IMG/VR virus record: IMGVR_UViG_3300043570_000998
Coordinates: 25,843-89,842 of that record
Strand: one strand, 5' to 3'
DNA: 64,000 bases
Source: a virus
In this document: piece by piece, positions 1 through 64,000 of the stretch
How positions within the stretch are numbered: the first letter of the stretch is position 1
How the letters are laid out: each line of letters starts with the position of its first letter
The notes under the pieces: model-generated
Databases searched by the model: none
What the model was told of the DNA's origin: nothing
What the model saw: the letters and a program-made list of their open reading frames with translations, nothing else
Translations under genes and position numbers: made by a program

Positions 1-2609
1 TGGCAAAAAATGCTAATGCTGCTGCAATATCTCTAGAACAGCTATATGCAACTGCAAGAGCATCTGCAACACAAGAATTGCGTCAGGCACTTGATACTGC
101 ACATACAACTCCAGGAGAGTTAAGATTTCAATCAAGTAGGCAGGGAAATCAAAAGTTCCCAGAAAGATTTAAAGGACTTTTAGCAAAGCAAGCAGAAACT
201 GAATCAAAAAACTTTAGTTCACAGCTAGAACGTTTTGCTCAAACAGCATCTCCATCAAAACGTACAAAAAAAGTTGCAAAAGATACTGTTGATGGCTATG
301 TTCAAGGTCTAAAAGAAGGAGAAAGCCAGATAAGAAAAGCTGGTAGAACAACAGGACGACGTGTAACACAAGCTACTGGTGGACCAATTGTTGTTGATCA
401 AACAGGAACTCAAGCAATGCCTACAGCAACCAGAAAGCCAAGACGTGCCACACGAGCACAAGGATCTCCTGGACCAATAGTATACTCTCCAGATAATATG
501 TTTGGTCCAGAGCCAGCTCCTAAGAAAAAGCCAGGACGTATTGCTAGTGCTGTTAAGGGTATGGGTGGTATGGGAGCAGGTATGGGTGTTGCTATGGCTG
601 GTGGAGCATTAGCTATCGTCCCTGGTCTTGAGGGGCTAGGAACTGCTGCAGGTCTTGCTGGTAGTGCAATGATGATGATTCCTGGACCAATTGGAATTGT
701 GGTTGCTGCCCTCATAGGATTTGTTGGTATTATAATGTCTGTAAAAGATGCGGTAGACAAACAAAAACAAGCAGCTATTGATCTTGCAAACGCTCAAATA
801 ATGAGTATGGAAAAACTTAATACAATGGCTGAAGATTTTGGAACTGTTAGTGCAACAGAGGCAAGGGTAGCAGCAGAAGATGCCGCTGCCGCAGGAGTTT
901 CTGAAAAACAAATGTCTGCTGGCACACAATATCTTACAGAAATGGTTAGTGGTCAACAGTTTGTTTCAGATGTAAAAACACAACAAGCTGCTGGAATATC
1001 TTCTGCAGAAATTGGAAAAAATGTTGCTGCAGATATGGCTACTGCTGTTGCACAAGGTGTTGTAACTCAGGAACAGGCTACAGAAATTATTGCTGCTCTT
1101 GGTTCTATGGTTGGAGACCGTGCAATTACTGCTGGGGCTTCTCAGCAATTTGGAACCTATATGGAAGATCCTACAAAGGCTTCTGGTTTGATTGGTCAGG
1201 ATAGGCTTACTCAACTACAAGGACAGTTTGGTGCTGCATCTCAGACAACAACCACTGCAGGTGGAAAAGGTGTTGTAACAACTATGGCAGATCCAAATGC
1301 TGCTTTAGGAGCAGTCTCTGCAACAATGAGTGCTTACGGTCAAACTGTTGGCGGTGTTGATGCAATTAATGCACAGTATGATGCTAAAGTAGCAGAGGCA
1401 ACAACTCTAAAAGAAATTAATGCACTAGAGGCACAAAGGACTATAGATGTTAATGCTCAAAGAGATCTTGCAGCAGCAACATATGCTGAACTTGAAAAAC
1501 AAAAAACTGCAATTGGTGCTGTAAAGTTTAATGAAGCATTCTTAAAGTCATTCGACAAAGATAGTGAAGCATACAAAACAGCAGAAAAGATTAATGCCCT
1601 TGAGGATAGTGAGTTTAAAACACAATTCCAAGCAGATTTTGCTGGTGGAAATATGAGCCAGGCAACTGCAGAAGCACTTGTTTTGCGTGGTAATAAAGGC
1701 GTTACAGCACATTATAAGATTAAAGCAAATGTTTCAATTAGCAAACAAGATGCTGCAATGCTAAACAGACTAGAAGAACAGTATGGTACTGGTGTTACTG
1801 GTGGTACTACGCCGCCAAAAAAGAAAAAGAAAAAAGAACCTGTTACTACTACTGGTGATAGTGGATCAGGAGCACCACCAGAAGATAAAAAACTTGCTAA
1901 ATATAATAAAAAACTTGACAAACAACAAAAAGCACTTAGTGTCATTAATCTAGAAGAAGATGCAATTAACAAAAAATACCAAGACCGTGCAAAAGCTCTT
2001 GAGGATATTGCAAAGCTTAATGAAAGAATTGCACAGGGACAAAAAGATCAGCTTGCGGTTGCAAATGCTTTGGCTTCTGGAGATATTGCTGCTGCAGCAA
2101 GTGCTGTGCAGTCTGCAAGAGAATCTTCAGCACAACAATCTGCACAAGCACAAAAAGAAGGACTTGACAAAGCAAAACAAAATGAATTAGATGCAGTTTC
2201 ATTTGGTGGAATGACAAGAAAATCGCTAGAAGCTTCTATGGCAGCTTTACAAATGGCAATAGCTAGAAGAGAATACAAGTTAGCATCTAGCGGAGGTATG
2301 ATGAGGGGATACTCTGTTGGTGGTAAGGTTATGTCATACTTTGCTGCTGGTGGAAAGCCACGAGGAAGTGATACAATCCCTGCTATGCTTACTCCTGGAG
2401 AGTTTGTTGTTAAACGACCTGCCGTGCAAAATTTTGGGGTAAAGAACCTACAAGCAATCAATAGTGGTAAATCTCCTAACGCTTCAGTGTATAATTATAG
2501 TGTGACCGTTAATGCTGGAAGTAATGCAAATGCAGATCAAATTGCAAGCACCGTTATGTCTAAGATTAAAAAGGTAGAAGGATATAGGATTAGGGGAAAT
2601 AGTCAATAA
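1..2609 (+). CDS. Tail tape measure protein, 5' end missing
   Basis: The reading frame is already open at base 3, so the true start lies before the window. The Ala/Gln/Lys-rich protein sets tail length and lines the tail tube in siphovirus-type phages. A long glycine/hydrophobic stretch (about residues 155-225 counted from base 78) resembles the membrane-active segment of tape measures. Near the C-terminus the motif GSDTIPAMLTPGEFVVK is typical of actinophage and cyanophage tape measures. It ends in a TAATG overlap with the next tail gene. Family call is from this motif, low complexity and position ahead of minor tail genes. Confidence 0.88.
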   Translation, partial: AKNANAAAISLEQLYATARASATQELRQALDTAHTTPGELRFQSSRQGNQKFPERFKGLLAKQAETESKNFSSQLERFAQTASPSKRTKKVAKDTVDGYVQGLKEGESQIRKAGRTTGRRVTQATGGPIVVDQTGTQAMPTATRKPRRATRAQGSPGPIVYSPDNMFGPEPAPKKKPGRIASAVKGMGGMGAGMGVAMAGGALAIVPGLEGLGTAAGLAGSAMMMIPGPIGIVVAALIGFVGIIMSVKDAVDKQKQAAIDLANAQIMSMEKLNTMAEDFGTVSATEARVAAEDAAAAGVSEKQMSAGTQYLTEMVSGQQFVSDVKTQQAAGISSAEIGKNVAADMATAVAQGVVTQEQATEIIAALGSMVGDRAITAGASQQFGTYMEDPTKASGLIGQDRLTQLQGQFGAASQTTTTAGGKGVVTTMADPNAALGAVSATMSAYGQTVGGVDAINAQYDAKVAEATTLKEINALEAQRTIDVNAQRDLAAATYAELEKQKTAIGAVKFNEAFLKSFDKDSEAYKTAEKINALEDSEFKTQFQADFAGGNMSQATAEALVLRGNKGVTAHYKIKANVSISKQDAAMLNRLEEQYGTGVTGGTTPPKKKKKKEPVTTTGDSGSGAPPEDKKLAKYNKKLDKQQKALSVINLEEDAINKKYQDRAKALEDIAKLNERIAQGQKDQLAVANALASGDIAAAASAVQSARESSAQQSAQAQKEGLDKAKQNELDAVSFGGMTRKSLEASMAALQMAIARREYKLASSGGMMRGYSVGGKVMSYFAAGGKPRGSDTIPAMLTPGEFVVKRPAVQNFGVKNLQAINSGKSPNASVYNYSVTVNAGSNANADQIASTVMSKIKKVEGYRIRGNSQ

Positions 2610-3505
2610 TGGCAACATATACATATTTAGACGCTCGTCAAAAATACAGTCGTCCACAGGCGATGCTTTGGTCTGACAATGCAGGACGTGAAGATGTAAA
2701 CAATGGCAACAAAATTGTTCCATATGGATACGAAGTTAATGCAGCTACTGGTGCTGGATCTGGCGTAACAATTACTACCCAAGATCCAATTAATGCCTTT
2801 ATGATACTTCCAGACCACAACAGGAGTCCTATTGATGTACAAATAGAAAGACTTGGACAACAGCAAAGAATGGTAAATGGTCGTATGCGTTCATTCTATA
2901 ATGCAGACAAAAAGAGTATATCTCTTTCTTGGGAAATGCTTCCGTCAAGATCTTTTGTTAGTCCCCCAAACTTTGAGGCAAGAGTTGGATCTATTACAGC
3001 TGTGTCTGGAAATGGAACAACAATAACTTATACAGCAAACGGAGATTTTTGTAATTCATTAACTGCAAATATAACTACGGTAAATATAACTGGAATTCTT
3101 CCAACAACATATAATCTTAGTAACGCATTGGTTACAGCAGCAAATGCAACAACGTTTTCTGTGACTAGCAATGTTACTACTACTGTTACCTTGGCAACTG
3201 GTACTGTAACATCTACAGAAATTGGAACATCACCAGTTGCAACAAATCCATCTAATCAATACATTGTCGATGGAGGTGCAGGAGCAGTCGATATCCTTGA
3301 CTGGTATGAAAAACATACTGGTCCATTTTACGTCTATCTTGCATATGATAAACTTGATAATTTTTCTGGTAACGATTACAACAGACTTAATGAATATAAC
3401 GAAGTTATTGAAATGTATATTACAAGTTTTTCTTATGACATTGCTAGACGCGGCAGCAATAACTATGATTTTTGGAATATCTCTGTTACGTTGGAAGAGG
3501 TATAA
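2609..3505 (+). CDS. Distal tail / minor tail protein
   Basis: 298 residues, ATG overlapping the tape measure stop (TAATG). Its position directly after the tape measure is where the distal tail protein normally sits. The N-terminal and C-terminal thirds frame a Thr/Asn/Val-rich beta insert (about residues 130-205) of the same style as modules in the following tail genes. No catalytic motif is visible. The distal-tail role is inferred from order and size, not from a recognised domain. Confidence 0.65.
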   Translation: MATYTYLDARQKYSRPQAMLWSDNAGREDVNNGNKIVPYGYEVNAATGAGSGVTITTQDPINAFMILPDHNRSPIDVQIERLGQQQRMVNGRMRSFYNADKKSISLSWEMLPSRSFVSPPNFEARVGSITAVSGNGTTITYTANGDFCNSLTANITTVNITGILPTTYNLSNALVTAANATTFSVTSNVTTTVTLATGTVTSTEIGTSPVATNPSNQYIVDGGAGAVDILDWYEKHTGPFYVYLAYDKLDNFSGNDYNRLNEYNEVIEMYITSFSYDIARRGSNNYDFWNISVTLEEV

Positions 3506-6500
3506 TGTATAACAATGCATCACTAAACACTCATTTAAAAAGTCAATCGGTTATTGAGTCTCAGGCAGGTATTTATGCAGAAATAAATATGAACTCTGCA
3601 GAAAATATTAAAGTTATTGGAAACTATCGCAACAGACCAGTAGTTCCTGAGACTATTAAAAGTACTTTTGTAGAAGAAACAGCCTCAACTCCAGCAGTGG
3701 ATGCAAAATATTTTGGCTATACCGACTCAGACGTTGTTGTTGATGGAGCGTCAGTTTCTGATGCTAACGTACCGCTTGCTTACGCATCAATTGATGAAAA
3801 GAAAAACTTGTTATTTTCTCTTGAGGATTGTTTTGGTCGTTTTCGTCCACGATCTGGAATCAATAAAGCAGTATTTTATGGTGGTGTTGGTGGACACTAT
3901 CTTCATCACACAAATCAGTTTATGATGAATCGTCCACGATATTATATGCCAAGTAAAAACGATCCATTTAAATACTGGACATCTTTTAGAAAAGAAGCAG
4001 TAACGTCTGGAACATCAACAGTTGAGGTTGAACGAGGAATTTCAAATAAACTTAAAGCAGGAACATCTGAATGGTATATTGATGATGTTGCACCATTTAT
4101 TGTTTATAAAGAAACAATACCAGTAAATAGAATCATTCTTAAAATGCAAACTCACGTTGGTACAGTTGATCTTGGTGCTAAATATGACGGTGTAAGTTTA
4201 GTAACAGATCCACTTTATGATATAGAAAATACTGCAACAAATAGATCAGTTCCAATTGGATGGAAAATTGAATACCTTGACGGAGCAGACAGTACTTGGA
4301 AAACAGCAAAAGCCTTTACCAGTGCAAACACACCAATTCCAAGAGACGGATATCTTGAGCTTCAATATCAATCAGGAGTTTGGTCTGTGGCAACAACAGA
4401 GACAACCTCCTCAACACCATTCTTTACGGAATTTAGTAATAGCTCTTCCTCACAAATAATGTATATTAAGGGTCTAAGAGTGGTTGTAGACACAATGAAT
4501 AAAAAAGACGCAACCTTTGATCTTATTGAATTATCTCCAAGACTATCAATGGACATAACTGATCTTACAGTAGACTATAACATTAGCAAAATTGCTTCAG
4601 ATCTTGGTGTAAGCGGAATGCCAGTTGGTCAACTGCTCGCCTCAACAGGATCAATTACTATAGCTGACTATGACCAGGTATTAAATTTAAACAATACTGC
4701 TAGTGTTATTGCAAAGTATGTTAAGCGTAATGTACAAATTAAGTTCTTTGAGATTATTGAAAAAGTTCCAGTAACAGTAGAAGGAACTACAACACTGCAA
4801 TCTTTTTATGTTCCGTTAAAAACATTATATGTAGAATCATTTCCAGAAATTAAAAATGAAACTCGTATGGCAAGTCTTCAACTTAGAGACCTATACGTAT
4901 ATCTAGAGTCATTGACAGCCCCAGAACTTTTAATTACAAATACATCACTTAGCTATGCCCTTGCTATGATATTTGACTCAATAGGTTTTTCAAATTATCT
5001 TTATTTAAAATCTGACAGTGACAAAGAACCAATTATTCCAAACTTCTTTGTTGCTCCAAATACAACTGTGGCACAAGTATTACAAAGCCTGGCAATTGCA
5101 ACACAAACGTCTATGTTCTTTGACGAGGATAACAACTTTGTCTTTATGAGTAAAAGCTATATGCTTGCAAATCCTGGAGACAGACTTGGAGACGCAAATG
5201 CTGCATCAGAAATTAACTCAGTTCTATATGGAACAATGGATAGCGAAAAAACTAAGGTATATACTAACAAGCCGACTACAGCAAACTTAGCAAATATTAT
5301 TGAAATAAGTAGTAAGAAGGATAACGTATATAATGATGGAAAAATTTCATACAAGTCTCGTTATATTCAAAAGAGTTATACGGAAACACGACAAGCAAGC
5401 CTAATAGATGAAGAAAAAGTCTGGCAGTATAAGCCAGCATTATTATGGGAAGTGGCTCCAGGAGAAACAACTAAATCCATCAATGAGGAAAAAGCTTCAC
5501 AGTCTGCATATTCTCTTTCAGCAATACCACTTAACTCTACACTAACAAGCACAGCTCCCACAGTTACTGGCGGTGTTGTTATAAATAATACAATGGATCT
5601 TGGAGAAGGTATTTATTGGATTAGTAGATACAACGGTTACTTTTATGCTAACAGTGAGATCATTCGTTATGATGCGGTAGAATATAGTATTCCCCAGCCA
5701 TCACAAACTGACATTCTTGAAACTACCGCAAATCTTGCTGCTGGAAATGTTGTTACTGTAGCAAGTACTGCAACTCTTCAGGTTGGTCAAAAACTTTCTA
5801 AAATATCTGGTGATGGTGCATTCGGTGCAGGAGCAAAAGTTGCCAGTATTACAAATGCAACATCGTTTATAACAACAGTAAGTCATTCAGTAACAGGTGA
5901 TGGGAAAACAGTTAAATTTGTAGGTCGTTCTGCAATAACAAACTATTGGATTAGCAGTCAAGAAGAATATCAAAAATACTTTGCAAGAATTCCATTTAAT
6001 GGAAAGATGTACCCTACTGGTCGTGTAAGAATTTATTCAGAACCAAACTATACAGATGATACTACTTTAGCAGAAGGTGCTGTTGCTCGTCACGGACGAG
6101 GACAGTTTGGATCTACTATTTCAGAGCATAGAGTTGGGCTTCCATCGTGGGTTACAGATAATACTGGCACAACTATTGCTGGGTGTGAAATGAGATCAGA
6201 ACTACTTTTTAATGATAAGGTAACAACATCTTTTAAGATTTCTACGCTTACAGCTCAGCCGACTGGACCAACAGCAAAAGTTCACGTTGACTCTGCCTAT
6301 AGAAAATATTTAAGGGTTGGTCAGAGTGTATCTGGAACTGGTATCCCCTCTGGTGCAAAAATTTCTGTAATTATTGCTCAAGGTTTTAAAATGAATAAGA
6401 ATAGAACATCAGCTCCCAGAAATGTAAACTTAACTATATCTGGCATAAACGTATATGATAGTAGCTTAATTACAACAGAGACTGGTAAATCTGGATTTGT

Positions 6501-8208
6501 TGATACTTCATTAACAAAAGACTCAACAAGCATTGCAAAAAAATCTTCTCGTACATCAATCATTCGAAATTTTATGAGCAGTGCTTACTATTCTGAGAAC
6601 ACACTTAATTCTTTAAAATCTACACAGACAGGAACTATTCAATCTTCTGGACTAGTTATGACTGGAACAACTTTAGACAAGCCTATGGATTTTATATCTT
6701 ATGTTCAAAAAGATTTAAATGATAAAATGTATACCCACTTTGGAACTAGGGTAAGAATTATTGGTGTTGCAGAAAATAATAGCAGCGTTTATCAAACACC
6801 AAGCGGATCTAGCGACTATTATTCACTTACCTCTACAGATGGAACAAACTCTACAACTATTAAGGGTGCGTCTGGAGGAATTGGTGTGCTTGTAAATAGG
6901 AATTATAATAGTGGTTATTTCTTTGAAATAGCTGCACTATCAGTTAACAACACAGAAGCATATGGCGATACAAATGATTTATTTAATGTTGTTTTTTATA
7001 AAACTAAAAAAGAAACTGGCTCAACAGATATAGCTAAATCTATTCCAATTAAACTTTGGACAGGAAGAACAAACATCCTAGTAGATGATGGAAGATTTAC
7101 TGGTCAGTATAGGGTAAGTGGTGAAACAAATCCAACAGTCTACGACCTTGCGGTAGAGTATGAAGTATTAAAAGATGGAGCTTTACACTTTTATCTTTAC
7201 ATTAATAATAGAATGGTTGGATCAGTTATTGATACAGATCCAATTCCAGCAACACATAGACAAAATAACTTATCACTATTTGTTCGTGGTAGCTCAAAAC
7301 TAATTTTTGAAAATGCCTATGCGTTAAAGCCAAATGAATCAGCTAACTATGTTAATGCTTCAGAGGCAGTTCTTAATGGTGCATCAAGTATAAATAAAGA
7401 ATATGAAGTAGATGATGCATTTAGAAGATATGCCCTACCAGAAGCAATCCAGAATACGTATTTGTCAAAGTTGAGTCCAATAGGACCTAGAGGAAATGAT
7501 CTGTACTTTGAAGAGTTTGGAACAATTATGCGTGAGTGTGCATATTTTGATATTAAATATGATAAGGCATACCCCACTCTATATGCAAAGATTGCACCTA
7601 CGTTTAATAAACTAAGGGGGTATGCAGTTTCTGGATTTGTTGCAGGTGCATATGGTGCAGAATTCCTTATATTTAATACAACAGATAAAGCTATTAGCCT
7701 AGATAGTTCGAGTGGTAATTACTTAAGAATTCTTGGCGTAACGTTTACCCAGGAATCAACGCACGATTACTCAGTTGACGAATACTTTCAACAGAAAGCA
7801 GATCTTTCAGATCCTGCTATGTATAAAAATACTGTAACAAATCAACCACTAACAAACAAGCGTAACTATTTATCAATTAAAAATAGTAGAATGACATATG
7901 GTAATAATGAGTTTAATATTTCTTCAGACTATATTCAAAGTCAAGATGCCGCAGAAGACCTGATGGGATGGATGATTTCTAAAATTATGCAACCAAGAAT
8001 TTCTGCTGGTATATCTATATTCCCAAATCCAGCATTACAGCTTGGAGACATTGTTACAATTAATTATAAGACTGGCAATACCCTTATCGATGAAATTGCA
8101 GGAACGTCTTCACGTTTTGTAATCTATAACATTGAATATTCAAGAAACTCATCTGGTCCAACTATGACAATATATGTTAGTCAGATTGCTTCGGAGGTGG
8201 CGGCATAA
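3505..8208 (+). CDS. Very large minor tail protein (tail tip / baseplate or central fibre)
   Basis: About 1567 residues. The ATG at 3505 overlaps the previous stop (TAATG); an in-frame upstream ATG at 3472 lies inside the preceding gene and is less likely. The protein is Thr/Ser/Asn-rich and beta-like throughout. Around residues 1200-1280 a stretch resembles a LamG/concanavalin-type jelly roll (YLYINNRMVGS region), which suggests glycan binding. No peptidase or lysozyme motif was seen. By size and position it should form the tail tip and contact the host envelope. Confidence 0.72.
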   Translation: MYNNASLNTHLKSQSVIESQAGIYAEINMNSAENIKVIGNYRNRPVVPETIKSTFVEETASTPAVDAKYFGYTDSDVVVDGASVSDANVPLAYASIDEKKNLLFSLEDCFGRFRPRSGINKAVFYGGVGGHYLHHTNQFMMNRPRYYMPSKNDPFKYWTSFRKEAVTSGTSTVEVERGISNKLKAGTSEWYIDDVAPFIVYKETIPVNRIILKMQTHVGTVDLGAKYDGVSLVTDPLYDIENTATNRSVPIGWKIEYLDGADSTWKTAKAFTSANTPIPRDGYLELQYQSGVWSVATTETTSSTPFFTEFSNSSSSQIMYIKGLRVVVDTMNKKDATFDLIELSPRLSMDITDLTVDYNISKIASDLGVSGMPVGQLLASTGSITIADYDQVLNLNNTASVIAKYVKRNVQIKFFEIIEKVPVTVEGTTTLQSFYVPLKTLYVESFPEIKNETRMASLQLRDLYVYLESLTAPELLITNTSLSYALAMIFDSIGFSNYLYLKSDSDKEPIIPNFFVAPNTTVAQVLQSLAIATQTSMFFDEDNNFVFMSKSYMLANPGDRLGDANAASEINSVLYGTMDSEKTKVYTNKPTTANLANIIEISSKKDNVYNDGKISYKSRYIQKSYTETRQASLIDEEKVWQYKPALLWEVAPGETTKSINEEKASQSAYSLSAIPLNSTLTSTAPTVTGGVVINNTMDLGEGIYWISRYNGYFYANSEIIRYDAVEYSIPQPSQTDILETTANLAAGNVVTVASTATLQVGQKLSKISGDGAFGAGAKVASITNATSFITTVSHSVTGDGKTVKFVGRSAITNYWISSQEEYQKYFARIPFNGKMYPTGRVRIYSEPNYTDDTTLAEGAVARHGRGQFGSTISEHRVGLPSWVTDNTGTTIAGCEMRSELLFNDKVTTSFKISTLTAQPTGPTAKVHVDSAYRKYLRVGQSVSGTGIPSGAKISVIIAQGFKMNKNRTSAPRNVNLTISGINVYDSSLITTETGKSGFVDTSLTKDSTSIAKKSSRTSIIRNFMSSAYYSENTLNSLKSTQTGTIQSSGLVMTGTTLDKPMDFISYVQKDLNDKMYTHFGTRVRIIGVAENNSSVYQTPSGSSDYYSLTSTDGTNSTTIKGASGGIGVLVNRNYNSGYFFEIAALSVNNTEAYGDTNDLFNVVFYKTKKETGSTDIAKSIPIKLWTGRTNILVDDGRFTGQYRVSGETNPTVYDLAVEYEVLKDGALHFYLYINNRMVGSVIDTDPIPATHRQNNLSLFVRGSSKLIFENAYALKPNESANYVNASEAVLNGASSINKEYEVDDAFRRYALPEAIQNTYLSKLSPIGPRGNDLYFEEFGTIMRECAYFDIKYDKAYPTLYAKIAPTFNKLRGYAVSGFVAGAYGAEFLIFNTTDKAISLDSSSGNYLRILGVTFTQESTHDYSVDEYFQQKADLSDPAMYKNTVTNQPLTNKRNYLSIKNSRMTYGNNEFNISSDYIQSQDAAEDLMGWMISKIMQPRISAGISIFPNPALQLGDIVTINYKTGNTLIDEIAGTSSRFVIYNIEYSRNSSGPTMTIYVSQIASEVAA

Positions 8209-8690
8209 TGGTAGAAGCAACAAATCAATTTTTACCAGTACCAATTTATGTAACAAATAAAGCTGGAACAAAAACAGCAACACCAGACCTTCTTATTACT
8301 GAAGATCAAATATCAATTGATACAATGGCTGATTATATTTTTCCAATGATTGGTGGACAAGAAATTCTTTCGGTATCAAGATCAGATTTAATTAATAGTC
8401 CACTAAATAATAACTATACCCCAATGCTTGATGCAGGTAGTGCCTTTACAAATGAACTTCCAATTAGATTTATTGACGCATCTCCAAATATTTTTAATAC
8501 ATACCTTATTAATCTTAATGACCACATTCCGCAGGGTACAACATTAAATCCGATAAGCCCAGTAGAGTCCGACACAACAAATGGAACAATAAGCATTAGC
8601 CTAAAGAATCTTAGACCAAACTACCGCACTGAGGTAGAAATTGTAAAAGATGGCAGTATCGTTAGTGGTACAATAGAAGGAGGAGTTTAA
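8208..8690 (+). CDS. Tail-module structural protein of unknown role
   Basis: 160 residues, ATG in a TAATG overlap with the large tip gene and directly abutting the next tail gene. Mixed composition, rich in Ile/Asn/Pro, with no recognised domain. The tight coupling inside the tail operon supports a virion or assembly role, but the exact function cannot be read from the sequence. Confidence 0.6.
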   Translation: MVEATNQFLPVPIYVTNKAGTKTATPDLLITEDQISIDTMADYIFPMIGGQEILSVSRSDLINSPLNNNYTPMLDAGSAFTNELPIRFIDASPNIFNTYLINLNDHIPQGTTLNPISPVESDTTNGTISISLKNLRPNYRTEVEIVKDGSIVSGTIEGGV

Positions 8691-10565
8691 ATGATTACAA
8701 ATGACGGAAAGTCCATTGTTGGCAAATATTTAATTAACCAAGCACCAGCATACGCTGGGTTTATTGCTGTTGGTTGTGGGGCAGACCCAAAGCAAACATC
8801 TTCATCCAATATTACATCATTTTCTATTTCTGGTAGCACTGTAACAGTTACTGCAACAAATACCTTTAATGCAAATACGTCAGTCATAGTTTCTATTCCT
8901 GGAAATAGGTTTACTACACTAACCAATATTGCATCTGCCAATACAACAAGTTTTACCTATGCCTATGGGTCTACGCTACCAGCAATTACCAATGCAGTAT
9001 CTTCTGCAAATGTTGTAACCTACACAACAGCAACAGCACACGGATTAAGATCTGGAGATCGTGTAACTGTAGCAAATATTACAGCAGCATACATTGCAAC
9101 AAATGCAACAGTTAATGTTATAAATACAACAAGTTTTTCTACATATGTTGCTGCAAGTGGTACAGCAACTGCAGCAGATGGAGCAGGAGATTTTACTATG
9201 GAATTTACTCCACCAACAAACTCTATAGTTATTAAAGATAATGCAGACAAGACAACTCTTGATTATGAAATGTTTAGAATTCCAATTACTTCAAGAGGGT
9301 TTGATTCTGAATCTGCAATTAATAAAGTTATTCTAACTGGAGAACTTCCTACACAGGATAGATACTTAATGACAGAAATTGGGGTATTCTCTTCTGGAAC
9401 TAATCCCACAGCAACAACATCAGATAGCAGAGCAGTATTTACATTTACTGAAGGAGAAGGCTGGGAACATCACGCAGCAACTTCAGTATTAGTTACAAGT
9501 CCAATCCAGTTTCAATCAAATGTATCTGGAACAGTTAATACTGCAAGTACTTTAACAGCAAGTGAAGATGTATTCACATTGAATTCTACAGACTCAATTT
9601 TTGATGCAGATGCACACAAAATATCAAATGCAAAGCCAAGAAATCTTTCTAATTTTATTGTAGTTAGGACAGATTTATCACAAATAGATACTGCCAATAC
9701 ACTATGGACTGCAACTGGACAGCCACACATTCACCTAACTAATCAAAGATTTGCTTTTGATGCCAACTCATCAATCGATCAACTTAAACTTGCGTTTTCT
9801 GTAATTAATAGAAATCCACTTTCAGGAGCTAATGCTGCAGTTTCCCCAGATAATCTATATGTTATGGTAGAGTTTTCTAGTTCTGAAAGTGAAACAGATT
9901 CTGAAAATCAATATGCAAGAATGCAGCTAACATTAACCTCAACAGATTTTAATAATTCAACTGGAACAAGATATTTTGTTGCAACTAAAACATTTGGAGA
10001 ACTTTTAACAAGTGTTGGATTTACGTGGGACTCAGTAAAGGTTGTTAAGATGTATATTGAGGCAGGAGCAGTATCAACAATAGATAATACAGTTACGTTT
10101 AAAGCTTTGTCTGGCACAGGAAACGTAACCGCAAACCTAACTCTTGGAACTCTTTCGCACAAGTTTGATGTCGGTGATTTTGTAACAGTATCTGGTGTTG
10201 GGTCGCCATTTGATGGAACATTTGTAGTTAATGCTAAGTCCTCAGACGTTAGTAATTCAGCTAACAATTATATTGTATATACTGTTCCAGCTCAAACAAG
10301 TGCTATTGCTAGTACAGCAGTATCTCCTGCTGGAGTAGCATCTTTTCGTGCAAACTATTACGTTCTTTTGGACGGTATGAGATTTGAAAATATTTCCGAT
10401 ATGGAAAATAATCCACTTTATGGTATGACTGCTTATTCAACAATTCAAGGTACAAGTACATTAGCAGATAATGTGACAAGCACAATTGTTCCAGTAACAA
10501 AAGATACCAACACAAACAGTCTTTTGGAGTTTAAGCTAAATCTAGAGCTTAATGCGGAGGGGTAA
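8691..10565 (+). CDS. Minor tail / fibre protein with repeated beta modules
   Basis: 624 residues, starting right after the previous stop. It opens with MITNDGKSIVGKYLINQAP, a start seen on several phage fibre proteins. Two internal modules share the pattern TAHG-hydrophobic-GD-V-V (about residues 110-160) and SHKFDVGDFVTVSG (about residues 480-535), a beta-sandwich-like unit also present in the next gene. It is probably a host-contact or decoration protein of the tail. Ends overlapping the next start (TAATG). Confidence 0.68.
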   Translation: MITNDGKSIVGKYLINQAPAYAGFIAVGCGADPKQTSSSNITSFSISGSTVTVTATNTFNANTSVIVSIPGNRFTTLTNIASANTTSFTYAYGSTLPAITNAVSSANVVTYTTATAHGLRSGDRVTVANITAAYIATNATVNVINTTSFSTYVAASGTATAADGAGDFTMEFTPPTNSIVIKDNADKTTLDYEMFRIPITSRGFDSESAINKVILTGELPTQDRYLMTEIGVFSSGTNPTATTSDSRAVFTFTEGEGWEHHAATSVLVTSPIQFQSNVSGTVNTASTLTASEDVFTLNSTDSIFDADAHKISNAKPRNLSNFIVVRTDLSQIDTANTLWTATGQPHIHLTNQRFAFDANSSIDQLKLAFSVINRNPLSGANAAVSPDNLYVMVEFSSSESETDSENQYARMQLTLTSTDFNNSTGTRYFVATKTFGELLTSVGFTWDSVKVVKMYIEAGAVSTIDNTVTFKALSGTGNVTANLTLGTLSHKFDVGDFVTVSGVGSPFDGTFVVNAKSSDVSNSANNYIVYTVPAQTSAIASTAVSPAGVASFRANYYVLLDGMRFENISDMENNPLYGMTAYSTIQGTSTLADNVTSTIVPVTKDTNTNSLLEFKLNLELNAEG

Positions 10566-11260
10566 TGGCTGAAGATATTAAAAAAAGTTTTATCTTTGCA
10601 GATGAACTCCCCTTAGCAGGACCAGGAAATACTCACAGCTTAAGATATAGAATTGTTTCTGACGACGGACTTCAGATTTCTGCTTGGTCCCCAACCTATA
10701 CAGTAGCAGGGCAAACATTTTCTAGCTTAACAGGAAGTCTTGTTGCTGCAAGTACTACAACTTTTCAGGGTACGTGGGACGATGAATTTAACAGACCACT
10801 CTATGACGTATTTGTTGCATTTGGTATTCCAGTAACATATAGATCATTAACAAACAATATTTGTACAATCATTACATCTACAGCACACGGATTTGTTGTA
10901 GGAGATATGGTAAATGTTGCAGGTACTGGGTCTACAAGTATTAATAAAACAGATGCAGTAATTACATCTGTACCAAACACAATAGCAATTCAATATGCAA
11001 ATACTGCTGCTAATGTTGCTAACGCTGCAGCAACAGCTGGAGCATCTGTTCACGGATCAGATTCAGGAACATTGGCTCAATCAAACTATGTATATCACGG
11101 AAGTCCATCTGTACATTCATACTCCTTCCTTGCTGGACCAGATGTGGCAAATTCATCATATTATACTAGTGCTCAATTAGTTGTTCAGGTTGCAGGAATT
11201 AATAAAGAACTTGATAGTACATTGCAAATTTTTAAGTCAGCACGAGTCAATAAAGCCTAA
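10565..11260 (+). CDS. Minor tail protein with one copy of the shared beta module
   Basis: 231 residues, TAATG overlap with the 624-residue gene. About residues 90-150 contain STAHGFVVGDMVNVAGTG, the same unit found in the preceding protein, so the two proteins share a domain. The remainder is Thr/Ser/Ala-rich and beta-like. Position and shared module support a tail fibre or tip component. Confidence 0.62.
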   Translation: MAEDIKKSFIFADELPLAGPGNTHSLRYRIVSDDGLQISAWSPTYTVAGQTFSSLTGSLVAASTTTFQGTWDDEFNRPLYDVFVAFGIPVTYRSLTNNICTIITSTAHGFVVGDMVNVAGTGSTSINKTDAVITSVPNTIAIQYANTAANVANAAATAGASVHGSDSGTLAQSNYVYHGSPSVHSYSFLAGPDVANSSYYTSAQLVVQVAGINKELDSTLQIFKSARVNKA

Positions 11261-11267
11261 CGTCTGA

Positions 11268-11273
11268 TATAAT
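11268..11273 (+). promoter_or_regulatory. Putative -10 element (TATAAT)
   Basis: A perfect TATAAT lies in the 29-base gap between two tail genes, 5 bases upstream of an AGGAG ribosome site. No convincing -35 hexamer is seen 17 bases upstream, so this may be a weak or activator-dependent promoter for the last tail gene. Confidence 0.35.
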
Positions 11274-11289
11274 ATTTATAGGAGAAAAA

Positions 11290-11727
11290 ATGAAATTACC
11301 AGTGCCACAACGAGGACAGCCTCTAGACGTATCATTTGTATACGATATTGTTAACTCAATTAATGAGTTATGGAATAGGGTTGCTGTTAATGTATCTGCC
11401 TATGCATCATTATGGACTGTAGATGGTAGAAAAAGTGTTAGGGCAACAGAAATTAAATTTGTTACTGGACAAATTCCACTGAGCAAGACAGCTATTACTG
11501 CAAACTCGTTCCAAGATTTTTCTTATAACTTTGATATTTCTTTTAAATATCCACCAGTTGTAACAGCAACACCAATTTCAATTGCGTCAGTAACGGATGC
11601 ATCAAAAGCTTGTTATGCCATTATTACTGAAGTAACACCAAGTGGTGTCAAGGGTGTAGTTAAATTTGAAATTGCTGGCACAGTATCTATGGCAGTTAAC
11701 GTTATTGCTGTTGGTGTACCAGTATAA
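11290..11727 (+). CDS. Tail fibre tip-like protein
   Basis: 145 residues with AGGAG 7 bases upstream of the ATG. The N-terminal third (PQRGQPLDVSFVYDIVNSIN) looks like an attachment helix. The C-terminal part (about residues 65-145) is an all-beta stretch with the YPPVVTATP pattern seen in the H-type-lectin-like ends of phage fibres. It probably binds a host surface ligand. The lectin assignment is inference from pattern. Confidence 0.55.
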   Translation: MKLPVPQRGQPLDVSFVYDIVNSINELWNRVAVNVSAYASLWTVDGRKSVRATEIKFVTGQIPLSKTAITANSFQDFSYNFDISFKYPPVVTATPISIASVTDASKACYAIITEVTPSGVKGVVKFEIAGTVSMAVNVIAVGVPV

Positions 11728-12248
11728 TGGACAGGGAGCAGTATAACTCTGCCCCAGTCATTCCAGGAAGCAAAAAAGTTTGGTTTCTTAATGGTGATCT
11801 AGTTCGCATTCATCACTTCAACAGATCAAATGGAATTATGTCTGTCTATAACATTATAAAAGATCAAATTGAAAGTTGTTTAGTTACAGATTTTAAACGG
11901 AATCGTGAAAGAGCCTACACAGTAGGTGAAACAGCAATTCTAGTAAATAGACATAAAAAATATATGCCAAGCCTTATGAAGCGTGGAGTAATCCCTGAGC
12001 CTATGGGGTCTCAAAAGGGCGGAGAGCGTGGCTGGCAGGTTCGATGCTATTACTCAGAATCTCAAGTACGCGACATTCGTGATATACTTGCTACCTACCA
12101 TATTGGTAGACCAAGAAAAGACAAGTTAGTTACTAATGACATTACACCTTCACCACAGGAACTTACTAGAAGAATGGGTGATGGTATACTTACATATACA
12201 AGAACTGAAGACGGCAGGTTTGTCCCTGTGTGGTCAGAGAGTATTTAA
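11727..12248 (+). CDS. MerR/excisionase-like HTH DNA-binding protein
   Basis: 173 residues, TAATG overlap with the upstream tail gene. The segment YYSESQVRDIRDILA (about residues 109-123) matches the second helix region of MerR-type winged helix domains. The first 60 residues include WFLNGDLVRIHHFNRSNG, a basic region. Such proteins occur at the end of tail modules in actinophages and are presumed regulators. Target unknown. Confidence 0.5.
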   Translation: MDREQYNSAPVIPGSKKVWFLNGDLVRIHHFNRSNGIMSVYNIIKDQIESCLVTDFKRNRERAYTVGETAILVNRHKKYMPSLMKRGVIPEPMGSQKGGERGWQVRCYYSESQVRDIRDILATYHIGRPRKDKLVTNDITPSPQELTRRMGDGILTYTRTEDGRFVPVWSESI

Positions 12249-12646
12249 TGGATAATTTCTATGACAAAGTTGATAAAACCGATACTTGCTGGAATTGGTT
12301 TGGATCAACAAATGAAAAAGGTTATGGGTTATTTAGATTTAATGGTAAAACATCAAAAGCACATCGTGTATCTTATATCTTAGCTAACGGATCAATTGAT
12401 CCTCATCTTGTTATAGATCATTTATGTAAAAATAAAAAGTGTGTTAATCCAGATCATCTAGACTTAGTTACACAAAAAGAAAATGTTATTCGTGGATTAG
12501 CTGGAAAAGTTAATAATCCACAATCGATTAAAACACATTGTCCAAATGGACACGAGTATTCTAGAATAGATAAAAATGGATATAGACTATGTGGTAAGTG
12601 TAGGTCTATTCAAACAATGAAGTCTAGAAAAAATAAAACACAGTAA
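12248..12646 (+). CDS. HNH homing-type endonuclease
   Basis: 132 residues when started at the ATG that overlaps the previous stop (TAATG); an in-frame upstream start at 12230 is less likely. Motifs include CWNWFGSTNEKGYG, AHRVSY, VIDHLCKNKKCVNPDHLDLVT (the HNH core with its zinc cysteines) and a second pair, HCPNGH..CGKC. This is the phage HNH family that carries an H-N-H metal site plus C-terminal zinc finger. It may be a mobile homing nuclease between tail and replication modules. Confidence 0.88.
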   Translation: MDNFYDKVDKTDTCWNWFGSTNEKGYGLFRFNGKTSKAHRVSYILANGSIDPHLVIDHLCKNKKCVNPDHLDLVTQKENVIRGLAGKVNNPQSIKTHCPNGHEYSRIDKNGYRLCGKCRSIQTMKSRKNKTQ

Positions 12647-12675
12647 TTGACAAACACTAATTGCTGTGCTACTAT
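12647..12675 (+). promoter_or_regulatory. Sigma-70-type promoter, TTGACA-17-TACTAT
   Basis: TTGACA at 12647-12652 and TACTAT at 12670-12675 with a 17-base spacer, in a 61-base gap. It begins the replication module and is followed by AAGGGAG before the ATG at 12708. Confidence 0.8.
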
Positions 12676-12707
12676 TAGTAAACAACAACAATCCATAAGG
12701 GAGACAA

Positions 12708-12917
12708 ATGGAAAACGAAAACACAAAGATTAACATTGCATTGGGCTACACGCTCAATCTTGGTAACTTTCAATCACTCCGCATTGACTTAGGCGTTGAG
12801 GATTCACGCCGTGAGGGAGAAACGGTACAACAGGCATTTGACCGTGTGTATGAGTTTGTAGAAACAAAGCTTGTTGAAAAAATCAACGAGTCAAAAGAAG
12901 AGATCGATAGCAAGTAA
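12708..12917 (+). CDS. Small protein leading the replication operon
   Basis: 69 residues. Good ribosome site (AAGGGAG) and consensus promoter upstream. The C-terminal half is a charged amphipathic helix (FDRVYEFVETKLVEKINESK). No recognised family. First gene of the replication operon and coupled to the next by TAATG. Confidence 0.7.
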   Translation: MENENTKINIALGYTLNLGNFQSLRIDLGVEDSRREGETVQQAFDRVYEFVETKLVEKINESKEEIDSK

Positions 12918-13225
12918 TGGCTGAACGCAAAGACCGTATGGCTTTGCTCAGTAGATACTCTAAACTTTATCTTATAAAGTATGAGGAAAAGCCATTACTA
13001 AACTTAAACGTAGAACAGTGGGCTGCAGATGCACTCATTGAGTCATATGGAATATCTATGTGCTACGACCTACTAGAGTATTACTTTGATGTAGCAGAGA
13101 AGCCAACTTGGAAATATTTTGCACACTACACAGACAACCTAATCTCTGCAAGACAACAACAAAAAAATGACATATCAGAAAGAGCAATCCGCCGTGAACA
13201 AGCAAGGAAGTGGTTAAGTGAATGA
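12917..13225 (+). CDS. Hypothetical protein upstream of DnaB, possible helicase accessory
   Basis: 102 residues, TAATG start, overlapping the DnaB-like gene by 8 bases. It has an aromatic-rich helical body (YGISMCYDLLEYYFDVAEKPTWKYF is the central region) and a basic C-terminus (RRE QARKW). The position suggests a loader or accessory factor, but no domain confirms it. Confidence 0.6.
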   Translation: MAERKDRMALLSRYSKLYLIKYEEKPLLNLNVEQWAADALIESYGISMCYDLLEYYFDVAEKPTWKYFAHYTDNLISARQQQKNDISERAIRREQARKWLSE

Positions 13226-14438
13226 TTCAGAAGCAAAACTTATTTCAGCAGTACTACAAGACAAGCAGGTACACGTACTTTTACAAGCCAACGTGGAGAA
13301 CATTCTTCGCACTCACAATGACATATGGCAGTTTATTAGGAACTACTCTGAGCATAACGGCACTGTCCCACCTATTACCCTTGTAGTAGACAAGTTCCGT
13401 GACTTTCATCCTATTGATGGCATAGGTGCAACCAAGCACCACCTAGAAGAATTACAGGCAGAGTATCTTAACGACAGCCTGAAGGATATCCTACGCAACA
13501 CTGCTGCAGACGTACAGGGTGGCAAGGGTACAGAAGCACTAGAGTCACTTATTCAAATGACTTCAGAGCTTAAGAAGAACACTGCCTCAATTCGTGACAT
13601 TGATGTTACAGATATTGACGATGCACTTGCATACTACGAGAATGTACAGAGGCAGAACGAGCTAGGGCAGATTGGTATCAAGACTGGTCTTCCTGGATTT
13701 GACAACTATCTTCCTGCTGGAATTATGCCAGGACAACTTGGTGTATTCCTTGCCTATCCAGGTATCGGTAAGTCGTGGCTATCGCTTTATTTTGCTGTGC
13801 AAGCTTGGAAGCAGGGTAAGTCACCAATGGTTGTAAGCCTTGAAATGAGCGAGACAGAGGTTCGCAATCGTGTCTACACAATTATGGGTAATGGTCTATG
13901 GTCACACCGTAAGCTATCCTCTGGCGAAGTAGAGCTAGATATGCTTAAGTCTTGGCACGAGAAGAACCTTCAGGGCAAACCTGAGTTCCACATTATCTCT
14001 AATGATTCTGGTGGAGAAGTTACTCCCTCAGTTATGCGAGGGAAGATTGATCAGTACAAGCCAGACTTTGTAATTGTAGACTACCTACAACTAATGTCAC
14101 CAAATCAGAAGTCAGACAATGAGACTGTTCGTATGAAGAACCTTTCTCGTGAACTAAAACTAATGGCTATTTCTGAAGAAGTACCCATTATTGCTATCTC
14201 GTCTGCTACACCCGACGACGTTAACAAGTTAGATACAGTTCCTACACTTGGACAAACTGCTTGGTCACGTCAGATTGCTTACGATGCTGACTGGGTAATG
14301 GCTCTTGGTCGTGGTGCTAACTCAGATGTTATTGAGTGCGTATTCCGTAAGAACCGTAATGGGTTTATGGGTGAATTTATGGTTCAGGTTGATTTTGACA
14401 AGGGGCTATATAAATACAAGGATTTTGAAGATAACTAG
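13218..14438 (+). CDS. dnaB: DnaB-like replicative DNA helicase
   Basis: 406 residues. A degenerate N-terminal domain (1-140) precedes a RecA-fold ATPase. Walker A is YPGIGKSW (about residue 181; DnaB proteins normally have ARPSMGKT, so the leading A is normal for the family). Walker B is FVIVDYLQLM, nearly identical to cellular DnaB. A late RKNRNG basic motif could bind DNA. It unwinds the fork as a hexamer, working with the primase and polymerase encoded just downstream. Starts 8 bases inside the previous gene. Confidence 0.95.
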   Translation: MNDSEAKLISAVLQDKQVHVLLQANVENILRTHNDIWQFIRNYSEHNGTVPPITLVVDKFRDFHPIDGIGATKHHLEELQAEYLNDSLKDILRNTAADVQGGKGTEALESLIQMTSELKKNTASIRDIDVTDIDDALAYYENVQRQNELGQIGIKTGLPGFDNYLPAGIMPGQLGVFLAYPGIGKSWLSLYFAVQAWKQGKSPMVVSLEMSETEVRNRVYTIMGNGLWSHRKLSSGEVELDMLKSWHEKNLQGKPEFHIISNDSGGEVTPSVMRGKIDQYKPDFVIVDYLQLMSPNQKSDNETVRMKNLSRELKLMAISEEVPIIAISSATPDDVNKLDTVPTLGQTAWSRQIAYDADWVMALGRGANSDVIECVFRKNRNGFMGEFMVQVDFDKGLYKYKDFEDN

Positions 14439-14439
14439 T

Positions 14440-14445
14440 TATAAT
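14440..14445 (+). promoter_or_regulatory. -10 element of a probable leaderless transcript
   Basis: TATAAT is followed by 5 bases and the ATG at 14451. The start would fall at or next to transcription start, as in actinobacterial leaderless mRNAs. Confidence 0.5.
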
Positions 14446-14450
14446 GGAGT

Positions 14451-14777
14451 ATGCAAAATCAACATCACAAAGCAATCAAACGATTTGGTTTGGATGGCAT
14501 TATTCACGATGAAGCTGCAATACCAAGGCTAAAACAAGAATATATTAGACTACTAAAAACTGAGATGATTCTAACTGGGTACGCACCTAGACTAGATATT
14601 GACCCAGACTTTACAATTTTTTATCTCCACGAGAAAGAAATCTTTGAATTTCAATTATCACTATATGGAACATACCTAGGAAAGAATAAAACACAATGGA
14701 TAACAGGAATAGACGGAACACAAATAGTTCCTACACACAAGAGCAAATCAAAAGAGTCCTTGCAGGATCAGGCATAG
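14451..14777 (+). CDS. Hypothetical protein between helicase and primase genes
   Basis: 108 residues, conserved-looking composition (IDPDFTIFYLHEKEIFEF), overlapping the primase gene by 82 bases in another frame. Probably leaderless from the adjacent TATAAT. No recognised domain. Position suggests a replication accessory. Confidence 0.65.
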   Translation: MQNQHHKAIKRFGLDGIIHDEAAIPRLKQEYIRLLKTEMILTGYAPRLDIDPDFTIFYLHEKEIFEFQLSLYGTYLGKNKTQWITGIDGTQIVPTHKSKSKESLQDQA

Positions 14778-15640
14778 ATATTGAATCAGAAGTAGATTCA
14801 GATTACATTATCTTCTGCCCTTTTCACGCTAATCATAGATCACCAGCAGGTGAAATTGATAAGCGTAATGGAACATTCTTTTGCTTTTCCTGTCACCACG
14901 TCGCAGACCTAGTTGAAGTTGTAGTAAAAACATCTGCTCGTACATATTTTGAAGCGGTACGTTTTATTAAGTCTAAGGGTACAGAGTCAGACCTTACATC
15001 TGAGATTAATCGTCAACTCTATACAAAGCCAGACTATGTACAGTTTGACGATGTACTTGTTAAAAGACTAAATCAACAAGCATTAGAGTCACCTCGTGCT
15101 ATGCGATATTTTGCTGGACGGTTTGTGACAGAGGCATCCGTAAAGAAGTTTGCACTTGGATTCTCTGAAAAACAGGATATGGTAACTATTCCTGTACAAG
15201 CCCCAGATGGTATGTCGATTGGCTTTGTAGGTCGTTCCATTGAAGGCAAGGAGTTTAAGAATACTCCAGGAATGCCTAAATCAAAACTTCTGTTTAACCT
15301 GCATAGGGTCAAAACAGCAGACAGGGTATATGTAGTCGAATCATCTTTCGATGCCATACGCCTTGATCAAGTTGGATTTCCAGCGGTAGCAACTTTAGGT
15401 TCTAACGTATCCAACATACAGATTGAATTGCTTAAGAAGTATTTCAATAACATAATCGTTATTGCAGATAATGATGAAGCAGGAGGAAATATGAAGTCCA
15501 AGATCATTGAGAAGCTTGGGTCTCGTGTATCCGTAATCACACTAGAAAAACAATACAAGGATATCGGAGATATGACGGATGAAGATATTGCAAAGCTGGA
15601 TGTTGCATTTGACAAAACCATCATATCTATGCTAAACTGA
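14696..15640 (+). CDS. dnaG: DnaG-like primase (zinc finger plus TOPRIM)
   Basis: 314 residues. N-terminal CHC2-type zinc finger: CPFH then CFSCH (about residues 41-63). TOPRIM core follows: VYVVESSFDAIRL (catalytic Glu) and NNIIVIADNDEAG (the DxD-type metal residues). At 314 residues it is much shorter than bacterial DnaG and lacks the helicase-binding C-terminal domain. It would lay RNA primers for the DnaE-type polymerase. The start inside the previous gene is supported by the zinc finger needing that upstream sequence. Confidence 0.92.
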   Translation: MDNRNRRNTNSSYTQEQIKRVLAGSGIDIESEVDSDYIIFCPFHANHRSPAGEIDKRNGTFFCFSCHHVADLVEVVVKTSARTYFEAVRFIKSKGTESDLTSEINRQLYTKPDYVQFDDVLVKRLNQQALESPRAMRYFAGRFVTEASVKKFALGFSEKQDMVTIPVQAPDGMSIGFVGRSIEGKEFKNTPGMPKSKLLFNLHRVKTADRVYVVESSFDAIRLDQVGFPAVATLGSNVSNIQIELLKKYFNNIIVIADNDEAGGNMKSKIIEKLGSRVSVITLEKQYKDIGDMTDEDIAKLDVAFDKTIISMLN

Positions 15641-15667
15641 TAACCTCAACAATACAAGGAGAAAACA

Positions 15668-16318
15668 ATGAGTGCAATTAAGGGATTAAAAAATCTAAAC
15701 GCCCTACTCGAAAAACCAAAGTTCGAAGGAACAAAAGTTCGTTGGCTTAAGCTTGCTGACGGACAGTCTGCTGCGATTCGTTTCGTAGAAGAACTAGATG
15801 CAGATTCACCCTACTACGATGAAAGTCGTGGAGAGGCTTGTGTATTTGCAGAGCACACCAACCCAAAGGACTACAAGCGTAAAGCTGCTTGTACAGTGGA
15901 TTCGGAAGGTCGCTGCTACGGCTGTGAAATGGCTCGTAAGGAGCCTAAGTCTGGCTGGAGAGCACGTAACCGCTTCTATTGCAACGTCCTCGTTGAAGAC
16001 GGTCTTGAAGACCCTTACGTGGCTGTATGGTCACAGGGTATTTCAAAGCAGTCTGCTGTACCCACATTGATGGAGTACTTTGACGACACCAAGGGTATTT
16101 CAAATGTTGTTTGGAAGATCAAGCGTAACGGTCAGGGAACTGAAACAAGTTACACACTTCTTCCAAAGGGACCTGACACAGAGCCTTTTGACTGGTCAAC
16201 ACACGAGTTCCACAACTTGGAAAACGTTCTTCGTGAGATTCCTTACGCTGAACAGGAAGCATTCTACTTCGGTTTTGATGCTCCATCAATTACCTCAGCA
16301 ACTAATACTGACTGGTAA
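15668..16318 (+). CDS. Phage single-stranded DNA-binding protein (T4 gp32-like)
   Basis: 216 residues with AAGGAG upstream. It contains aromatic and basic OB-like segments and a zinc-type cluster HTNPKDYKRKAACTVDSEG..CYGCE (about residues 60-85), as in gp32-family SSBs. The tail ends NTDW, an acidic/aromatic tip suited for partner binding. It lies between primase and polymerase genes, fitting a replisome SSB. Confidence 0.8.
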   Translation: MSAIKGLKNLNALLEKPKFEGTKVRWLKLADGQSAAIRFVEELDADSPYYDESRGEACVFAEHTNPKDYKRKAACTVDSEGRCYGCEMARKEPKSGWRARNRFYCNVLVEDGLEDPYVAVWSQGISKQSAVPTLMEYFDDTKGISNVVWKIKRNGQGTETSYTLLPKGPDTEPFDWSTHEFHNLENVLREIPYAEQEAFYFGFDAPSITSATNTDW

Positions 16319-16385
16319 TATCCATAGTGCTGGGCATCACTATAATCTGCCCAACTTAAACTTTCACCTCTAACATAAGGATCTT

Positions 16386-19300
16386 ATGAGTTACGCTGGG
16401 CTACACGTTCATACACACTATAGTCTCTTTGACGGAATAGCTACCCCACAGGAATATGTGGATCGTGCGGTAGAGCTGGGTATGCCAGCAATTGCAATCA
16501 CAGATCACGGAAGTCTCTCAGGACACCGTGAGTTATATCGCTCTGCTAAAGAAGCTGGCATCAAGCCAATTCTTGGCATTGAGGGGTACATCACTAAAGA
16601 TCGCCTAGACCACACAGATAAAAAATATAAGCACGACCCCCTAGATCTTAACTATAATCACCTTATTATTCTTGCAAAGAACACTATAGGTCTAGAGAAC
16701 TTAAATAAGCTTAATGAGCTTGCTTGGACAGAAGGATTCTACAAGAAGCCTCGTATTGATTGGAAGATTCTTGAACAATACAAAGAGGGGCTTGTTATTA
16801 CTTCTGGCTGTTTGTCTGGGGTATTGGCTAAGGCAATCGAATCAGACAACCTAGCCTATGCCAAGGAACACATCAAGTGGTGTAAGGATACTTTTGGTGA
16901 CGACTACTACATTGAGGTAATGCCTCACAATCCTGCAGAAGTAAACAAGATGTTGCTTGAGCTTGCAGACGAGTTTGGTATTACACCTGTTGTTACACCT
17001 GACTGCCACCACTCCGATAAGAGCCAGAAAGAAATCCAGGAACTTAAACTAATCCTTAACTCATACTCAAATAAAACTGTTGGAGATGCAACATATAACG
17101 GTACAAAGAAGTATGATAACCTTATGGACAAGCTAGACTACCTCTACGGGGCTGACCGCCAGATGTCATTTAACAAGTTTGACATTCACCTTTTGTCAGA
17201 TGAAGAGATGCACAATGCAATGAAGGCTCAGGGTATTGACCGTGAGGATATGTACGAAGCAACTCTTGAGATCGTAAACAAGATTGAGGATTATGATATC
17301 CAGGACTACCGTGACTTGCTTCCTGTGCAGTACCAGGACCCTGACGGAGAGCTCCTCAGCCTCGCTCTAGAGGGCTTAAAGGCTAAGGGACTAGACCAGA
17401 ACCAGGAATATATTGACCGCCTTAACGAAGAGCTGATGATTATCAAGGATAAGAACTTTGGTCCATACTTTTTAGTTGTACGGTCTATGATTTCTTGGGC
17501 AAAGAAGGAAGGCATTATGGTTGGACCAGGACGTGGTTCATCTGCTGGTTCGCTTTTGTGCTATTCACTTGGCATCACTGACATTGATCCTATCATACAC
17601 GGCTTGCTATTCTTCCGATTTATTAATCCAGAACGTAATGACTTCCCAGATATTGATACAGATATCCAAGATACACGCCGTGAAGAAGTTAAAGATTACT
17701 TGGTTCGTCAGTATCGTCACGTTGCTTCTATTGCTACGTTCTTGCAGTTCAAAGATAAGGGTGTGGTACGAGACATTGCTCGTGTGCTAAACATCCCTCT
17801 TCCTGACGTTAATAAGGTTATGAAGCTTGTAGATACTTGGGAAGACTACTGCTCTTCATCATCTACAGCAGAGTTCCGTGAGAAGTATCCAGAGATTGAA
17901 TTATATGGAGAGCAACTGCGTGGTCGTATCCGTGGTACTGGCATCCACGCTGCAGGTGTTGTTACATCCAAAGAGCCTATCTTTAAGTTTGCTCCAATGG
18001 AAACTCGCACAGCACCAGGAACTAAAGAGCGTATCCCTGTTGTTGCAGTAGATATGACAGAGGCAGAGCGTATCGGTCTTATTAAGATTGATGCCCTTGG
18101 TCTAAAAACTCTTTCTGTTCTACAAGACACACTTGCAATTATTAAAGACCGTAGTGGCAAAGACATTGATCTTCTAAAGATTGATATGGATGATAAGAAT
18201 GTTTACGATATGCTTTCTAACGGATTTACTAAAGGTGTCTTTCAGTGTGAAGCAACACCATACACTAATCTACTTGTAAAAATGGGTGTAAAGAACTTTG
18301 CAGAACTTGCTGCTTCTAATGCTCTAGTCCGTCCAGGTGCAATGAATACAATTGGTAAAGATTACATTGCTCGTAAACACGGCAAGCAAAAGATTACCTA
18401 TCTTCACAGTGTTATGAAAGAGTTTACAGACGAGACCTATGGATGTGTTCTATATCAAGAACAGGTTATGATTGCTTGTACAAATCTTGGCGGTATGACA
18501 ATGGCAGAGGCTGATAAAGTTCGTAAGATTATTGGTAAAAAGAAAGATGCTCGTGAGTTTGACGTGTATAAAGATCAGTTTGTAAGAGGAGCTTCTCGAT
18601 ATGTAACTACCTTCCAAGCAGAAGAACTTTGGCACGACTTTGAGGCTCACGCAGGTTACTCTTTTAATAAGTCACACGCCGTAGCATACTCAACACTTTC
18701 TTACTGGACCGCTTGGTTAAAGTATCACTACCCAATTGAGTTTATGTTTGCACTTCTCAAGAACGAAAAAGACAAGGATGCTCGCACAGAGTACCTTATC
18801 GAAGCAAAGCGTATGGGTATCCCAATTAAGTTGCCACACGTTAATGATTCAGATGCTGACTTCAAGATTGAGGGCAAGGGTATTCGGTTTGGTCTTAGTG
18901 GTATCAAGTTCATTAGTGATAACATTGCAGAAAAGTATATCGCTGCTCGCCCCTTTAACTCTTACAAAGAACTAGAAGAGTTCTCGTTTGGCAAGGGTAA
19001 CGGAGTCAACTCTCGTGCATTGTCAGCACTAAGACTAATTGGTGCTGCTACATTCCCTGACCAGCCTCGTAATGATGAAGAGATTCGTGAGAACCTGTAC
19101 GAGTACTTAAACCTACCAGAGTTCAACACATCAATTCCACAGCACTATCACGCATTTATTAATGACGTTGAGGAGTATGAGGAAAAGGGAGCTTTTGTTA
19201 TTATGGGTATTGTCAAGGGTATCAAACGAGGCAAAGGCTGGTCACGAGTAGAGGTACTAGATAAGACAGGGGCTATCGGTATCTTTGACGAAGAACAGTC

Positions 19301-19664
19301 TAAGGTTGAGGCAGGACGTACATACCTTATTCTTGCAAGTGACAATCGTATTGTTACAGCAATCCCTGCGGATGAAATTAAGGGTAATGATTCAGGTCTT
19401 GTAAAGATTCTTAACTACCGTATGCTACCCTATACAGACGACCAATTAATGGTTGTGTCATTCAGACCACGTATCACTAAGGCTGGTAAAAAGATGGCAT
19501 CAATGGTGGTGGCAGACTCTTCACGAGAACTGCACTCAATCACAATCTTTCCAACTTCATTTCCTAAAGCATATATGAAGATCAAGGAAGGCAATGTATA
19601 TAAATTCTCTTTGGGTAAGACCAAAGATGGAACAACAATTATGGAGGATGTATTCGATGTTTGA
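16386..19664 (+). CDS. dnaE: DNA polymerase III alpha subunit (DnaE type)
   Basis: 1092 residues. The PHP domain starts at once (LHVHTHYSLFDG, ITDHGSLSG). The polymerase palm has GPGRGSSAGSLLCYSLGIT and PDIDTDIQD, the latter carrying the metal-binding Asp pair. Helix-hairpin-helix and a C-terminal OB-like part (AFVIMGIVKGIKRGKGW, near residue 930) are present. Slightly shorter than host DnaE. AAGGATC lies before the ATG. Encoding a C-family replicase is uncommon among phages in general but known in some actinophages. Confidence 0.97.
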   Translation: MSYAGLHVHTHYSLFDGIATPQEYVDRAVELGMPAIAITDHGSLSGHRELYRSAKEAGIKPILGIEGYITKDRLDHTDKKYKHDPLDLNYNHLIILAKNTIGLENLNKLNELAWTEGFYKKPRIDWKILEQYKEGLVITSGCLSGVLAKAIESDNLAYAKEHIKWCKDTFGDDYYIEVMPHNPAEVNKMLLELADEFGITPVVTPDCHHSDKSQKEIQELKLILNSYSNKTVGDATYNGTKKYDNLMDKLDYLYGADRQMSFNKFDIHLLSDEEMHNAMKAQGIDREDMYEATLEIVNKIEDYDIQDYRDLLPVQYQDPDGELLSLALEGLKAKGLDQNQEYIDRLNEELMIIKDKNFGPYFLVVRSMISWAKKEGIMVGPGRGSSAGSLLCYSLGITDIDPIIHGLLFFRFINPERNDFPDIDTDIQDTRREEVKDYLVRQYRHVASIATFLQFKDKGVVRDIARVLNIPLPDVNKVMKLVDTWEDYCSSSSTAEFREKYPEIELYGEQLRGRIRGTGIHAAGVVTSKEPIFKFAPMETRTAPGTKERIPVVAVDMTEAERIGLIKIDALGLKTLSVLQDTLAIIKDRSGKDIDLLKIDMDDKNVYDMLSNGFTKGVFQCEATPYTNLLVKMGVKNFAELAASNALVRPGAMNTIGKDYIARKHGKQKITYLHSVMKEFTDETYGCVLYQEQVMIACTNLGGMTMAEADKVRKIIGKKKDAREFDVYKDQFVRGASRYVTTFQAEELWHDFEAHAGYSFNKSHAVAYSTLSYWTAWLKYHYPIEFMFALLKNEKDKDARTEYLIEAKRMGIPIKLPHVNDSDADFKIEGKGIRFGLSGIKFISDNIAEKYIAARPFNSYKELEEFSFGKGNGVNSRALSALRLIGAATFPDQPRNDEEIRENLYEYLNLPEFNTSIPQHYHAFINDVEEYEEKGAFVIMGIVKGIKRGKGWSRVEVLDKTGAIGIFDEEQSKVEAGRTYLILASDNRIVTAIPADEIKGNDSGLVKILNYRMLPYTDDQLMVVSFRPRITKAGKKMASMVVADSSRELHSITIFPTSFPKAYMKIKEGNVYKFSLGKTKDGTTIMEDVFDV

Positions 19665-19992
19665 TGAAGTAACAAAACACCTGCACGAGATTGCAGTAGA
19701 GAAAGGTTTCTGGGATGTAATTAAAGATGCATCACAGGAGCAAAAAGATATATTTATGGCTAAACAGTTAATGATGATTGTGTCAGAAGCAGTTGAAGTT
19801 ATGGAAGCTATTCGCAAGTCAAAGGGTCCAGAAGATGTAGCAGATGAAATGGCAGATATTGTTATCCGCACACTTGACCTGTATGCTGGATTAGTGGAGC
19901 ACGAATACACACACGTATCGCTTGACGATGCATTTGAAAAAAAGACGACTTTCAATAAGTCCCGACCAGAAAAGCACGGAGTAAAGTTCTAA
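19657..19992 (+). CDS. mazG: MazG-like nucleoside triphosphate pyrophosphohydrolase
   Basis: 111 residues from the ATG at 19657, which has GGAGG 9 bases upstream and overlaps the polymerase stop by 8 bases; a longer frame from 19594 is unlikely. The MazG motif EAVEVMEAIR..EDVADEMADIVIRTLD supplies the Mg-binding Glu/Asp residues. It may clean NTP pools or lower ppGpp during infection, as proposed for phage MazG. Coupled to nrdH by overlap. Confidence 0.9.
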   Translation: MFDEVTKHLHEIAVEKGFWDVIKDASQEQKDIFMAKQLMMIVSEAVEVMEAIRKSKGPEDVADEMADIVIRTLDLYAGLVEHEYTHVSLDDAFEKKTTFNKSRPEKHGVKF

Positions 19993-20216
19993 TGACAGTA
20001 ACAGTATATACAAAAGACAATTGCGTACAATGTGAAGCAACTAAGCGTCACCTTGACAAGCTAGATGTTCCTTACGAGGTAATCAACATCACTAATAATG
20101 TTAGTGCTCTTGACAAGTTAATCTCACTTGGATATCGTTCAGCCCCTGTAGTTGTTGCAGGTAGTGATAGTTGGGCAGGATATGTACCAGACAAGATCGA
20201 TAAGTTGGCTGAATAA
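19992..20216 (+). CDS. nrdH: NrdH-redoxin (glutaredoxin-like)
   Basis: 74 residues. CVQC redox motif at residues 11-14 and the thioredoxin-fold ending SAPVVVAGSDSWAGYVPDKI, whose WAGYVPD part is close to the WSGFRPD of NrdH. It would reduce the class Ib ribonucleotide reductase encoded 7 kb downstream. Overlaps both neighbours by one base (TAATG). Confidence 0.93.
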   Translation: MTVTVYTKDNCVQCEATKRHLDKLDVPYEVINITNNVSALDKLISLGYRSAPVVVAGSDSWAGYVPDKIDKLAE

Positions 20217-21226
20217 TGACAACAATGGAAGAGGCACTAGCACAGCTAGACCCAAGAATTCGCAAACGCTTGTCTAATGGTGCAGGGTTTAAGACAGACT
20301 TTCAGCCCACTCCCAGCTTTGGACTCAACCGTGCTCTAGGCGGTGGGTTGCCATATGGTCGTCAAGTTCTTATTTGGGGAAGCAAGTCTTCGGCAAAGTC
20401 TTCTCTATGTCTTCAGATGGTTGGTCTTGCACAGGCAGAAGGCAAACTCTGTGCTTGGATCGATGCAGAAATGTCATACGACGAAGCGTGGTCGAAGAAA
20501 CTTGGGGTAGATACAGAAAACCTTATTGTCTCACAGGCTCGTACTATTAACGAGATGGTAGACGTAGGCACAGCACTAATTAATGCAGGTGTAGACCTAG
20601 TGGTAGTTGATTCAATTACCTCACTACTTCCTGCTATCTACTTTGAAAAAGACTCTGACGAACTCAAGCAACTTGAGAACACTAAGCAGATTGGTGCTGA
20701 GTCACGAGACTTTAGCAACGCCTGGAAGATGATTAACTATGCTAACAACAAAGTCAAGCCAACACTGTTCGTCCTGATCTCTCAGTCACGAAACAACATT
20801 AGTGCTATGTACACACAGCAACAGCCTACAGGTGGACAAGCAACTAAATTCTATTCATCAACAGTCATTAAGTTGTTTAGTTCGGAGTCGGATAATCAAG
20901 CCATCAAGGGCAAAATTCCCATAGGAGATAAACTAATTGAACAAAAGATTGGTCGCAAGGTCAAGTGGGAATTACAGTTCTCTAAGACCTCTCCAGGCTT
21001 CCAGAGCGGTGAATATGACTTTTACTTCCGTGGGGATGGGGTAGGAATTGACAGCGTTGGTGACCTTGTGGACACCGCTGAGATGGCAGGTATTGTATCT
21101 CGTACAGGTGCTTGGTACATTGTATCGGAAGATAAAAAAGTTCAGGGCAGGGAAGCATTTATTAACTATGTCAAGGAAAATGACGACTTCCGTAAATCTA
21201 TTGAGGACCAGCTAAATGTCAGCTAA
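20216..21226 (+). CDS. recA: RecA-like recombinase with unusual Walker A
   Basis: 336 residues. LGGGLPYGRQVLIWGSKSSA begins the ATPase core. The P-loop reads GSKSSAKSS, with Ala where nearly all RecA proteins have the invariant Gly before Lys. Walker B is DLVVVDSITSLLP, and LISQSRNNIS corresponds to the loop-2 region. It should promote strand exchange in phage recombination and repair. The C-terminal segment is short and includes a RecA-like EYDFYFRGDGVG element. Confidence 0.92.
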   Translation: MTTMEEALAQLDPRIRKRLSNGAGFKTDFQPTPSFGLNRALGGGLPYGRQVLIWGSKSSAKSSLCLQMVGLAQAEGKLCAWIDAEMSYDEAWSKKLGVDTENLIVSQARTINEMVDVGTALINAGVDLVVVDSITSLLPAIYFEKDSDELKQLENTKQIGAESRDFSNAWKMINYANNKVKPTLFVLISQSRNNISAMYTQQQPTGGQATKFYSSTVIKLFSSESDNQAIKGKIPIGDKLIEQKIGRKVKWELQFSKTSPGFQSGEYDFYFRGDGVGIDSVGDLVDTAEMAGIVSRTGAWYIVSEDKKVQGREAFINYVKENDDFRKSIEDQLNVS

Positions 21227-21404
21227 GTATGATGTTCACAAAGGTAAGTTTAATTGTCATACCTGCAAAACAGAAGTATCGTCAATTAGATGGTACTGGA
21301 CGTTAAAAGAGTTAACTTGGCTATGTCCAGAAGGACACCTTAGCAAAGTTGATCTTAACACTAAAAAAAGTAAGGGTAATTATGAGCGAGAAGAACGAAA
21401 GTAA
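21216..21404 (+). CDS. Small zinc-ribbon protein
   Basis: 62 residues, overlapping recA by 11 bases. CHTC and CPEGH form a possible zinc-binding set around residues 14-41, with a basic tail. Such proteins are common in actinophage recombination operons. Function unknown. Confidence 0.6.
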   Translation: MSAKYDVHKGKFNCHTCKTEVSSIRWYWTLKELTWLCPEGHLSKVDLNTKKSKGNYEREERK

Positions 21405-21669
21405 AAGAATCGGTGCGAAACAACATAAAAATTCTGGACGTAATACGACCAAAGGTGATGCTACTTGGGGACAGTTTGTTGTTGACTTTAAAGAAGTATC
21501 GAAATCATTTACTATCAATAGGGAGGTTTGGGCTAAAGCTACGACTGACGCAATACGTGGTAACAAAGACCCAGCAATTATTATTGTACTTGGCGAGGGT
21601 AATTCTAAAGTAAGACTAGCAGTCATTGAGCTGGGTATCCTAGAACAATTGACTGAATCATCAGAGTAG
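21382..21669 (+). CDS. Possible PD-(D/E)XK endonuclease / Holliday junction-type protein
   Basis: 95 residues from the ATG at 21382 (a longer frame from 21349 is less likely). The order KQHKNSGRN..KGDATWGQFVVDFKEVSKSF..W.KATTDA..DPAIIIVLG matches a small phage family with a DUF-type PD-(D/E)XK fold: basic N-terminus, Asp, then a D-x-K/E-x-x-K strand, then a Trp-helix. It sits between RecA and a Cas4-like nuclease. The catalytic assignment is tentative. Confidence 0.5.
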   Translation: MSEKNESKRIGAKQHKNSGRNTTKGDATWGQFVVDFKEVSKSFTINREVWAKATTDAIRGNKDPAIIIVLGEGNSKVRLAVIELGILEQLTESSE

Positions 21670-21677
21670 TGTATAAT
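21649..21677 (+). promoter_or_regulatory. Promoter TTGACT-17-TATAAT
   Basis: TTGACT at 21649-21654 and TATAAT at 21672-21677, spacer 17. The -35 overlaps the end of the previous gene. It precedes the gene at 21694. Confidence 0.7.
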
Positions 21678-21693
21678 AGAAGGATAGTAGAAA

Positions 21694-22008
21694 TTGGAAA
21701 CAATGGAAGAAACAAAAACAACATTAGAACGAGTCAATGGTCTCACTGAGATCGCTGACTTTATGAACGATGAAGAGCTTACTGAAGCCCTCACGTTTAT
21801 TGCAAAGGTTATTTTCAAGCCAGAGATTCCTGCACAGGTAGCCTCTATTGAGATCGTTCGCTTGCAAGCCATTGCTGCTAAAATGTCATTCAAGGCTACT
21901 TGGATGGCTAACGTAGATAAGGGAGATAGAGCGAAGAAGAATATTTATTTTACTGCTGCTAGTTCAATTAATGAACTTGTTGCTGCACTTAAATATATTA
22001 CTCGTTAA
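21694..22008 (+). CDS. Hypothetical protein in the recombination operon
   Basis: 104 residues from TTG at 21694, which is 9 bases after AGAAGGA; an ATG at 21703 is the alternative. Mostly helical (EALTFIAKVIFKPEIPAQVA). No recognised domain. First gene after a consensus promoter inside the recombination module. Confidence 0.6.
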   Translation: METMEETKTTLERVNGLTEIADFMNDEELTEALTFIAKVIFKPEIPAQVASIEIVRLQAIAAKMSFKATWMANVDKGDRAKKNIYFTAASSINELVAALKYITR

Positions 22009-22015
22009 ACATACT

Positions 22016-22819
22016 ATGACTAAAAATTTACTAAACCAAGTTATGCTCAAGGGTGCATCAGATAAGAAAAGATCATTCCTAGATACTGACGAGCTTATTA
22101 AAAAGATTCAGCACGGATACATTATTAACCGTGTTGACAAGCACCAGCAGAAGAAAACTTTTGCACCTAGTACAATTGCATTCTCCCACGGAGAGTGTCC
22201 TCGTTACTGGTACATTGCCTTTGAGGGTGCAACATTTACAGACAATGCAGATGCATATGGCGGAGCTAATATGACTGCTGGAACCAAGTCGCACGAACGT
22301 ATCCAGTCAGCTATGGCAAATGTGCCAGACCTGCTCGTTGACTCTGAGTTTAAAATTACAAGTCAGGACCCACCTATCTTTGGTTACGGTGACGTAATCC
22401 TCAAGTGGGGTGGAGAAGATTTGCTTGGCGAAATTAAAACAATGCCAAACGAAGGATTCGAATATCGAAAAGCAGCAGGGAAACCAAAGCTTGGTCACCT
22501 CGTACAGTTGCTTATCTATATGAAAATTCTGGGGAGAGAACGTGCAGTACTAATCTATGAGAACAAGAATAACCACGAGTTGCTTGTCCTTCCAGTAGTA
22601 CTAAACGATTATCTTAAAGGGTGGGTAGACAGTACATTTGATTGGATGAGAGAAGTTCGTAGTGCTTGGGAGAATAAAACTCTTCCCACCAAGAACTACC
22701 GATCAAATTCGAAGATTTGCAAGACTTGTCCAGTAAGGTCAACTTGTGATATCGCTGGTCCAGGGACGCTACAAATAAAGTCTATGGAGCCAATCAATGA
22801 AGCATTGTCAATGGTGTGA
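22016..22819 (+). CDS. Cas4/RecB-like PD-(D/E)XK exonuclease with Fe-S cysteines
   Basis: 267 residues from the ATG at 22016. Motifs in order: ECPRYW with the first cysteine (about residue 60), GYGDVIL (Asp), LGEIKT (the E-x-K catalytic pair), QLLIYM (motif IV), and CKTCPVRSTC at the C-terminus. One early and three late cysteines are the iron-sulfur arrangement of Cas4/AddB nucleases. It probably resects DNA ends for recombination. Confidence 0.85.
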   Translation: MTKNLLNQVMLKGASDKKRSFLDTDELIKKIQHGYIINRVDKHQQKKTFAPSTIAFSHGECPRYWYIAFEGATFTDNADAYGGANMTAGTKSHERIQSAMANVPDLLVDSEFKITSQDPPIFGYGDVILKWGGEDLLGEIKTMPNEGFEYRKAAGKPKLGHLVQLLIYMKILGRERAVLIYENKNNHELLVLPVVLNDYLKGWVDSTFDWMREVRSAWENKTLPTKNYRSNSKICKTCPVRSTCDIAGPGTLQIKSMEPINEALSMV

Positions 22820-23090
22820 TAACCAATTTAAACCAAATGTATCTTATCAGATATATTGTTCTGCTGACTGTAGGGAACACGCAACTAGAGAGAAAATAGC
22901 TGAACGCTATGCTAGAAATCGTTTGCAAAAGCCCTCTCGAAAGAACAGAAAATGCAAAAATTGCGGATCAAAACTATCTATTTATAATGATGAAGAAACC
23001 TGCTCCATATGCGATATTAATCCTTCAGAAGTAAATAAAATATTAAAAGAGTTAAAGGGGATAGCCGATGGTAAAATTGAGCTTAATTAA
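22797..23090 (+). CDS. Zinc-binding protein with two Cys clusters
   Basis: 97 residues, overlapping both neighbours. First cluster CQWC..CSADC (residues 4-25), basic linker, second cluster CKNCG..CSIC (about residues 53-72). This is the pattern of host-nuclease-associated zinc fingers. The role may be nucleic-acid binding next to the resolvase gene. Confidence 0.65.
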   Translation: MKHCQWCDNQFKPNVSYQIYCSADCREHATREKIAERYARNRLQKPSRKNRKCKNCGSKLSIYNDEETCSICDINPSEVNKILKELKGIADGKIELN

Positions 23091-23643
23091 TCCAAAACCA
23101 AAAACAGTTTGCTCAATTGATGCAAGCACAAACAGCCTAGCCTTTGCTATTTTTGAGGACAAGTCTTTAATTAGATTTGGCAAGATTAATTTTACTGGTC
23201 GTAATGCATATGAAAAAGTTGGAGATGCTGCAAAGAAGTGTCTATCTTTCTTTAAACAATTTAATATTGATTCTATTATTATTGAGCACACGGTATTTAT
23301 TAACAGCCCTAAGACTGCTGCAGATCTTGCACTTGTTCAAGGAGCGATGCTTGGGTCAGCTCAAATTAATGGCATAAAGATTGCTGGATCAGTTAATCCA
23401 ATTACTTGGCAATCATTTATTGGCAACACAAAACTCTCGGCGGTAGAAAAACAACAACTTCGCAAAGAGAATCCTAACAAATCCGAGTCTTGGTATAAGG
23501 GGCAAGAACGTGAAATTAGAAAACAAAAAACAATACGTTATGTTGGTACGTATTATAATAAGTCTATTAGTGATAATGACGTGGCAGACGCTATCGGAAT
23601 TGGTCACTGGGCTATCCACAATTGGGAAAAGGTTGACAAATAG
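23068..23643 (+). CDS. RuvC-like Holliday junction resolvase
   Basis: 191 residues. The RNase-H fold is recognisable: SIDASTNSLAFAIF (first Asp), IIIEHTVFINSPKT (catalytic Glu) and DNDVADAIGIGHWA (C-terminal Asp pair). Phage RuvC-type enzymes cut branched DNA before packaging. It follows the recombinase, Cas4-like and zinc-finger genes, and the terminase lies 0.7 kb downstream. Confidence 0.88.
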   Translation: MVKLSLINPKPKTVCSIDASTNSLAFAIFEDKSLIRFGKINFTGRNAYEKVGDAAKKCLSFFKQFNIDSIIIEHTVFINSPKTAADLALVQGAMLGSAQINGIKIAGSVNPITWQSFIGNTKLSAVEKQQLRKENPNKSESWYKGQEREIRKQKTIRYVGTYYNKSISDNDVADAIGIGHWAIHNWEKVDK

Positions 23644-23647
23644 ACTT

Positions 23648-23803
23648 ATGGCTGCTAAACTATATCAAAGCGAGGCGTGGCTTCGCAAACGCTACCACCT
23701 TGATCGCAAGACTCCAGAAGATATTGCAAAAGAGTGTGGCACTAGCGTTGAAACAATTTATGTATACCTTGCAAAGTTTGGACTAAGAAAGAGTAAAAGA
23801 TGA
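23648..23803 (+). CDS. Small HTH DNA-binding protein
   Basis: 51 residues from the ATG at 23648, just after the resolvase stop. KTPEDIAKECGTSVETIYVYLAKFGL is a clear helix-turn-helix. The N-terminal SEAWLRKRYHLDR is typical of small actinophage HTH proteins. Probable transcriptional or architectural factor. Overlaps the next gene by 4 bases. Confidence 0.75.
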   Translation: MAAKLYQSEAWLRKRYHLDRKTPEDIAKECGTSVETIYVYLAKFGLRKSKR

Positions 23804-24042
23804 GTGAAAACCTTAAAATCACGGTAGACCAAGTTAACCATCCACCACACTATACAAAGGATCCTAGTGGTGTTGAGTGTATTGAGATTACACGTCACCG
23901 CACCTTTAACATTGGGAATGCTTTTAAGTATCTTTGGAGAGCTGGCATTAAGGACGAATCAAAGACCATCCAAGATCTTGAAAAAGCTATCTTCTATATT
24001 CAAGATGAAATCAAACGACTACAAGGAGAATACCGTGGCTAG
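23800..24042 (+). CDS. DUF3310 family protein
   Basis: 80 residues. VNHPPHYT..GVECIEITRH..NIGNAFKYLWRAGIKDE is the DUF3310 signature found in many phages, often near nucleotide-metabolism or replication genes. Function not established; older annotations call it a nucleotide-kinase-like protein. Confidence 0.9.
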   Translation: MSENLKITVDQVNHPPHYTKDPSGVECIEITRHRTFNIGNAFKYLWRAGIKDESKTIQDLEKAIFYIQDEIKRLQGEYRG

Positions 24043-24337
24043 ACTTCGCAAGACAGAGTATAATAAGACTATGATTAAAGATCCTTATGAACGTGTCTAT
24101 GAGATGCCATTTGGCAATTTTGTAATTGAGCGTGGGGACTTAATTAAAGTTGCTGGAGAATATGGAACTAAATTTAAATTTGAGTCCATTACCACTAACC
24201 CCAAGAACGGTGCTGTGTGGGTAGATTGTTTTGAGACGTGGAGAGGACGAACAGGGGCATACCGTTCATTCTCTATTGACCGTATAAAGCGTATTCCAAA
24301 ACGTAGACCAAGGAAGGTTAAGCTAAGTGTCGTTTGA
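24035..24337 (+). CDS. Basic hypothetical protein
   Basis: 100 residues from GTG at 24035, with AAGGAGA upstream. Beta-like N-terminal part (PFGNFVIERGDLIKVAGEYG) and a basic C-terminus (RIKRIPKRRPRKVK). The composition suggests nucleic-acid contact. It overlaps DUF3310 and the small terminase candidate. Confidence 0.6.
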   Translation: MARLRKTEYNKTMIKDPYERVYEMPFGNFVIERGDLIKVAGEYGTKFKFESITTNPKNGAVWVDCFETWRGRTGAYRSFSIDRIKRIPKRRPRKVKLSVV

Positions 24338-24860
24338 AGATCTTACAGTAGAACACCTTGACGAAGTAAACAAGGTTGTTGAAAAGTATCTACAGGGCAA
24401 TGAACCTACCCAGATTTCAAAAGAACTATCGATTCCTCGTCAAAAAGTTGTTGCTCATATTAAAGAGTGGCAACTTATGGCTGCAGATAATGCGTTAATT
24501 CGTGCTCGTGCAAAGGAAGCACTTGTTGCTGCAGACACTCACTATAATAAACTAATCAGTAAAGCATATGAGGTTATTGACGATGCAACTACGCTTGCTA
24601 ATTTAGGTGCAAAGACCGCAGGTATTAAGTTAGTCTTGGACATTGAGTCTAGGCGTATTGATATGCTACAAAAAGCTGGACTGCTTGAAAATAAAGAACT
24701 GGCAGAAGAGATGCTTGAGATTGAACGTAGGCAAGACATTCTTAAAGATATCCTTAAAGACATTGCTGCAGAACATCCAGAGGTGCGTGACAAGATTATG
24801 CGTAGACTATCTGAGGTATCACGCAATGACGAGGTGATTACTGTTGTCAGAGATGTTTGA
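24327..24860 (+). CDS. terS: Putative terminase small subunit
   Basis: 177 residues, GTG start 11 bases inside the previous gene. Residues 25-50 (EPTQISKELSIPRQKVVAHIKEWQ) form an HTH, followed by long charged helices suited to oligomerisation. It abuts and overlaps the large terminase, the usual order. The assignment rests on the HTH and position. Confidence 0.7.
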   Translation: MSFEDLTVEHLDEVNKVVEKYLQGNEPTQISKELSIPRQKVVAHIKEWQLMAADNALIRARAKEALVAADTHYNKLISKAYEVIDDATTLANLGAKTAGIKLVLDIESRRIDMLQKAGLLENKELAEEMLEIERRQDILKDILKDIAAEHPEVRDKIMRRLSEVSRNDEVITVVRDV

Positions 24861-26628
24861 TGATTTCTTTGAAGTTTTAAAAGATAACAACTTTGAGGAA
24901 ACGCCAGTAGACGCTAAGACGTTTGTTGAGGGTGAGGCATACCTTGGACAGCCACCACTATCTCAAATTCAGTATGACATTGTAGAGGCTATGAGCCAGA
25001 TCTATAAGCTTGAAGACCTAATTGATATTATGGGTACAGAAGAAGGTACACGCTATTACAAGAAGTACACCAAGAATGAGATTATTCTTCAGCTTGGTAA
25101 GGGTAGTGGTAAAGACTTCGTATCTACTGTAGCGTGTGCCTACATTGTATATAAACTATTATGCCTTAAAGATCCAGCTCGTTACTTTGGAAAGCCATCT
25201 GGCGATGCTATTGATATTATTAACGTGGCTATCAACGCACAACAGGCTAAGAACGTTTTCTTCAAAGGATTTAAAACAAAGATCGAACGCTCTCCTTGGT
25301 TTGCTGGCAAGTTTTACGCAAAGGTAGATAGTATTGAGTTTGATGATGCTATCACTGTTTACTCTGGTCACTCTGAAAGAGAATCTCACGAGGGTCTAAA
25401 CCTTATCCTTGCCGTACTTGATGAAATTTCTGGCTTTGCACAAGAAACAAATACTGGCAACGACCAGGGCAAGACCGCAGACAACATCTACAAAGCCTTC
25501 CGTGCCTCTGTAGACTCTCGTTTTCCAGACTTAGGGAAAGTAGCACTACTATCATTCCCTCGCTATCCTGGAGACTTTATCTCACAACGATATGATGATG
25601 TGATTATGGATAAAGAAATTATTACAAAGACTCATAAGTTTATTATGAATCCAGACCTTCCAGAAGATGCAGATGGAAACACTCTAGAAATTTCGTGGGA
25701 TGAAGATACAATCATTAACTATAAGTATCCTGGTATGTTTGCAGTAAAGAGACCAACGTGGGTAGTAAACCCTACTCGTAAGGTTGACGACTTTAAATTA
25801 GCATTCTATACGGACCTTGGAGACGCTATGATGCGATTTGCCTGTGTACCTACCTATAGCTCAGATGCATTTTTTAAGCAGATTGAGAAGGTTCAAGGTG
25901 CAATGACACTTCGTAATCCGCTAGACAACAATCGTCGTTTTGACGAGACATTTGTGCCAGATCCAGATAAGATTTATTACGTCCACGCCGACCTCGCACA
26001 ACGACACGACAAGTGTGCTGTGGCAATTGCTCACGTAGATAAGTGGGTAAATATTCAAGTGATTAAAGATTACCAGCAAGTAGCACCAGTAGTTGTAGTA
26101 GATGCTGTAGCGTGGTGGGAGCCAAAGGTAGAAGGTCCAGTTAACCTTTCAGAAGTCAAGCAGTGGATTCAAAACCTTCGTCGTGTAGGATTTAATCTGG
26201 GTATGGTAAGCTTTGACCGCTGGCAATCATTTGATATCCAGAATGAACTTAAACAAGTTGGCATTAGAACAGAAACTGTTTCAGTTGCCAAGAAGCACTA
26301 TGAAGATATGGCAATGCTTATTTATGAAGAGCGTCTCGCTATGCCATCCATTGATCTTTTATTTGAAGAATTAACAGAGCTTAAAATTATGAGAAACAAT
26401 AGGGTTGACCATCCTCGCAAGAAATCTAAAGACCTTGCAGACGCTGTGTGTGGAGCTGTCTTTGGTGCTATCTCACACACACCAAAAGACCTTAACCTTG
26501 AGGTAGAGATTCATACGTTTAAACAAAAACCAAAGAATGCTATTGCGGATCGTCCTAAAGATGTGATAGAATATAAATCCATACCAAATGATGTCAAGGG
26601 CTATCTTGATCAGTTCAATTTAATTTAG
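24844..26628 (+). CDS. terL: Terminase large subunit
   Basis: 594 residues from TTG at 24844 (ATG at 24853 is possible). ATPase: QLGKGSGKD (Walker A) and LILAVLDEIS (Walker B). The nuclease half has YVHADLAQRHDKCAVAIAH (first Asp of the RNase-H fold) and SFDRWQSFDIQNEL, then KSKDLADAVCGAVFGA with the late Asp. It drives packaging of DNA into the head. It is embedded after replication genes instead of next to portal and capsid genes, which must lie before the window. Confidence 0.93.
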   Translation: MSEMFDDFFEVLKDNNFEETPVDAKTFVEGEAYLGQPPLSQIQYDIVEAMSQIYKLEDLIDIMGTEEGTRYYKKYTKNEIILQLGKGSGKDFVSTVACAYIVYKLLCLKDPARYFGKPSGDAIDIINVAINAQQAKNVFFKGFKTKIERSPWFAGKFYAKVDSIEFDDAITVYSGHSERESHEGLNLILAVLDEISGFAQETNTGNDQGKTADNIYKAFRASVDSRFPDLGKVALLSFPRYPGDFISQRYDDVIMDKEIITKTHKFIMNPDLPEDADGNTLEISWDEDTIINYKYPGMFAVKRPTWVVNPTRKVDDFKLAFYTDLGDAMMRFACVPTYSSDAFFKQIEKVQGAMTLRNPLDNNRRFDETFVPDPDKIYYVHADLAQRHDKCAVAIAHVDKWVNIQVIKDYQQVAPVVVVDAVAWWEPKVEGPVNLSEVKQWIQNLRRVGFNLGMVSFDRWQSFDIQNELKQVGIRTETVSVAKKHYEDMAMLIYEERLAMPSIDLLFEELTELKIMRNNRVDHPRKKSKDLADAVCGAVFGAISHTPKDLNLEVEIHTFKQKPKNAIADRPKDVIEYKSIPNDVKGYLDQFNLI

Positions 26629-26637
26629 GAGCAAGAC

Positions 26638-27028
26638 GTGAGCTTTGACATTGTTTATTTTTCTAACTATTCTGGAAACACCAAAAGATTTGTAGATAAA
26701 TTAGATTTAAATTCAATTAGAATTCCGATAAGTGATTCTAATGACCCCATACTGGTGCAGAATAAGTTTGTATTATTTGTTCCAACTTATGGTGGTGGAA
26801 ATGAAGGACACGCTATTCCAAAGCAAGTCCGTTCCTTTCTCAACGTAGCAAGCAACAGAGATAAAATTATTGGCGTTGTTGGATTAGGAAACACAAACTT
26901 TGGAGAACACTACTGCAAGGCTGCAGAAATGATTGCAGCTAAGACAGGCGTACCAATTATAGGCAGGGTAGAAATATTCGGCACAGAAGAAGATGTAAAT
27001 ACAATTAATGAAAGGCTGGCGATGCTAG

Positions 27029-27039
<11 letters not shown>
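26638..27039 (+). CDS. nrdI: NrdI flavodoxin-like protein
   Basis: 133 residues, GTG start with AGGAG upstream. [18 protein letters not shown] is the flavin-binding NrdI N-terminus, and [17 protein letters not shown] is the conserved second loop. NrdI supplies oxidant to load the manganese cofactor of NrdF. Overlaps nrdE by 11 bases. Confidence 0.95.
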
Positions 27040-30105
<3,066 letters not shown>

Positions 30106-30123
30106 CCTATTACATAAAAGATT

Positions 30124-30150
30124 GGGCTACTTTGGTAGCCCTTTTCTTTT
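30124..30150 (+). terminator. Rho-independent terminator after nrdF
   Basis: Stem GGGCTAC / GTAGCCC with a TTTG loop, followed by a T-run TTTTCTTTT. It closes the replication and nrd transcript. Confidence 0.92.
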
Positions 30151-30162
30151 GCAATAAAATGG

Positions 30163-30168
30163 TATAAT
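30163..30168 (+). promoter_or_regulatory. -10 element (TATAAT) for the secreted-protein operon
   Basis: TATAAT in the gap after the nrdF terminator, about 50 bases before the signal-peptide gene. No clear -35. Confidence 0.5.
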
Positions 30169-30212
30169 TAGATAGTTAAGCTTCCCCAGGTTTAACAAAG
30201 GAGTGAAGGGAA

Positions 30213-31466
30213 ATCAAAAAATTAGTCTCGTATTTGAGTCTTATATTTTTAATGACAATTTACATTGTTGTTGCCTTTGCCGTACCTGCAAGAGCTGAAG
30301 GGTGCGTGTATGATCACGAAATTTATACCCCTGCGTCTGGCGAGGTAGCAACATTCAATACTTGTGGTGGAGATGATTCATCCTACAGAATTCCACTAGC
30401 AACACCAATCGTATTTGATGGAGTAGAATACTCAACGATTTATGCAACTACAAACTCAACAATAACATTCGGAACCCCCGACGGTACTTATTCTGATTAC
30501 CCAATGACACCATCACTATCAATTATGTCAATGGACTGGGTTGTATACCCACAAACTAGAGCAGATGAACATTTAATTATTACAGTTAGCGATGCAGGAT
30601 TTCAAATAGCTATTTCAGCTAGACCAATTTGGAATCAAGGAACGCCAGATACAACAAACATTACAGTTACAGCAATTAAAAGAACAGATAGCTCATACGA
30701 ATTAACATATACAATGAATGGAACAGACTGGAGCCAACAAGCTCAATTAAGAACTGGTGCTCGTCTACACGACAGAAGTATTGTTAGTCTAGAAGAAGCA
30801 GGATTTACTCAGGTAACAGAGCCTCCAGTCGTTCCTCCAACACCAGAACCAACACCTGAGCCAACAATAGAGCCTACCCCAGAACCCACTGTAGAGCCTA
30901 CACCAGAGCCTACGGTAGAACCTACACCAGAGCCTACGGTAGAACCTACACCAGAACCAACTGTAGAGCCTACTGAAGAGCCTACAGAGCCTCCTGTGGA
31001 CCCTGAGCCACCAATAGATCCTCCAGTAGAGCCAGAAGTTCCTATTAAAGTAGACCCACAAACTGAAGAGGTAATAGAAGAACCAACAACAGAAGAACTT
31101 CTATCAGAATCTCCACAAGATCTAACAGCACAAGAAGTAGTCCAAATTATGAGCGAAGCATACGAAACCTTAAACACATCTGAGCCAGGGTCTCAAGAAT
31201 ATGAAGAAGCCCTAGACGCAATATTTTTTGTTGCACAAGCAGACGACATTGTTCTTGATGAAGAGTTATTGGCAATTCCAATTGTTGGTAATATTGCTCA
31301 GGGATTAACAGATTTGATTAACTTTGCAGGAAACGTAGGATCGGACATAAGTCCAAAAGTACGTGAATCTGCAAAGAAAACAATTGTTGCAGCAGTCATT
31401 GTCGGACAAGTAGCACAAATTAGCACAATGTCAGCAATGTCTTCCGCATCGCTAAGGAGGATATAA
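30213..31466 (+). CDS. Secreted protein with P-E-P-T repeats; apparent ATC start
   Basis: About 417 residues if begun at ATC 30213, 9 bases after AAGGAG. That start gives a textbook signal peptide (Lys-Lys, hydrophobic core, cleavage after AVPARA). The only standard start in frame before the core is TTG at 30234, which removes the basic residues and has no ribosome site. A beta-rich domain (about 25-205) is followed by TPEPTVEP repeats and a helical C-terminus with a hydrophobic GNIAQGLTDLINFAGNVG stretch. No homologue recognised. It may be exported or surface-exposed. Confidence 0.7.
   Translation: MKKLVSYLSLIFLMTIYIVVAFAVPARAEGCVYDHEIYTPASGEVATFNTCGGDDSSYRIPLATPIVFDGVEYSTIYATTNSTITFGTPDGTYSDYPMTPSLSIMSMDWVVYPQTRADEHLIITVSDAGFQIAISARPIWNQGTPDTTNITVTAIKRTDSSYELTYTMNGTDWSQQAQLRTGARLHDRSIVSLEEAGFTQVTEPPVVPPTPEPTPEPTIEPTPEPTVEPTPEPTVEPTPEPTVEPTPEPTVEPTEEPTEPPVDPEPPIDPPVEPEVPIKVDPQTEEVIEEPTTEELLSESPQDLTAQEVVQIMSEAYETLNTSEPGSQEYEEALDAIFFVAQADDIVLDEELLAIPIVGNIAQGLTDLINFAGNVGSDISPKVRESAKKTIVAAVIVGQVAQISTMSAMSSASLRRI
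30837..30990 (+). repeat. In-frame tandem repeats encoding (T)PEPTVEP
   Basis: Roughly 24-base units, some nearly identical at DNA level, encode a Pro/Glu/Thr spacer in the secreted protein. Such linkers cross peptidoglycan or separate domains. Confidence 0.85.
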
Positions 31467-31658
31467 ATGAAGAAATTTTTTGCAGATTTACTCAAAGATA
31501 TGATTGAGCAATCTTGGACACTTTTAGGTATGGCAATCGCCTGGCTAGTACTAGAAGGGTCTGCCAGAGAGTTAACAGGATATCTAATCTTAATAACTAT
31601 CTCAGTTTGGATAATAACATTCAGACTACGCAATCCAAAAAATAAAGGGAAGGAGTGA
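31467..31658 (+). CDS. Small membrane protein, holin candidate
   Basis: 63 residues, GGAGGATATAA upstream. Short amphipathic N-terminus, two predicted membrane segments (about residues 16-30 and 36-52), and a basic tail (RLRNPKNKGK). This is the layout of class II holins. It is coupled to another membrane gene and lies 0.75 kb before the endolysin. Confidence 0.6.
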   Translation: MKKFFADLLKDMIEQSWTLLGMAIAWLVLEGSARELTGYLILITISVWIITFRLRNPKNKGKE

Positions 31659-31663
31659 TATAT

Positions 31664-31909
31664 ATGGATAAAGAAACAACAATGAGCATCATCGGAAGAA
31701 TGGTCGCACTATTCCTAGTTTCAGCATTAACAACCGTTGGTGCTGGTGCAATCATCGGAATTGACACCGTACAGACTGCAATTCTTGCAGGTGTAATGGG
31801 AGTTGCAAATGTTGTTGAGGATCTTTCTCGTAGCTACCTAAATGATGGTAAGCTTTCAAAGACAGAAATCAACGATGCATTCGCCGCAAACACACCAGAT
31901 CCAAGATAG
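31664..31909 (+). CDS. Small membrane protein, second holin candidate
   Basis: 81 residues from the ATG at 31664 with AGGAG upstream. Two hydrophobic segments (IIGRMVALFLVSALTTVGAGAI and TAILAGVMGVANVV) and a hydrophilic tail LSKTEINDAF. Could be a holin partner or antiholin for the preceding gene. Confidence 0.6.
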   Translation: MDKETTMSIIGRMVALFLVSALTTVGAGAIIGIDTVQTAILAGVMGVANVVEDLSRSYLNDGKLSKTEINDAFAANTPDPR

Positions 31910-31913
31910 TAAC

Positions 31914-31942
31914 TTGACACCCCTCTTAGGTTCCTGTATAAT
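31914..31942 (+). promoter_or_regulatory. Promoter TTGACA-17-TATAAT for the tRNA cluster
   Basis: Perfect -35 (31914-31919) and -10 (31937-31942) with a 17-base spacer, 30 bases before the first tRNA. Confidence 0.92.
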
Positions 31943-31971
31943 AGGTATATAACTTAAGAGGGTTTGTCTAT

Positions 31972-32043
31972 TCCTCCTTAGCTCAGAGGCAGAGCAGAGA
32001 GCTGTTAACTCTAAGGTCCCTGGTTCGATCCCAGGAGGGGGAG
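31972..32043 (+). tRNA. tRNA-Asn(GTT)
   Basis: Cloverleaf with acceptor TCCTCCT/AGGGGGA, anticodon loop CTGTTAA and a normal T arm (CTGG..TTCGATC..CCAG). The anticodon stem has one mismatch at its base. No encoded CCA. Confidence 0.92.
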
Positions 32044-32047
32044 CAAA

Positions 32048-32120
32048 GGTCCTGTAGCTCAGTGGTTAGAGCACTACCCTGTCACGGTAGGGGTCGCCAG
32101 TTCAAGTCTGGTCAGGATCG
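32048..32120 (+). tRNA. tRNA-Asp(GTC)
   Basis: Acceptor GGTCCTG/CAGGATC, anticodon stem CTACC/GGTAG with loop CTGTCAC. A second, different tRNA-Asp(GTC) is on the minus strand near 54.4 kb. Confidence 0.94.
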
Positions 32121-32124
32121 CAAA

Positions 32125-32197
32125 GCCGCCTTAGCTCATTTGGTAGAGCAACGCACTTGTAATGCGTAGGTGCAGAGTTCGAATCTCTGAGGTGGCT
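32125..32197 (+). tRNA. tRNA-Thr(TGT)
   Basis: Acceptor GCCGCCT/AGGTGGC, anticodon loop CTTGTAA. Reads ACA, an AT-ending codon. Confidence 0.94.
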
Positions 32198-32198
32198 C

Positions 32199-32285
32199 GG
32201 AAATATGGCTGAGAGGTCTAAAGCACGTCACTGCTAATGACGAGTAGGGGAAACTCTACCGTAGGTTCGAATCCTACTATTTCCG
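32199..32285 (+). tRNA. tRNA-Ser(GCT)
   Basis: 87 bases with the long variable arm expected of Ser tRNAs. Acceptor GGAAATA/TATTTCC, anticodon loop CTGCTAA. Confidence 0.93.
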
Positions 32286-32291
32286 CACCCA

Positions 32292-32364
32292 GTCCCTCTA
32301 GCTCAGTTGGTAGAGCAACAGACTTTTAATCTGTGGGTCCACAGTTCGAATCTGTGGGGGGACA
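32292..32364 (+). tRNA. tRNA-Lys(TTT)
   Basis: Acceptor GTCCCTC/GGGGGAC, anticodon loop CTTTTAA. Reads AAA, frequent in this AT-rich genome. Confidence 0.94.
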
Positions 32365-32407
32365 CAAAGAATCCTGGTATACTTGTATATAAGGAGGTCA
32401 TATAACT

Positions 32408-33205
32408 ATGGCAAAAACACAATTCCCCATTGATGGGAAACCTGGGAAAGACTGGAAAGTTACTTCCCTTATGGGTTGGAGAGTTCATCCAATCAAAAAA
32501 GTAAAGAAACATCACAATGGAACAGATATTGTTTCTAAGCACGAACCTTGTTGGATCGAAGCCCCTTACGATGGTACTGTTATCAACGTTGGAAATAATC
32601 CAAATGGTTTTGGTAATTCAGTAACAATTGCTCACAGCATTAATGGAGTAAGATACGTAACACTCTATGCTCATATGAAGAATGGATCTATTAAGGTTAA
32701 AAAGGGACAAGCAATTACTGCTGGAACCCCACTTGGCAAAATGGGTACAACTGGTATGTCAACTGGGAAGCACCTTCACTGGGAACTCCAGAAGGGCAAG
32801 AAGTGGGTATGGAACGATAATGGCAAGAACTTTATTGAGCCTGTTGCATTTTTCAAAGCACTAATGGATCTAGAAGCATCAGTAGCTACAGCACCACTTG
32901 TTACACCAGTAGATGCTCCTGTACAAGAAATGCCAGCACACTCAACAGTTGCAGAACCAGTAACTGAACCAAAGCCAGATGCAGTAGCTACACCTGCACC
33001 TGTTGCAGCTGCTCCAAAGGCACGTGCAACTCTTAAGGTTGGGTCTAAAGGAGCAGACGTTAAGTATCTACAGAAGAAACTTAAGATCACTGCAGACGGA
33101 GATTTTGGTCCTAATACAAAGAACGCAGTAGCTGCTTTTCAAAAGAAAAATGGTCTAACAGCTGATGGTATTGTTGGTCCAAATACTTGGAAAGCTATTG
33201 GATAA
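32408..33205 (+). CDS. Endolysin: M23 peptidase plus peptidoglycan-binding domain
   Basis: 265 residues with AAGGAGG upstream. M23/LytM metallopeptidase: HHNGTDI (His and Asp zinc ligands, near residue 38) and KHLHWEL (H-x-H). A Pro/Ala/Thr linker (about 160-200) precedes a PG_binding_1 domain: LKVGSKGADVKYLQKKLKI..GDFGPNTKNAVAAFQKKNGL. No signal peptide, so it would need a holin. Two holin-like genes lie upstream of the tRNA cluster. Confidence 0.93.
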   Translation: MAKTQFPIDGKPGKDWKVTSLMGWRVHPIKKVKKHHNGTDIVSKHEPCWIEAPYDGTVINVGNNPNGFGNSVTIAHSINGVRYVTLYAHMKNGSIKVKKGQAITAGTPLGKMGTTGMSTGKHLHWELQKGKKWVWNDNGKNFIEPVAFFKALMDLEASVATAPLVTPVDAPVQEMPAHSTVAEPVTEPKPDAVATPAPVAAAPKARATLKVGSKGADVKYLQKKLKITADGDFGPNTKNAVAAFQKKNGLTADGIVGPNTWKAIG

Positions 33206-33220
33206 ATAGCAATTTTATAG

Positions 33221-33264
33221 TATAATAGTATTCCCCCTAGATTTTTCTGGGGGGATTACTTTTT
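33221..33264 (+). promoter_or_regulatory. -10 element followed at once by a terminator-like hairpin
   Basis: TATAAT at 33221-33226. The stem CCCCC (33233) / GGGGGG (33249) begins near the expected transcription start and is followed by TTACTTTTT. It could be the endolysin terminator or a leader attenuator for the next gene. Confidence 0.6.
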
Positions 33265-33274
33265 AAGGATTAGT

Positions 33275-33451
33275 ATGGCTTATTACGACTATAGATGTCA
33301 AGACTGTGAGAATACCGTAACGGTTAGTCGTGGGATGACAGAGGATGACCCTGGATACATCTGTGACACTTGCAATTCTGCACTAACTAGGGTATACTCT
33401 AATGTAGGAGTTAGTTTTAAAGGCTCTGGTTTTTATTCCACTGATAAGTAG
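33275..33451 (+). CDS. FmdB-family zinc-ribbon protein
   Basis: 58 residues, TAAGGAT upstream. MAYYDYRCQDC..DTCNSALTRVYSNVGVSFKGSGFYSTD fits the FmdB-type regulatory zinc ribbon: CQDC and CDTC pairs then the conserved FKGSGFY end. Possibly a transcription or translation modulator. Confidence 0.85.
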   Translation: MAYYDYRCQDCENTVTVSRGMTEDDPGYICDTCNSALTRVYSNVGVSFKGSGFYSTDK

Positions 33452-33460
33452 GAGATCCCA

Positions 33461-33697
33461 ATGATTGAGACTGAAGCAAAAGAATTTATCCTTTCCGCAA
33501 CTGATAGATGTGATGCCTGTAACTCAGAAGCATACGTTAAAGCTACTGGAGTAACTGGAGATCTGTTCTTTTGTGCTCACCACTTTGGAAAGATTGAAAA
33601 CGATCCAGTTGCATCAGCCAAGATGCTGACATTTGCATTTGACTTAGTGGACGAGCGTGAAAAGCTTATTGAGAATCGATTGAAGGGTGATAACTAA
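33461..33697 (+). CDS. DUF7455-like actinobacterial zinc protein
   Basis: 78 residues, GGAGATCCC upstream. ATDRCDACNSEAYVKATG..LFFCAHHFGK matches the DUF7455 family common in actinobacteria and their phages: CDAC plus CAHH. Supports the actinobacterial host assignment. Coupled to the next gene by TAATG. Confidence 0.85.
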   Translation: MIETEAKEFILSATDRCDACNSEAYVKATGVTGDLFFCAHHFGKIENDPVASAKMLTFAFDLVDEREKLIENRLKGDN

Positions 33698-34026
33698 TGA
33701 ATGAAAATCTTACTAAGATTGATGAGTTAATTCTTGGCGGTGCAGTAGAAGTTGCAAGCCTCACAGAGTCTGGCGATTTTTTATATAAATTTACAGACAA
33801 ACTAAAAGACATTGATCCAGAAGTTTATGACAAAGTTATACAGATGATGTATAAAGAAATTATATTTCTTTGGGAAAATGGATTTATTTCTATGGATATT
33901 ACTGCAAACAACCCATCGGTAACTCTAACAGATAAAGCATCCGATGCAGAAGCAATTTGGGCATTACCAGAGTCTATGCGACTAAATCTTCTTGCAGTAA
34001 TTAAATCAATTACAGAACAATCGTAG
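33697..34026 (+). CDS. Hypothetical acidic protein
   Basis: 109 residues, TAATG overlap. Helical, with a conserved-looking FLWENGFISMDI core. No recognised domain. Its stop lies at the -10 element of the next gene. Confidence 0.6.
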   Translation: MNENLTKIDELILGGAVEVASLTESGDFLYKFTDKLKDIDPEVYDKVIQMMYKEIIFLWENGFISMDITANNPSVTLTDKASDAEAIWALPESMRLNLLAVIKSITEQS

Positions 34027-34044
34027 TATAATTAATTAGGTGCT

Positions 34045-34440
34045 ATGTTAGAATATTTTCTTGGTTCAATAATTACTGCAACAACTATGTTTTTTACATA
34101 CAGATGGTTGCAAAAAAATAGTGGGCATATGGTAAAGCCACTGAAGATTGTTATTTCACAAAGCAATAATAATGAATTATTAAAAAAAATGTTTACGGAA
34201 GATCAGTCATTTCCAAAAGCAACAACACAATCTACCAAACACTTTGACAGCGTAAGTCTACGTATACTCATAGTAGATAGCCAAGCCTATTGGATCAAGA
34301 ACAACAGTGTCTTTATGGCTGATGTAGTAAATGGAGAAGTTGAAAAAGATACAGCCAGAGAGGTTGACACAATGGCTATGGATAAGGTACAATTAAACAA
34401 GATGATGTTCATTGTTGAGAAACTAAAAGAAGGATTGTAA
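34045..34440 (+). CDS. N-terminally membrane-anchored hypothetical protein
   Basis: 131 residues. One hydrophobic segment at residues 4-20 and a soluble remainder. TATAAT lies at 34026-34031. No recognised family. Confidence 0.6.
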   Translation: MLEYFLGSIITATTMFFTYRWLQKNSGHMVKPLKIVISQSNNNELLKKMFTEDQSFPKATTQSTKHFDSVSLRILIVDSQAYWIKNNSVFMADVVNGEVEKDTAREVDTMAMDKVQLNKMMFIVEKLKEGL

Positions 34441-34441
34441 A

Positions 34442-34792
34442 ATGAAGGTTGGTATTCAGGGGACGAGAGCCTTTGAGGACTACAATGTATTCCTACGTGC
34501 AATGCGTGTTGCTCTTTCAGAAATCAAAGAGGGCGATGAAGAATTTTTTATTTATACTGCTGGACCTGCTAGGACTAATGCCTTTGCAATGGAGTTTATC
34601 AATATAACAGAACGTAGTCTAAAAGCTCAGGGCATCCGTACCAGAGTATTTAAGTTACCACCAAAGGCATTGAAGGACGCTATCCATACCCTAGACTACT
34701 TTGCATTCTTCAGCAAGCCAAAAGAATCTACATCTGATCTTGTGCGTGAAGCAGAGGATAAAGATATTGAAGTTGGGATTTTTAGATACTAA
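34442..34792 (+). CDS. YspA/SLOG-like nucleotide-binding protein
   Basis: 116 residues. MKVGIQGTRAFEDYNVFLRAM and the later EEFFIYTAGPARTNAFAMEF resemble the Rossmann-like SLOG (DUF2493/YspA) fold seen in phages. Predicted ligand is a nucleotide or ADP-ribose derivative. Overlaps the deaminase gene by one base. Confidence 0.55.
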   Translation: MKVGIQGTRAFEDYNVFLRAMRVALSEIKEGDEEFFIYTAGPARTNAFAMEFINITERSLKAQGIRTRVFKLPPKALKDAIHTLDYFAFFSKPKESTSDLVREAEDKDIEVGIFRY

Positions 34793-35172
34793 TGGAGTAT
34801 GACCTGAGTAACAGAGAAAAAGCTTATCTTTCTGTTGCACGATACTTTGCTTCGAAGTCGAAGTCTCGTAGAATGCACGGAGCGGTAGTAGTAAAGTCTG
34901 GACGAGTAATCGGTACAGGCTATAACAAGGATCGTAATAATCCTTATTATGTATCACCTGAGCACATCAAAACACATTGTTCTGTTCACGCAGAAGTTGA
35001 TGCAATCAGAGATGCAAATTGGAATGTCAAGGGTGCTATTATTTATGTAGCCAGAGTAAATAACAAAGGTCTAGATAGAGATAGCAAGCCTTGCATCCGA
35101 TGCCAGTCAGTAATTGATGCGGCAGAAATTAAAAAAGTAATATACACAATAGGAGAAGATAATGAAGATTAA
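34792..35172 (+). CDS. dCMP/cytidine deaminase family protein
   Basis: 126 residues. Zinc-site motifs HCSVHAEVDAI (H-A-E) and KPCIRCQ (P-C-x-x-C). It probably converts dCMP to dUMP for ThyX, encoded 7 kb downstream. The substrate assignment is inferred from context. Confidence 0.85.
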   Translation: MEYDLSNREKAYLSVARYFASKSKSRRMHGAVVVKSGRVIGTGYNKDRNNPYYVSPEHIKTHCSVHAEVDAIRDANWNVKGAIIYVARVNNKGLDRDSKPCIRCQSVIDAAEIKKVIYTIGEDNED

Positions 35173-35383
35173 CTCTCTAGAACAAATGGAGACCATTGTA
35201 GAAAACAATAAGTCTCTTCTATGGGATGGCTGGAATGTAAAAGAAATTACACAGTCACCAACTGGATGGATGAAGCCAAACGGTGTTTTCCGTAAGGGAG
35301 AATGGTTCGTTCAGAAAAACTACGATCTTAAATATGAAGGTTGGGAGATTCCCAATAAGTTTGTGGGGAATGATGCAAAGTGA
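35162..35383 (+). CDS. Hypothetical Trp-rich small protein
   Basis: 73 residues, starting 11 bases inside the deaminase gene after GGAGAAGA. Six Trp residues (WDGWN, GWMKPNG, EWFVQ). No family recognised. Overlaps the WhiB-like gene. Confidence 0.6.
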   Translation: MKINSLEQMETIVENNKSLLWDGWNVKEITQSPTGWMKPNGVFRKGEWFVQKNYDLKYEGWEIPNKFVGNDAK

Positions 35384-35654
35384 AAATTGGAAAAATGATG
35401 CACGATGCGAAGGTTATGATACCAACTTATTCTTTGACAAATATGAAGAAGATCTTAATCTTAGAGTAGGGATAGATAATCTTTGTTCGGGCTGTCCTGT
35501 TGCAAGATTATGTTTTGCTACTGGAGTCTCTCAAAAAGGTTGGGGAGTCTGGGGCGGAGTCTATCTTGAAAATGGAAAGATCTCACGAGAATTTAATAGG
35601 CATAGGTCAAAAGCTGATTGGGCTGAGACTTGGAAAAATCTAACAAACGATTAG
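35370..35654 (+). CDS. whiB: WhiB-like iron-sulfur transcription factor
   Basis: 94 residues from the ATG at 35370 (35373 possible). One early Cys (DARCEG), then LCSGCPVARLCFATG with C-x2-C-x5-C, then GVWGG, and a basic tail. These are the four cluster cysteines and Gly/Trp turn of the WhiB family, found almost only in actinobacteria and their phages. It would bind the host sigma factor and alter promoter choice. Confidence 0.93.
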   Translation: MMQSENWKNDARCEGYDTNLFFDKYEEDLNLRVGIDNLCSGCPVARLCFATGVSQKGWGVWGGVYLENGKISREFNRHRSKADWAETWKNLTND

Positions 35655-35662
35655 GAGGTATT

Positions 35663-35908
35663 ATGTATACAGATGAAATGAAACGTGCCGTTCACTCAAT
35701 TACTGCACCAAAGGGATTTGGGCTAGATATTGTTGAGCATAATACTGAGGGTATTGGCTGGATTGAGTTAGTAGCAGATGAAATTAAGTTTATGAAACTA
35801 CTTGACACAGACAAACGTGCTGCTGTAGAATATATGGTAAGAGTAAAATCTGCACTAGAAGATAATGGTGCAATTGTACAGTTAACACGAAAGGCAGTAC
35901 CGCAGTGA
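35663..35908 (+). CDS. Hypothetical small protein
   Basis: 81 residues from the ATG at 35663 with AGGAGG 7 bases upstream. Reads HSITAPKGFGLDIVEHN..LRVRVK-like strands; alpha/beta composition. No family recognised. Confidence 0.65.
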   Translation: MYTDEMKRAVHSITAPKGFGLDIVEHNTEGIGWIELVADEIKFMKLLDTDKRAAVEYMVRVKSALEDNGAIVQLTRKAVPQ

Positions 35909-36318
35909 TTGAACTAATTGCAATTGCAACATTGCCAACAATAATTATAGCGTTGACAGGATTACTTACTAAAGAAAAGCTTCTTACAAAAAACTTAGCA
36001 GGTAAAGTAATTCAGTTAACTATTGATAATAAAATAATACTGGATAATATACAAGACAAGCCTTTTGAAAACAATATTGAACAAACAGAAGGCTTTGTAA
36101 CATTTTTATCTGAATCACGAGAATGGGCATTTGAATATATTGAAAATGTTCAGAGTGGTTTAAATAAGTTTGTCGAACAAGCAGGTCCACGACTTGAATA
36201 CTTTGACAAATATGGCAGGGTAATACCAAGTCCACATAATGATGGATTAGAAGATATTCTAACCGCATACCGTGAACTACAAAAATTACTACCTGAAACA
36301 AATAACAAGGAGAAATAA
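35905..36318 (+). CDS. Membrane-anchored hypothetical protein
   Basis: 137 residues, GTG start overlapping the previous stop. N-terminal membrane segment (IELIAIATLPTIIIALTGLL), then a charged helical body. It precedes a holin-like gene, so a lysis or envelope role is possible. Confidence 0.6.
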   Translation: MIELIAIATLPTIIIALTGLLTKEKLLTKNLAGKVIQLTIDNKIILDNIQDKPFENNIEQTEGFVTFLSESREWAFEYIENVQSGLNKFVEQAGPRLEYFDKYGRVIPSPHNDGLEDILTAYRELQKLLPETNNKEK

Positions 36319-36319
36319 A

Positions 36320-36550
36320 ATGAACACAAAGCAATTAGTAGAACTACTTGCATCATACGGACGCAGCCTCTTGGCTGCTGGTCTCGCACTCTATGCTGCA
36401 GGAGTCACAGACCCAATGCAGCTTGCTAATGCACTTTGGGCTGCATTGCTTCCAGTAGCTATTCGCTACGTCAACCCTAACGATCCAGCATTTGGTCGTG
36501 TCCCATCGGCTGAAGATGTTGCTGCTGCAGTTAAGACTGCAAAGAAGTAA
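36320..36550 (+). CDS. Holin-like small membrane protein
   Basis: 76 residues from the ATG at 36320, AAGGAG upstream. A hydrophobic hairpin (LLAAGLALYAAGVTDPMQLANALWAALLPVAIRYVN is its span) is followed by PNDPAFGRVP and an Ala/Lys tail, a pattern seen in small phage holins of aquatic phages. Confidence 0.6.
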   Translation: MNTKQLVELLASYGRSLLAAGLALYAAGVTDPMQLANALWAALLPVAIRYVNPNDPAFGRVPSAEDVAAAVKTAKK

Positions 36551-36564
36551 TCTAACACTAGAAG

Positions 36565-36594
36565 GTGGGCTATTTCGGTAGCCCACTTTTTATT
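36565..36594 (+). terminator. Rho-independent terminator
   Basis: Stem GTGGGCTA / TAGCCCAC with TTTCGG loop, then TTTTTATT. It ends the plus-strand operon and touches the end of the opposing glycosyltransferase gene. Confidence 0.93.
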
Positions 36595-37624
36595 GTCCTA
36601 AAATCTCTAAATATTTAGACTTTAATACGTTTGGAGAAAATGACTTATATCCAATATTAAATGCACGTTGCTTTTCACTTTTCTTGTCAGACATTCCTAT
36701 ATAATAATCAATATTCTCTGCAAGCTTTTGTGCATTAACATCATAATAAATAACAGGAGCAGCTAATCTCATTATCCCAAGCTCTTCAGAGACAGTTAGC
36801 CATTCTTTTGGAAGGATTAAATTGTTTGGAGAAATGTCTGTCATAAAAACTGGTAGACCACTAAGCAAAGCTTCGTTCATAGGTAAACATAAACCAGCAT
36901 ATCTTCTAGGCAAGATCATACCGTCAAAGCCAGTATACATATCCTGTCTATGTTTTACATTATCAATTTCAATAGTGATGCGTGAGTCTAATCCTTTAGA
37001 GCTAATCGGTGTTTGACTTTTTATGACTAATTCAAAGTCTGCCTTAGAGTGTCGCATCATTTCAAGAACACTTTCTGTTCCATTACGATCATTTGCAGCA
37101 GCTTTACCAGCAATATGTAGCATACGCTTGTGATCTTTTGATGTATTTACTTCTAGTGCTTTTTCAAATAGTTCTGGTCTTGTGGGTGGAGGAAGATGTA
37201 GAACTTTTGCATAATTATAAAATCTATTATATACTTTTTCAATCATCCAGGGGCTTGGAGATATAAGAACATTCGCAACAGGTTTTTTCTCTCTCCTTAA
37301 GTTTCCAAATAATTCATAGTTATACTGAAGATATGTCCTTACTTCTTTTTTTCTTGCAAGTGCTGGGGTATTATCATTATAAAATGTTTCACAACTTAAT
37401 AAAACATCAATATCGTCAAGAAAATTATTCATTTCTTCATCAGTTGGAATGCCTTTACATATAGTATAGTCACGTTCTGCATACCACTCAAAGTGCTGTT
37501 GATTACCGTTATAAGATGTAAAATCAATAATCATAATTTTGTACGGATTTAACATTTGTGTCAGTTCATATGTTTGATTACCAAGACCAGTATTGTCTGC
37601 CCTTACAATCATTCCTAGCTTCAT
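36590..37624 (-). CDS. Glycosyltransferase, GT4/GT-B like
   Basis: 344 residues from the ATG that overlaps the upstream gene's TGA (ATGA). Visible: GMIVRADNTGLGNQTYEL, HIAGKAAANDRNG, FDGMILPRRYAGLCLPMNEALLSGLPVFMTDI. The last is the donor-binding E-rich loop of GT-B enzymes. Last of four minus-strand sugar-transfer genes. Acceptor unknown. Confidence 0.85.
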   Translation of the reverse strand: MKLGMIVRADNTGLGNQTYELTQMLNPYKIMIIDFTSYNGNQQHFEWYAERDYTICKGIPTDEEMNNFLDDIDVLLSCETFYNDNTPALARKKEVRTYLQYNYELFGNLRREKKPVANVLISPSPWMIEKVYNRFYNYAKVLHLPPPTRPELFEKALEVNTSKDHKRMLHIAGKAAANDRNGTESVLEMMRHSKADFELVIKSQTPISSKGLDSRITIEIDNVKHRQDMYTGFDGMILPRRYAGLCLPMNEALLSGLPVFMTDISPNNLILPKEWLTVSEELGIMRLAAPVIYYDVNAQKLAENIDYYIGMSDKKSEKQRAFNIGYKSFSPNVLKSKYLEILGQ

Positions 37625-38358
37625 TCTGTATACCCCCAACTAATATCATCAGATGTAAACTTCTGCGTTCCATTCCTTCCATCTAAGTGATACGATCTCT
37701 TAATATTCTTTCCTTCATCTGGATAGTAAATCCAAAGTTTACTTTTGTCCCATTTGCGGTCTTGAACATATCCGTGAAAAGTATCTTCAATAAAAGTTTT
37801 TTCTGGAACATTTTTAAGCACCTGTGACCTATAGTAAGAGACAAGGCTAAGGTGTGGTCGTTGACTCCATTGTAATGTTTTTAAAAACCCATCCTCTACA
37901 TTAAACATAAGGTGATAGTGTGGCTCTGGTATTACTGACTCAAAATGAAATCTAATAGTAAAAGCCTTATTAGAATCAATCATATCTAAACAGGCTTGCC
38001 AATCAATAGGTAAATCTGGAGTTAGTGGAGTGTCAGACTCTACATAAAGAAGTGTAGGTGTCTTAATTAAATCAATAGTTCTTTGCATCATACCTGTCTG
38101 ATGTAGATGCTCATCAAATATTATTGGAAGAACGTTGGTCCACTCGTGAAGTGATTTCCACAAGAGTCTGTTTTTAAATTCATCATATCTGTCTTTCCAG
38201 TCCAGCCTCTCGTCTCTAAGACCATCAACCTGAATTATAATTTCATTGTCTGGAAGATGTACACGAATAGTATTGATTGTCTCTTCAATAATGTCGGTAC
38301 TTGGGTGACTTGGAATAACAGATGTAGGTATAATAACTGTGATATCTTTAATGTTCAT
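37621..38358 (-). CDS. Glycosyltransferase, GT2/GT-A like
   Basis: 245 residues. DITVIIPTSVIPSHPSTDIIEETI begins a GT-A fold. LYVESDTPLTPD supplies the DxD-like metal site (ESD). Overlaps both neighbours. Probably adds one sugar in a short pathway with the other three genes. Confidence 0.82.
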   Translation of the reverse strand: MNIKDITVIIPTSVIPSHPSTDIIEETINTIRVHLPDNEIIIQVDGLRDERLDWKDRYDEFKNRLLWKSLHEWTNVLPIIFDEHLHQTGMMQRTIDLIKTPTLLYVESDTPLTPDLPIDWQACLDMIDSNKAFTIRFHFESVIPEPHYHLMFNVEDGFLKTLQWSQRPHLSLVSYYRSQVLKNVPEKTFIEDTFHGYVQDRKWDKSKLWIYYPDEGKNIKRSYHLDGRNGTQKFTSDDISWGYTE

Positions 38359-39193
38359 TTATTTGCTCCATTATCTTATATGCAAAATCTCTTTTTTGTT
38401 TGATCCACCAAGACACAGCCCTATGCATATTTGCAGGATAGTCATTTTCTAGTTTTGTGATTAATGAATAAAGTTTCTTCCAATTCTTTATTTGATCTAT
38501 TGGCATATCTTTAAATAAGATTTCCCAAAATCCATAATCTTCACCAACACTACTTATTCTATCAGCAATTGGTAGAGACAACATTTCTAATCCTTCATAA
38601 AATCTAAATGAGTCAATTGTAGCGTTGCCAGCAGGGGCAGGAGCAAATCTAGAAGAAGCCAATAACCTGTAGTAGTCTTTTGGTGTTTCGCCTTGTGCAA
38701 ACTTTTTTGTAAGCTTATAGATTGCGTCTGGAAGCCTCTTTAAGGCTTGTGCAAGCTCTTGCCTACGTCGATGTGTTATTTGACCAGCAAAGTAAATATT
38801 TGTTGTTTTTTCTGGATAGTCTGGAATAACGTTATCTTTGTGGTTTGGGACACCAAGTGGTAGTTTGTTGTACGCTTCGTGTCGAGGGTACGGATACTGA
38901 ACCCAAATCTCTGCATTAGGATGGGAGATCTTATCAACATCAAATGCACCAAGTTCATCTGCTGTAATAAACAGAACAAGTCTTTTAATTTTAGAAAGGT
39001 TCTCATTAAGAACATCTTCAAAACTAATCCACTCAAAACCAGGGACTACAACAAAGGCTCTATCTGCTTCTGGAAGTTTGTTTACTTTGACAACCTCTAC
39101 ATTGTTCCTTGTAAATGCTTCTTGCAAGAATCCAAAGTCCCACTTTTCATCTGGGAAGCCTTTGCCCTTTGGAGTAAAAGAATAAGCTATCAC
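38348..39193 (-). CDS. Exostosin-like / GT-B glycosyltransferase
   Basis: 281 residues. NIYFAGQITHRRRQELAQAL and FAPAPAGNATIDSFRFYEGLEMLSLPIAD match the exostosin-type donor site (Glu in the FYEGLEM helix). Overlaps the next gene by 11 bases. Role as a surface or virion sugar enzyme is inferred. Confidence 0.8.
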   Translation of the reverse strand: MIAYSFTPKGKGFPDEKWDFGFLQEAFTRNNVEVVKVNKLPEADRAFVVVPGFEWISFEDVLNENLSKIKRLVLFITADELGAFDVDKISHPNAEIWVQYPYPRHEAYNKLPLGVPNHKDNVIPDYPEKTTNIYFAGQITHRRRQELAQALKRLPDAIYKLTKKFAQGETPKDYYRLLASSRFAPAPAGNATIDSFRFYEGLEMLSLPIADRISSVGEDYGFWEILFKDMPIDQIKNWKKLYSLITKLENDYPANMHRAVSWWIKQKRDFAYKIMEQINEH

Positions 39194-40146
39194 TTAATTT
39201 CTAGTTCCTTTAAAATTGTTGCCCATCTGTGTTTATATGTATGTTCACCCTTTGCACGTTCGTGTCCAGCAAGCCTAATAGCTTCTCGTTTTTCGTCGTG
39301 TTCAAGGTAGTAGTCAATTTTTTCTTTTAGGTCTCTAATGTTTCCGTGTTCGTAGAACACAATCTCTTCTTTGTCTTTAAAGAAATCGTTAAGCCCCACA
39401 ATATTTGGATAGATTGTAAACCCACCACGACCAGTAGATTCAAACAGTCTATCCGAAGAGTAATATGGATAGTTAAAATTAATGTTTAGCGTGTCACCAA
39501 TTGCAATCTTGCTACGAGCATAAATTCTATTTAACGCATCTCCACGAACTGTTCCTGTATCTCCGTCTCCACCAACGTGAAGAAATCTTTTGCCATAAAG
39601 CTCTCTCAAAGCATTTATGAGTTTTGGGCGGTAGGGATATTCAGGGTGATACCCTCTGCTACCAACAAAGATAACATCATAATCAAACGTACCATCATAG
39701 TCTGGATGAACATAACACTCAGGACCGAAGACTCCAGCAGGAAGAAAGTGACCCTTAACCTTAGTATTCTCGTTAAACCAATCAGCCATTAACTTATCAG
39801 TGGCAAAGAAGTGACCGATGTTTTTATAGAAAGGATCATTCTCAAGATCGTGCTGACGCTTAAGACCAAACCATAAGTCTAAGTGATATGTCATAGTTGG
39901 CACATTAGAATCTTTAAGCTCCTGAAGAATATCTATTCTTTCTTGACCAGGAGTGTTCCATCCGTGAGTATGAACCCAAACAAATAAGTCTGAAGTTACT
40001 GCTTCACGAAGCACTTTGCCCATTGTTGTACCACGTCCCTCTTGGAACTTTACAACTGTATGACCCAATGCCTCTAATGATTTTGCGTGATGATTCTCAC
40101 TGCTAAAATCTACCTGAAAGTTTCCCAGGAACGTAATCTTTGCCAA
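39190..40146 (-). CDS. CgeB-like glycosyltransferase
   Basis: 318 residues, TTG start with AGAGG upstream. FVGSRGYHPEYPYRPKLINAL and RLFESTGRGGFTIYPNI..DLKEKIDYYLEHDEKREAIRLAG fit the CgeB / Glyco_trans_1_2 family. First gene of the minus-strand cassette, divergent from the structured-RNA locus. Confidence 0.85.
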   Translation of the reverse strand: MAKITFLGNFQVDFSSENHHAKSLEALGHTVVKFQEGRGTTMGKVLREAVTSDLFVWVHTHGWNTPGQERIDILQELKDSNVPTMTYHLDLWFGLKRQHDLENDPFYKNIGHFFATDKLMADWFNENTKVKGHFLPAGVFGPECYVHPDYDGTFDYDVIFVGSRGYHPEYPYRPKLINALRELYGKRFLHVGGDGDTGTVRGDALNRIYARSKIAIGDTLNINFNYPYYSSDRLFESTGRGGFTIYPNIVGLNDFFKDKEEIVFYEHGNIRDLKEKIDYYLEHDEKREAIRLAGHERAKGEHTYKHRWATILKELEIK

Positions 40147-40189
40147 AATAACCTCTTCTGTTCTCTATTAATTTTATCATATTAGGGAG

Positions 40190-40195
40190 TATAAT
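40190..40195 (+). promoter_or_regulatory. -10 element for the structured RNA
   Basis: TATAAT, 7 bases before the 5' strand of the RNA's closing stem. Confidence 0.6.
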
Positions 40196-40201
40196 TGTAT
40201 T

Positions 40202-40300
40202 GTCTCCACATAGGCATCGCTCTTAGGATGGACTAGTTACCCTGAAAATATAAAGACCGAGCCAAGGCAGGTTGAATCCTATGTGGGGACTTTTTATTTT
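40202..40300 (+). ncRNA. Candidate small structured RNA ending in its own terminator
   Basis: Bases 40202-40214 pair with 40278-40290 in a 13-bp stem (one G-U), followed by a T-run TTTTTATTTT. Between them is a 63-base loop that can form CATC/GATG and CCTG/CAGG stems. The first base lies about 7 after a TATAAT. It looks like a free ~95-nt RNA or a leader whose closing stem is a terminator. I do not recognise a known family. Confidence 0.6.
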
Positions 40301-40306
40301 GTGTGA

Positions 40307-40312
40307 TATAAT
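40307..40312 (+). promoter_or_regulatory. -10 element, leaderless start
   Basis: TATAAT-N6-ATG directly after the structured RNA's T-run, so the next gene seems to have its own leaderless transcript. Confidence 0.6.
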
Positions 40313-40318
40313 TGCGGT

Positions 40319-41431
40319 ATGCCATATAGCGTTGGAGAAAAAGGGTCTTACGCAGCCGTTAAAGACGACGGAACAGTAATGGGTTGCCACAAGACAGCTG
40401 AAGAAGCTGCTAATCAAATTTATGCTATCAATGTCAGTGAGGGCAACATCGATCCAAAGTCTGGACATTCTGGAATGGACGATGAAGAAAACGAACGTAT
40501 GGGTCGCCGTCGTAATGAAATGAAAAAAGATGGTCACATTAAAGAAGGTGACTACGTAATGGGAATGACCACAGAAGGTGTGGTCCACGGACGTGTTGAG
40601 CACATAATGTGGGAAGGTGGAACTCTTGGAGAGCCAGGCACAGACTATGCCATAGAATCAATGCCACCAGAAAACCCAGCAATGTCAGTTAGAGTTTTTG
40701 AAGAAGAGGACGAGGGTATGTGGCAAGAAACAGCATACAGTATTGGTATGATGTACCAGGATGCTACAGTCCTTGATGAATTGCAAGGACATTCTATGAG
40801 CGAAGAAGACGAAGAGATAGATATGATGTTCAAGGCAGAAACATTTAGCCCAACAGGTGGTATGAAAGCTGCTGCACGTCGTGCTCTTAAATGGAAAGAA
40901 GACGGTAAGGCTACAGGTGCAGGTACTCCAGTTGGTTGGGGCAGAGCATCAGATATCGTAGCAGGAAGAGCTATGTCTCTCAGTGTAGTTAGACGTATGT
41001 TCTCATTCTTCTCACGCCACGAGGTAGACAAGAAGGGCAAAGACTTTAACAACACTGCTAATCCTAGCAATGGTCGCATTATGTGGGACGCTTGGGGTGG
41101 AGATGCAGGATTCTCCTGGTCACGTGGCATCGTTGAGCGTATGAGAGACAAGGCATTGTTTGCTGATTTTGGCAAGGACTACACAAAGTCTACTAGAATG
41201 GTTGTTAAGGCAATTGGTGTAGGCTCTATGGTTAGCTGGAATTCTTCTGGCGGTAGAGCAAGCGGAAAGATTACCAGAATCATTCGTAATGGATCTTATA
41301 ATGTTCCAGGTACAGATGTAACAATCAATGGTACTCCAGATAACCCTGCTGCAGTCATTCGTCTATACCGTGATGGCAAGCCCACAGATACAATTGTTTC
41401 ACACAGAATGAACACTTTACGTTCAGCCTAG
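40319..41431 (+). CDS. Multidomain protein with DUF2945-like C-terminus
   Basis: 370 residues, probably leaderless. Three parts: an N-terminal PYSVGEKGSYAAVKDDGTVMGCHKTAEEA module; a middle LKWKEDGKATGAGTPVGWGRA..MFSFFSRHE..NGRIMWDAWGGDAGFSW domain, often fused to phage prohead or protease proteins; and SMVSWNSSGGRASGKITRII..YRDGKPTDTIVSHRMNTLR, the DUF2945/HVA1-like beta barrel. A duplicate of the barrel may be present near residues 75-125. Function unknown. Confidence 0.75.
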   Translation: MPYSVGEKGSYAAVKDDGTVMGCHKTAEEAANQIYAINVSEGNIDPKSGHSGMDDEENERMGRRRNEMKKDGHIKEGDYVMGMTTEGVVHGRVEHIMWEGGTLGEPGTDYAIESMPPENPAMSVRVFEEEDEGMWQETAYSIGMMYQDATVLDELQGHSMSEEDEEIDMMFKAETFSPTGGMKAAARRALKWKEDGKATGAGTPVGWGRASDIVAGRAMSLSVVRRMFSFFSRHEVDKKGKDFNNTANPSNGRIMWDAWGGDAGFSWSRGIVERMRDKALFADFGKDYTKSTRMVVKAIGVGSMVSWNSSGGRASGKITRIIRNGSYNVPGTDVTINGTPDNPAAVIRLYRDGKPTDTIVSHRMNTLRSA

Positions 41432-41433
41432 AC

Positions 41434-41462
41434 TTGACAACTGTTCTCATTTGCTGTAGAAT
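41434..41462 (+). promoter_or_regulatory. Promoter TTGACA-17-TAGAAT
   Basis: TTGACA (41434-41439) and TAGAAT (41457-41462), spacer 17, just after the previous stop. Drives the groES-thyX group. Confidence 0.88.
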
Positions 41463-41493
41463 ATAACTACAACACTAACGCATTAGGAGAGAA

Positions 41494-41700
41494 ATGCACG
41501 AGGAACACGCACACGAGGGCGAAACCCTTTTAGACACAATCATTGAGATCACGTTCGGTATTGAACATATGGCAGCAGAGTTTTTTTGGAATGCTGTCTT
41601 TTTGCTTGTTGGCTTTGCGGTATCAAAAGCAATCGCACTTCGCAAGATTCACAAGTACATTGACGAGAAGCACGGCGTAACACACGAGGAAGGTTATTAA
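41494..41700 (+). CDS. Small single-pass membrane protein
   Basis: 68 residues, AGGAG upstream. His/Glu-rich start, membrane segment AAEFFWNAVFLLVGFAVSKA, basic linker then acidic end. Coupled to groES by TAATG. Confidence 0.65.
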   Translation: MHEEHAHEGETLLDTIIEITFGIEHMAAEFFWNAVFLLVGFAVSKAIALRKIHKYIDEKHGVTHEEGY

Positions 41701-41993
41701 TGATTCAACCAATAGAAGACAAGGTAGTTATTAAAACTATCGAAGATGCTCAGGTAACAAAGTCTGGCATTATCATTACAGGAGACAAAGAAAAGCCTCA
41801 AGAGGCTATCGTCGTTGCTGTAGGAACAGGTGTCACAACTAAGAATGGCGTACACGTCCCCATCCCACTTGAGGTAGGACAGAAGGTAATCTTTGCAAAG
41901 TACAGCGGTACAGAGGTTCGACACGATGATACAGACTATGTAATCATTTCATACAACGACATTATTGCAGTAATTGAAGGTGAAGAAGATTAA
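41700..41993 (+). CDS. groES: GroES-like co-chaperonin
   Basis: 97 residues. IQPIEDKVVIKTIEDAQVTKSGIIIT is the GroES beta-barrel with its mobile loop, then VVAVGTG and GQKVIFAKYSGTEV. No GroEL is in the window, so it likely caps host GroEL to fold a phage protein, as T4 gp31 does. Confidence 0.92.
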   Translation: MIQPIEDKVVIKTIEDAQVTKSGIIITGDKEKPQEAIVVAVGTGVTTKNGVHVPIPLEVGQKVIFAKYSGTEVRHDDTDYVIISYNDIIAVIEGEED

Positions 41994-42678
41994 GATAAGC
42001 GTACTTGATAAAGGCTATGTCCGTCTTGTTGATCAACTAGGTAATGATACATCAGTTGTAAATGCTGCTCGCGTATCATACGATAAAGAGTCTAAGGGCT
42101 TTGACGAGAAAGACGGAAAGCTACTCCACTTCCTCATTCGTGAGGGACATACAAGCCCATTTCGTCACGCTGCTCTAACCTTTGAGGTATACGCACCACT
42201 ATTTGTAGCACGTCAATGGTGGAAGTATGCAGTAGCATCTACACATATTGACGATCAGAATGGATGGAACGAGTCCTCACGTCGTTATATTACTGAGGAT
42301 GAAGAGTTTTATATTCCAGAGCCAGATCAATGGCGTAGCAAAGCTGAGAATAGTAAGCAAGGTAGTGGAGATCCAGTAGATGTAAGCATTGGCACAGACT
42401 ATACAGAAAGTCTCAAAGGTATGATTAGGGTTGGACAGTTTGCTTATCAAACTGCTATAAAGAATGGAATTGCTCCAGAACAGGCACGTCTATTCCTACC
42501 TGCATATGGAATGTATGTACGTTGGCGTTGGACTGTATCTCTTCAGGGTGCTATGACATTTCTTGAACAACGTCTAGGTCACGATGCACAGGTAGAGATC
42601 CAGGAGTATGCTAAGGCAGTTCAAAGTTTAACTAGACAAGCATTCCCTGCAACATTTATGGCGATGGATGGGGTATAA
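41974..42678 (+). CDS. thyX: Flavin-dependent thymidylate synthase, divergent ThyX motif
   Basis: 234 residues from TTG 41974; GTG 41980 is an alternative. Core: HTSPFRHAALTFEVYAPLFVARQWWKYAVAS..NGWNESSRRY. The usual RHR-x7-S signature is replaced by WKYAVAS with the Ser-Arg-Arg-Tyr end retained. The C-terminal part (RLFLPAYGMYVRWRWTVSL) is normal. It would make dTMP from dUMP. Confidence 0.88.
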   Translation: MKVKKIKISVLDKGYVRLVDQLGNDTSVVNAARVSYDKESKGFDEKDGKLLHFLIREGHTSPFRHAALTFEVYAPLFVARQWWKYAVASTHIDDQNGWNESSRRYITEDEEFYIPEPDQWRSKAENSKQGSGDPVDVSIGTDYTESLKGMIRVGQFAYQTAIKNGIAPEQARLFLPAYGMYVRWRWTVSLQGAMTFLEQRLGHDAQVEIQEYAKAVQSLTRQAFPATFMAMDGV

Positions 42679-42679
42679 T
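42674..42679 (+). promoter_or_regulatory. -10 element, leaderless start
   Basis: TATAAT-N6-ATG (42686), overlapping the thyX stop. Confidence 0.6.
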
Positions 42680-42685
42680 ACTATT

Positions 42686-43366
42686 ATGGAACAGGAAAAT
42701 GCAAGTAGTTATCCACGTGCATATTTTGGAGAAACTATTCCTATACAAGAAAATACAGAGATGGTTATTATTGGTGAGACACCAGTAGCACCATCAAAAG
42801 GAGAAAACAAAGTGGTAACAGTAAAACGTAAACGAGTTAGCCCACAGCTATCTGCACAAAAGAAAGCTGAACGAGCAAAGAATGCATTGTATGCAAAACA
42901 GGAAGCCAGACGTGCTCCAAAAGTACAGGTTGACCAAGGGATAGTTCTTTGGACCTGGATTATTGGTATTGTAATTGCATTTGGTACATCAGCGGTAGTA
43001 TCTTTTAATGGAATTACTGCAGTTGCAACCTATGTAGGACTAGCAGCACCCTGGATGGCTACACTATTCTTCTTCTTTGTTGAGTTGATGTATGTGCTAT
43101 TCCTTATGGCGTACCTAGTTCTTCGATCTCGCATTGATGAAAATGGAAATCCTGAAAGATCAAGCGGAGCATTCTGGGGAATGTTTATGTTTGGTGCTAT
43201 TGCAGTTGCTGCTAATGGATTTCATACCCTGGACTTCTGGCAGTATGAGTGGACTAACCCACAAATGTGGGCAGGTATTATTCTAAGTATTGCTGCTCCT
43301 ATCGCTATTATTAGTGCCTCAAAGATGGCTTCTAGAGTAGTGTTTGCCAAGTCTATACAGCTCTAG
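42686..43366 (+). CDS. Multi-pass membrane protein
   Basis: 226 residues from the ATG at 42686, probably leaderless; an in-frame upstream start at 42668 lies in thyX. A basic cytoplasmic N-terminus (about 30-75) is followed by four membrane segments. FVELMYVLFLMAYLVL and MFGAIAVAANGFHTL are two of them. No family recognised. Confidence 0.7.
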   Translation: MEQENASSYPRAYFGETIPIQENTEMVIIGETPVAPSKGENKVVTVKRKRVSPQLSAQKKAERAKNALYAKQEARRAPKVQVDQGIVLWTWIIGIVIAFGTSAVVSFNGITAVATYVGLAAPWMATLFFFFVELMYVLFLMAYLVLRSRIDENGNPERSSGAFWGMFMFGAIAVAANGFHTLDFWQYEWTNPQMWAGIILSIAAPIAIISASKMASRVVFAKSIQL

Positions 43367-43373
43367 GTTAACT

Positions 43374-43447
43374 GGGGCAGTAGCATAACAGGTAAATGCA
43401 ATACTCTTATAAGGTATCGATAGCGAGTTCAAATCTCGTCTGCCCTA
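43374..43447 (+). tRNA. tRNA-Ile(TAT)
   Basis: Acceptor GGGGCAG/CTGCCCT, anticodon stem ATACT/GGTAT, loop CTTATAA. A U-A-U anticodon reads AUA directly, bypassing the lysidine-modified CAU tRNA usual in bacteria. Confidence 0.9.
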
Positions 43448-43448
43448 C

Positions 43449-43520
43449 GCCCTTGTAGCTCAGAGGAAGAGCAGCAAGTTTCTACCTTGCGTGTCGCTGG
43501 TTCGATTCCAGTCAGGGGTT
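43449..43520 (+). tRNA. tRNA-Arg(TCT)
   Basis: Acceptor GCCCTTG/CAGGGGT, anticodon stem GCAAG/CTTGC, loop TTTCTAC. Reads AGA. Its 3' end overlaps the convergent gene's stop by 9 bases. Confidence 0.92.
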
Positions 43521-44204
43521 CTCGTATTGCGAAGGATCTGGAAACATATCCTTTAAGATAAAATCAAGTATAAAGTCAAAGTTTGAGTCGTGACTAGATA
43601 TGTAGTTTAGGTCTTCTTTAATGAGGTCGTGGAACTTACCCTTTAATTCTGTATTACTATATACTTTTACATCGTAAGTCTTTGTGCCACCTACATTATA
43701 AACATTTCCATATGTTGATCTATGCAGTGTTTTATAGTTTAGTACTTCAAGAAGCTTTGCTTTGTTCATAGGCATAGGAACGTGCAGTTCATAATCTAAC
43801 TGATTCTTAATTCCCATTCTATTTAAATAATTTTGTGTTTTGCTAAACAGTCTTTGATATCCATAATTAGTCTGTCCTAAGTCTGAATAGTTTGCAAGCA
43901 CTTCTGCTATTGTTCCAGAATAAAAGTACTCAACCTTGTCTAGTTTCTTTACTGTAAAGAAGTCATCATTCATTAAAACAAAGTCATCGCTTATCTCTTC
44001 TGTCCTACAGATAACCTCTAGCTGTTTCCAGACGTTGGGATGTCCCAGACCAGTTTGCTGAACATAAATGTAATCCCCTGTGTACCAGTCTGGCTTTCCG
44101 CCAACCACCCAGATACGACCCTCTGGTAAATTTTTCACGGTAGACCTAATTGAGTATCTTAACTCTTCATTGTCTCCAGGACGACAAACATAAACGTAAT
44201 CCAT
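43512..44204 (-). CDS. Stealth-like capsular polysaccharide phosphotransferase
   Basis: 230 residues. VYVCRPGDNEELRYSIRSTVKNLPEGRIWVVG resembles the Stealth CR1/CR2 start, and FVLMNDDFFTVKKLD carries its conserved acidic run. These enzymes transfer sugar phosphates. It is a second sugar-modification locus 3.4 kb from the four-gene cassette. Convergent with the tRNAs. Confidence 0.75.
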   Translation of the reverse strand: MDYVYVCRPGDNEELRYSIRSTVKNLPEGRIWVVGGKPDWYTGDYIYVQQTGLGHPNVWKQLEVICRTEEISDDFVLMNDDFFTVKKLDKVEYFYSGTIAEVLANYSDLGQTNYGYQRLFSKTQNYLNRMGIKNQLDYELHVPMPMNKAKLLEVLNYKTLHRSTYGNVYNVGGTKTYDVKVYSNTELKGKFHDLIKEDLNYISSHDSNFDFILDFILKDMFPDPSQYENP

Positions 44205-44225
44205 TGTTAATCCAATCTTTATTCT

Positions 44226-44248
44226 ATTATATCATTAACTGGTATAAT
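44226..44248. promoter_or_regulatory. Divergent -10 elements
   Basis: Minus TATAAT at 44226-44231 faces the Stealth-like gene; plus TATAAT at 44243-44248 gives TATAAT-N7-ATG for the HNH gene at 44256. Confidence 0.6.
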
Positions 44249-44255
44249 GGTTGTA

Positions 44256-44504
44256 ATGAGCGTGTCAGAGCATCTGGCGGTCCTTAGAGCCTATAAAGAG
44301 GACAAGGGTTGCACGGACTGCGGTTATAAATACCCTCATTTTATTCTTGAGTTTGACCACAAGCCAGGGTATCGTAAACTTGATAATGTCTATAGAGTAC
44401 TAAAAAAGTACGGAATAGATATGGCTTGGAAAGAGATAAGAAAATGTGACGTTGTTTGTTCTAACTGTCATAAGATAAGAACAAACGATAGAGAAGAGTC
44501 CTAG
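44256..44504 (+). CDS. HNH endonuclease-like protein
   Basis: 82 residues from the leaderless-type ATG at 44256 (44247 overlaps the -10). CTDCG, FDHKPG, and CDVVCSNCHKIRT form the H-N-H metal site with zinc cysteines. Possible homing or DNA-nicking enzyme. Confidence 0.85.
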   Translation: MSVSEHLAVLRAYKEDKGCTDCGYKYPHFILEFDHKPGYRKLDNVYRVLKKYGIDMAWKEIRKCDVVCSNCHKIRTNDREES

Positions 44505-44516
44505 GCTGCTATGGTG

Positions 44517-44522
44517 TATACT
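44517..44522 (+). promoter_or_regulatory. -10 element, leaderless start
   Basis: TATACT-N6-ATG (44529). Confidence 0.55.
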
Positions 44523-44528
44523 GAAGGT

Positions 44529-44651
44529 ATGAACTTTGAATATCCAATACACGCAGATCGCACCTATCGCATTGATGTAGATGGCGAACAGCATTACATC
44601 ACAGGCGAAAATCTTATTGCTATAGTACTTGACAAACTCAACCAAGAATGA
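44529..44651 (+). CDS. Small hypothetical protein
   Basis: 40 residues, probably leaderless. Reads as a short beta-alpha peptide (TYRIDVDGEQHYITGEN). The end overlaps the promoter of the next gene. Confidence 0.55.
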   Translation: MNFEYPIHADRTYRIDVDGEQHYITGENLIAIVLDKLNQE

Positions 44652-44657
44652 GATAAT
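44629..44657 (+). promoter_or_regulatory. Promoter TTGACA-17-GATAAT, leaderless
   Basis: Consensus -35, 17-base spacer, GATAAT, then N6 and the ATG at 44664. Confidence 0.75.
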
Positions 44658-44663
44658 AGGGGT

Positions 44664-44906
44664 ATGAGAAAAATATTCATACCAACACCTAGTAACCTTA
44701 AACGTAGAGATGAGTTAATGATGAAGCGTGGTGCTCAAAGAATGAAGAGTCGTCTAGTAGATCTTGTAGAGGGTCGAATGGAGAACGGCATCTTTGAGGC
44801 ACAGGCTGCTTATGACCAAGGGCATCCAGATACTGGAGCCTATCTAAGTGGTGCTGTCGCTGCCTGTACTGCAATTATAGGTTCTATTCGAAAGGGAGAG
44901 TTCTAA
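44664..44906 (+). CDS. Small basic hypothetical protein
   Basis: 80 residues, leaderless. Basic N-terminus (SNLKRRDELMMKRGAQRMKSR), then GHPDTGAYLSGAVAACTAIIGS. No family recognised. Coupled to the next gene. Confidence 0.65.
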   Translation: MRKIFIPTPSNLKRRDELMMKRGAQRMKSRLVDLVEGRMENGIFEAQAAYDQGHPDTGAYLSGAVAACTAIIGSIRKGEF

Positions 44907-45112
44907 TGACTAACTATGTAAACCTTGACATTAAAGATATGAATGAAACCGAAAGAGAGATTGTGAACGCAGTTATTCACGAGGGAGAAATGAGACAGAA
45001 CGAAAAAATCATTGCCTTGCTTGAGCGTAAGGTCACAGAAGCTTATGGAAACAACAATCTTGAATTGATTGAGTTCCTTGAAGAACTTATCGTAGAAATT
45101 GAGAACATTTAA
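44906..45112 (+). CDS. Small acidic hypothetical protein
   Basis: 68 residues, TAATG coupling. Glu-rich helices; could be a regulatory decoy. No family recognised. Confidence 0.6.
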   Translation: MTNYVNLDIKDMNETEREIVNAVIHEGEMRQNEKIIALLERKVTEAYGNNNLELIEFLEELIVEIENI

Positions 45113-45216
45113 TGGCTAAGACAATTGTACATTTTGGTTCTCCAAATGGAACTACCTATGGAGAGACAAAGAAAATCATTATCATAAAGGAATCAAAGAG
45201 TGAATACTCAGGTTGA
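45112..45216 (+). CDS. Tiny hypothetical protein
   Basis: 34 residues, ATG in a TAATG overlap. Basic Ile-rich C-terminus. Supported by the start-stop coupling only. Confidence 0.4.
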   Translation: MAKTIVHFGSPNGTTYGETKKIIIIKESKSEYSG

Positions 45217-45445
45217 GATGCGAGTAGGAGGAAATATTATTACGGTCCTCCACATAGCTCGCATTCAAGGAAACCCAGATAAGCATTCTATCAATAAATA
45301 TGTTGGTGGGTTCCGTCGTCCAGGTGAACAGCCAGATTGGTATGCTGACGATATGGTAGAGTTTGAGCACCGTTATGGTGATGGTATCGAAGAGCTTGTC
45401 CGTAAAGGATTAAACGCAATAAAAGAATCGGAGGAGTTGCAATGA
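45200..45445 (+). CDS. Small hypothetical protein
   Basis: 81 residues, GTG start. ITVLHIARIQGNPDKHSINKYVGG then an acidic helix. Overlaps both neighbours. No family recognised. Confidence 0.6.
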   Translation: MNTQVEMRVGGNIITVLHIARIQGNPDKHSINKYVGGFRRPGEQPDWYADDMVEFEHRYGDGIEELVRKGLNAIKESEELQ

Positions 45446-45567
45446 TTAAGCTTATGCACTATGAAACAAAAGAGGTAGTAGAGGTAGACCCAGTTGGCAT
45501 TGCTAATGGTTGGATGCTATGTATGGGCGGATACACATACAATATGAGATATTGGAGTCAGGTCTAG
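45442..45567 (+). CDS. Small hypothetical protein
   Basis: 41 residues, GGAGG upstream, 4-base overlap with the previous gene and TAGTG overlap with the next. Beta-hairpin-like, Met/Tyr-rich end. Confidence 0.55.
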   Translation: MIKLMHYETKEVVEVDPVGIANGWMLCMGGYTYNMRYWSQV

Positions 45568-45746
45568 TGGATCGTAAAGCACGTAGAGACAATAAGAAAG
45601 TTCTTGAAACGGTCAAGCGTAAAGCCAAACAGGATATGGCAGAGTGGATTCTTGAAATTGATCGTATGCCAAGCGAACAAGAGATGCTTGCATTTCAGGC
45701 AGGGTACATTTCAGGAATGAATAGAGGAGCTAATAATGAAAGATAA
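45567..45746 (+). CDS. Small basic hypothetical protein
   Basis: 59 residues from the GTG overlapping the previous stop; a longer frame from 45510 is less likely. Basic first helix (DRKARRDNKKVLETVKRKAK) then EMLAFQAGYISGM. Confidence 0.6.
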   Translation: MDRKARRDNKKVLETVKRKAKQDMAEWILEIDRMPSEQEMLAFQAGYISGMNRGANNER

Positions 45747-46053
45747 AGTAGAGATGAAATATGTCTCCGACGATTCTGGGTACTGGGAACTTACAGTTAG
45801 CAATAAGTTTATTGGAGAACAGGTAGTAAGACTTGATGCCAGCAATGCTATGTTAATTGCTATGGCTATTGGTACTGTACGAGATTTGGGTAGACAAGAA
45901 GGTTACGAGAAAGCTCACAAGAAATATAAAGCTATCCACAAACTTTCTAATTTTACTACTCCCCTTACAACAGAAACAAACCGTCCTTGGGATGATGCAG
46001 ATACTCCAATGCGTTGGAATCCTGAGTGGAAGTTAAATGATCCAAACAAGTAA
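45736..46053 (+). CDS. Small hypothetical protein
   Basis: 105 residues, AGGAG upstream. Beta-like N-terminal half (YWELTVSNKFIGEQVVRL), helix MLIAMAIGTVRDLGRQEGYEKA, Pro/Trp tail. No family recognised. Confidence 0.65.
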   Translation: MKDKVEMKYVSDDSGYWELTVSNKFIGEQVVRLDASNAMLIAMAIGTVRDLGRQEGYEKAHKKYKAIHKLSNFTTPLTTETNRPWDDADTPMRWNPEWKLNDPNK

Positions 46054-46156
46054 TCATTTAGTTTGTATTTGTGGAACGACGTGTACAAATATGCTACATC
46101 CAGAACAGATACAGGATTTTTGGGATGCACACGAGGAGTGCTATGAACAACGATAA
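46037..46156 (+). CDS. Tiny Cys-containing protein
   Basis: 39 residues, overlapping both flanking genes. CICGTTC and HEEC could bind zinc. No clear ribosome site, so only moderately supported. Confidence 0.35.
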   Translation: MIQTSNHLVCICGTTCTNMLHPEQIQDFWDAHEECYEQR

Positions 46157-46322
46157 ACTTGAAGAGATGTACAACAGGATTGTCCAGTCTTCTATGCAAG
46201 AAGGACGACTAATGGAACAAATTAAAATACTTAAGATAGTTTCTGCACTACATCAGCAGGGTAGAATAAGTGACGAAGTTATGCAAGTATTCTTTATGGA
46301 GCTATCACTTGACATAGATTGA
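46143..46322 (+). CDS. Small helical hypothetical protein
   Basis: 59 residues from the ATG at 46143, GAGGAG upstream. Fully helical (KLEEMYNRIVQSSMQEGRL..LHQQGRISDEVM). Confidence 0.6.
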   Translation: MNNDKLEEMYNRIVQSSMQEGRLMEQIKILKIVSALHQQGRISDEVMQVFFMELSLDID

Positions 46323-46337
46323 CCCAACCTGTATAAT
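46309..46337 (+). promoter_or_regulatory. Promoter TTGACA-17-TATAAT, leaderless
   Basis: Perfect hexamers and spacer; TATAAT-N6-ATG leads straight into the HNH gene. Confidence 0.85.
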
Positions 46338-46343
46338 AGAGGT

Positions 46344-47057
46344 ATGAGAGACATTAAGACCTATGCCCAATTGCGTACCTACCTTAATGATGGTAAGCGT
46401 TCGCAGTCACCTAAGACACAGGCTGTTCTTAATATCTTAATCGATAATCCTACTGGAGTGTTTCGTTGTTGTCTTCGTGCTAGGCTACAGGAGCAGGGGA
46501 TTGATGTTGGTCAGCCAGCAGCACAGATCCGTGACCTTCGTGCTAGTGGAGTAAACATTCCCAAGCAACCTAGCAAGGGATACTGTGACACACATAACCG
46601 TACAGACACTCTTGATATGTTAGAAGCACCTTACATTACTGGCAATGATTATGCTCGTGCAATCTATAGCCCTAAAGAAATTAAATCTATTCAAACACTT
46701 CTTGGCAACACTGATGCATTTACAATGATTCGTGTCAGCACTGCACTTGAAGTGGACCATCGCATTCCTGTTGGTCGTATGATGCTCTCGGATGAAGTCA
46801 AGGAGTCTAGGGTTAACGCTACAGACTTTGAGGCGGTAAATAAACAATACCAACTTCTTACTAGAGAAACCAACCTATACAAATCACGTATGTGTGAACG
46901 TTGTGTAGATACAGAAACAAAGCCAGAAGCGTTCCTTGGCATTGAGATACCAAAGTCTATGGGTGGTAACCAACCATTTGTAGAAGGCAAGAATGATTGT
47001 TCGTCTTGTCCATTCGCATTCCCAGAGAAGTTCCGTTCACAAATTAAATTCGCATAG
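46344..47057 (+). CDS. HNH endonuclease, restriction-enzyme like
   Basis: 237 residues. LEVDHRIPVGRM (the D-H of the beta-beta-alpha site), YQLLTRETNLYKSRMCERC (N and first zinc pair) and CSSCPFAFPE. The N-terminal KTQAVLNILIDNPTGVFRCCLRARLQEQGI looks like a winged helix. This layout resembles type II HNH restriction nucleases. Perfect leaderless promoter suggests strong early expression. No partner methylase is in the window. Confidence 0.8.
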   Translation: MRDIKTYAQLRTYLNDGKRSQSPKTQAVLNILIDNPTGVFRCCLRARLQEQGIDVGQPAAQIRDLRASGVNIPKQPSKGYCDTHNRTDTLDMLEAPYITGNDYARAIYSPKEIKSIQTLLGNTDAFTMIRVSTALEVDHRIPVGRMMLSDEVKESRVNATDFEAVNKQYQLLTRETNLYKSRMCERCVDTETKPEAFLGIEIPKSMGGNQPFVEGKNDCSSCPFAFPEKFRSQIKFA

Positions 47058-47065
47058 GAGATACA

Positions 47066-47545
47066 ATGCAAACATTCCTTCCATACGCAGACTTCAATAA
47101 GTCTGCAGAAGTTCTAGATAACCGACGACTCAACAAGCAGATCCTTGAAGGCTATCAAATCCTCAAGGTTCTTGGCAACCCTGACCCTCGTGCTGGATGG
47201 CGTAATCATCCTGCTGTTAAGATGTGGCGTGGTCACGAGTTCTCATTGTTTGGATACGTAATGACTATGGTTGATGAAGCCAAGGCTCGTGGCATCAAGA
47301 CTGATAAGAACGAAGAGAACCTTTGGAATCTTCACGCAGATCGATTCCTTGATTGGGGTGTAGGTGCTCCAGAATGGTGGGGTAACGAAGATAAGATGTC
47401 TCGCATTGTTACTACACACAAAGCTAATCTATATAAGAAAGATCCTATGTACTACCACGAATTTATTGATGCGGTCAATGATACAGACAACAAGCCTTGC
47501 TGCGATACTTGTCAGTACTACTGGGTTACACACGAGGTGGCATAA
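47066..47545 (+). CDS. MSMEG_6728-like pyrimidine-dimer DNA glycosylase
   Basis: 159 residues, AGGAG upstream. MQTFLPYADFNKSAEVLDNRRLNKQILEGYQIL..GWRNHPAVKMWRGHE is the signature of this actinobacterial family, annotated as pyrimidine dimer glycosylase. It ends with a CCDTCQYYW zinc pair. Likely repairs UV damage. Confidence 0.88.
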   Translation: MQTFLPYADFNKSAEVLDNRRLNKQILEGYQILKVLGNPDPRAGWRNHPAVKMWRGHEFSLFGYVMTMVDEAKARGIKTDKNEENLWNLHADRFLDWGVGAPEWWGNEDKMSRIVTTHKANLYKKDPMYYHEFIDAVNDTDNKPCCDTCQYYWVTHEVA

Positions 47546-47748
47546 TGATTAAGTTTGAACACAATATGCTGGTTCTCAATAATGCATTTTCTAATGAGGA
47601 CGTCGAGCAGATCAATGCATTTGCAGAGTATGTTCGTAGCCAAGAACGTGATCGTATCATTGCACTACTTGAATCCAAGAATGAATGGCACTATGCGTTT
47701 TCAGACGTTTCTGATGTTATCGCACTTATTCAAGGAGAGAACAAATGA
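47545..47748 (+). CDS. Small hypothetical protein
   Basis: 67 residues, TAATG coupling with the glycosylase. Acidic helix (NEDVEQINAFAEYVRSQERDRI). No family recognised. Confidence 0.6.
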   Translation: MIKFEHNMLVLNNAFSNEDVEQINAFAEYVRSQERDRIIALLESKNEWHYAFSDVSDVIALIQGENK

Positions 47749-47864
47749 TTCTAGCCTGGACATTGTTTACCGTAGGACTCGTTCTAGGTCTGATGGGTGG
47801 ACTCACTTGGGTAACCTGGTGGTTTGCTATTGCATTTAAAGACTATAAGCCTGAATCTGAATAA
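47745..47864 (+). CDS. Tiny membrane protein
   Basis: 39 residues, AAGGAGAG upstream. One membrane span (TLFTVGLVLGLMGGLTWVTW) and a charged tail. ATGA-type coupling. Confidence 0.55.
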   Translation: MILAWTLFTVGLVLGLMGGLTWVTWWFAIAFKDYKPESE

Positions 47865-47905
47865 ATAGTTCGGCGGAAAAGTTCGGCGGTATAGAGGACC
47901 TAAGC

Positions 47906-47934
47906 TTGACAAGCAAGCAAGTAATTGGTATAAT
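47906..47934 (+). promoter_or_regulatory. Promoter TTGACA-17-TATAAT
   Basis: Perfect -35 and -10 with 17-base spacing; AAGGAG then TTG start at 47961. Confidence 0.92.
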
Positions 47935-47960
47935 AGATATAACACAACAAGGAGAACACA

Positions 47961-48182
47961 TTGACAGTTAAGAAAACATACGATGCATTTGATGCACGTG
48001 GATGGAAGACACACGATGGCAAGGATCGAAGGATTACGCTGTATGTGCAAGGACAGCACGGAAGCGTACAGCACGATCTTTCATTGGCAGAGGTTGTTGA
48101 ATTGCAGGAACTCTTGGCACGAGCTGTTGCTCAGTCTGCTGAAGAGCCTAATAACAATCCCTGGAACGAGACTCCATTCTAA
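47961..48182 (+). CDS. Small hypothetical protein
   Basis: 73 residues, TTG start 7 bases after AAGGAGA. Basic beta part (DRRITLYVQGQHGSVQHDL) then acidic helix. Followed by a strong terminator. Confidence 0.7.
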   Translation: MTVKKTYDAFDARGWKTHDGKDRRITLYVQGQHGSVQHDLSLAEVVELQELLARAVAQSAEEPNNNPWNETPF

Positions 48183-48203
48183 TTCGGAGGTAGACGCAAA
48201 TAG

Positions 48204-48235
48204 TGAGGGGTAACGAAAGTTGCCCCTCATTTGTT
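48204..48235 (+). terminator. Rho-independent terminator with GAAA loop
   Basis: Stem TGAGGGGTAAC / GTTGCCCCTCA (G-U allowed), GAAA tetraloop, then TTTGTT. Confidence 0.92.
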
Positions 48236-48236
48236 A

Positions 48237-48242
48237 TATAAT
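48237..48242 (+). promoter_or_regulatory. -10 element, leaderless start
   Basis: TATAAT-N6-ATG (48249), directly after the terminator. Confidence 0.65.
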
Positions 48243-48248
48243 AATAGT

Positions 48249-48875
48249 ATGGAAACCACCCTAGTTAAATTGGTCCCATTGAAGGAAGGTCACGCCAGTG
48301 GTCTATACTTTAGCGTTGGGGCAAATGATAATGTGTTTCGTAATCTATTATGGGACACACCACAGTCAATCCTTGACTATGCCATAATCGTAAAGCAAAT
48401 CAAAAAGAATAATAATAAAAGCTTTGCGGTTATAGATAAAGCCACAAAACAAATTGTTGGCACAACATCCTATGTTGATTACTCCAAGCACGATAGGTCA
48501 GCAGAAATTGGCGGTACATTCTATTCAGAGTCAGTATGGAAAAGTCACATTAACACCCATAGTAAATACCTTATGCTGCAATATGCATTTGAGGTATTGG
48601 AGTGTGAGAGAGTAGCCTTCAAGACAGATGCACTCAACGAACGATCTCAGAAAGCAATCCTGCGTCTAGGTGCTACCTACGAAGGAACTAAGCGTCATAA
48701 CAAACTACGACCTGATGGAACCTGGAGAGACACCTCATACTTCTCTATTCTTGGAGATGAATGGGATGACATCAAAGCTACAATTTTCGGGGGAATTAAA
48801 AGTGATAACGAATATCCCCTATATAACAACATACCTATAACACCTATAGGAACATATAAGTCTATGTGGTTTTAG
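48249..48875 (+). CDS. GNAT acetyltransferase (RimJ/RimL type)
   Basis: 208 residues from the leaderless-type ATG. SFAVIDKATKQIVGTTSYVDYSKHDRSAEIGGTFY then LMLQYAFEVLECERVAFKTDALNERSQKAILRLGATYEG: acetyl-CoA site and the RimJ/RimL NERS-Q-AI motif. Last plus-strand gene before the convergent gap. Target unknown. Confidence 0.88.
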   Translation: METTLVKLVPLKEGHASGLYFSVGANDNVFRNLLWDTPQSILDYAIIVKQIKKNNNKSFAVIDKATKQIVGTTSYVDYSKHDRSAEIGGTFYSESVWKSHINTHSKYLMLQYAFEVLECERVAFKTDALNERSQKAILRLGATYEGTKRHNKLRPDGTWRDTSYFSILGDEWDDIKATIFGGIKSDNEYPLYNNIPITPIGTYKSMWF

Positions 48876-48945
48876 GGATATAGAGCTGTTTGAGATCAAG
48901 GATAATAGCCCCACACAGCCCATTCTGAGGCTTCTGAGGACACAT

Positions 48946-48966
48946 TTATCCACAGTTTTATCCACA
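48946..48966 (+). promoter_or_regulatory. Tandem DnaA-box-like sites
   Basis: TTATCCACA at 48946-48954 and 48958-48966, spaced 12 bases start to start, same orientation. Confidence 0.7.
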
Positions 48967-49572
48967 ATCATCTTACTGATATGGATATTATCTGACTGAA
49001 AGAGGATGTTGGATAAGTTGTTTGATGTACTGACTATATATAGTAGGCGTTCGTAATCCCAAACACTACATCTTGTGTCCCCATATACGCCAAACATCCC
49101 TTCTAGCACATCTACCCCCATTTGTCAACCCCTATATGTAGTGTATTTTATGCCCAGAAACCACTATATATTGTGTATAAACATATCAAAACATTCTATT
49201 TTATATCAGAAAATGTACAATTTGTGCAAGAATCTGGGAAAAATAATCAAGGGTTCGTAATGTCTATGTTTGTTATTATATAGGGGATAATGGGTATACT
49301 TAGCTGCCCCAAAATATTTATATCAAACCATCCTATTAGACATATCCACATTTCGGGGGTATCAAATAGAAGATCGTAATCCTTTAGTATATATATTACC
49401 TATAGGGGAAATACTCTATCATCTGATACCCTCCAAACTTTCTGGGATTTTTTGGAAAGGGTTCTTAATGTCTGTAGAATTTGGGAAATATATTTAGGGG
49501 TTCGTAATAGCTGTTCGTAAAGGTGTTTGTTAGTATGTTATAACATTTTGCGCAGCCACCTGGGGATAACTC

Positions 49573-49601
49573 TGTGGATAGAGCTACCCCCCTGTGGATA
49601 G
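49573..49601 (-). promoter_or_regulatory. Two reverse-oriented DnaA-box-like sites
   Basis: TGTGGATAG at 49573-49581 and 49593-49601, one mismatch from consensus. They face the 48946 pair. Confidence 0.5.
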
Positions 49602-49602
49602 A

Positions 49603-49881
49603 TTACTCTGACTCTAGCGGAGTATCCCCTGTAGCCATAAGCAAATCGTCTAGCGAAATCCAGCCCTCGTCTTCTGTACCAAGACCAGAAAGCAAAAGGT
49701 CAAAGGTTTCGTCAATAAACTTATTGGACAATTCTGTTCCCTTGACAACTCCCTCGGACAAGGCATAAGCCAAAGGCAAGCCCATATCGTTATATTGGAT
49801 AAAGTCCTCGAACTGTTCATCATCACGAAAGTTTAGCCAAAGGTCAGCAAGGATAAGACACTTGTTCTCAAATGTAGTCAT
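49603..49881 (-). CDS. Small acidic hypothetical protein
   Basis: 92 residues from the ATG at 49881 (49902 possible). Acidic, helical, ending EDEGWISLDDLLMATGDTP. Last gene of the minus-strand bank. Confidence 0.6.
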   Translation of the reverse strand: MTTFENKCLILADLWLNFRDDEQFEDFIQYNDMGLPLAYALSEGVVKGTELSNKFIDETFDLLLSGLGTEDEGWISLDDLLMATGDTPLESE

Positions 49882-50062
49882 TGTGTTTGCTCTCTTTCTC
49901 ATCTTTTAGAAAATCTGCCATAAGCAGGATACGGTTGATTGTTACATTGGGTGACAGTTGGTGAACATAAAGTGAAATCATTTCCAAATCCAAACGCAAG
50001 TCTGAAATCATATCTGATAATCGCTTTGCCACCTTTTCCTCGTCTGTTACTATTTTTCTCAT
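49868..50062 (-). CDS. Small hypothetical protein
   Basis: 64 residues from the ATG at 50062, which has GAGGAGT upstream; a longer frame to 50128 overlaps the promoter. Helical. Overlaps the next gene. Confidence 0.65.
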   Translation of the reverse strand: MRKIVTDEEKVAKRLSDMISDLRLDLEMISLYVHQLSPNVTINRILLMADFLKDEKESKHNDYI

Positions 50063-50077
50063 ATTACTCCTCAATCC

Positions 50078-50106
50078 ATTATACCAAAAGTGGGGCAGGA
50101 ACGCAA
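50078..50106 (-). promoter_or_regulatory. Promoter TTGCGT-17-TATAAT
   Basis: TATAAT (50078-50083 on the complement), 17-base spacer, TTGCGT. Near-consensus type, not the reiterated element. Confidence 0.7.
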
Positions 50107-50207
50107 GTGCTGAAAGGAATAAAGTCACTTACGTCCCCACCCAGTTTGTAGACGGAACCCCCATTCAACGTCTACTGTCCGTCACGCCATTGTGACAGGC
50201 TATGTGT

Positions 50208-50543
50208 CTATATATAGTTAAGGGCTAGAGCACCTGGACGACGCTCTCCCAAATCGATCCCCTTGAGTATCTTACCAATACGACGTGTAGGAATCTTTAC
50301 CTCGTTGGCAAACACCCACCAGTCACTGCCGTACTCGTCCATAGGGAACTGGTCTGCAAGCCACTCAGTCTCATAGAAGTCACACTTGATGAGGACACCA
50401 GTTTCAATGTTACGAATACCTTCGTCATCCTCTTCCCTGATGTATACTTCAATGGTTAGTTTGTCATCCCACCAGGTCCCCAACTCTTTCGTGTAGAACT
50501 CCTTGTAGAACATATTTAGGTCTAGCGTTCTATACCCTCGCAT
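50208..50543 (-). CDS. Hypothetical protein
   Basis: 111 residues. Trp/Asp-rich with beta strands (KLTIEVYIREEDDEG). No family recognised. Shares a transcript with the 172-residue gene upstream. Confidence 0.65.
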   Translation of the reverse strand: MRGYRTLDLNMFYKEFYTKELGTWWDDKLTIEVYIREEDDEGIRNIETGVLIKCDFYETEWLADQFPMDEYGSDWWVFANEVKIPTRRIGKILKGIDLGERRPGALALNYI

Positions 50544-50557
50544 AATTACCTTTCGAT

Positions 50558-51076
50558 TTAGAAGTGGAAGTCAACAGGGACAAGGAACCAAAGTGTACCG
50601 TTGTTGATACGGTCTTTAGTCATATGAACAGGATTAGTTGACCAGTTCTCAAGGTCAAAGAAGTAGGAGTTGAAGTCCCAGTTACCCTGAGCCATATCAA
50701 TCATCTTGCCGAGGGTATAGAGTTTCATAGAGTAGTCCATAGTACCGTCAAACTCATCAAAGTAAGAATCAAGATTGATGTTGCTCTGCTCCCACTCGGC
50801 ACGGTAACGACGGAATTCTGAAAGACGTGACTCAATGCATTCATCTAGAATCTTCTCGAATGCTTCACTATCTTTAGAAGAAACAACCATACTCTCGTCA
50901 CCGTCTTTGTATGGGTCAGCGTTAGGATTGAAACGTCCACCACCAGTTACGAACCAGTCGTACCAAGAAGTAGTGGAACCGTCATTGCCAAGCATTGATT
51001 CTAAAGTTGAACGAATACTGTAAATGGCTTCTTCAGGGGAATCAGCCTTTACTGCGATGTATTGTAGAACGTGCAT
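50558..51076 (-). CDS. Hypothetical protein
   Basis: 172 residues. Starts as a ferredoxin-like strand-helix (MHVLQYIAVKADSPEEAIYSI), then WYDWFVTGGGRFNP. The pattern AVKADSPEEA resembles phage proteins that take host-like beta-alpha folds. Role unknown. Confidence 0.7.
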   Translation of the reverse strand: MHVLQYIAVKADSPEEAIYSIRSTLESMLGNDGSTTSWYDWFVTGGGRFNPNADPYKDGDESMVVSSKDSEAFEKILDECIESRLSEFRRYRAEWEQSNINLDSYFDEFDGTMDYSMKLYTLGKMIDMAQGNWDFNSYFFDLENWSTNPVHMTKDRINNGTLWFLVPVDFHF

Positions 51077-51105
51077 TTGTTTTTCCTTTTGTTGTAAGTT
51101 ATCTT

Positions 51106-51134
51106 ATTATATCAAGATTCGGGGTTTTTGTCAA
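51106..51134 (-). promoter_or_regulatory. Promoter TTGACA-17-TATAAT
   Basis: Perfect hexamers and spacer on the complement strand, 30 bases before the 172-residue gene. Confidence 0.9.
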
Positions 51135-51291
51135 GAGGTTCGTAAGGGAACTTTGTCATTAGGTGTTCGTATGCTTCGACGATACCTTGCAGGTAGTCAG
51201 AACCTTGTCCATCTTGTAAGACAGACTCTTCCCAATCCTCAAGAACGTCAGGGTATTGATTAGTTATATAAGATAAGATCTGATTATCCAT
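51112..51291 (-). CDS. Small hypothetical protein
   Basis: 59 residues from the ATG at 51291 with GGAGAA upstream. Helical, Gln/Tyr-rich. Its end overlaps the promoter of the downstream gene. Confidence 0.6.
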   Translation of the reverse strand: MDNQILSYITNQYPDVLEDWEESVLQDGQGSDYLQGIVEAYEHLMTKFPYEPLDKNPES

Positions 51292-51398
51292 TACAGTTCT
51301 CCTACTACTACCTTGCCAAAACAATCAGTACAAAGATAGTTATAGTCTTCTACATCTGCATACACAGCATAATTGGTACATCCATTTATCTCACACAT
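51291..51398 (-). CDS. Tiny zinc-ribbon protein
   Basis: 35 residues. CEINGC and CTDC pairs. Stop-start overlaps with both neighbours support it. Confidence 0.6.
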   Translation of the reverse strand: MCEINGCTNYAVYADVEDYNYLCTDCFGKVVVGEL

Positions 51399-51565
51399 TA
51401 TTCATTGTCCTGAATCTCAAAGTCCCACTCTGCGTGGTTCTTGTATGGGTCAAAGTCATCTAGAATCCAGTCGTCCAATGAGGCATAGGCTGCATCCTCA
51501 CTCTCTGCTTCAACAGGAACGAGATACTCAGTACGCACGGTTGCTGTGATTAGATATTTACGCAT
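51398..51565 (-). CDS. Small acidic hypothetical protein
   Basis: 55 residues. TATVRTEYLVPVEAESEDAAYA: a strand then an SEDAA helix, the same fold-like start as the proteins at 52152 and 52823. Acidic end. Confidence 0.6.
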   Translation of the reverse strand: MRKYLITATVRTEYLVPVEAESEDAAYASLDDWILDDFDPYKNHAEWDFEIQDNE

Positions 51566-51800
51566 ACACCCTCTTATCGTCAGTTACAAATACATCTTCA
51601 ATCCACGGCTTCTCGGTAACGAAATAGCCAAGACGATTGAATCGGCGGTAGCCATTGGTTAGATTAGCGTACCGTCCATCTCCGTCAATCATTGTCCAAA
51701 CATAGTTAGGCAAAGTACCGTCAGGGATATCGTCAAGGTCATCGTAAGCCAATGGGGTAGTTGGCAGATAGGTGTCTTCCCATTCGTCCCAAGTAATCAT
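51558..51800 (-). CDS. Small acidic hypothetical protein
   Basis: 80 residues. Asp/Tyr/Trp-rich, reads WTMIDGDGRYANL..GYRRFNRLGYFV. No family recognised. TAATG coupling upstream. Confidence 0.6.
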   Translation of the reverse strand: MITWDEWEDTYLPTTPLAYDDLDDIPDGTLPNYVWTMIDGDGRYANLTNGYRRFNRLGYFVTEKPWIEDVFVTDDKRVYA

Positions 51801-51991
51801 TACTCTACAATCTCCATTTCGATACAGTTATAAAGGTCTTCCCCTTGATAAGACATCTGAACTAGGTCTTGTGCCATAGTCTCTCTGAAATAATCTAGTT
51901 TCTCTTCTAGAGTTGCTTCCTCGCTAAACATCTCAAAGAGTGGGTCTTCGTCAAGGTTGAACTCAAAGGTAATAGTTCCTCGTGCAATCAT
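51800..51991 (-). CDS. Small acidic hypothetical protein
   Basis: 63 residues. TITFEFNLDEDPLFEMFSEEATLEEKLDYF. Strongly acidic; DNA-mimic type is possible but unproven. Confidence 0.6.
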   Translation of the reverse strand: MIARGTITFEFNLDEDPLFEMFSEEATLEEKLDYFRETMAQDLVQMSYQGEDLYNCIEMEIVE

Positions 51992-52152
51992 TACTTATCT
52001 CCAAAGTTATTGCTGTCATAGGGGTCAATCATTGCTTCCCAATCACCGTCAGGCATATCTTCGTGCTGAATGATAGCCAACTCGATTGCTTGCTCTTCGC
52101 TATCTGCTTCTACCCAATAGGTAGCATTGTATTCTACTTGATAAGTCTTCAT
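51991..52152 (-). CDS. Small acidic hypothetical protein
   Basis: 53 residues. YQVEYNATYWVEADSEEQAIELA: same strand-(E)ADSEEQA-helix pattern as the 51398 and 52611 proteins, so likely paralogues. Confidence 0.6.
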   Translation of the reverse strand: MKTYQVEYNATYWVEADSEEQAIELAIIQHEDMPDGDWEAMIDPYDSNNFGDK

Positions 52153-52153
52153 C

Positions 52154-52327
52154 TTACTCCTCGTCCATAAATTTGATGAATGTCTTTATTAGGTTTAGTC
52201 CAATTATAGCATTGAGGTACGACACGGAACTATCGTTCAGCAACTCGTCAATCTTGGTCGTAATCTCTTGCTTGACAGATTCCCTGGATTCTAAAATGGC
52301 ATCCGTAATCATTTCTCTGCTGGTCAT
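52154..52327 (-). CDS. Small helical hypothetical protein
   Basis: 57 residues, AAGGTGTCC upstream region. Helical, ending KTFIKFMDEE. Coupled to its neighbours. Confidence 0.55.
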   Translation of the reverse strand: MTSREMITDAILESRESVKQEITTKIDELLNDSSVSYLNAIIGLNLIKTFIKFMDEE

Positions 52328-52554
52328 AAGGACACCTTCCCATAGTCGTCAAATTCTTCAGCCTTGCCCTCGTCTTCCCAATCTGAATTGAGACTCCAGT
52401 TCTTAGCATCATCGTTGAAAAGACTAATAAGCATATTCTGAGATTCATCATCAAACCTGCCAATGTCCCACTCGTCCGTGCCTACAATAGCAAACTTGAT
52501 TTCGGCAGGGTATTTGTTGTGGTCATAAATATAAACCATTACCTTAGTACTCAT
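52324..52554 (-). CDS. Small acidic hypothetical protein
   Basis: 76 residues. VMVYIYDHNKYPAEIKFAIVG then Asp/Asn/Trp-rich acidic end. No family recognised. Confidence 0.6.
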   Translation of the reverse strand: MSTKVMVYIYDHNKYPAEIKFAIVGTDEWDIGRFDDESQNMLISLFNDDAKNWSLNSDWEDEGKAEEFDDYGKVSL

Positions 52555-52621
52555 TGCTCATATCCTCTCCACAGAACATACAGTAGTCACCGTCATTAGG
52601 GACACAGTTATCACTCTTCAT
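52544..52621 (-). CDS. Tiny zinc-ribbon-like peptide
   Basis: 25 residues with CVPND..CMFCG. Overlaps both neighbours. Weakly supported but the Cys pattern matches other peptides of this bank. Confidence 0.4.
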   Translation of the reverse strand: MKSDNCVPNDGDYCMFCGEDMSNEY

Positions 52622-52823
52622 CTTCAGGCTCACATTCACACTCTTCAATGTCTGATTCACAGTCTTCACACACTTCTCCATCTTCTTCAATCTCTAACTC
52701 ATCAGTACCGTGATAGTAGTCATTGAGATTTTTGAGGAAGATATCATAAGCCTCATCTTCAGTTTCAGCAATGATACCCTCAGCCACATATTCATATGTA
52801 GCACGAACATCAAACTTCTTCAT
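52611..52823 (-). CDS. Small acidic protein with Cys-rich tail
   Basis: 70 residues from the ATG at 52823. VRATYEYVAEGIIAETEDEAYDIF (strand then acidic helix) and CEDCESDIEECECEPEDEE. Downstream of the first copy of the reiterated promoter. Confidence 0.65.
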   Translation of the reverse strand: MKKFDVRATYEYVAEGIIAETEDEAYDIFLKNLNDYYHGTDELEIEEDGEVCEDCESDIEECECEPEDEE

Positions 52824-52852
52824 TTCATACCTTTCATTAGGGGATACTTCTA

Positions 52853-52881
52853 TTATACTGCGTACCACCGACATAAAACAA
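52853..52881 (-). promoter_or_regulatory. Reiterated promoter element, copy 1
   Basis: TGTTTTATGTCGGTGGTA then N5 and TATAAT on the complement. Drives the gene starting at 52823. The box GGGGCGCA lies 75 bases upstream. Confidence 0.75.
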
Positions 52882-52968
52882 GAGGAATTCGGGTGATTTT
52901 TTTAGAGGTTCGTAATTGATTTTTAATGATTAACTATCTATGTTTAGAAATTTTGGGGCGCAGCTCCT

Positions 52969-52977
52969 GTGGATAAC
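52969..52977 (-). promoter_or_regulatory. DnaA-box-like site
   Basis: TGTGGATAA, perfect consensus on the complement, adjacent to the GGGGCGCA box. Confidence 0.55.
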
Positions 52978-53004
52978 TTATCCCCAATCGATCCCCCTAG
53001 GGGG

Positions 53005-53025
53005 AGGCAGTTTAGACTGTTGCCT
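53005..53025 (-). other. Post-stop hairpin 1
   Basis: AGGCA / TGCCT stem with a CAGTCTAAAC-type loop, 13 bases after the DUF932 stop. Related hairpins follow two more genes. No U-run, so not a standard terminator. Confidence 0.5.
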
Positions 53026-53037
53026 AGCAGTTAGGGA

Positions 53038-54060
53038 TTAGACTCCCAGCATTACGGAAGCAACGACACGAGCAAGACGGTTCTTCTCTGCCGTGATAGC
53101 AGGGTCAAAACCACTAGCACCAGCCAAGATGTTTTCGGTGTTACCACCACGAGCAGTCCTGTGCCAATCAAGGCGTTCGGTGAGAGCGTTGAGAGTACCC
53201 CACGCCGTTCCTGTAATCGTGTTGTTGAAGTCACCAACATAAATGTCGTTGATGAGGTCAATCTTGTTCTCGTGCTTTTTGAACGAACCCTTGCTATCCT
53301 TTTCAGGAGCAGGGTAAGCGAGAGCAACAATCTGGTCAAACTCTGCCTTTGTGACTTCGGTTTCAATCATAGCGTTAGCCATAATGGAAAACTCGTCAAG
53401 GTAAGTCTGTGCCAAGCCCAATGCTTCACGAGCAACTTGAACCTTACCGTCAGCAGTCTGCGTGTGACGGATTTTGAACGACTGCTTGACATTACGCCAC
53501 TTGCCAACTCCGCCACCAAGAGCAAGGTTGAGAGTGTTAGCACACACAACACGAACAGGCGTGATACTTGCCATAATGGAGATAGAGCCGTCGTGACTTG
53601 TGTTGATGAGTAGGTAGTTGTCAATCTTGTCAGCACGACCATTAGGGTCAAGCGTGATTGAATTGTCAAGAGCAAGCGAGCCAAAGACTACACGACCACC
53701 CTTGATTGAACCAGCGGTTTCCCAACGACCACCACCGTCAAGCAGGTTGTCACCAAAAGTGAACAAGTCCTCGTTTTGGAGAGTGTGGTATCGTTCTCCA
53801 ACTACGCCAAGCACATCATTCTGTGTCTTGTCAAATGGGTTAGTACGGCAGACAAAGTAGTTTGTCTTGTCCGATACATATCCCTCTGGAAATGACAGTT
53901 CTTCCAAACGGACATTCCAATTATCAAGGTGAGCGAGTTTGAGCATTTCGGAAGTCTTTACTTCCTCTTCAAACACAGTACCCAACTTGTGCCAAGCAGG
54001 TTCTCGCAAAGAAGCAAAAGCCACTTCGCCATTAGCACCAATTTCTAAATCGTGAGCCAT
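53038..54060 (-). CDS. DUF932 family (TIGR03299-like) phage/plasmid protein
   Basis: 340 residues. MAHDLEIGANGEVAFASLREPAWHKLGTV is the characteristic start; GVVGERYHTLQNEDLF, SHDGSISIMASITPVRVVCANTLNLAL and GTAWGTLNALTERLDW follow in family order. Function not established; common in large actinophages. Appears less AT-rich than its neighbours by eye. Confidence 0.92.
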   Translation of the reverse strand: MAHDLEIGANGEVAFASLREPAWHKLGTVFEEEVKTSEMLKLAHLDNWNVRLEELSFPEGYVSDKTNYFVCRTNPFDKTQNDVLGVVGERYHTLQNEDLFTFGDNLLDGGGRWETAGSIKGGRVVFGSLALDNSITLDPNGRADKIDNYLLINTSHDGSISIMASITPVRVVCANTLNLALGGGVGKWRNVKQSFKIRHTQTADGKVQVAREALGLAQTYLDEFSIMANAMIETEVTKAEFDQIVALAYPAPEKDSKGSFKKHENKIDLINDIYVGDFNNTITGTAWGTLNALTERLDWHRTARGGNTENILAGASGFDPAITAEKNRLARVVASVMLGV

Positions 54061-54089
54061 TGTATACCTTTCGTTTTGTTGTTAGTTCT

Positions 54090-54118
54090 ATTATACAGCC
54101 GACCACCGACATATAACT
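54090..54118 (-). promoter_or_regulatory. Reiterated promoter element, copy 2
   Basis: AGTTATATGTCGGTGGTC-N5-TATAAT on the complement; GGGGCGCA box 63 bases upstream. Followed by AAAGGTATACA and the DUF932 ATG. Confidence 0.85.
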
Positions 54119-54206
54119 ATTTCAGGGAACATTTTGGGAGCTTCGTAACCTAACCGTAATAAGTATGTTCTAACAAATCGGGGGCGCAAATCGATCCCCT
54201 ACCCAT

Positions 54207-54258
54207 ACAAAAATCCCCCTGTTTACCAGCAGTCTATCCAGACCACTTCACAGGGGGA
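54207..54258 (-). terminator. Terminator after minus-strand tRNA-Asp
   Basis: Stem TCCCCCTGT / ACAGGGGGA (27-base loop with an inner GTCT/AGAC hairpin), then a U-run on the complement. Confidence 0.75.
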
Positions 54259-54369
54259 CTAATGTGTGAAAGTTTATTTTAGTAAAGACCCATCATTTCA
54301 CCGTAGTAACTTCTTTACCTAGACAGTTCCTATATATCAACTGACAACTTCAACCTCTGTTTCAAGGTG

Positions 54370-54441
54370 CGATTTCACAGGGACTCGAACCCTGACTACT
54401 ACTTCGACAGAGTAGCGTGATAACCTTTTCACTATGAAACC
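54370..54441 (-). tRNA. tRNA-Asp(GTC), minus strand
   Basis: Acceptor GGTTTCA/TGAAATC, anticodon stem CTACT/AGTAG with loop CTGTCGA. Different in sequence from the plus-strand tRNA-Asp. D arm is irregular (TAGTGAAAAGGTTATCAC). Confidence 0.88.
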
Positions 54442-54468
54442 TAGTGTATCTCTATGTAGTTTTAGATT

Positions 54469-54490
54469 GGGTAGTTTTATGTGATACCCA
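54469..54490 (-). other. Post-stop hairpin 2
   Basis: GGGTA / TACCC stem, 12 bases after the stop of the gene at 54502. Loop TCACATAAAAC matches the others. Confidence 0.5.
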
Positions 54491-54501
54491 GCACATTCTC
54501 G

Positions 54502-54951
54502 TTAGAGAAGTTCCAGAACCGAATTGTAGGTTGAGGAAGTAACGAACTCTTGCGGAGTAAGACGGAGAAGAGCGAGTGTCTTTTCCAACTCTTGGAGTTT
54601 GCTTGCCGTTCCGCCGTATCCGCTAGGGCTGTTTGGTTCGACAGGTGGCTTTCCCAAGTCAAACTGCTCAATGAGGTTAGCCCCAACTGTCAGGTCTAGA
54701 TTACCGTTGTATCCACGATTTGAGATACGAATGGTGTCTACCCACTCACCCTCAAAGATTTCCTGCCCACCAACAGTAATAATGTTGGCAACCATTTCAG
54801 CAATACGCTTGGTGTAAGCCTTGCGTTCGTACTTGTATTCCTCAACCTTTGTGGGGTATTCAGCGATTTCAGTTTTCAGTTGTGCTACCTTGTCCTCAAC
54901 CATTGTGAGAACACTTGCGGTAGGGATTTTTACAGAGATACTGCGAGCCAT
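54502..54951 (-). CDS. Hypothetical protein with coiled-coil region
   Basis: 149 residues from the ATG at 54951. IPTASVLTMVEDKVAQLKTEIAEYPTKVEEYKYERKAYTKRIAE is helical/coiled; the rest is beta with GYGGTASKLQELEKTLALLRLTPQEFV. No family recognised. Confidence 0.7.
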   Translation of the reverse strand: MARSISVKIPTASVLTMVEDKVAQLKTEIAEYPTKVEEYKYERKAYTKRIAEMVANIITVGGQEIFEGEWVDTIRISNRGYNGNLDLTVGANLIEQFDLGKPPVEPNSPSGYGGTASKLQELEKTLALLRLTPQEFVTSSTYNSVLELL

Positions 54952-54982
54952 TTGTTTAGTCCTTTCTATTGGCTGTATTACT

Positions 54983-55011
54983 ATTATACTGTGGGGGTAT
55001 GACATATAACT
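54983..55011 (-). promoter_or_regulatory. Reiterated promoter element, copy 3
   Basis: AGTTATATGTCATACCCC-N5-TATAAT on the complement. No GGGCGCA box within the same distance. Confidence 0.85.
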
Positions 55012-55024
55012 ATTGAGTTAGAGT

Positions 55025-55045
55025 GGGTAGTTTAGTCTGATACCC
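55025..55045 (-). other. Post-stop hairpin 3
   Basis: GGGTA / TACCC stem with loop TCAGACTAAAC, 11 bases after the stop of the gene at 55057. Confidence 0.5.
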
Positions 55046-55056
55046 AGCAGATACGA

Positions 55057-55209
55057 TTACTTGGAAGTAACCGTAGTCCAACGAGGCTGTCCAGCAACAT
55101 CAAGACGGACACGGAATGAACCGTTTGCGTTCTTGACAATCTCCTGAACCGTTCCCGAAACACCAGACTTCTGCGTGGTGAGGGTCGAACCGATTTCGAT
55201 TTCCGACAT
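55057..55209 (-). CDS. Small beta-rich hypothetical protein
   Basis: 50 residues from the ATG at 55209. IGSTLTTQKSGVSGTVQEIVKNANGSFRVRLDV looks like an SH3-like barrel. Function unknown. Confidence 0.65.
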   Translation of the reverse strand: MSEIEIGSTLTTQKSGVSGTVQEIVKNANGSFRVRLDVAGQPRWTTVTSK

Positions 55210-55264
55210 ATTATTACCTTGCTTCCTTGTAGTGAGCCAACTTGTTGTTTGCTTCGTTATTACC

Positions 55265-55293
55265 ATTATACAGGCTGGGAAAGAGTTTGTCAA
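55265..55293 (-). promoter_or_regulatory. Promoter TTGACA-17-TATAAT
   Basis: Perfect hexamers on the complement, 56 bases before the 50-residue gene. Confidence 0.88.
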
Positions 55294-55361
55294 GCCTTTT
55301 CTCAAAGTTTTTTATTTATTTTGTGGGGACTTCCGACTTCGTTTCCCTTGCCTGTAATACA

Positions 55362-55390
55362 AGTATACCAACGACCACCGACATATAACT
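55362..55390 (-). promoter_or_regulatory. Reiterated promoter element, copy 4
   Basis: AGTTATATGTCGGTGGTC-N5-TATACT on the complement; GGGGTGCGCA box 53 bases upstream. It lies upstream of the TTGACA promoter and no gene starts between them, so the 50-residue gene may have two promoters. Confidence 0.75.
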
Positions 55391-55562
55391 AATCGAATCT
55401 GGAGATTTTTGTAACAGTTCGTAACTTGTTTGTCATAACAAAGGGGTGCGCAGGTCCACCGATCTTGGCAGGGTACTAAGAAAGGACAGTTTATAAAGGT
55501 CATATCCAGGACCTATCACCACTGCAGGAAAGGACAAGAATACTACAGTGGGAGACTAGCGG

Positions 55563-55967
55563 CTATATCTCTTCAATATTATCAACTTCAAATGAGTGAA
55601 CAGTAAAGTCTTCAACCTCAGTATTGAAGGCATCCATTCTAACATCTTCAATTGAAAGGCTGTCAACATCGAAGTTTGAAGGAACCAGCAATGTTGCTTC
55701 CGCAGTAAGAGAAATGCTAACGGTGATTTCTTTCAGGAGCGAGAGAGCAAACACATCGGCAATAGAATTTGCCAAAATATTTACGTCAACGTCTTCACTT
55801 TGCTCAATCGACAAAGCGTCCAAAAGAATCAATCGAACATTCTCCACGTCCTGAGAGTAGTCCTGCTTGATACGGTCATTGTCATTACGAAGTGATTTGA
55901 CTTCAAATTCCAACAACTCAATCTGTCGTCGTAGGTTTGTAAGTACTGGGTGCTGATTGTCTTCCAT
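55563..55967 (-). CDS. Hypothetical protein, coiled coil plus acidic repeats
   Basis: 134 residues. N-terminal coiled coil (LRRQIELLEFEVKSLRNDNDRIKQD), C-terminal Val/Asp/Glu-rich strands. No family recognised. TAATG coupling upstream. Confidence 0.7.
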   Translation of the reverse strand: MEDNQHPVLTNLRRQIELLEFEVKSLRNDNDRIKQDYSQDVENVRLILLDALSIEQSEDVDVNILANSIADVFALSLLKEITVSISLTAEATLLVPSNFDVDSLSIEDVRMDAFNTEVEDFTVHSFEVDNIEEI

Positions 55968-56227
55968 TAGTTGTCCTCTTCCATTCCACCGATTTCGATA
56001 AGTTCACCAATAGTTGCGGTAAGAGCGGTGAAGTCCTCTTCCGACAGTAGGAGTTCTGACATAGCAAATGCCATAAGCCCTGTGATTGTTTGTCCAAAGT
56101 TATTCAGGGCATAGTTACGCTCGTCTTCTGTTTCTGCTTCCATTACAAGAAAGCCAGCGTACATAACCATAGGGTCTACGGCAATATCTTCACTTACTTT
56201 TCGTAGAGCAAATGCCTTGTCTAACAT
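55967..56227 (-). CDS. Hypothetical protein
   Basis: 86 residues. Helical, Met/Glu-rich (MAFAMSELLLSEEDFTALTATIGELIE). No family recognised. Confidence 0.65.
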   Translation of the reverse strand: MLDKAFALRKVSEDIAVDPMVMYAGFLVMEAETEDERNYALNNFGQTITGLMAFAMSELLLSEEDFTALTATIGELIEIGGMEEDN

Positions 56228-56254
56228 ATTTGTCCTCTCGTTGTTTATATTATA

Positions 56255-56283
56255 ATTATACAGGTGACCTACGACATCAAACT
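56255..56283 (-). promoter_or_regulatory. Reiterated promoter element, copy 5
   Basis: AGTTTGATGTCGTAGGTC-N5-TATAAT on the complement; GTGGGCGCA box 52 bases upstream. Confidence 0.85.
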
Positions 56284-56349
56284 CTGGGAATCTGGACAGT
56301 TAGTCGTAATTCTTAATAACGGTTTGGTAACGAGGTGGGCGCAGCTCCC

Positions 56350-56523
56350 TCAGTCAGCCATCACCAAACGATGTTCAGCCACAGAGTCATAGATAAATGC
56401 CTTTGGGTAAAAATCCTTGACACCATTCAGAAATAACTCTGCCTGTTCCAAGTGACGGAACGTTGCCAACTTGCCATCGGTGTCGCCATTCCAAACCTGA
56501 TACTTCAATACATAGTCAGTCAT
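56350..56523 (-). CDS. Small hypothetical protein
   Basis: 57 residues, ATG within the overlap of the upstream gene. YVLKYQVWNGDTDGKLATF then helical. No family recognised. Confidence 0.6.
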   Translation of the reverse strand: MTDYVLKYQVWNGDTDGKLATFRHLEQAELFLNGVKDFYPKAFIYDSVAEHRLVMAD

Positions 56524-56671
56524 TATATTCCCCTATCTCCGTGCTACCCTCAATAAATTCATAGTCGTTTGCGTTGGGGAACTGAGTGTATTCCATATTG
56601 TCCAACACAAAGTCAAGGTCATTAGTGTCCACAACAAATGTGTGATGAACGGTTATTAGATGTTTAGTCAT
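56516..56671 (-). CDS. Small acidic hypothetical protein
   Basis: 51 residues, overlapping both neighbours. Beta start (HLITVHHTFVVDTNDLDFVLD) and acidic end. Confidence 0.55.
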   Translation of the reverse strand: MTKHLITVHHTFVVDTNDLDFVLDNMEYTQFPNANDYEFIEGSTEIGEYND

Positions 56672-56766
56672 TAGTAGTCCTCTCCGAACATATTCAGTAT
56701 AGCAAGTACCTCGTCTTTTGTCAAGGCTTCGACACGTTCCCAGTCAATTACGTTTTCCCAATTCAT
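56671..56766 (-). CDS. Tiny acidic hypothetical protein
   Basis: 31 residues, single helix (WERVEALTKDEVLAILNMFG). TAATG overlaps on both sides. Confidence 0.5.
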   Translation of the reverse strand: MNWENVIDWERVEALTKDEVLAILNMFGEDY

Positions 56767-56831
56767 TACTTATCCTTTTCTTCACATTGATTACAGTATC
56801 CCCATAGGGCAAATTGTTCACAGTCTTCCAT
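56766..56831 (-). CDS. Tiny Cys-containing peptide
   Basis: 21 residues with C..CNQC. TAATG overlaps on both sides support translation. Confidence 0.45.
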   Translation of the reverse strand: MEDCEQFALWGYCNQCEEKDK

Positions 56832-56920
56832 TACTGTTCTCCAAACGTAGGGTCGCAGGGGTAGCAATAAGGCTCTCCCTCGTCACGATTAGTTTCATTA
56901 GCACAAGAGTCACACTTCAT
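56831..56920 (-). CDS. Tiny zinc-ribbon protein
   Basis: 29 residues with CDSC and CYPC pairs. TAATG overlaps on both sides. Confidence 0.55.
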   Translation of the reverse strand: MKCDSCANETNRDEGEPYCYPCDPTFGEQ

Positions 56921-57192
56921 TAGTCCTCGTCCTCTAAGAATCCCTCTAAGCGGTGTTGTTCGATAAAAGTCCAAGCGTCTACAAACTGACTGTCACGATA
57001 CGTCACGCCCATTGGCAATTCGATAACCTCGTTGTAGTCACCTTGATTACACGCCACGATTGCGGCGACGGCAGACTGAACCATAAACTGCGGAATAGGC
57101 GGATACACATTAGAGGCAAAGTGAAGACTCACCATATCCTCTAATTGGATATCGCCTAATTCTTTGATACCCTCTACAAACATTCTTCCCAT
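56920..57192 (-). CDS. Hypothetical protein
   Basis: 90 residues. DMVSLHFASNVYPPIPQFMVQSAVAAIVACNQGDYNEVIELP. Common pattern of small phage proteins; no family name recalled. First gene after promoter copy 6. Confidence 0.65.
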   Translation of the reverse strand: MGRMFVEGIKELGDIQLEDMVSLHFASNVYPPIPQFMVQSAVAAIVACNQGDYNEVIELPMGVTYRDSQFVDAWTFIEQHRLEGFLEDED

Positions 57193-57216
57193 TGTGTTCC
57201 TTTCATCGATAGTCTA

Positions 57217-57245
57217 ATTATACAGGGTAGCACCGACATATAACT
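57217..57245 (-). promoter_or_regulatory. Reiterated promoter element, copy 6
   Basis: AGTTATATGTCGGTGCTA-N5-TATAAT on the complement. Overlaps the stop of the upstream gene; no GGGCGCA box. Confidence 0.8.
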
Positions 57246-57366
57246 ATGCCAGATACATTTCTACTAGGTATAGGTCCTCGTCGTGCTCAGGGCAGACTGC
57301 TGAATACCCTGGCGATACGCCATAGTAAACAACGGCGGTATCACATCGGTTACAGTATCGTTTCAT
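57244..57366 (-). CDS. Small zinc-binding protein
   Basis: 40 residues. CNRC and CPEH. Stop-start overlap with the upstream gene at 57366. Ends inside promoter copy 6. Confidence 0.6.
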   Translation of the reverse strand: MKRYCNRCDTAVVYYGVSPGYSAVCPEHDEDLYLVEMYLA

Positions 57367-57644
57367 TAGTGCTTAGCCAGCCATAACTCTATGTTGTTAG
57401 CAATATCCCAGATAGCAAGTTGGTTGTGCTTGTTGCCCAAGTCTATTGCTTCTGTAACATCAGCAACCCATACGGTGCGGTCATAGTAAGTTACGCCAGA
57501 CACAGGATTAGTCCACACGCCCACATACTGCCCCTCTATGATATTTTCAGGGGTAGTGTTATAGAGAGCCACCCAATATCCACTAGTGGCACTAGTGATA
57601 AGAGTAAACTCGTCACCGTCTTTGATATAAGTTCCGTCGTTCAT
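57366..57644 (-). CDS. Hypothetical protein
   Basis: 92 residues, beta-rich (EFTLITSATSGYWVALYNTTPENIIEG) then helical. No family recognised. Confidence 0.65.
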   Translation of the reverse strand: MNDGTYIKDGDEFTLITSATSGYWVALYNTTPENIIEGQYVGVWTNPVSGVTYYDRTVWVADVTEAIDLGNKHNQLAIWDIANNIELWLAKH

Positions 57645-57670
57645 TGTTGTCCTTTCGTTGGTATATCTCC

Positions 57671-57699
57671 ATTATAGCGTGTACCTATGACATATAACT
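57671..57699 (-). promoter_or_regulatory. Reiterated promoter element, copy 7
   Basis: AGTTATATGTCATAGGTA-N5-TATAAT-type on the complement (CGCTATAAT); AGGGCGCA box 56 bases upstream. Confidence 0.8.
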
Positions 57700-57775
57700 C
57701 TGGGATTTCGGGAAACGAATCGTAAGGTTAGTAATAGAGTTTATTGTGACAGGGAGGGCGCAAAATTTTTGATCC

Positions 57776-57841
57776 CTAGCTATTGAGCCACGCCAGCAGG
57801 AGGGTTAGTCCTGCCAGCGTAGCAACAATAAGAATTTCCAC
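57776..57841 (-). CDS. Tiny membrane peptide
   Basis: 21 residues, GTG in a TAGTG overlap. Nearly all one membrane span (ILIVATLAGLTLLLAWL). A similar 31-residue peptide is at 60411. Confidence 0.45.
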   Translation of the reverse strand: MEILIVATLAGLTLLLAWLNS

Positions 57842-58017
57842 TACTGTTCGCCATTCCAACAAGCGGAGATGAAACGGTCAGCCATAAACCGTTCATTGTC
57901 CTCTGCCATTATTCCTGCGAAGTCGTGAATGAGAGTGTCAAAAGTATTCTCGTCAATTTTGAGAGCGTAACAGTTGAGCAGTTGTGAGATAGTCACATAG
58001 TCTTTGCGTGTCATCAT
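57841..58017 (-). CDS. Small hypothetical protein
   Basis: 58 residues from the ATG in a TAATG overlap; reads TRKDYVTISQLLNCYALKIDENTFDTLIHDFAGIMAEDNERF. Helical. Recalls small phage proteins of unknown role. Confidence 0.65.
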   Translation of the reverse strand: MMTRKDYVTISQLLNCYALKIDENTFDTLIHDFAGIMAEDNERFMADRFISACWNGEQ

Positions 58018-58214
58018 TAGGATACACTCACCCATTCCATAGCGGTACGCAAAAGGTTGTCATAGTCACCAGACATAGATTGCGTAGTGTATTCGTTGAT
58101 TTTATCTTTGGTAACGCCACCCTTGCGGAGAGCATTGGATACAGCACCCATAATTGCGAATGCGTTTCCGTCTTGTCCTGTGAGTTGTACTTCGATTTCT
58201 GGATACTTTACCAT
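58017..58214 (-). CDS. Small hypothetical protein
   Basis: 65 residues. EVQLTGQDGNAFAIMGAVSNALRKGGVTKDKI: strand, then GNAF helix, as in a small protein found in many phages. Coupled to both neighbours. Confidence 0.7.
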   Translation of the reverse strand: MVKYPEIEVQLTGQDGNAFAIMGAVSNALRKGGVTKDKINEYTTQSMSGDYDNLLRTAMEWVSVS

Positions 58215-58417
58215 TAGTTGTTTTCCTTTTTTTGGTCGGCAATATAAGTGTTGAGAAAAATCAGTCGTTCCATTGACTCTGCCGAAACGCCTACCGAAAG
58301 AGCACCAGCCAATCTTGCGTAGAATGTGTGATTGTCAGGCTCTTCTGCTCTAATAATTTTACGCAAACGGTCATACTGTTCTTGTGTTGCTGGATTTTCG
58401 GGGAGTGAACCATTCAT
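58214..58417 (-). CDS. Small helical protein, paralogue of the 59771 gene
   Basis: 67 residues from the ATG at 58417. LRKIIRAEEPD..FYARLAGALSVGVSAESMERLIFLNTYI closely matches the protein at 59771-59959, so the two are duplicates. Confidence 0.7.
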   Translation of the reverse strand: MNGSLPENPATQEQYDRLRKIIRAEEPDNHTFYARLAGALSVGVSAESMERLIFLNTYIADQKKENN

Positions 58418-58447
58418 TTTGTTGTCCTTTTCTTTGTTCATATTATT

Positions 58448-58476
58448 ATTATACAGCAGGGGTACGACATATAACT
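58448..58476 (-). promoter_or_regulatory. Reiterated promoter element, copy 8
   Basis: AGTTATATGTCGTACCCC-N5-TATAAT on the complement; GTGGGCGCA box 52 bases upstream. Confidence 0.85.
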
Positions 58477-58546
58477 ATTCATTTTGGGGAAAACGCAACG
58501 ATCTTCTTAATTACGCAACAAACCTGCGTGGGCGCAGCTCCCCTGC

Positions 58547-59098
58547 CTAGATTGCCGACCCTCTCACGACAATCCAAATCAGAGCCTGTGCGGTGCGAGG
58601 TGTCAGACCAAACTCACCAGCGACCTGAACGACTGCCTGACTAATGGCGTGATACTGTCCCTGCGTAGGGCTGTCGTTTTTCATCTGGGCTGCTCTCATC
58701 ATCCACACATCTACAACCACAGCGTCAGTGTCGCCAGCAATAGCCTTAGCGAATGCGTTAGTTTTGAGACCCTTGAGAGCGTCAATGCCACCTGCCAACA
58801 CATCGTTAGCCATTTTAGTATTGTTCTTTAGACCAGACACAGAGTGTCCAAGCGAGAACGCCACTGCCTTAGTCACGTTAGACGACCAACGCTCACGTGG
58901 GGAGAATGCGGAAACAACGCCAGCACCAATCTCAAGCGAGGCGTTTAGGTTGTGAGCGACTGCCTGTGCCACTTCCTGTGCTTCGTGATACCAGACACTA
59001 GCCTGTTCGACCTGTCCAAGTGTCGCCTTGAGAATGAGCGAACGGAACAAATCCGTAGAGGTAGCGGTTACGATTTCGTTTGCGGTGAGAGTAGTCAT
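58547..59098 (-). CDS. DUF7178-like / HhH glycosylase-fold protein
   Basis: 183 residues from the ATG at 59098. ASVWYHEAQEVAQAVAHNLNASLEIGAGVVSAFSPRERWSSN..LGHSV..NNTKMANDVLAGG..LKGLKTNAFAKAI..DAVVVDVWMMRAA is an actinophage family with a DNA-glycosylase-like helical fold. Activity unproven. Confidence 0.8.
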   Translation of the reverse strand: MTTLTANEIVTATSTDLFRSLILKATLGQVEQASVWYHEAQEVAQAVAHNLNASLEIGAGVVSAFSPRERWSSNVTKAVAFSLGHSVSGLKNNTKMANDVLAGGIDALKGLKTNAFAKAIAGDTDAVVVDVWMMRAAQMKNDSPTQGQYHAISQAVVQVAGEFGLTPRTAQALIWIVVRGSAI

Positions 59099-59128
59099 TA
59101 CTTTGTCCTTTGTTTGGTTGATAGTTCT

Positions 59129-59157
59129 ATTATACATTCGACCTACGACATATAACT
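59129..59157 (-). promoter_or_regulatory. Reiterated promoter element, copy 9
   Basis: AGTTATATGTCGTAGGTC-N5-TATAAT on the complement; a TGCGCCCA box (opposite orientation) 56 bases upstream. Confidence 0.88.
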
Positions 59158-59247
59158 AGCAAAATTCCAGGGTATTTTTAATGCTTACGTAATTAAAGCA
59201 AGGATCTAAAATTGCGCCCACCCTGTGCGTAACCTTGGGGATAACCC

Positions 59248-59577
59248 CTAACGGTTAGCGTTGTGGCAACCAGCACACCGACCAGTGGAATCTCCATTGA
59301 GATAGAATAGACCGTTCACAGCGTAGTCGCACACAGCACAGATAGCATACATATCAGGAATGTCCTCGTCAGTGTCACAGTCACACACAGAATAGTTAGA
59401 GTAACAAAACGCACAGATAAGCGACCTGTCCAAGTCCTCGTTGATACATCCGCAGTAAATATACTGAACGCCACAGTTGCCACAGTGAGTAGAGGTGTCC
59501 CAAGCCGACTGAGGCTCTGTGACCATAGTTCCCATAGCCGTCTGGTAGAAATCTGAGTGAGTGTTTGAGTAAGCCAT
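59248..59577 (-). CDS. Cys-rich zinc-binding protein
   Basis: 109 residues from the ATG at 59577. Three Cys clusters: HCGNCG..CGC, CAFC..CDCD, CAVCDYAV..CAGCHN. Likely multiple zinc fingers or ribbons; target unknown. Confidence 0.75.
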   Translation of the reverse strand: MAYSNTHSDFYQTAMGTMVTEPQSAWDTSTHCGNCGVQYIYCGCINEDLDRSLICAFCYSNYSVCDCDTDEDIPDMYAICAVCDYAVNGLFYLNGDSTGRCAGCHNANR

Positions 59578-59604
59578 TTGCTTTTGTCCTTTCGTTATAT
59601 CAAC

Positions 59605-59633
59605 AGTATACCATTGACCACAGACATATAACT
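59605..59633 (-). promoter_or_regulatory. Reiterated promoter element, copy 10
   Basis: AGTTATATGTCTGTGGTC-N5-TATACT on the complement; GGGGCGCA box 54 bases upstream. Confidence 0.85.
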
Positions 59634-59770
59634 CTGGGGAATAGGAAAATGTTTTCTTAATTCGTAAATATGTTATAAAAAATTTTGGGGCGCAAATTTT
59701 GCAAAAATCTTGCGTGGGGAGAGGATTGTTTGCTCTTGCGAGGCTCACCTCTCCCCAAACTTATACGAAA

Positions 59771-59959
59771 CTATTTCGTGTTGAGAAAAATAAGTCGTTC
59801 CATAGCGTCACGCTCTACGCCTACGGTGAGTATTCCCGAAAGTGTTGCGTACAACATTTCGTTATTGTAAGTTGGGTACTGCTCACGAATGAGAGTTTTG
59901 AGTTTCTCGACTTGTTCCGTAGTGGCGAATTGACGAGGGAGAGAATCTGCGTTTGTCAT
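59771..59959 (-). CDS. Small helical protein, paralogue of the 58214 gene
   Basis: 62 residues. LKTLIREQYPT..MLYATLSGILTVGVERDAMERLIFLNTK. The ERLIFLNT end is identical to the 58214 protein. Confidence 0.7.
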   Translation of the reverse strand: MTNADSLPRQFATTEQVEKLKTLIREQYPTYNNEMLYATLSGILTVGVERDAMERLIFLNTK

Positions 59960-59986
59960 TTTTGTCCTTTTCTTTGTTATATTTAC

Positions 59987-60015
59987 ATTATACCGTAGGG
60001 GTACGACATCAAACT
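59987..60015 (-). promoter_or_regulatory. Reiterated promoter element, copy 11
   Basis: AGTTTGATGTCGTACCCC-N5-TATAAT on the complement. The next gene upstream ends inside it; no box. Confidence 0.8.
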
Positions 60016-60178
60016 ATTCGTTTTCACGAATGGCTTGTGTCTGGATAGCCTTGCGAGTACGCAAACGGTTAGGGCGATTGTCGTGAGTGCCAGCCGCAGA
60101 CGAGCGACGGAGTTCACGCATAGCCTCAATGTATGGCTTATTCTCAATGCCTTTGTGAGTTGGGTTCTTTTTCTTCAT
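60014..60178 (-). CDS. Small basic protein
   Basis: 54 residues from the ATG at 60178. Very basic (RELRRSSAAGTHDNRPNRLRTRKA). Likely nucleic-acid binding. Appears leaderless: TATACT-N6-ATG. Confidence 0.7.
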   Translation of the reverse strand: MKKKNPTHKGIENKPYIEAMRELRRSSAAGTHDNRPNRLRTRKAIQTQAIRENE

Positions 60179-60184
60179 AGTATT

Positions 60185-60212
60185 AGTATACATCAGACCA
60201 CCGACATATAAC
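60185..60212 (-). promoter_or_regulatory. Reiterated promoter element, copy 12 (leaderless)
   Basis: GTTATATGTCGGTGGTC-N5-TATACT on the complement, then N6 and ATG. GTGGGCGCA box 53 bases upstream. Confidence 0.85.
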
Positions 60213-60276
60213 CCCCCCAATTCGGGGAAACGCAATAATCCTTCGTAACTCGCAAAAATATTGCGTGGGCGCACCC

Positions 60277-60295
60277 TGTGGATAACTTATACACA
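60277..60295. promoter_or_regulatory. Inverted pair of DnaA-box-like sites
   Basis: TGTGGATAA (60277-60285) and TTATACACA (60287-60295) face each other next to the GTGGGCGCA box. Confidence 0.55.
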
Positions 60296-60322
60296 TTCCA
60301 TTTTTGGCATATGTCGATCCGC

Positions 60323-60418
60323 CTATTGTTCCAAATAGCACGAGAGGCAAATATCATAGGGGATAAATTCCTTAGACTGCTCGCTTACTTTTCTTCCACA
60401 GTCATTACATTTAGTCAT
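60323..60418 (-). CDS. Tiny zinc-ribbon protein
   Basis: 31 residues. CNDCG and CLSC pairs. Overlaps the upstream TM peptide. Confidence 0.6.
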   Translation of the reverse strand: MTKCNDCGRKVSEQSKEFIPYDICLSCYLEQ

Positions 60419-60506
60419 TTAGTTTACCTTCGATTAGCAACGCGATTAGATAGACGGTAGCGAAAATAGTTAGGATAAATCCGATATTGGATATGAGCAT
60501 TCCCAT
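60411..60506 (-). CDS. Tiny membrane peptide
   Basis: 31 residues. One span (ISNIGFILTIFATVYLIALLI) then a charged tail. ATG overlaps the upstream gene. Confidence 0.5.
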   Translation of the reverse strand: MGMLISNIGFILTIFATVYLIALLIEGKLND

Positions 60507-60509
60507 AGC

Positions 60510-60692
60510 CTATCGTTTCATCAACTGACGAGTGAGCGTTAGGGCTTCCTCGAAATCGTGATTCGTGAATACATTACCCTTAGCCAAACGGATAAGAGAA
60601 TTTAGACGGAGAGCCTTTTGCTTAGGCGTGAGAGCGTTGATATTGATATCCTCTGTTTCGTTGATATCAATTTCAATTTCTAATTCATTCAT
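60510..60692 (-). CDS. Small acidic-to-basic hypothetical protein
   Basis: 60 residues, CAAAGGACAG upstream. Acidic Ile/Glu start (LEIEIDINETEDIN) then a basic helical end. The start MNE is shared with the zinc-ribbon genes 60747, 61093 and 61584. Confidence 0.6.
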   Translation of the reverse strand: MNELEIEIDINETEDININALTPKQKALRLNSLIRLAKGNVFTNHDFEEALTLTRQLMKR

Positions 60693-60719
60693 TTTATTCT
60701 GTCCTTTGTTTATATCTTG

Positions 60720-60748
60720 ATTCTATCAGAGGGGTATGACAGGTAACT
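60720..60748 (-). promoter_or_regulatory. Reiterated promoter element, copy 13
   Basis: AGTTACCTGTCATACCCC-N4/5-TAGAAT on the complement. Overlaps the end of the upstream gene. Confidence 0.7.
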
Positions 60749-60884
60749 AGACTACCTGACCACAACCTGAGCAGTAGAGAGGAGAGAGATATTTTTCTCC
60801 ATACTCCAAGTGTCCAGCAGTAGAACCACATTCACACTTTATAGAGAACCTAGCCACTTGGCAGGTATTCATCCATTCATTCAT
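60747..60884 (-). CDS. Zinc-ribbon protein, paralogue group A
   Basis: 45 residues. CECGSTAGHLEYGEKYLSPLYCSGCG. Shares its pattern with the 61093 and 61584 genes; its leader and start are identical to the inverted gene at 61584 over about 24 bases. Confidence 0.75.
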   Translation of the reverse strand: MNEWMNTCQVARFSIKCECGSTAGHLEYGEKYLSPLYCSGCGQVV

Positions 60885-60918
60885 TTTAGTTTTCCTTTCT
60901 TTTTCTTTCTATATCTTT

Positions 60919-60948
60919 ATTCTAGCAGTGACCTACGACATATAACTA
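60919..60948 (-). promoter_or_regulatory. Reiterated promoter element, copy 14
   Basis: AGTTATATGTCGTAGGTC-N4/5-TAGAAT on the complement; GGGGCGCA box 88 bases upstream. Confidence 0.82.
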
Positions 60949-61021
60949 ACTATATGGCGTAACATTAGGTAACAGAATGGTAACGAATATGGGGAACTTA
61001 TACGCACCTCGTAACGCTGCC

Positions 61022-61068
61022 TGTGGATAACTTTTGGGGCGCATTTTCTTGTGCATAACTTATACACA
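61022..61068. promoter_or_regulatory. Cluster of DnaA-box-like sites
   Basis: TGTGGATAA (61022), TGTGCATAA (61050) and TTATACACA (61060) around a GGGGCGCA box. Densest such cluster in the minus-strand bank. Confidence 0.6.
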
Positions 61069-61092
61069 CCCCTTGCTAGGGGCGGTAGTTAG

Positions 61093-61233
61093 TTAGTGTT
61101 GCTTACCGCAACCATCACAGTATGAGTATGAGAGATACACTTCACCATATTCTAGGTGAGCACTAGTAGCACCACATTCACAGTTGTAAGAGAATCCGTT
61201 ACCTACTGGGCAACTATTTTTGAATTCATTCAT
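61093..61233 (-). CDS. Zinc-ribbon protein, paralogue group A
   Basis: 46 residues. CECGATSAHLEYGEVYLSYSYCDGCG. Closely matches the 60747 protein. First gene of the minus-strand bank, with a 137-base leader containing repeats. Confidence 0.75.
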   Translation of the reverse strand: MNEFKNSCPVGNGFSYNCECGATSAHLEYGEVYLSYSYCDGCGKQH

Positions 61234-61370
61234 TATTTTCTATCCTTATCTGAAACCTTGATATTTATTTGCTCTGATACTTACTTGCTAGGCTCACCTT
61301 GCGGATTATTTGCTAGGCTCATTATCTGAGGCTCACTATCTTTGGTTTCTCTGTTTATCTTTATATATTT
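61234..61370 (-). repeat. Leader with short direct repeats
   Basis: On the complement, TGAGCCTAGCAA occurs twice (61286-61296 and 61311-61321) with a third partial copy at 61328. It lies between promoter copy 15 and the 61233 gene. No credible gene; a 13-codon frame exists there. Confidence 0.5.
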
Positions 61371-61399
61371 AGTGTAACATCGACCTACGACATATAACT
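61371..61399 (-). promoter_or_regulatory. Reiterated promoter element, copy 15
   Basis: AGTTATATGTCGTAGGTC-N4/5-TACACT on the complement; GGGGCGCA box 73 bases upstream. Confidence 0.82.
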
Positions 61400-61517
61400 A
61401 CCCAAAACAGGCTAAAAATAGGGAAAACGCAATAATGTTGCGTAAGAGTATAAACAACGCAAGAAAATTTTGGGGCGCAAATTTTTATTTATTTTATTAT
61501 TTATCGGCGTGTCGTTT

Positions 61518-61546
61518 AGTTAGATGGGGTAGGTAGGTGCTATGCT
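61518..61546 (+). promoter_or_regulatory. Degenerate plus-strand copy of the reiterated promoter
   Basis: AGTTAGATGGGGTAGGTA-N5-TATGCT matches 14 of 18 core positions. It precedes the inverted zinc-ribbon gene at 61584, so the promoter was duplicated with the gene. Confidence 0.6.
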
Positions 61547-61583
61547 TATAGTATAGAAAGAAACAAAAGAAAGGAAAACTAAA

Positions 61584-61709
61584 ATGAATGAAATCAAAAA
61601 GTTTGAACAAGATGTTTACTGCACAGATTGCGGTAAGTATGTTGGAACTAGTGTTCACTATGGACAGTATGCTCCAAACTTTACGGGCGAATGCCCTAGG
61701 GGTTGCTAG
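61584..61709 (+). CDS. Zinc-ribbon protein, inverted paralogue
   Basis: 41 residues, AAAGGAAAAC upstream. CTDCGKYVG..YGQYAPNFTGECPRGC: related to the minus-strand ribbons but with a different spacing of the second Cys pair. Confidence 0.7.
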   Translation: MNEIKKFEQDVYCTDCGKYVGTSVHYGQYAPNFTGECPRGC

Positions 61710-61774
61710 TTATTAGGTGGCACTAGTCACCAACTATTAGGTGGCGATAGTGCTAGTTATTAGGTGGCACTAGT
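61706..61774 (+). repeat. Direct repeats CTAGTTATTAGGTGGCACTAG
   Basis: Two full copies (61706-61727, 61753-61774) and one diverged copy between them (61733-61751). Each ends with ACTAGT-type palindromic ends. Placed after the inverted zinc-ribbon gene; may be operators or a terminator relic. Confidence 0.75.
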
Positions 61775-61833
61775 GTGCTCACTAATTTAGTGTCCTTTAT
61801 TCTTGTAGATCGTGTATCGTACATCTTTACAAA

Positions 61834-61938
61834 TTATTCAGATTTTGTACAAATCGAATTTATAAAAATTATTCAGATTTCATCGCATACGACAAATAAA
61901 AAAATATTCAGATTTTTGTCAATACGAATATTTGTGCG
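61834..61938 (+). repeat. Three 35-base-period units (TTATTCAGATTT)
   Basis: TTATTCAGATTT begins at 61834 and 61869, and ATATTCAGATTT at 61904: exactly 35 bases apart. The spacers share AAT-CGA and ATACGA words. Iteron- or centromere-like. Confidence 0.75.
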
Positions 61939-61947
61939 GTATTAGAA

Positions 61948-62067
61948 TTACTTATCCTTGAACATATCTTCATCAAACTTAGAAGCAACCCAGAAGCATA
62001 GTGTTCCAATAAGAATAGCTAAGCTGGGTGCTAAACAGATAATTATTATGATTTCGTTATAATTCAC
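61948..62067 (-). CDS. Tiny membrane protein
   Basis: 39 residues, GTG start overlapping the upstream stop. One span (IIIIICLAPSLAILIGTLCFWVA) and acidic tail. Confidence 0.55.
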   Translation of the reverse strand: MNYNEIIIIICLAPSLAILIGTLCFWVASKFDEDMFKDK

Positions 62068-62237
62068 GGTAGATCATTCTCTTCCAATTCATCTCTAGTA
62101 ATAAGACCAAAGTTCAATAGACAAGCGTTCACAATCTTTCTTGATACTCTAAACTCTTGTGAGATATGACGAGATGTTTTCTCTAATTGTACAAAATGTT
62201 CATTGAGAAATTCTTTTGTTAAGTGTTTTGTTTCCAT
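62064..62237 (-). CDS. Small HTH-like protein, leaderless
   Basis: 57 residues. LEKTSRHISQEFRVSRKIVNACLLNFGLITRDEL looks like an HTH. TATAAT-N6-ATG on the complement. Confidence 0.65.
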   Translation of the reverse strand: METKHLTKEFLNEHFVQLEKTSRHISQEFRVSRKIVNACLLNFGLITRDELEENDLP

Positions 62238-62243
62238 ATGTCT

Positions 62244-62249
62244 ATTATA
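62244..62249 (-). promoter_or_regulatory. -10 element, leaderless start
   Basis: TATAAT-N6-ATG on the complement for the 62064 gene. Confidence 0.6.
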
Positions 62250-62359
62250 TCACAAGCTCTCAGAGGCTCTGTAAGGAGCTAGAATATAATTTGGTATGCA
62301 GATACGAAATAGCTTATTTTTCGACGGTATACAGCAAGCAACGCTTGCCTGATGTGTAT

Positions 62360-62590
62360 TCACCATTTATGTATAGGACAATAAGCCTTCTCTAGCTTAG
62401 TCTTCATCCTCATAAAACATTTACATATTGTACACGTATGGGCAAATGCATTATATAAAGGACATTCTCCACATATGGCTAATCGTTCTGATTGAAGTTC
62501 TTTGGTGGTACGAGGCTGGTTTGGATTAAGCAGGTCCCAGGGCATCACAGGTTTGGGGCTATTGCCATTAGGCATATCCTCATTTGTCAT
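62360..62590 (-). CDS. Phage zinc protein with CxxC..CxxC..C ending
   Basis: 76 residues. RLAICGECPLYNAFAHTCTICKCFMRMKTKLEKAYCPIHKW is a conserved phage pattern (also in cyanophages). Five Cys and His can bind zinc. TATACT-N6-ATG suggests a leaderless start. Confidence 0.8.
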   Translation of the reverse strand: MTNEDMPNGNSPKPVMPWDLLNPNQPRTTKELQSERLAICGECPLYNAFAHTCTICKCFMRMKTKLEKAYCPIHKW

Positions 62591-62790
62591 ATATCTAGTA
62601 TATCAACACATTCAGTATATCAACACATACTGCCCCATATGAGATGTTTTGTTATCCTTATTTGGGGATAGGGTGTTTGGGGTACTCTATCCGCCGCCGA
62701 ATTTTCCGCTTCGCTTAAATGACACTATATCTAGTTATTGTCGAAGAACTTTATATCAACATATAGTAAAAGTCTGTGTATAATATTAAT
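62591..62790. other. Gap with no supportable gene
   Basis: About 200 bases. Contains GCCGCCGAATTTTCCGC, an inverted relative of the GCGGAAAAGTTCGGCGG words near 47873. The plus -10 TATAAT at its end gives TATAAT-N6-ATG for 62791. Confidence 0.5.
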
Positions 62791-63081
62791 ATGGACCTCG
62801 CTTTGCTTCAAATGATACTAGGAATATGTATCAGTGTTGCTACAGTTATTACTATTTCAGCAACTGGAGTTAGATGGCTAGTCAGACACTACTTTGAAGA
62901 TATCAAAAAAGAACTTAAACCAAATAGTGGTAGTTCTATGAAAGATCAAGTAACTAGACTTGAAAATGATGTTTTAGACTTAAAAGTTCAGAATCAGCAA
63001 GGTGAAAGATTTCACGAAAAGCTAGATGATAAAATTGATAAATTAACTGAGATGTTTGTCAATTATGTTGCTAAAAAATAA
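62791..63081 (+). CDS. Membrane-anchored coiled-coil protein, possible holin-like
   Basis: 96 residues from the leaderless-type ATG at 62791; an in-frame upstream start lies in the -10. One membrane segment (LQMILGICISVATVITISA) then coiled coil (VTRLENDVLDLKVQNQQGERFHEKLDDKIDKL). Such proteins occur by phage lysis genes. It precedes a cell-wall hydrolase. Confidence 0.7.
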   Translation: MDLALLQMILGICISVATVITISATGVRWLVRHYFEDIKKELKPNSGSSMKDQVTRLENDVLDLKVQNQQGERFHEKLDDKIDKLTEMFVNYVAKK

Positions 63082-63295
63082 GTAACACTAATGTCCTTCG
63101 GACTTGATTTGACTTGTTTTCGAAGAACTTTTCTTAGGGGATTCTTTCTTCTATTTGGTTTTTCTTATACTTCTATTCCCCCCATTATAGTAAGATACCA
63201 CAGTATGGAGAACGTTGTCAACCCTGATGCCAAAATTCGTTATATTTACTGGTGTAACATTTCGTAACAATTCAAAGTTGTGGTATTTTAAAAAT

Positions 63296-63346
63296 TCTGC
63301 TATACTGGTGTTTACAACACCTTAACTTAGGGTGTTTTTCTCTTTA
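63296..63346 (+). promoter_or_regulatory. Promoter and mutually exclusive leader hairpins
   Basis: TATACT at 63300-63305, then GGTGTT-TAC-AACACC and AACACC-...-GGTGTT-TTTCT. The middle AACACC can pair with either GGTGTT, so the leader can form an anti-terminator or terminator. Ribosome site GGAGGAGG follows. Confidence 0.6.
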
Positions 63347-63370
63347 TGAGAAGGAGGAGGTATCTGAAAT

Positions 63371-64000
63371 ATGAAAACAAATCCTAGAGTAAAGAGCTTT
63401 TTAATAAGTTCTATTATTTTATTTATATTGTTTGGAATGAGTGTATGCTCACCCTCAAACGCCCTGGCAGAAAATATTGATGCTAGTATATCTAGGTCAG
63501 GTCTTGATCGATCTGAAATCCGAGAGACAATTGCTGCTATTGAAGCAGAAAAACAAATTGAATATGAAACAATCTATAATCAAGTTGTGCAAGAAGAAGA
63601 AAGTAGAATTGCTAACCCAGAATCAACGCAATCTAAATTTGTAAAATTTGCACTTAAGTTTGAAGGAACGCCATACTGGTACGGAGGATCTACCCCATCT
63701 GGGTTTGATTGTTCTGGATTTGTAGGATATGTTCTTAAGCACGAGCTTGGAATAAAGTCTAGACATTCTGCTACTGCTCAAATGCAATTGGGTAAGAGAG
63801 TTAAAAATCCTCTACCTGGAGATCTTGTAGGTTTTGGTTACCGCAATCACTTTGGTCATATTGGTATTTATATTGGCAATGGCAAAGTTATTGACGCACT
63901 AAATCCTACTTATGATACTCAAATACGCAGTCTATCTTGGTTAAAAAGATCTGTTGGTCCAGCAGTATTTGTTAGAGTTATTGAACCATACAGAGATTTT
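63371..64000 (+). CDS. Secreted NlpC/P60 cell-wall hydrolase (3' end missing)
   Basis: At least 210 residues; the window ends in frame. AAGGAGGAGG upstream. Signal peptide (MKTNPRVKSFLISSIILFIL..ALA), a charged coiled linker, then NlpC/P60: FALKFEGTPYWYGGSTPSGFDCSGFVGYV with the catalytic Cys, and HFGHIGIYIGNGKVIDAL with the catalytic His. It cleaves peptidoglycan peptides, probably from outside. Confidence 0.92.
   Translation, partial: MKTNPRVKSFLISSIILFILFGMSVCSPSNALAENIDASISRSGLDRSEIRETIAAIEAEKQIEYETIYNQVVQEEESRIANPESTQSKFVKFALKFEGTPYWYGGSTPSGFDCSGFVGYVLKHELGIKSRHSATAQMQLGKRVKNPLPGDLVGFGYRNHFGHIGIYIGNGKVIDALNPTYDTQIRSLSWLKRSVGPAVFVRVIEPYRDF

What the first reader, a model, noticed from the sequence alone, without database searches (positions are those of the whole stretch)
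52853..61546. Reiterated promoter family: AGTTATATGTCGTAGGTC-N5-TATAAT, 16 copies in 8.7 kb
By reading both strands I count 15 minus-strand copies (-10 near 52853, 54090, 54983, 55362, 56255, 57217, 57671, 58448, 59129, 59605, 59987, 60185, 60720, 60919, 61371) plus a degenerate plus copy at 61518. Each precedes one or a few tiny genes. The 18-base block covers the normal -35 and spacer yet does not contain TTGACA, while other promoters in the same phage have TTGACA-17-TATAAT. This suggests a phage-specific sigma, activator or operator that switches the whole bank at once. WhiB-like or HTH proteins are candidates, but no link is shown.
Basis: partly seen in the sequence, partly recalled or inferred. 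Interest (0 to 1): 0.92.

Follow-up and report, generated by a model that had tools for sequence, protein, structure and literature searches.

The report
Phage gene bank with DNA-damage promoters
A freshwater actinobacterial phage, like at least a hundred of its relatives, places in front of each of its tiny genes a copy of the promoter that actinobacteria use to switch on DNA repair, which suggests that the virus lets its host's DNA-damage alarm turn on its own genes.

Summary
The repeat is real. AGTTATA (-35 to -29) is specific to this lineage. TGTC[G/A][G/T] (-28 to -23), always 12 bases from TGTC to TAnnnT, is shared across relatives. Without being told what to look for, an enrichment search in related phages returned TGTCRG-N10-TATAAT as the core. 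Its fuller form, TGTCRGTG-8nt-TAnnnT, is the published RecA-NDp promoter consensus recognised by the actinobacterial DNA-damage activator PafBC. In 119 further IMG/VR loci I counted 779 such sites against 4 reversed controls, 660 of them directly before a small ORF. Fifteen cultured actinophages show no enrichment. WhiB genes and relatives among Streptomyces phages make the host an actinobacterium. No PafBC-type (WYL) gene was found in 58 phage records, so the regulator is most likely the host's. Best reading: the bank is driven by host sigma-A RNA polymerase plus ssDNA-activated PafBC. Not shown: that the host has PafBC, when the genes are expressed, and what they do.

The parts
52852..52880 (-). 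promoter copy TGTTTTATGTCGGTGGTACGCAGTATAAT, before ORF 52611-52823
54090..54118 (-). promoter copy AGTTATATGTCGGTGGTCGGCTGTATAAT, before the DUF932 gene
53038..54060 (-). DUF932 protein (PF06067, E=3e-49; phrog_1221); commonest gene behind this promoter in relatives (72 loci)
54983..55011 (-). promoter copy AGTTATATGTCATACCCCCACAGTATAAT, before gene 54502-54951 (family present behind this promoter in 67 loci)
55362..55390 (-). promoter copy AGTTATATGTCGGTGGTCGTTGGTATACT
55265..55293 (-). ordinary promoter TTGACA-17-TATAAT between copy 55362 and its gene (55057-55209)
   Evidence: sequence
56255..56283 (-). promoter copy AGTTTGATGTCGTAGGTCACCTGTATAAT, before gene 55967-56227
57217..57245 (-). 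promoter copy AGTTATATGTCGGTGCTACCCTGTATAAT, before gene 56920-57192
57671..57699 (-). promoter copy AGTTATATGTCATAGGTACACGCTATAAT, before gene 57366-57644
58448..58476 (-). promoter copy AGTTATATGTCGTACCCCTGCTGTATAAT, before gene 58214-58417
58547..59098 (-). DUF7178 gene (PF23802, E=1e-33) behind promoter 59129
59605..59633 (-). promoter copy AGTTATATGTCTGTGGTCAATGGTATACT, before gene 59248-59577
59987..60015 (-). promoter copy AGTTTGATGTCGTACCCCTACGGTATAAT, before gene 59771-59959; overlaps the stop codon of the upstream gene
60185..60213 (-). promoter copy GGTTATATGTCGGTGGTCTGATGTATACT; ATG begins 7 nt after the -10, so the transcript is probably leaderless (gene 60014-60178)
60720..60748 (-). 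promoter copy AGTTACCTGTCATACCCCTCTGATAGAAT, before gene 60510-60692; overlaps the upstream stop codon
60919..60947 (-). promoter copy AGTTATATGTCGTAGGTCACTGCTAGAAT, before gene 60747-60884
61371..61399 (-). promoter copy AGTTATATGTCGTAGGTCGATGTTACACT, before gene 61093-61233
61518..61546 (+). degenerate, divergent copy AGTTAGATGGGGTAGGTAGGTGCTATGCT, before small ORF 61584-61709; lacks TGTC
35283..35654 (+). WhiB-like gene (PF02467 domain at 35388-35561): marks an actinobacterial host; not in the bank

Best explanation
The repeated block is a bank of PafBC-type (RecA-NDp) promoters. Host RNA polymerase with the housekeeping sigma-A binds the TATAAT box. Instead of a -35 box it needs the host's WYL-domain heterodimer PafBC, which, once it has bound single-stranded DNA, contacts the TGTCRGTG element at -28 to -21 and domain 4 of sigma-A ('sigma adaptation'). 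Each small gene or short operon carries its own copy, so the whole bank would switch on together when ssDNA appears in the cell: from nuclease attack on incoming phage DNA, from phage replication, or from prior (for example UV) damage to the host. Shown here: the motif, its geometry, its conservation, the link to gene starts, the actinobacterial affinity and the absence of a phage WYL protein. Inferred: host PafBC as the activator, the ssDNA trigger, early timing and a takeover or counter-defence role.
For: Published consensus: 'tTGTCRgtg - 8 nt - TannnT' (PMC5656591) and TGTCGG-N10-TA-N3-T with TGTCAG/TGTCAC variants in M. tuberculosis (PMC8151990). The mechanism (-26 motif read by PafB, PafC on SigA domain 4, ssDNA activation) is in PMC11804915. 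In the window TGTC-N12-TAnnnT is invariant in 16/16 minus copies, and several read TGTCGGTG-N8-TATAAT exactly. An enrichment search in relatives fetched by a protein, not by the motif, returns TGTCGG gap 10 (60 observed vs 0.29 expected), AATGTC gap 12 (75 vs 0.46; 146 vs 0.95) and TGTCAG gap 10 (71 vs 0.49). The flanking AGTT block is confined to the closest group. Exact TGTCRG-N10-TATAAT occurs in 17 of 30 related records, up to 20 per record and nearly all on one strand, with one control hit in all. In 119 scan loci: 779 sites vs 4 reversed controls, 660 followed by an RBS and ORF. Start codons lie a median 30 nt after the -10. 25 of 30 records carry WhiB. No WYL domain in 58 phage records, including several of 107-123 kb. 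Only 12% of TGTC promoters have a -35 box matching TTGACA at 5/6 or better, vs 22% of other gene-proximal TATAAT sites and 9% of background.
Against: No host genome could be reached, so the presence of pafBC and of this motif before host repair genes is untested. In the window only 5 of 16 copies have strict TGTCRG; most read TGTC[GA]TA, and a second form (TGTCRGACCC) is common in relatives. Fifteen cultured actinophages, including Streptomyces relatives, lack the bank, and one paper reports that the mycobacterial motif is not conserved in S. venezuelae (PMC9380542). No expression data exist. Other upstream elements (DnaA-type boxes, TTACGA; a CRP-type palindrome in cousin phages) suggest additional inputs.
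Confidence: 0.72

Rival explanations
1. A phage-encoded activator or sigma-appropriating factor (for example WhiB or one of the small HTH proteins) reads the block; the likeness to the PafBC motif is convergence or a takeover of its binding site.
For: WhiB is present in 25 of 30 records; small DNA-binding-like proteins exist (62064-62237, weak phrog_9759 hit). The AGTT block at -35 to -32 is lineage-specific, as expected if something lineage-specific reads it.
Against: The shared core and spacing equal a host motif known before. This record has no Sigma70_r4 hit. WhiB is also present in records of group E, where the motif is sparse.
Confidence: 0.15
2. They are ordinary early sigma-A promoters, constitutively strong; the spacer block only adds extended -10 or spacer contacts.
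For: Very good -10 boxes; reiterated strong promoters before small early genes are common in large phages; 4% of TGTC promoters also have a perfect TTGACA.
Against: Extreme conservation of TGTC at one distance across divergent groups is not expected of a mere spacer. TTGACA promoters coexist in the same phage, so a separate class is maintained.
Confidence: 0.08
3. Another host regulator that reads the same P1 motif, such as ClgR, drives or co-drives the bank.
For: ClgR was reported to recognise the LexA-independent recA P1 promoter (cited in PMC5656591).
Against: Later in vivo binding work assigned the motif to PafBC (PMC6789036, PMC8223512), and structures show PafBC on it (PMC11804915).
Confidence: 0.04
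4. The blocks are operators for a phage repressor, like the stoperators of mycobacteriophage L5.
For: Many near-identical sites in one region.
Against: Every minus copy sits at one fixed distance from a -10 box and points at a gene; the site is not palindromic; none lies outside the bank.
Confidence: 0.01

Closest known systems
PafBC-dependent (RecA-NDp) promoters of mycobacteria and other Actinobacteria
   Same: TGTCRGTG core at -28 to -21, 8 nt to TAnnnT, directional, mostly no consensus -35, before the gene start
   Different: Here on phages, in dense banks of 10-25, before small genes of unknown function rather than DNA-repair genes; AT-rich -10; lineage-specific upstream bases; a second TGTCRGACCC form
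Reiterated early-promoter banks of large lytic phages (T4 and SPO1 early regions; own knowledge)
   Same: Many near-identical promoters, each before one or a few tiny genes
   Different: Those are strong activator-independent promoters for the housekeeping holoenzyme; here the conserved element is that of a host stress activator
Phage genes under host LexA/SOS control (for example coliphage 186 tum; own knowledge)
   Same: Phage genes wired to the host's DNA-damage signal
   Different: LexA is derepression at one or two sites in temperate phages; here the motif is that of an activator and the sites number a dozen or more
Stanwilliamsviridae Streptomyces phages (for example Angela, Wakanda)
   Same: DnaE-like polymerase 54-56% identical; DUF932 gene in a terminal leftward bank of small genes
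   Different: No TGTC promoters above control; different host

Membership tests
PafBC/RecA-NDp promoter | TGTCRGTG-type core | tested here: met
   TGTC 16/16 and R 15/16 in the window, but strict TGTCRG only 5/16; relatives dominated by TGTCRG(TG)
PafBC/RecA-NDp promoter | TAnnnT 8 nt after TGTCRGTG (10 nt after TGTCRG) | tested here: met
   Spacing invariant in 16/16 minus copies; gap 10/12 is the top enrichment in groups A-D of relatives and present in group E
PafBC/RecA-NDp promoter | Directional, directly upstream of a gene | tested here: met
   660 of 779 followed by RBS+ORF; 66-83% vs 27-31% for other -10-like sites in the same loci
PafBC/RecA-NDp promoter | No consensus -35 needed | tested here: met
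   88% have at most 4/6 match to TTGACA, close to background
PafBC/RecA-NDp promoter | Host encodes PafBC and uses the motif for repair genes | not testable with these tools
PafBC/RecA-NDp promoter | Induced by DNA damage/ssDNA, PafBC-dependent | not testable with these tools
   Needs transcription assays
Phage-specific sigma-factor promoter | Phage encodes a sigma factor | tested here: not met
   No Sigma70_r4 match in this record; 5 of 30 records have a match at E<=0.001, one above cut-off
L5-type stoperator/repressor site | Sites scattered over the genome, bound by a phage repressor | tested here: not met
   All copies in one bank, each at a -10; the repressor itself was not looked for

The most novel reading that the evidence does not exclude
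A large, widespread clade of freshwater actinophages has rebuilt its accessory early region around the host's ssDNA-sensing DNA-damage activator. Dozens of PafBC promoters make a takeover or counter-defence bank come on when phage DNA is resected or replicating, so the host's damage alarm becomes the phage's switch.
Probability: 0.5. Interest if true: 0.85.

Novelty: new variant of a known kind. Interest (0 to 1): 0.74.

Why it matters
I found no paper in the searched library that describes PafBC promoters on phages. If right, hundreds of uncharacterised small phage genes come with a defined, testable switch; PafBC, known for DNA repair and drug tolerance in mycobacteria, gains a role in infection; and the motif gives a cheap way to find such gene banks in metagenomes and to predict actinobacterial hosts that use PafBC.

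Tried and rejected
Phage WYL regulator: none. Phage sigma factor: none in this record. Cultured actinophages (15) as a testable system: 14 hits vs 11 control, no enrichment; the bank of Streptomyces phage Angela shows no TGTC promoters above control. Functions of the bank: 60 cluster representatives against Pfam, PHROGs and PADLOC gave only DUF932, GP88, DUF7178 and DUF1281_C in Pfam, unnamed families in PHROGs and nothing in PADLOC. Literature on PafBC or the proteasome in Nanopelagicales: nothing found.

Full report
WHAT WAS CLAIMED AND WHAT IS THERE. The window is positions 25843-89842 of an 89,842-bp IMG/VR virus record. A weight matrix over 29 positions finds 16 minus-strand copies (52203-61399), scores 25.7-40.4, against a best shuffled score of 16.1. 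A degenerate plus-strand copy at 61518-61546 (19.3) drives outward from the same region. Nothing else in the 89.8 kb reaches these scores. The consensus is looser than the title (8 of 16 copies within 3 mismatches), but the distance from TGTC to the -10 box never varies.

WHAT THE MOTIF IS. Placing TATAAT at -12 to -7 puts AGTTATA at -35 to -29 and TGTC[GA][GT] at -28 to -23. To learn which part matters I fetched 55 loci by the DUF932 protein, not by the motif. I then asked which hexamer at which gap is enriched upstream of -10-like boxes. In four of five groups of increasing distance the winners were TGTCGG gap 10, AATGTC gap 12 (twice) and TGTCAG gap 10, each at well over 100 times expectation. 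In the most distant group TTGACA gap 17 leads, but TGTCAG gap 10 is still 24 vs 0.47 expected. The AGTT block is seen only in the nearest group. The shared core is therefore TGTCRG(TG)-N8-TAnnnT.

That string is known. The LexA-independent DNA-damage promoter of mycobacteria, RecA-NDp, is 'tTGTCRgtg - 8 nt - TannnT' (PMC5656591), also given as TGTCGG-N10-TA-N3-T for M. tuberculosis (PMC8151990). It is read by PafBC, a WYL-domain heterodimer that is activated by ssDNA and binds the -26 motif together with sigma-A domain 4 in place of a -35 contact (PMC11804915).

HOW GENERAL IT IS. Exact TGTCRG-N10-TATAAT occurs in 17 of 30 related records, up to 20 times per record and nearly always on one strand, with one control hit in all. 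The reversed pattern gave 93 contigs with one hit each in the rows listed. In 119 of the forward loci (1.06 Mb) there are 779 TGTCRG-N10-TAnnnT sites vs 4 reversed controls; 660 are followed by a ribosome-binding site and an ORF. These loci were chosen by the motif, so the fair estimate of enrichment is. A slightly wider definition gives 1051 promoter-gene pairs in 196 protein clusters, median length 68 aa, start codon a median 30 nt after the -10. One relative, a 112-kb record with short terminal repeats, carries nine of its 12 sites between 2.4 and 8.5 kb, all reading against the late genes.

WHO READS IT. Streptomyces phages share the DnaE-like polymerase at 54-56% identity and 25 of 30 records carry WhiB, so the host is an actinobacterium. 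No WYL domain was found in 58 phage records and no Sigma70_r4 domain in this one. TGTC promoters have a near-consensus -35 in only 12% of cases, close to background. The simplest reading is that host PafBC with host sigma-A drives the bank.

LIMITS. No host genome could be reached, so pafBC in the host is an assumption. In this window the base at -23 is more often T than G (strict TGTCRG in 5 of 16), and a second form, TGTCRGACCC, is common in relatives. Fifteen cultured actinophages have no such bank, and the motif was reported as not conserved in S. venezuelae (PMC9380542). The bank's proteins are nearly all of unknown function. Timing and purpose are inferred.

FURTHER LAYERS. Upstream of the core lie DnaA-type boxes TTATCCACA (39 same-strand vs 0.65 expected in the near group, mostly 80-120 bp upstream), TTACGA at preferred positions, TGCGCCC, and in cousin phages a CRP-type palindrome TGTGA-N6-TCACA. 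The bank promoters may therefore integrate several host signals, of which the PafBC-type core is the one nearest RNA polymerase.

Noticed in passing
window 52968-, 60277-, 61022-, 48946+, 48958+; relatives L050-L055: Perfect DnaA-type boxes TTATCCACA, in relatives 39 on the bank strand vs 0.65 expected, mostly 80-120 bp upstream of the TGTC core. Origin, terminator-linked element or DnaA control is open.
   Followed up: partly
loci L108-L226 (cousin phages); none in the window: CRP/GlxR-like palindrome TGTGA-N6-TCACA: 241 sites in 1.06 Mb vs 1 for a scrambled palindrome, about half of them 45-110 bp upstream of a TGTC core.
   Followed up: partly
window 52956-61473: TGCGCCC occurs 10 times in 89.8 kb, all in the bank, typically about 60-70 bp upstream of the -35 position; TTACGA(A) lies at about 25 and 30-36 bp upstream of it in groups A-C.
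   Followed up: partly
window 54983-55011, 57217-57245, 59987-60015, 60720-60748: In several of these copies the TAG of TAGTT is the stop codon of the upstream gene, so promoter and gene end overlap.
   Followed up: no
window 60014-60213: ATG starts 7 nt after the -10 box: a probable leaderless transcript.
   Followed up: no
window 54369-54441: A tRNA-Asp gene sits inside the bank, apart from the two tRNA clusters at 32 and 43 kb.
   Followed up: no
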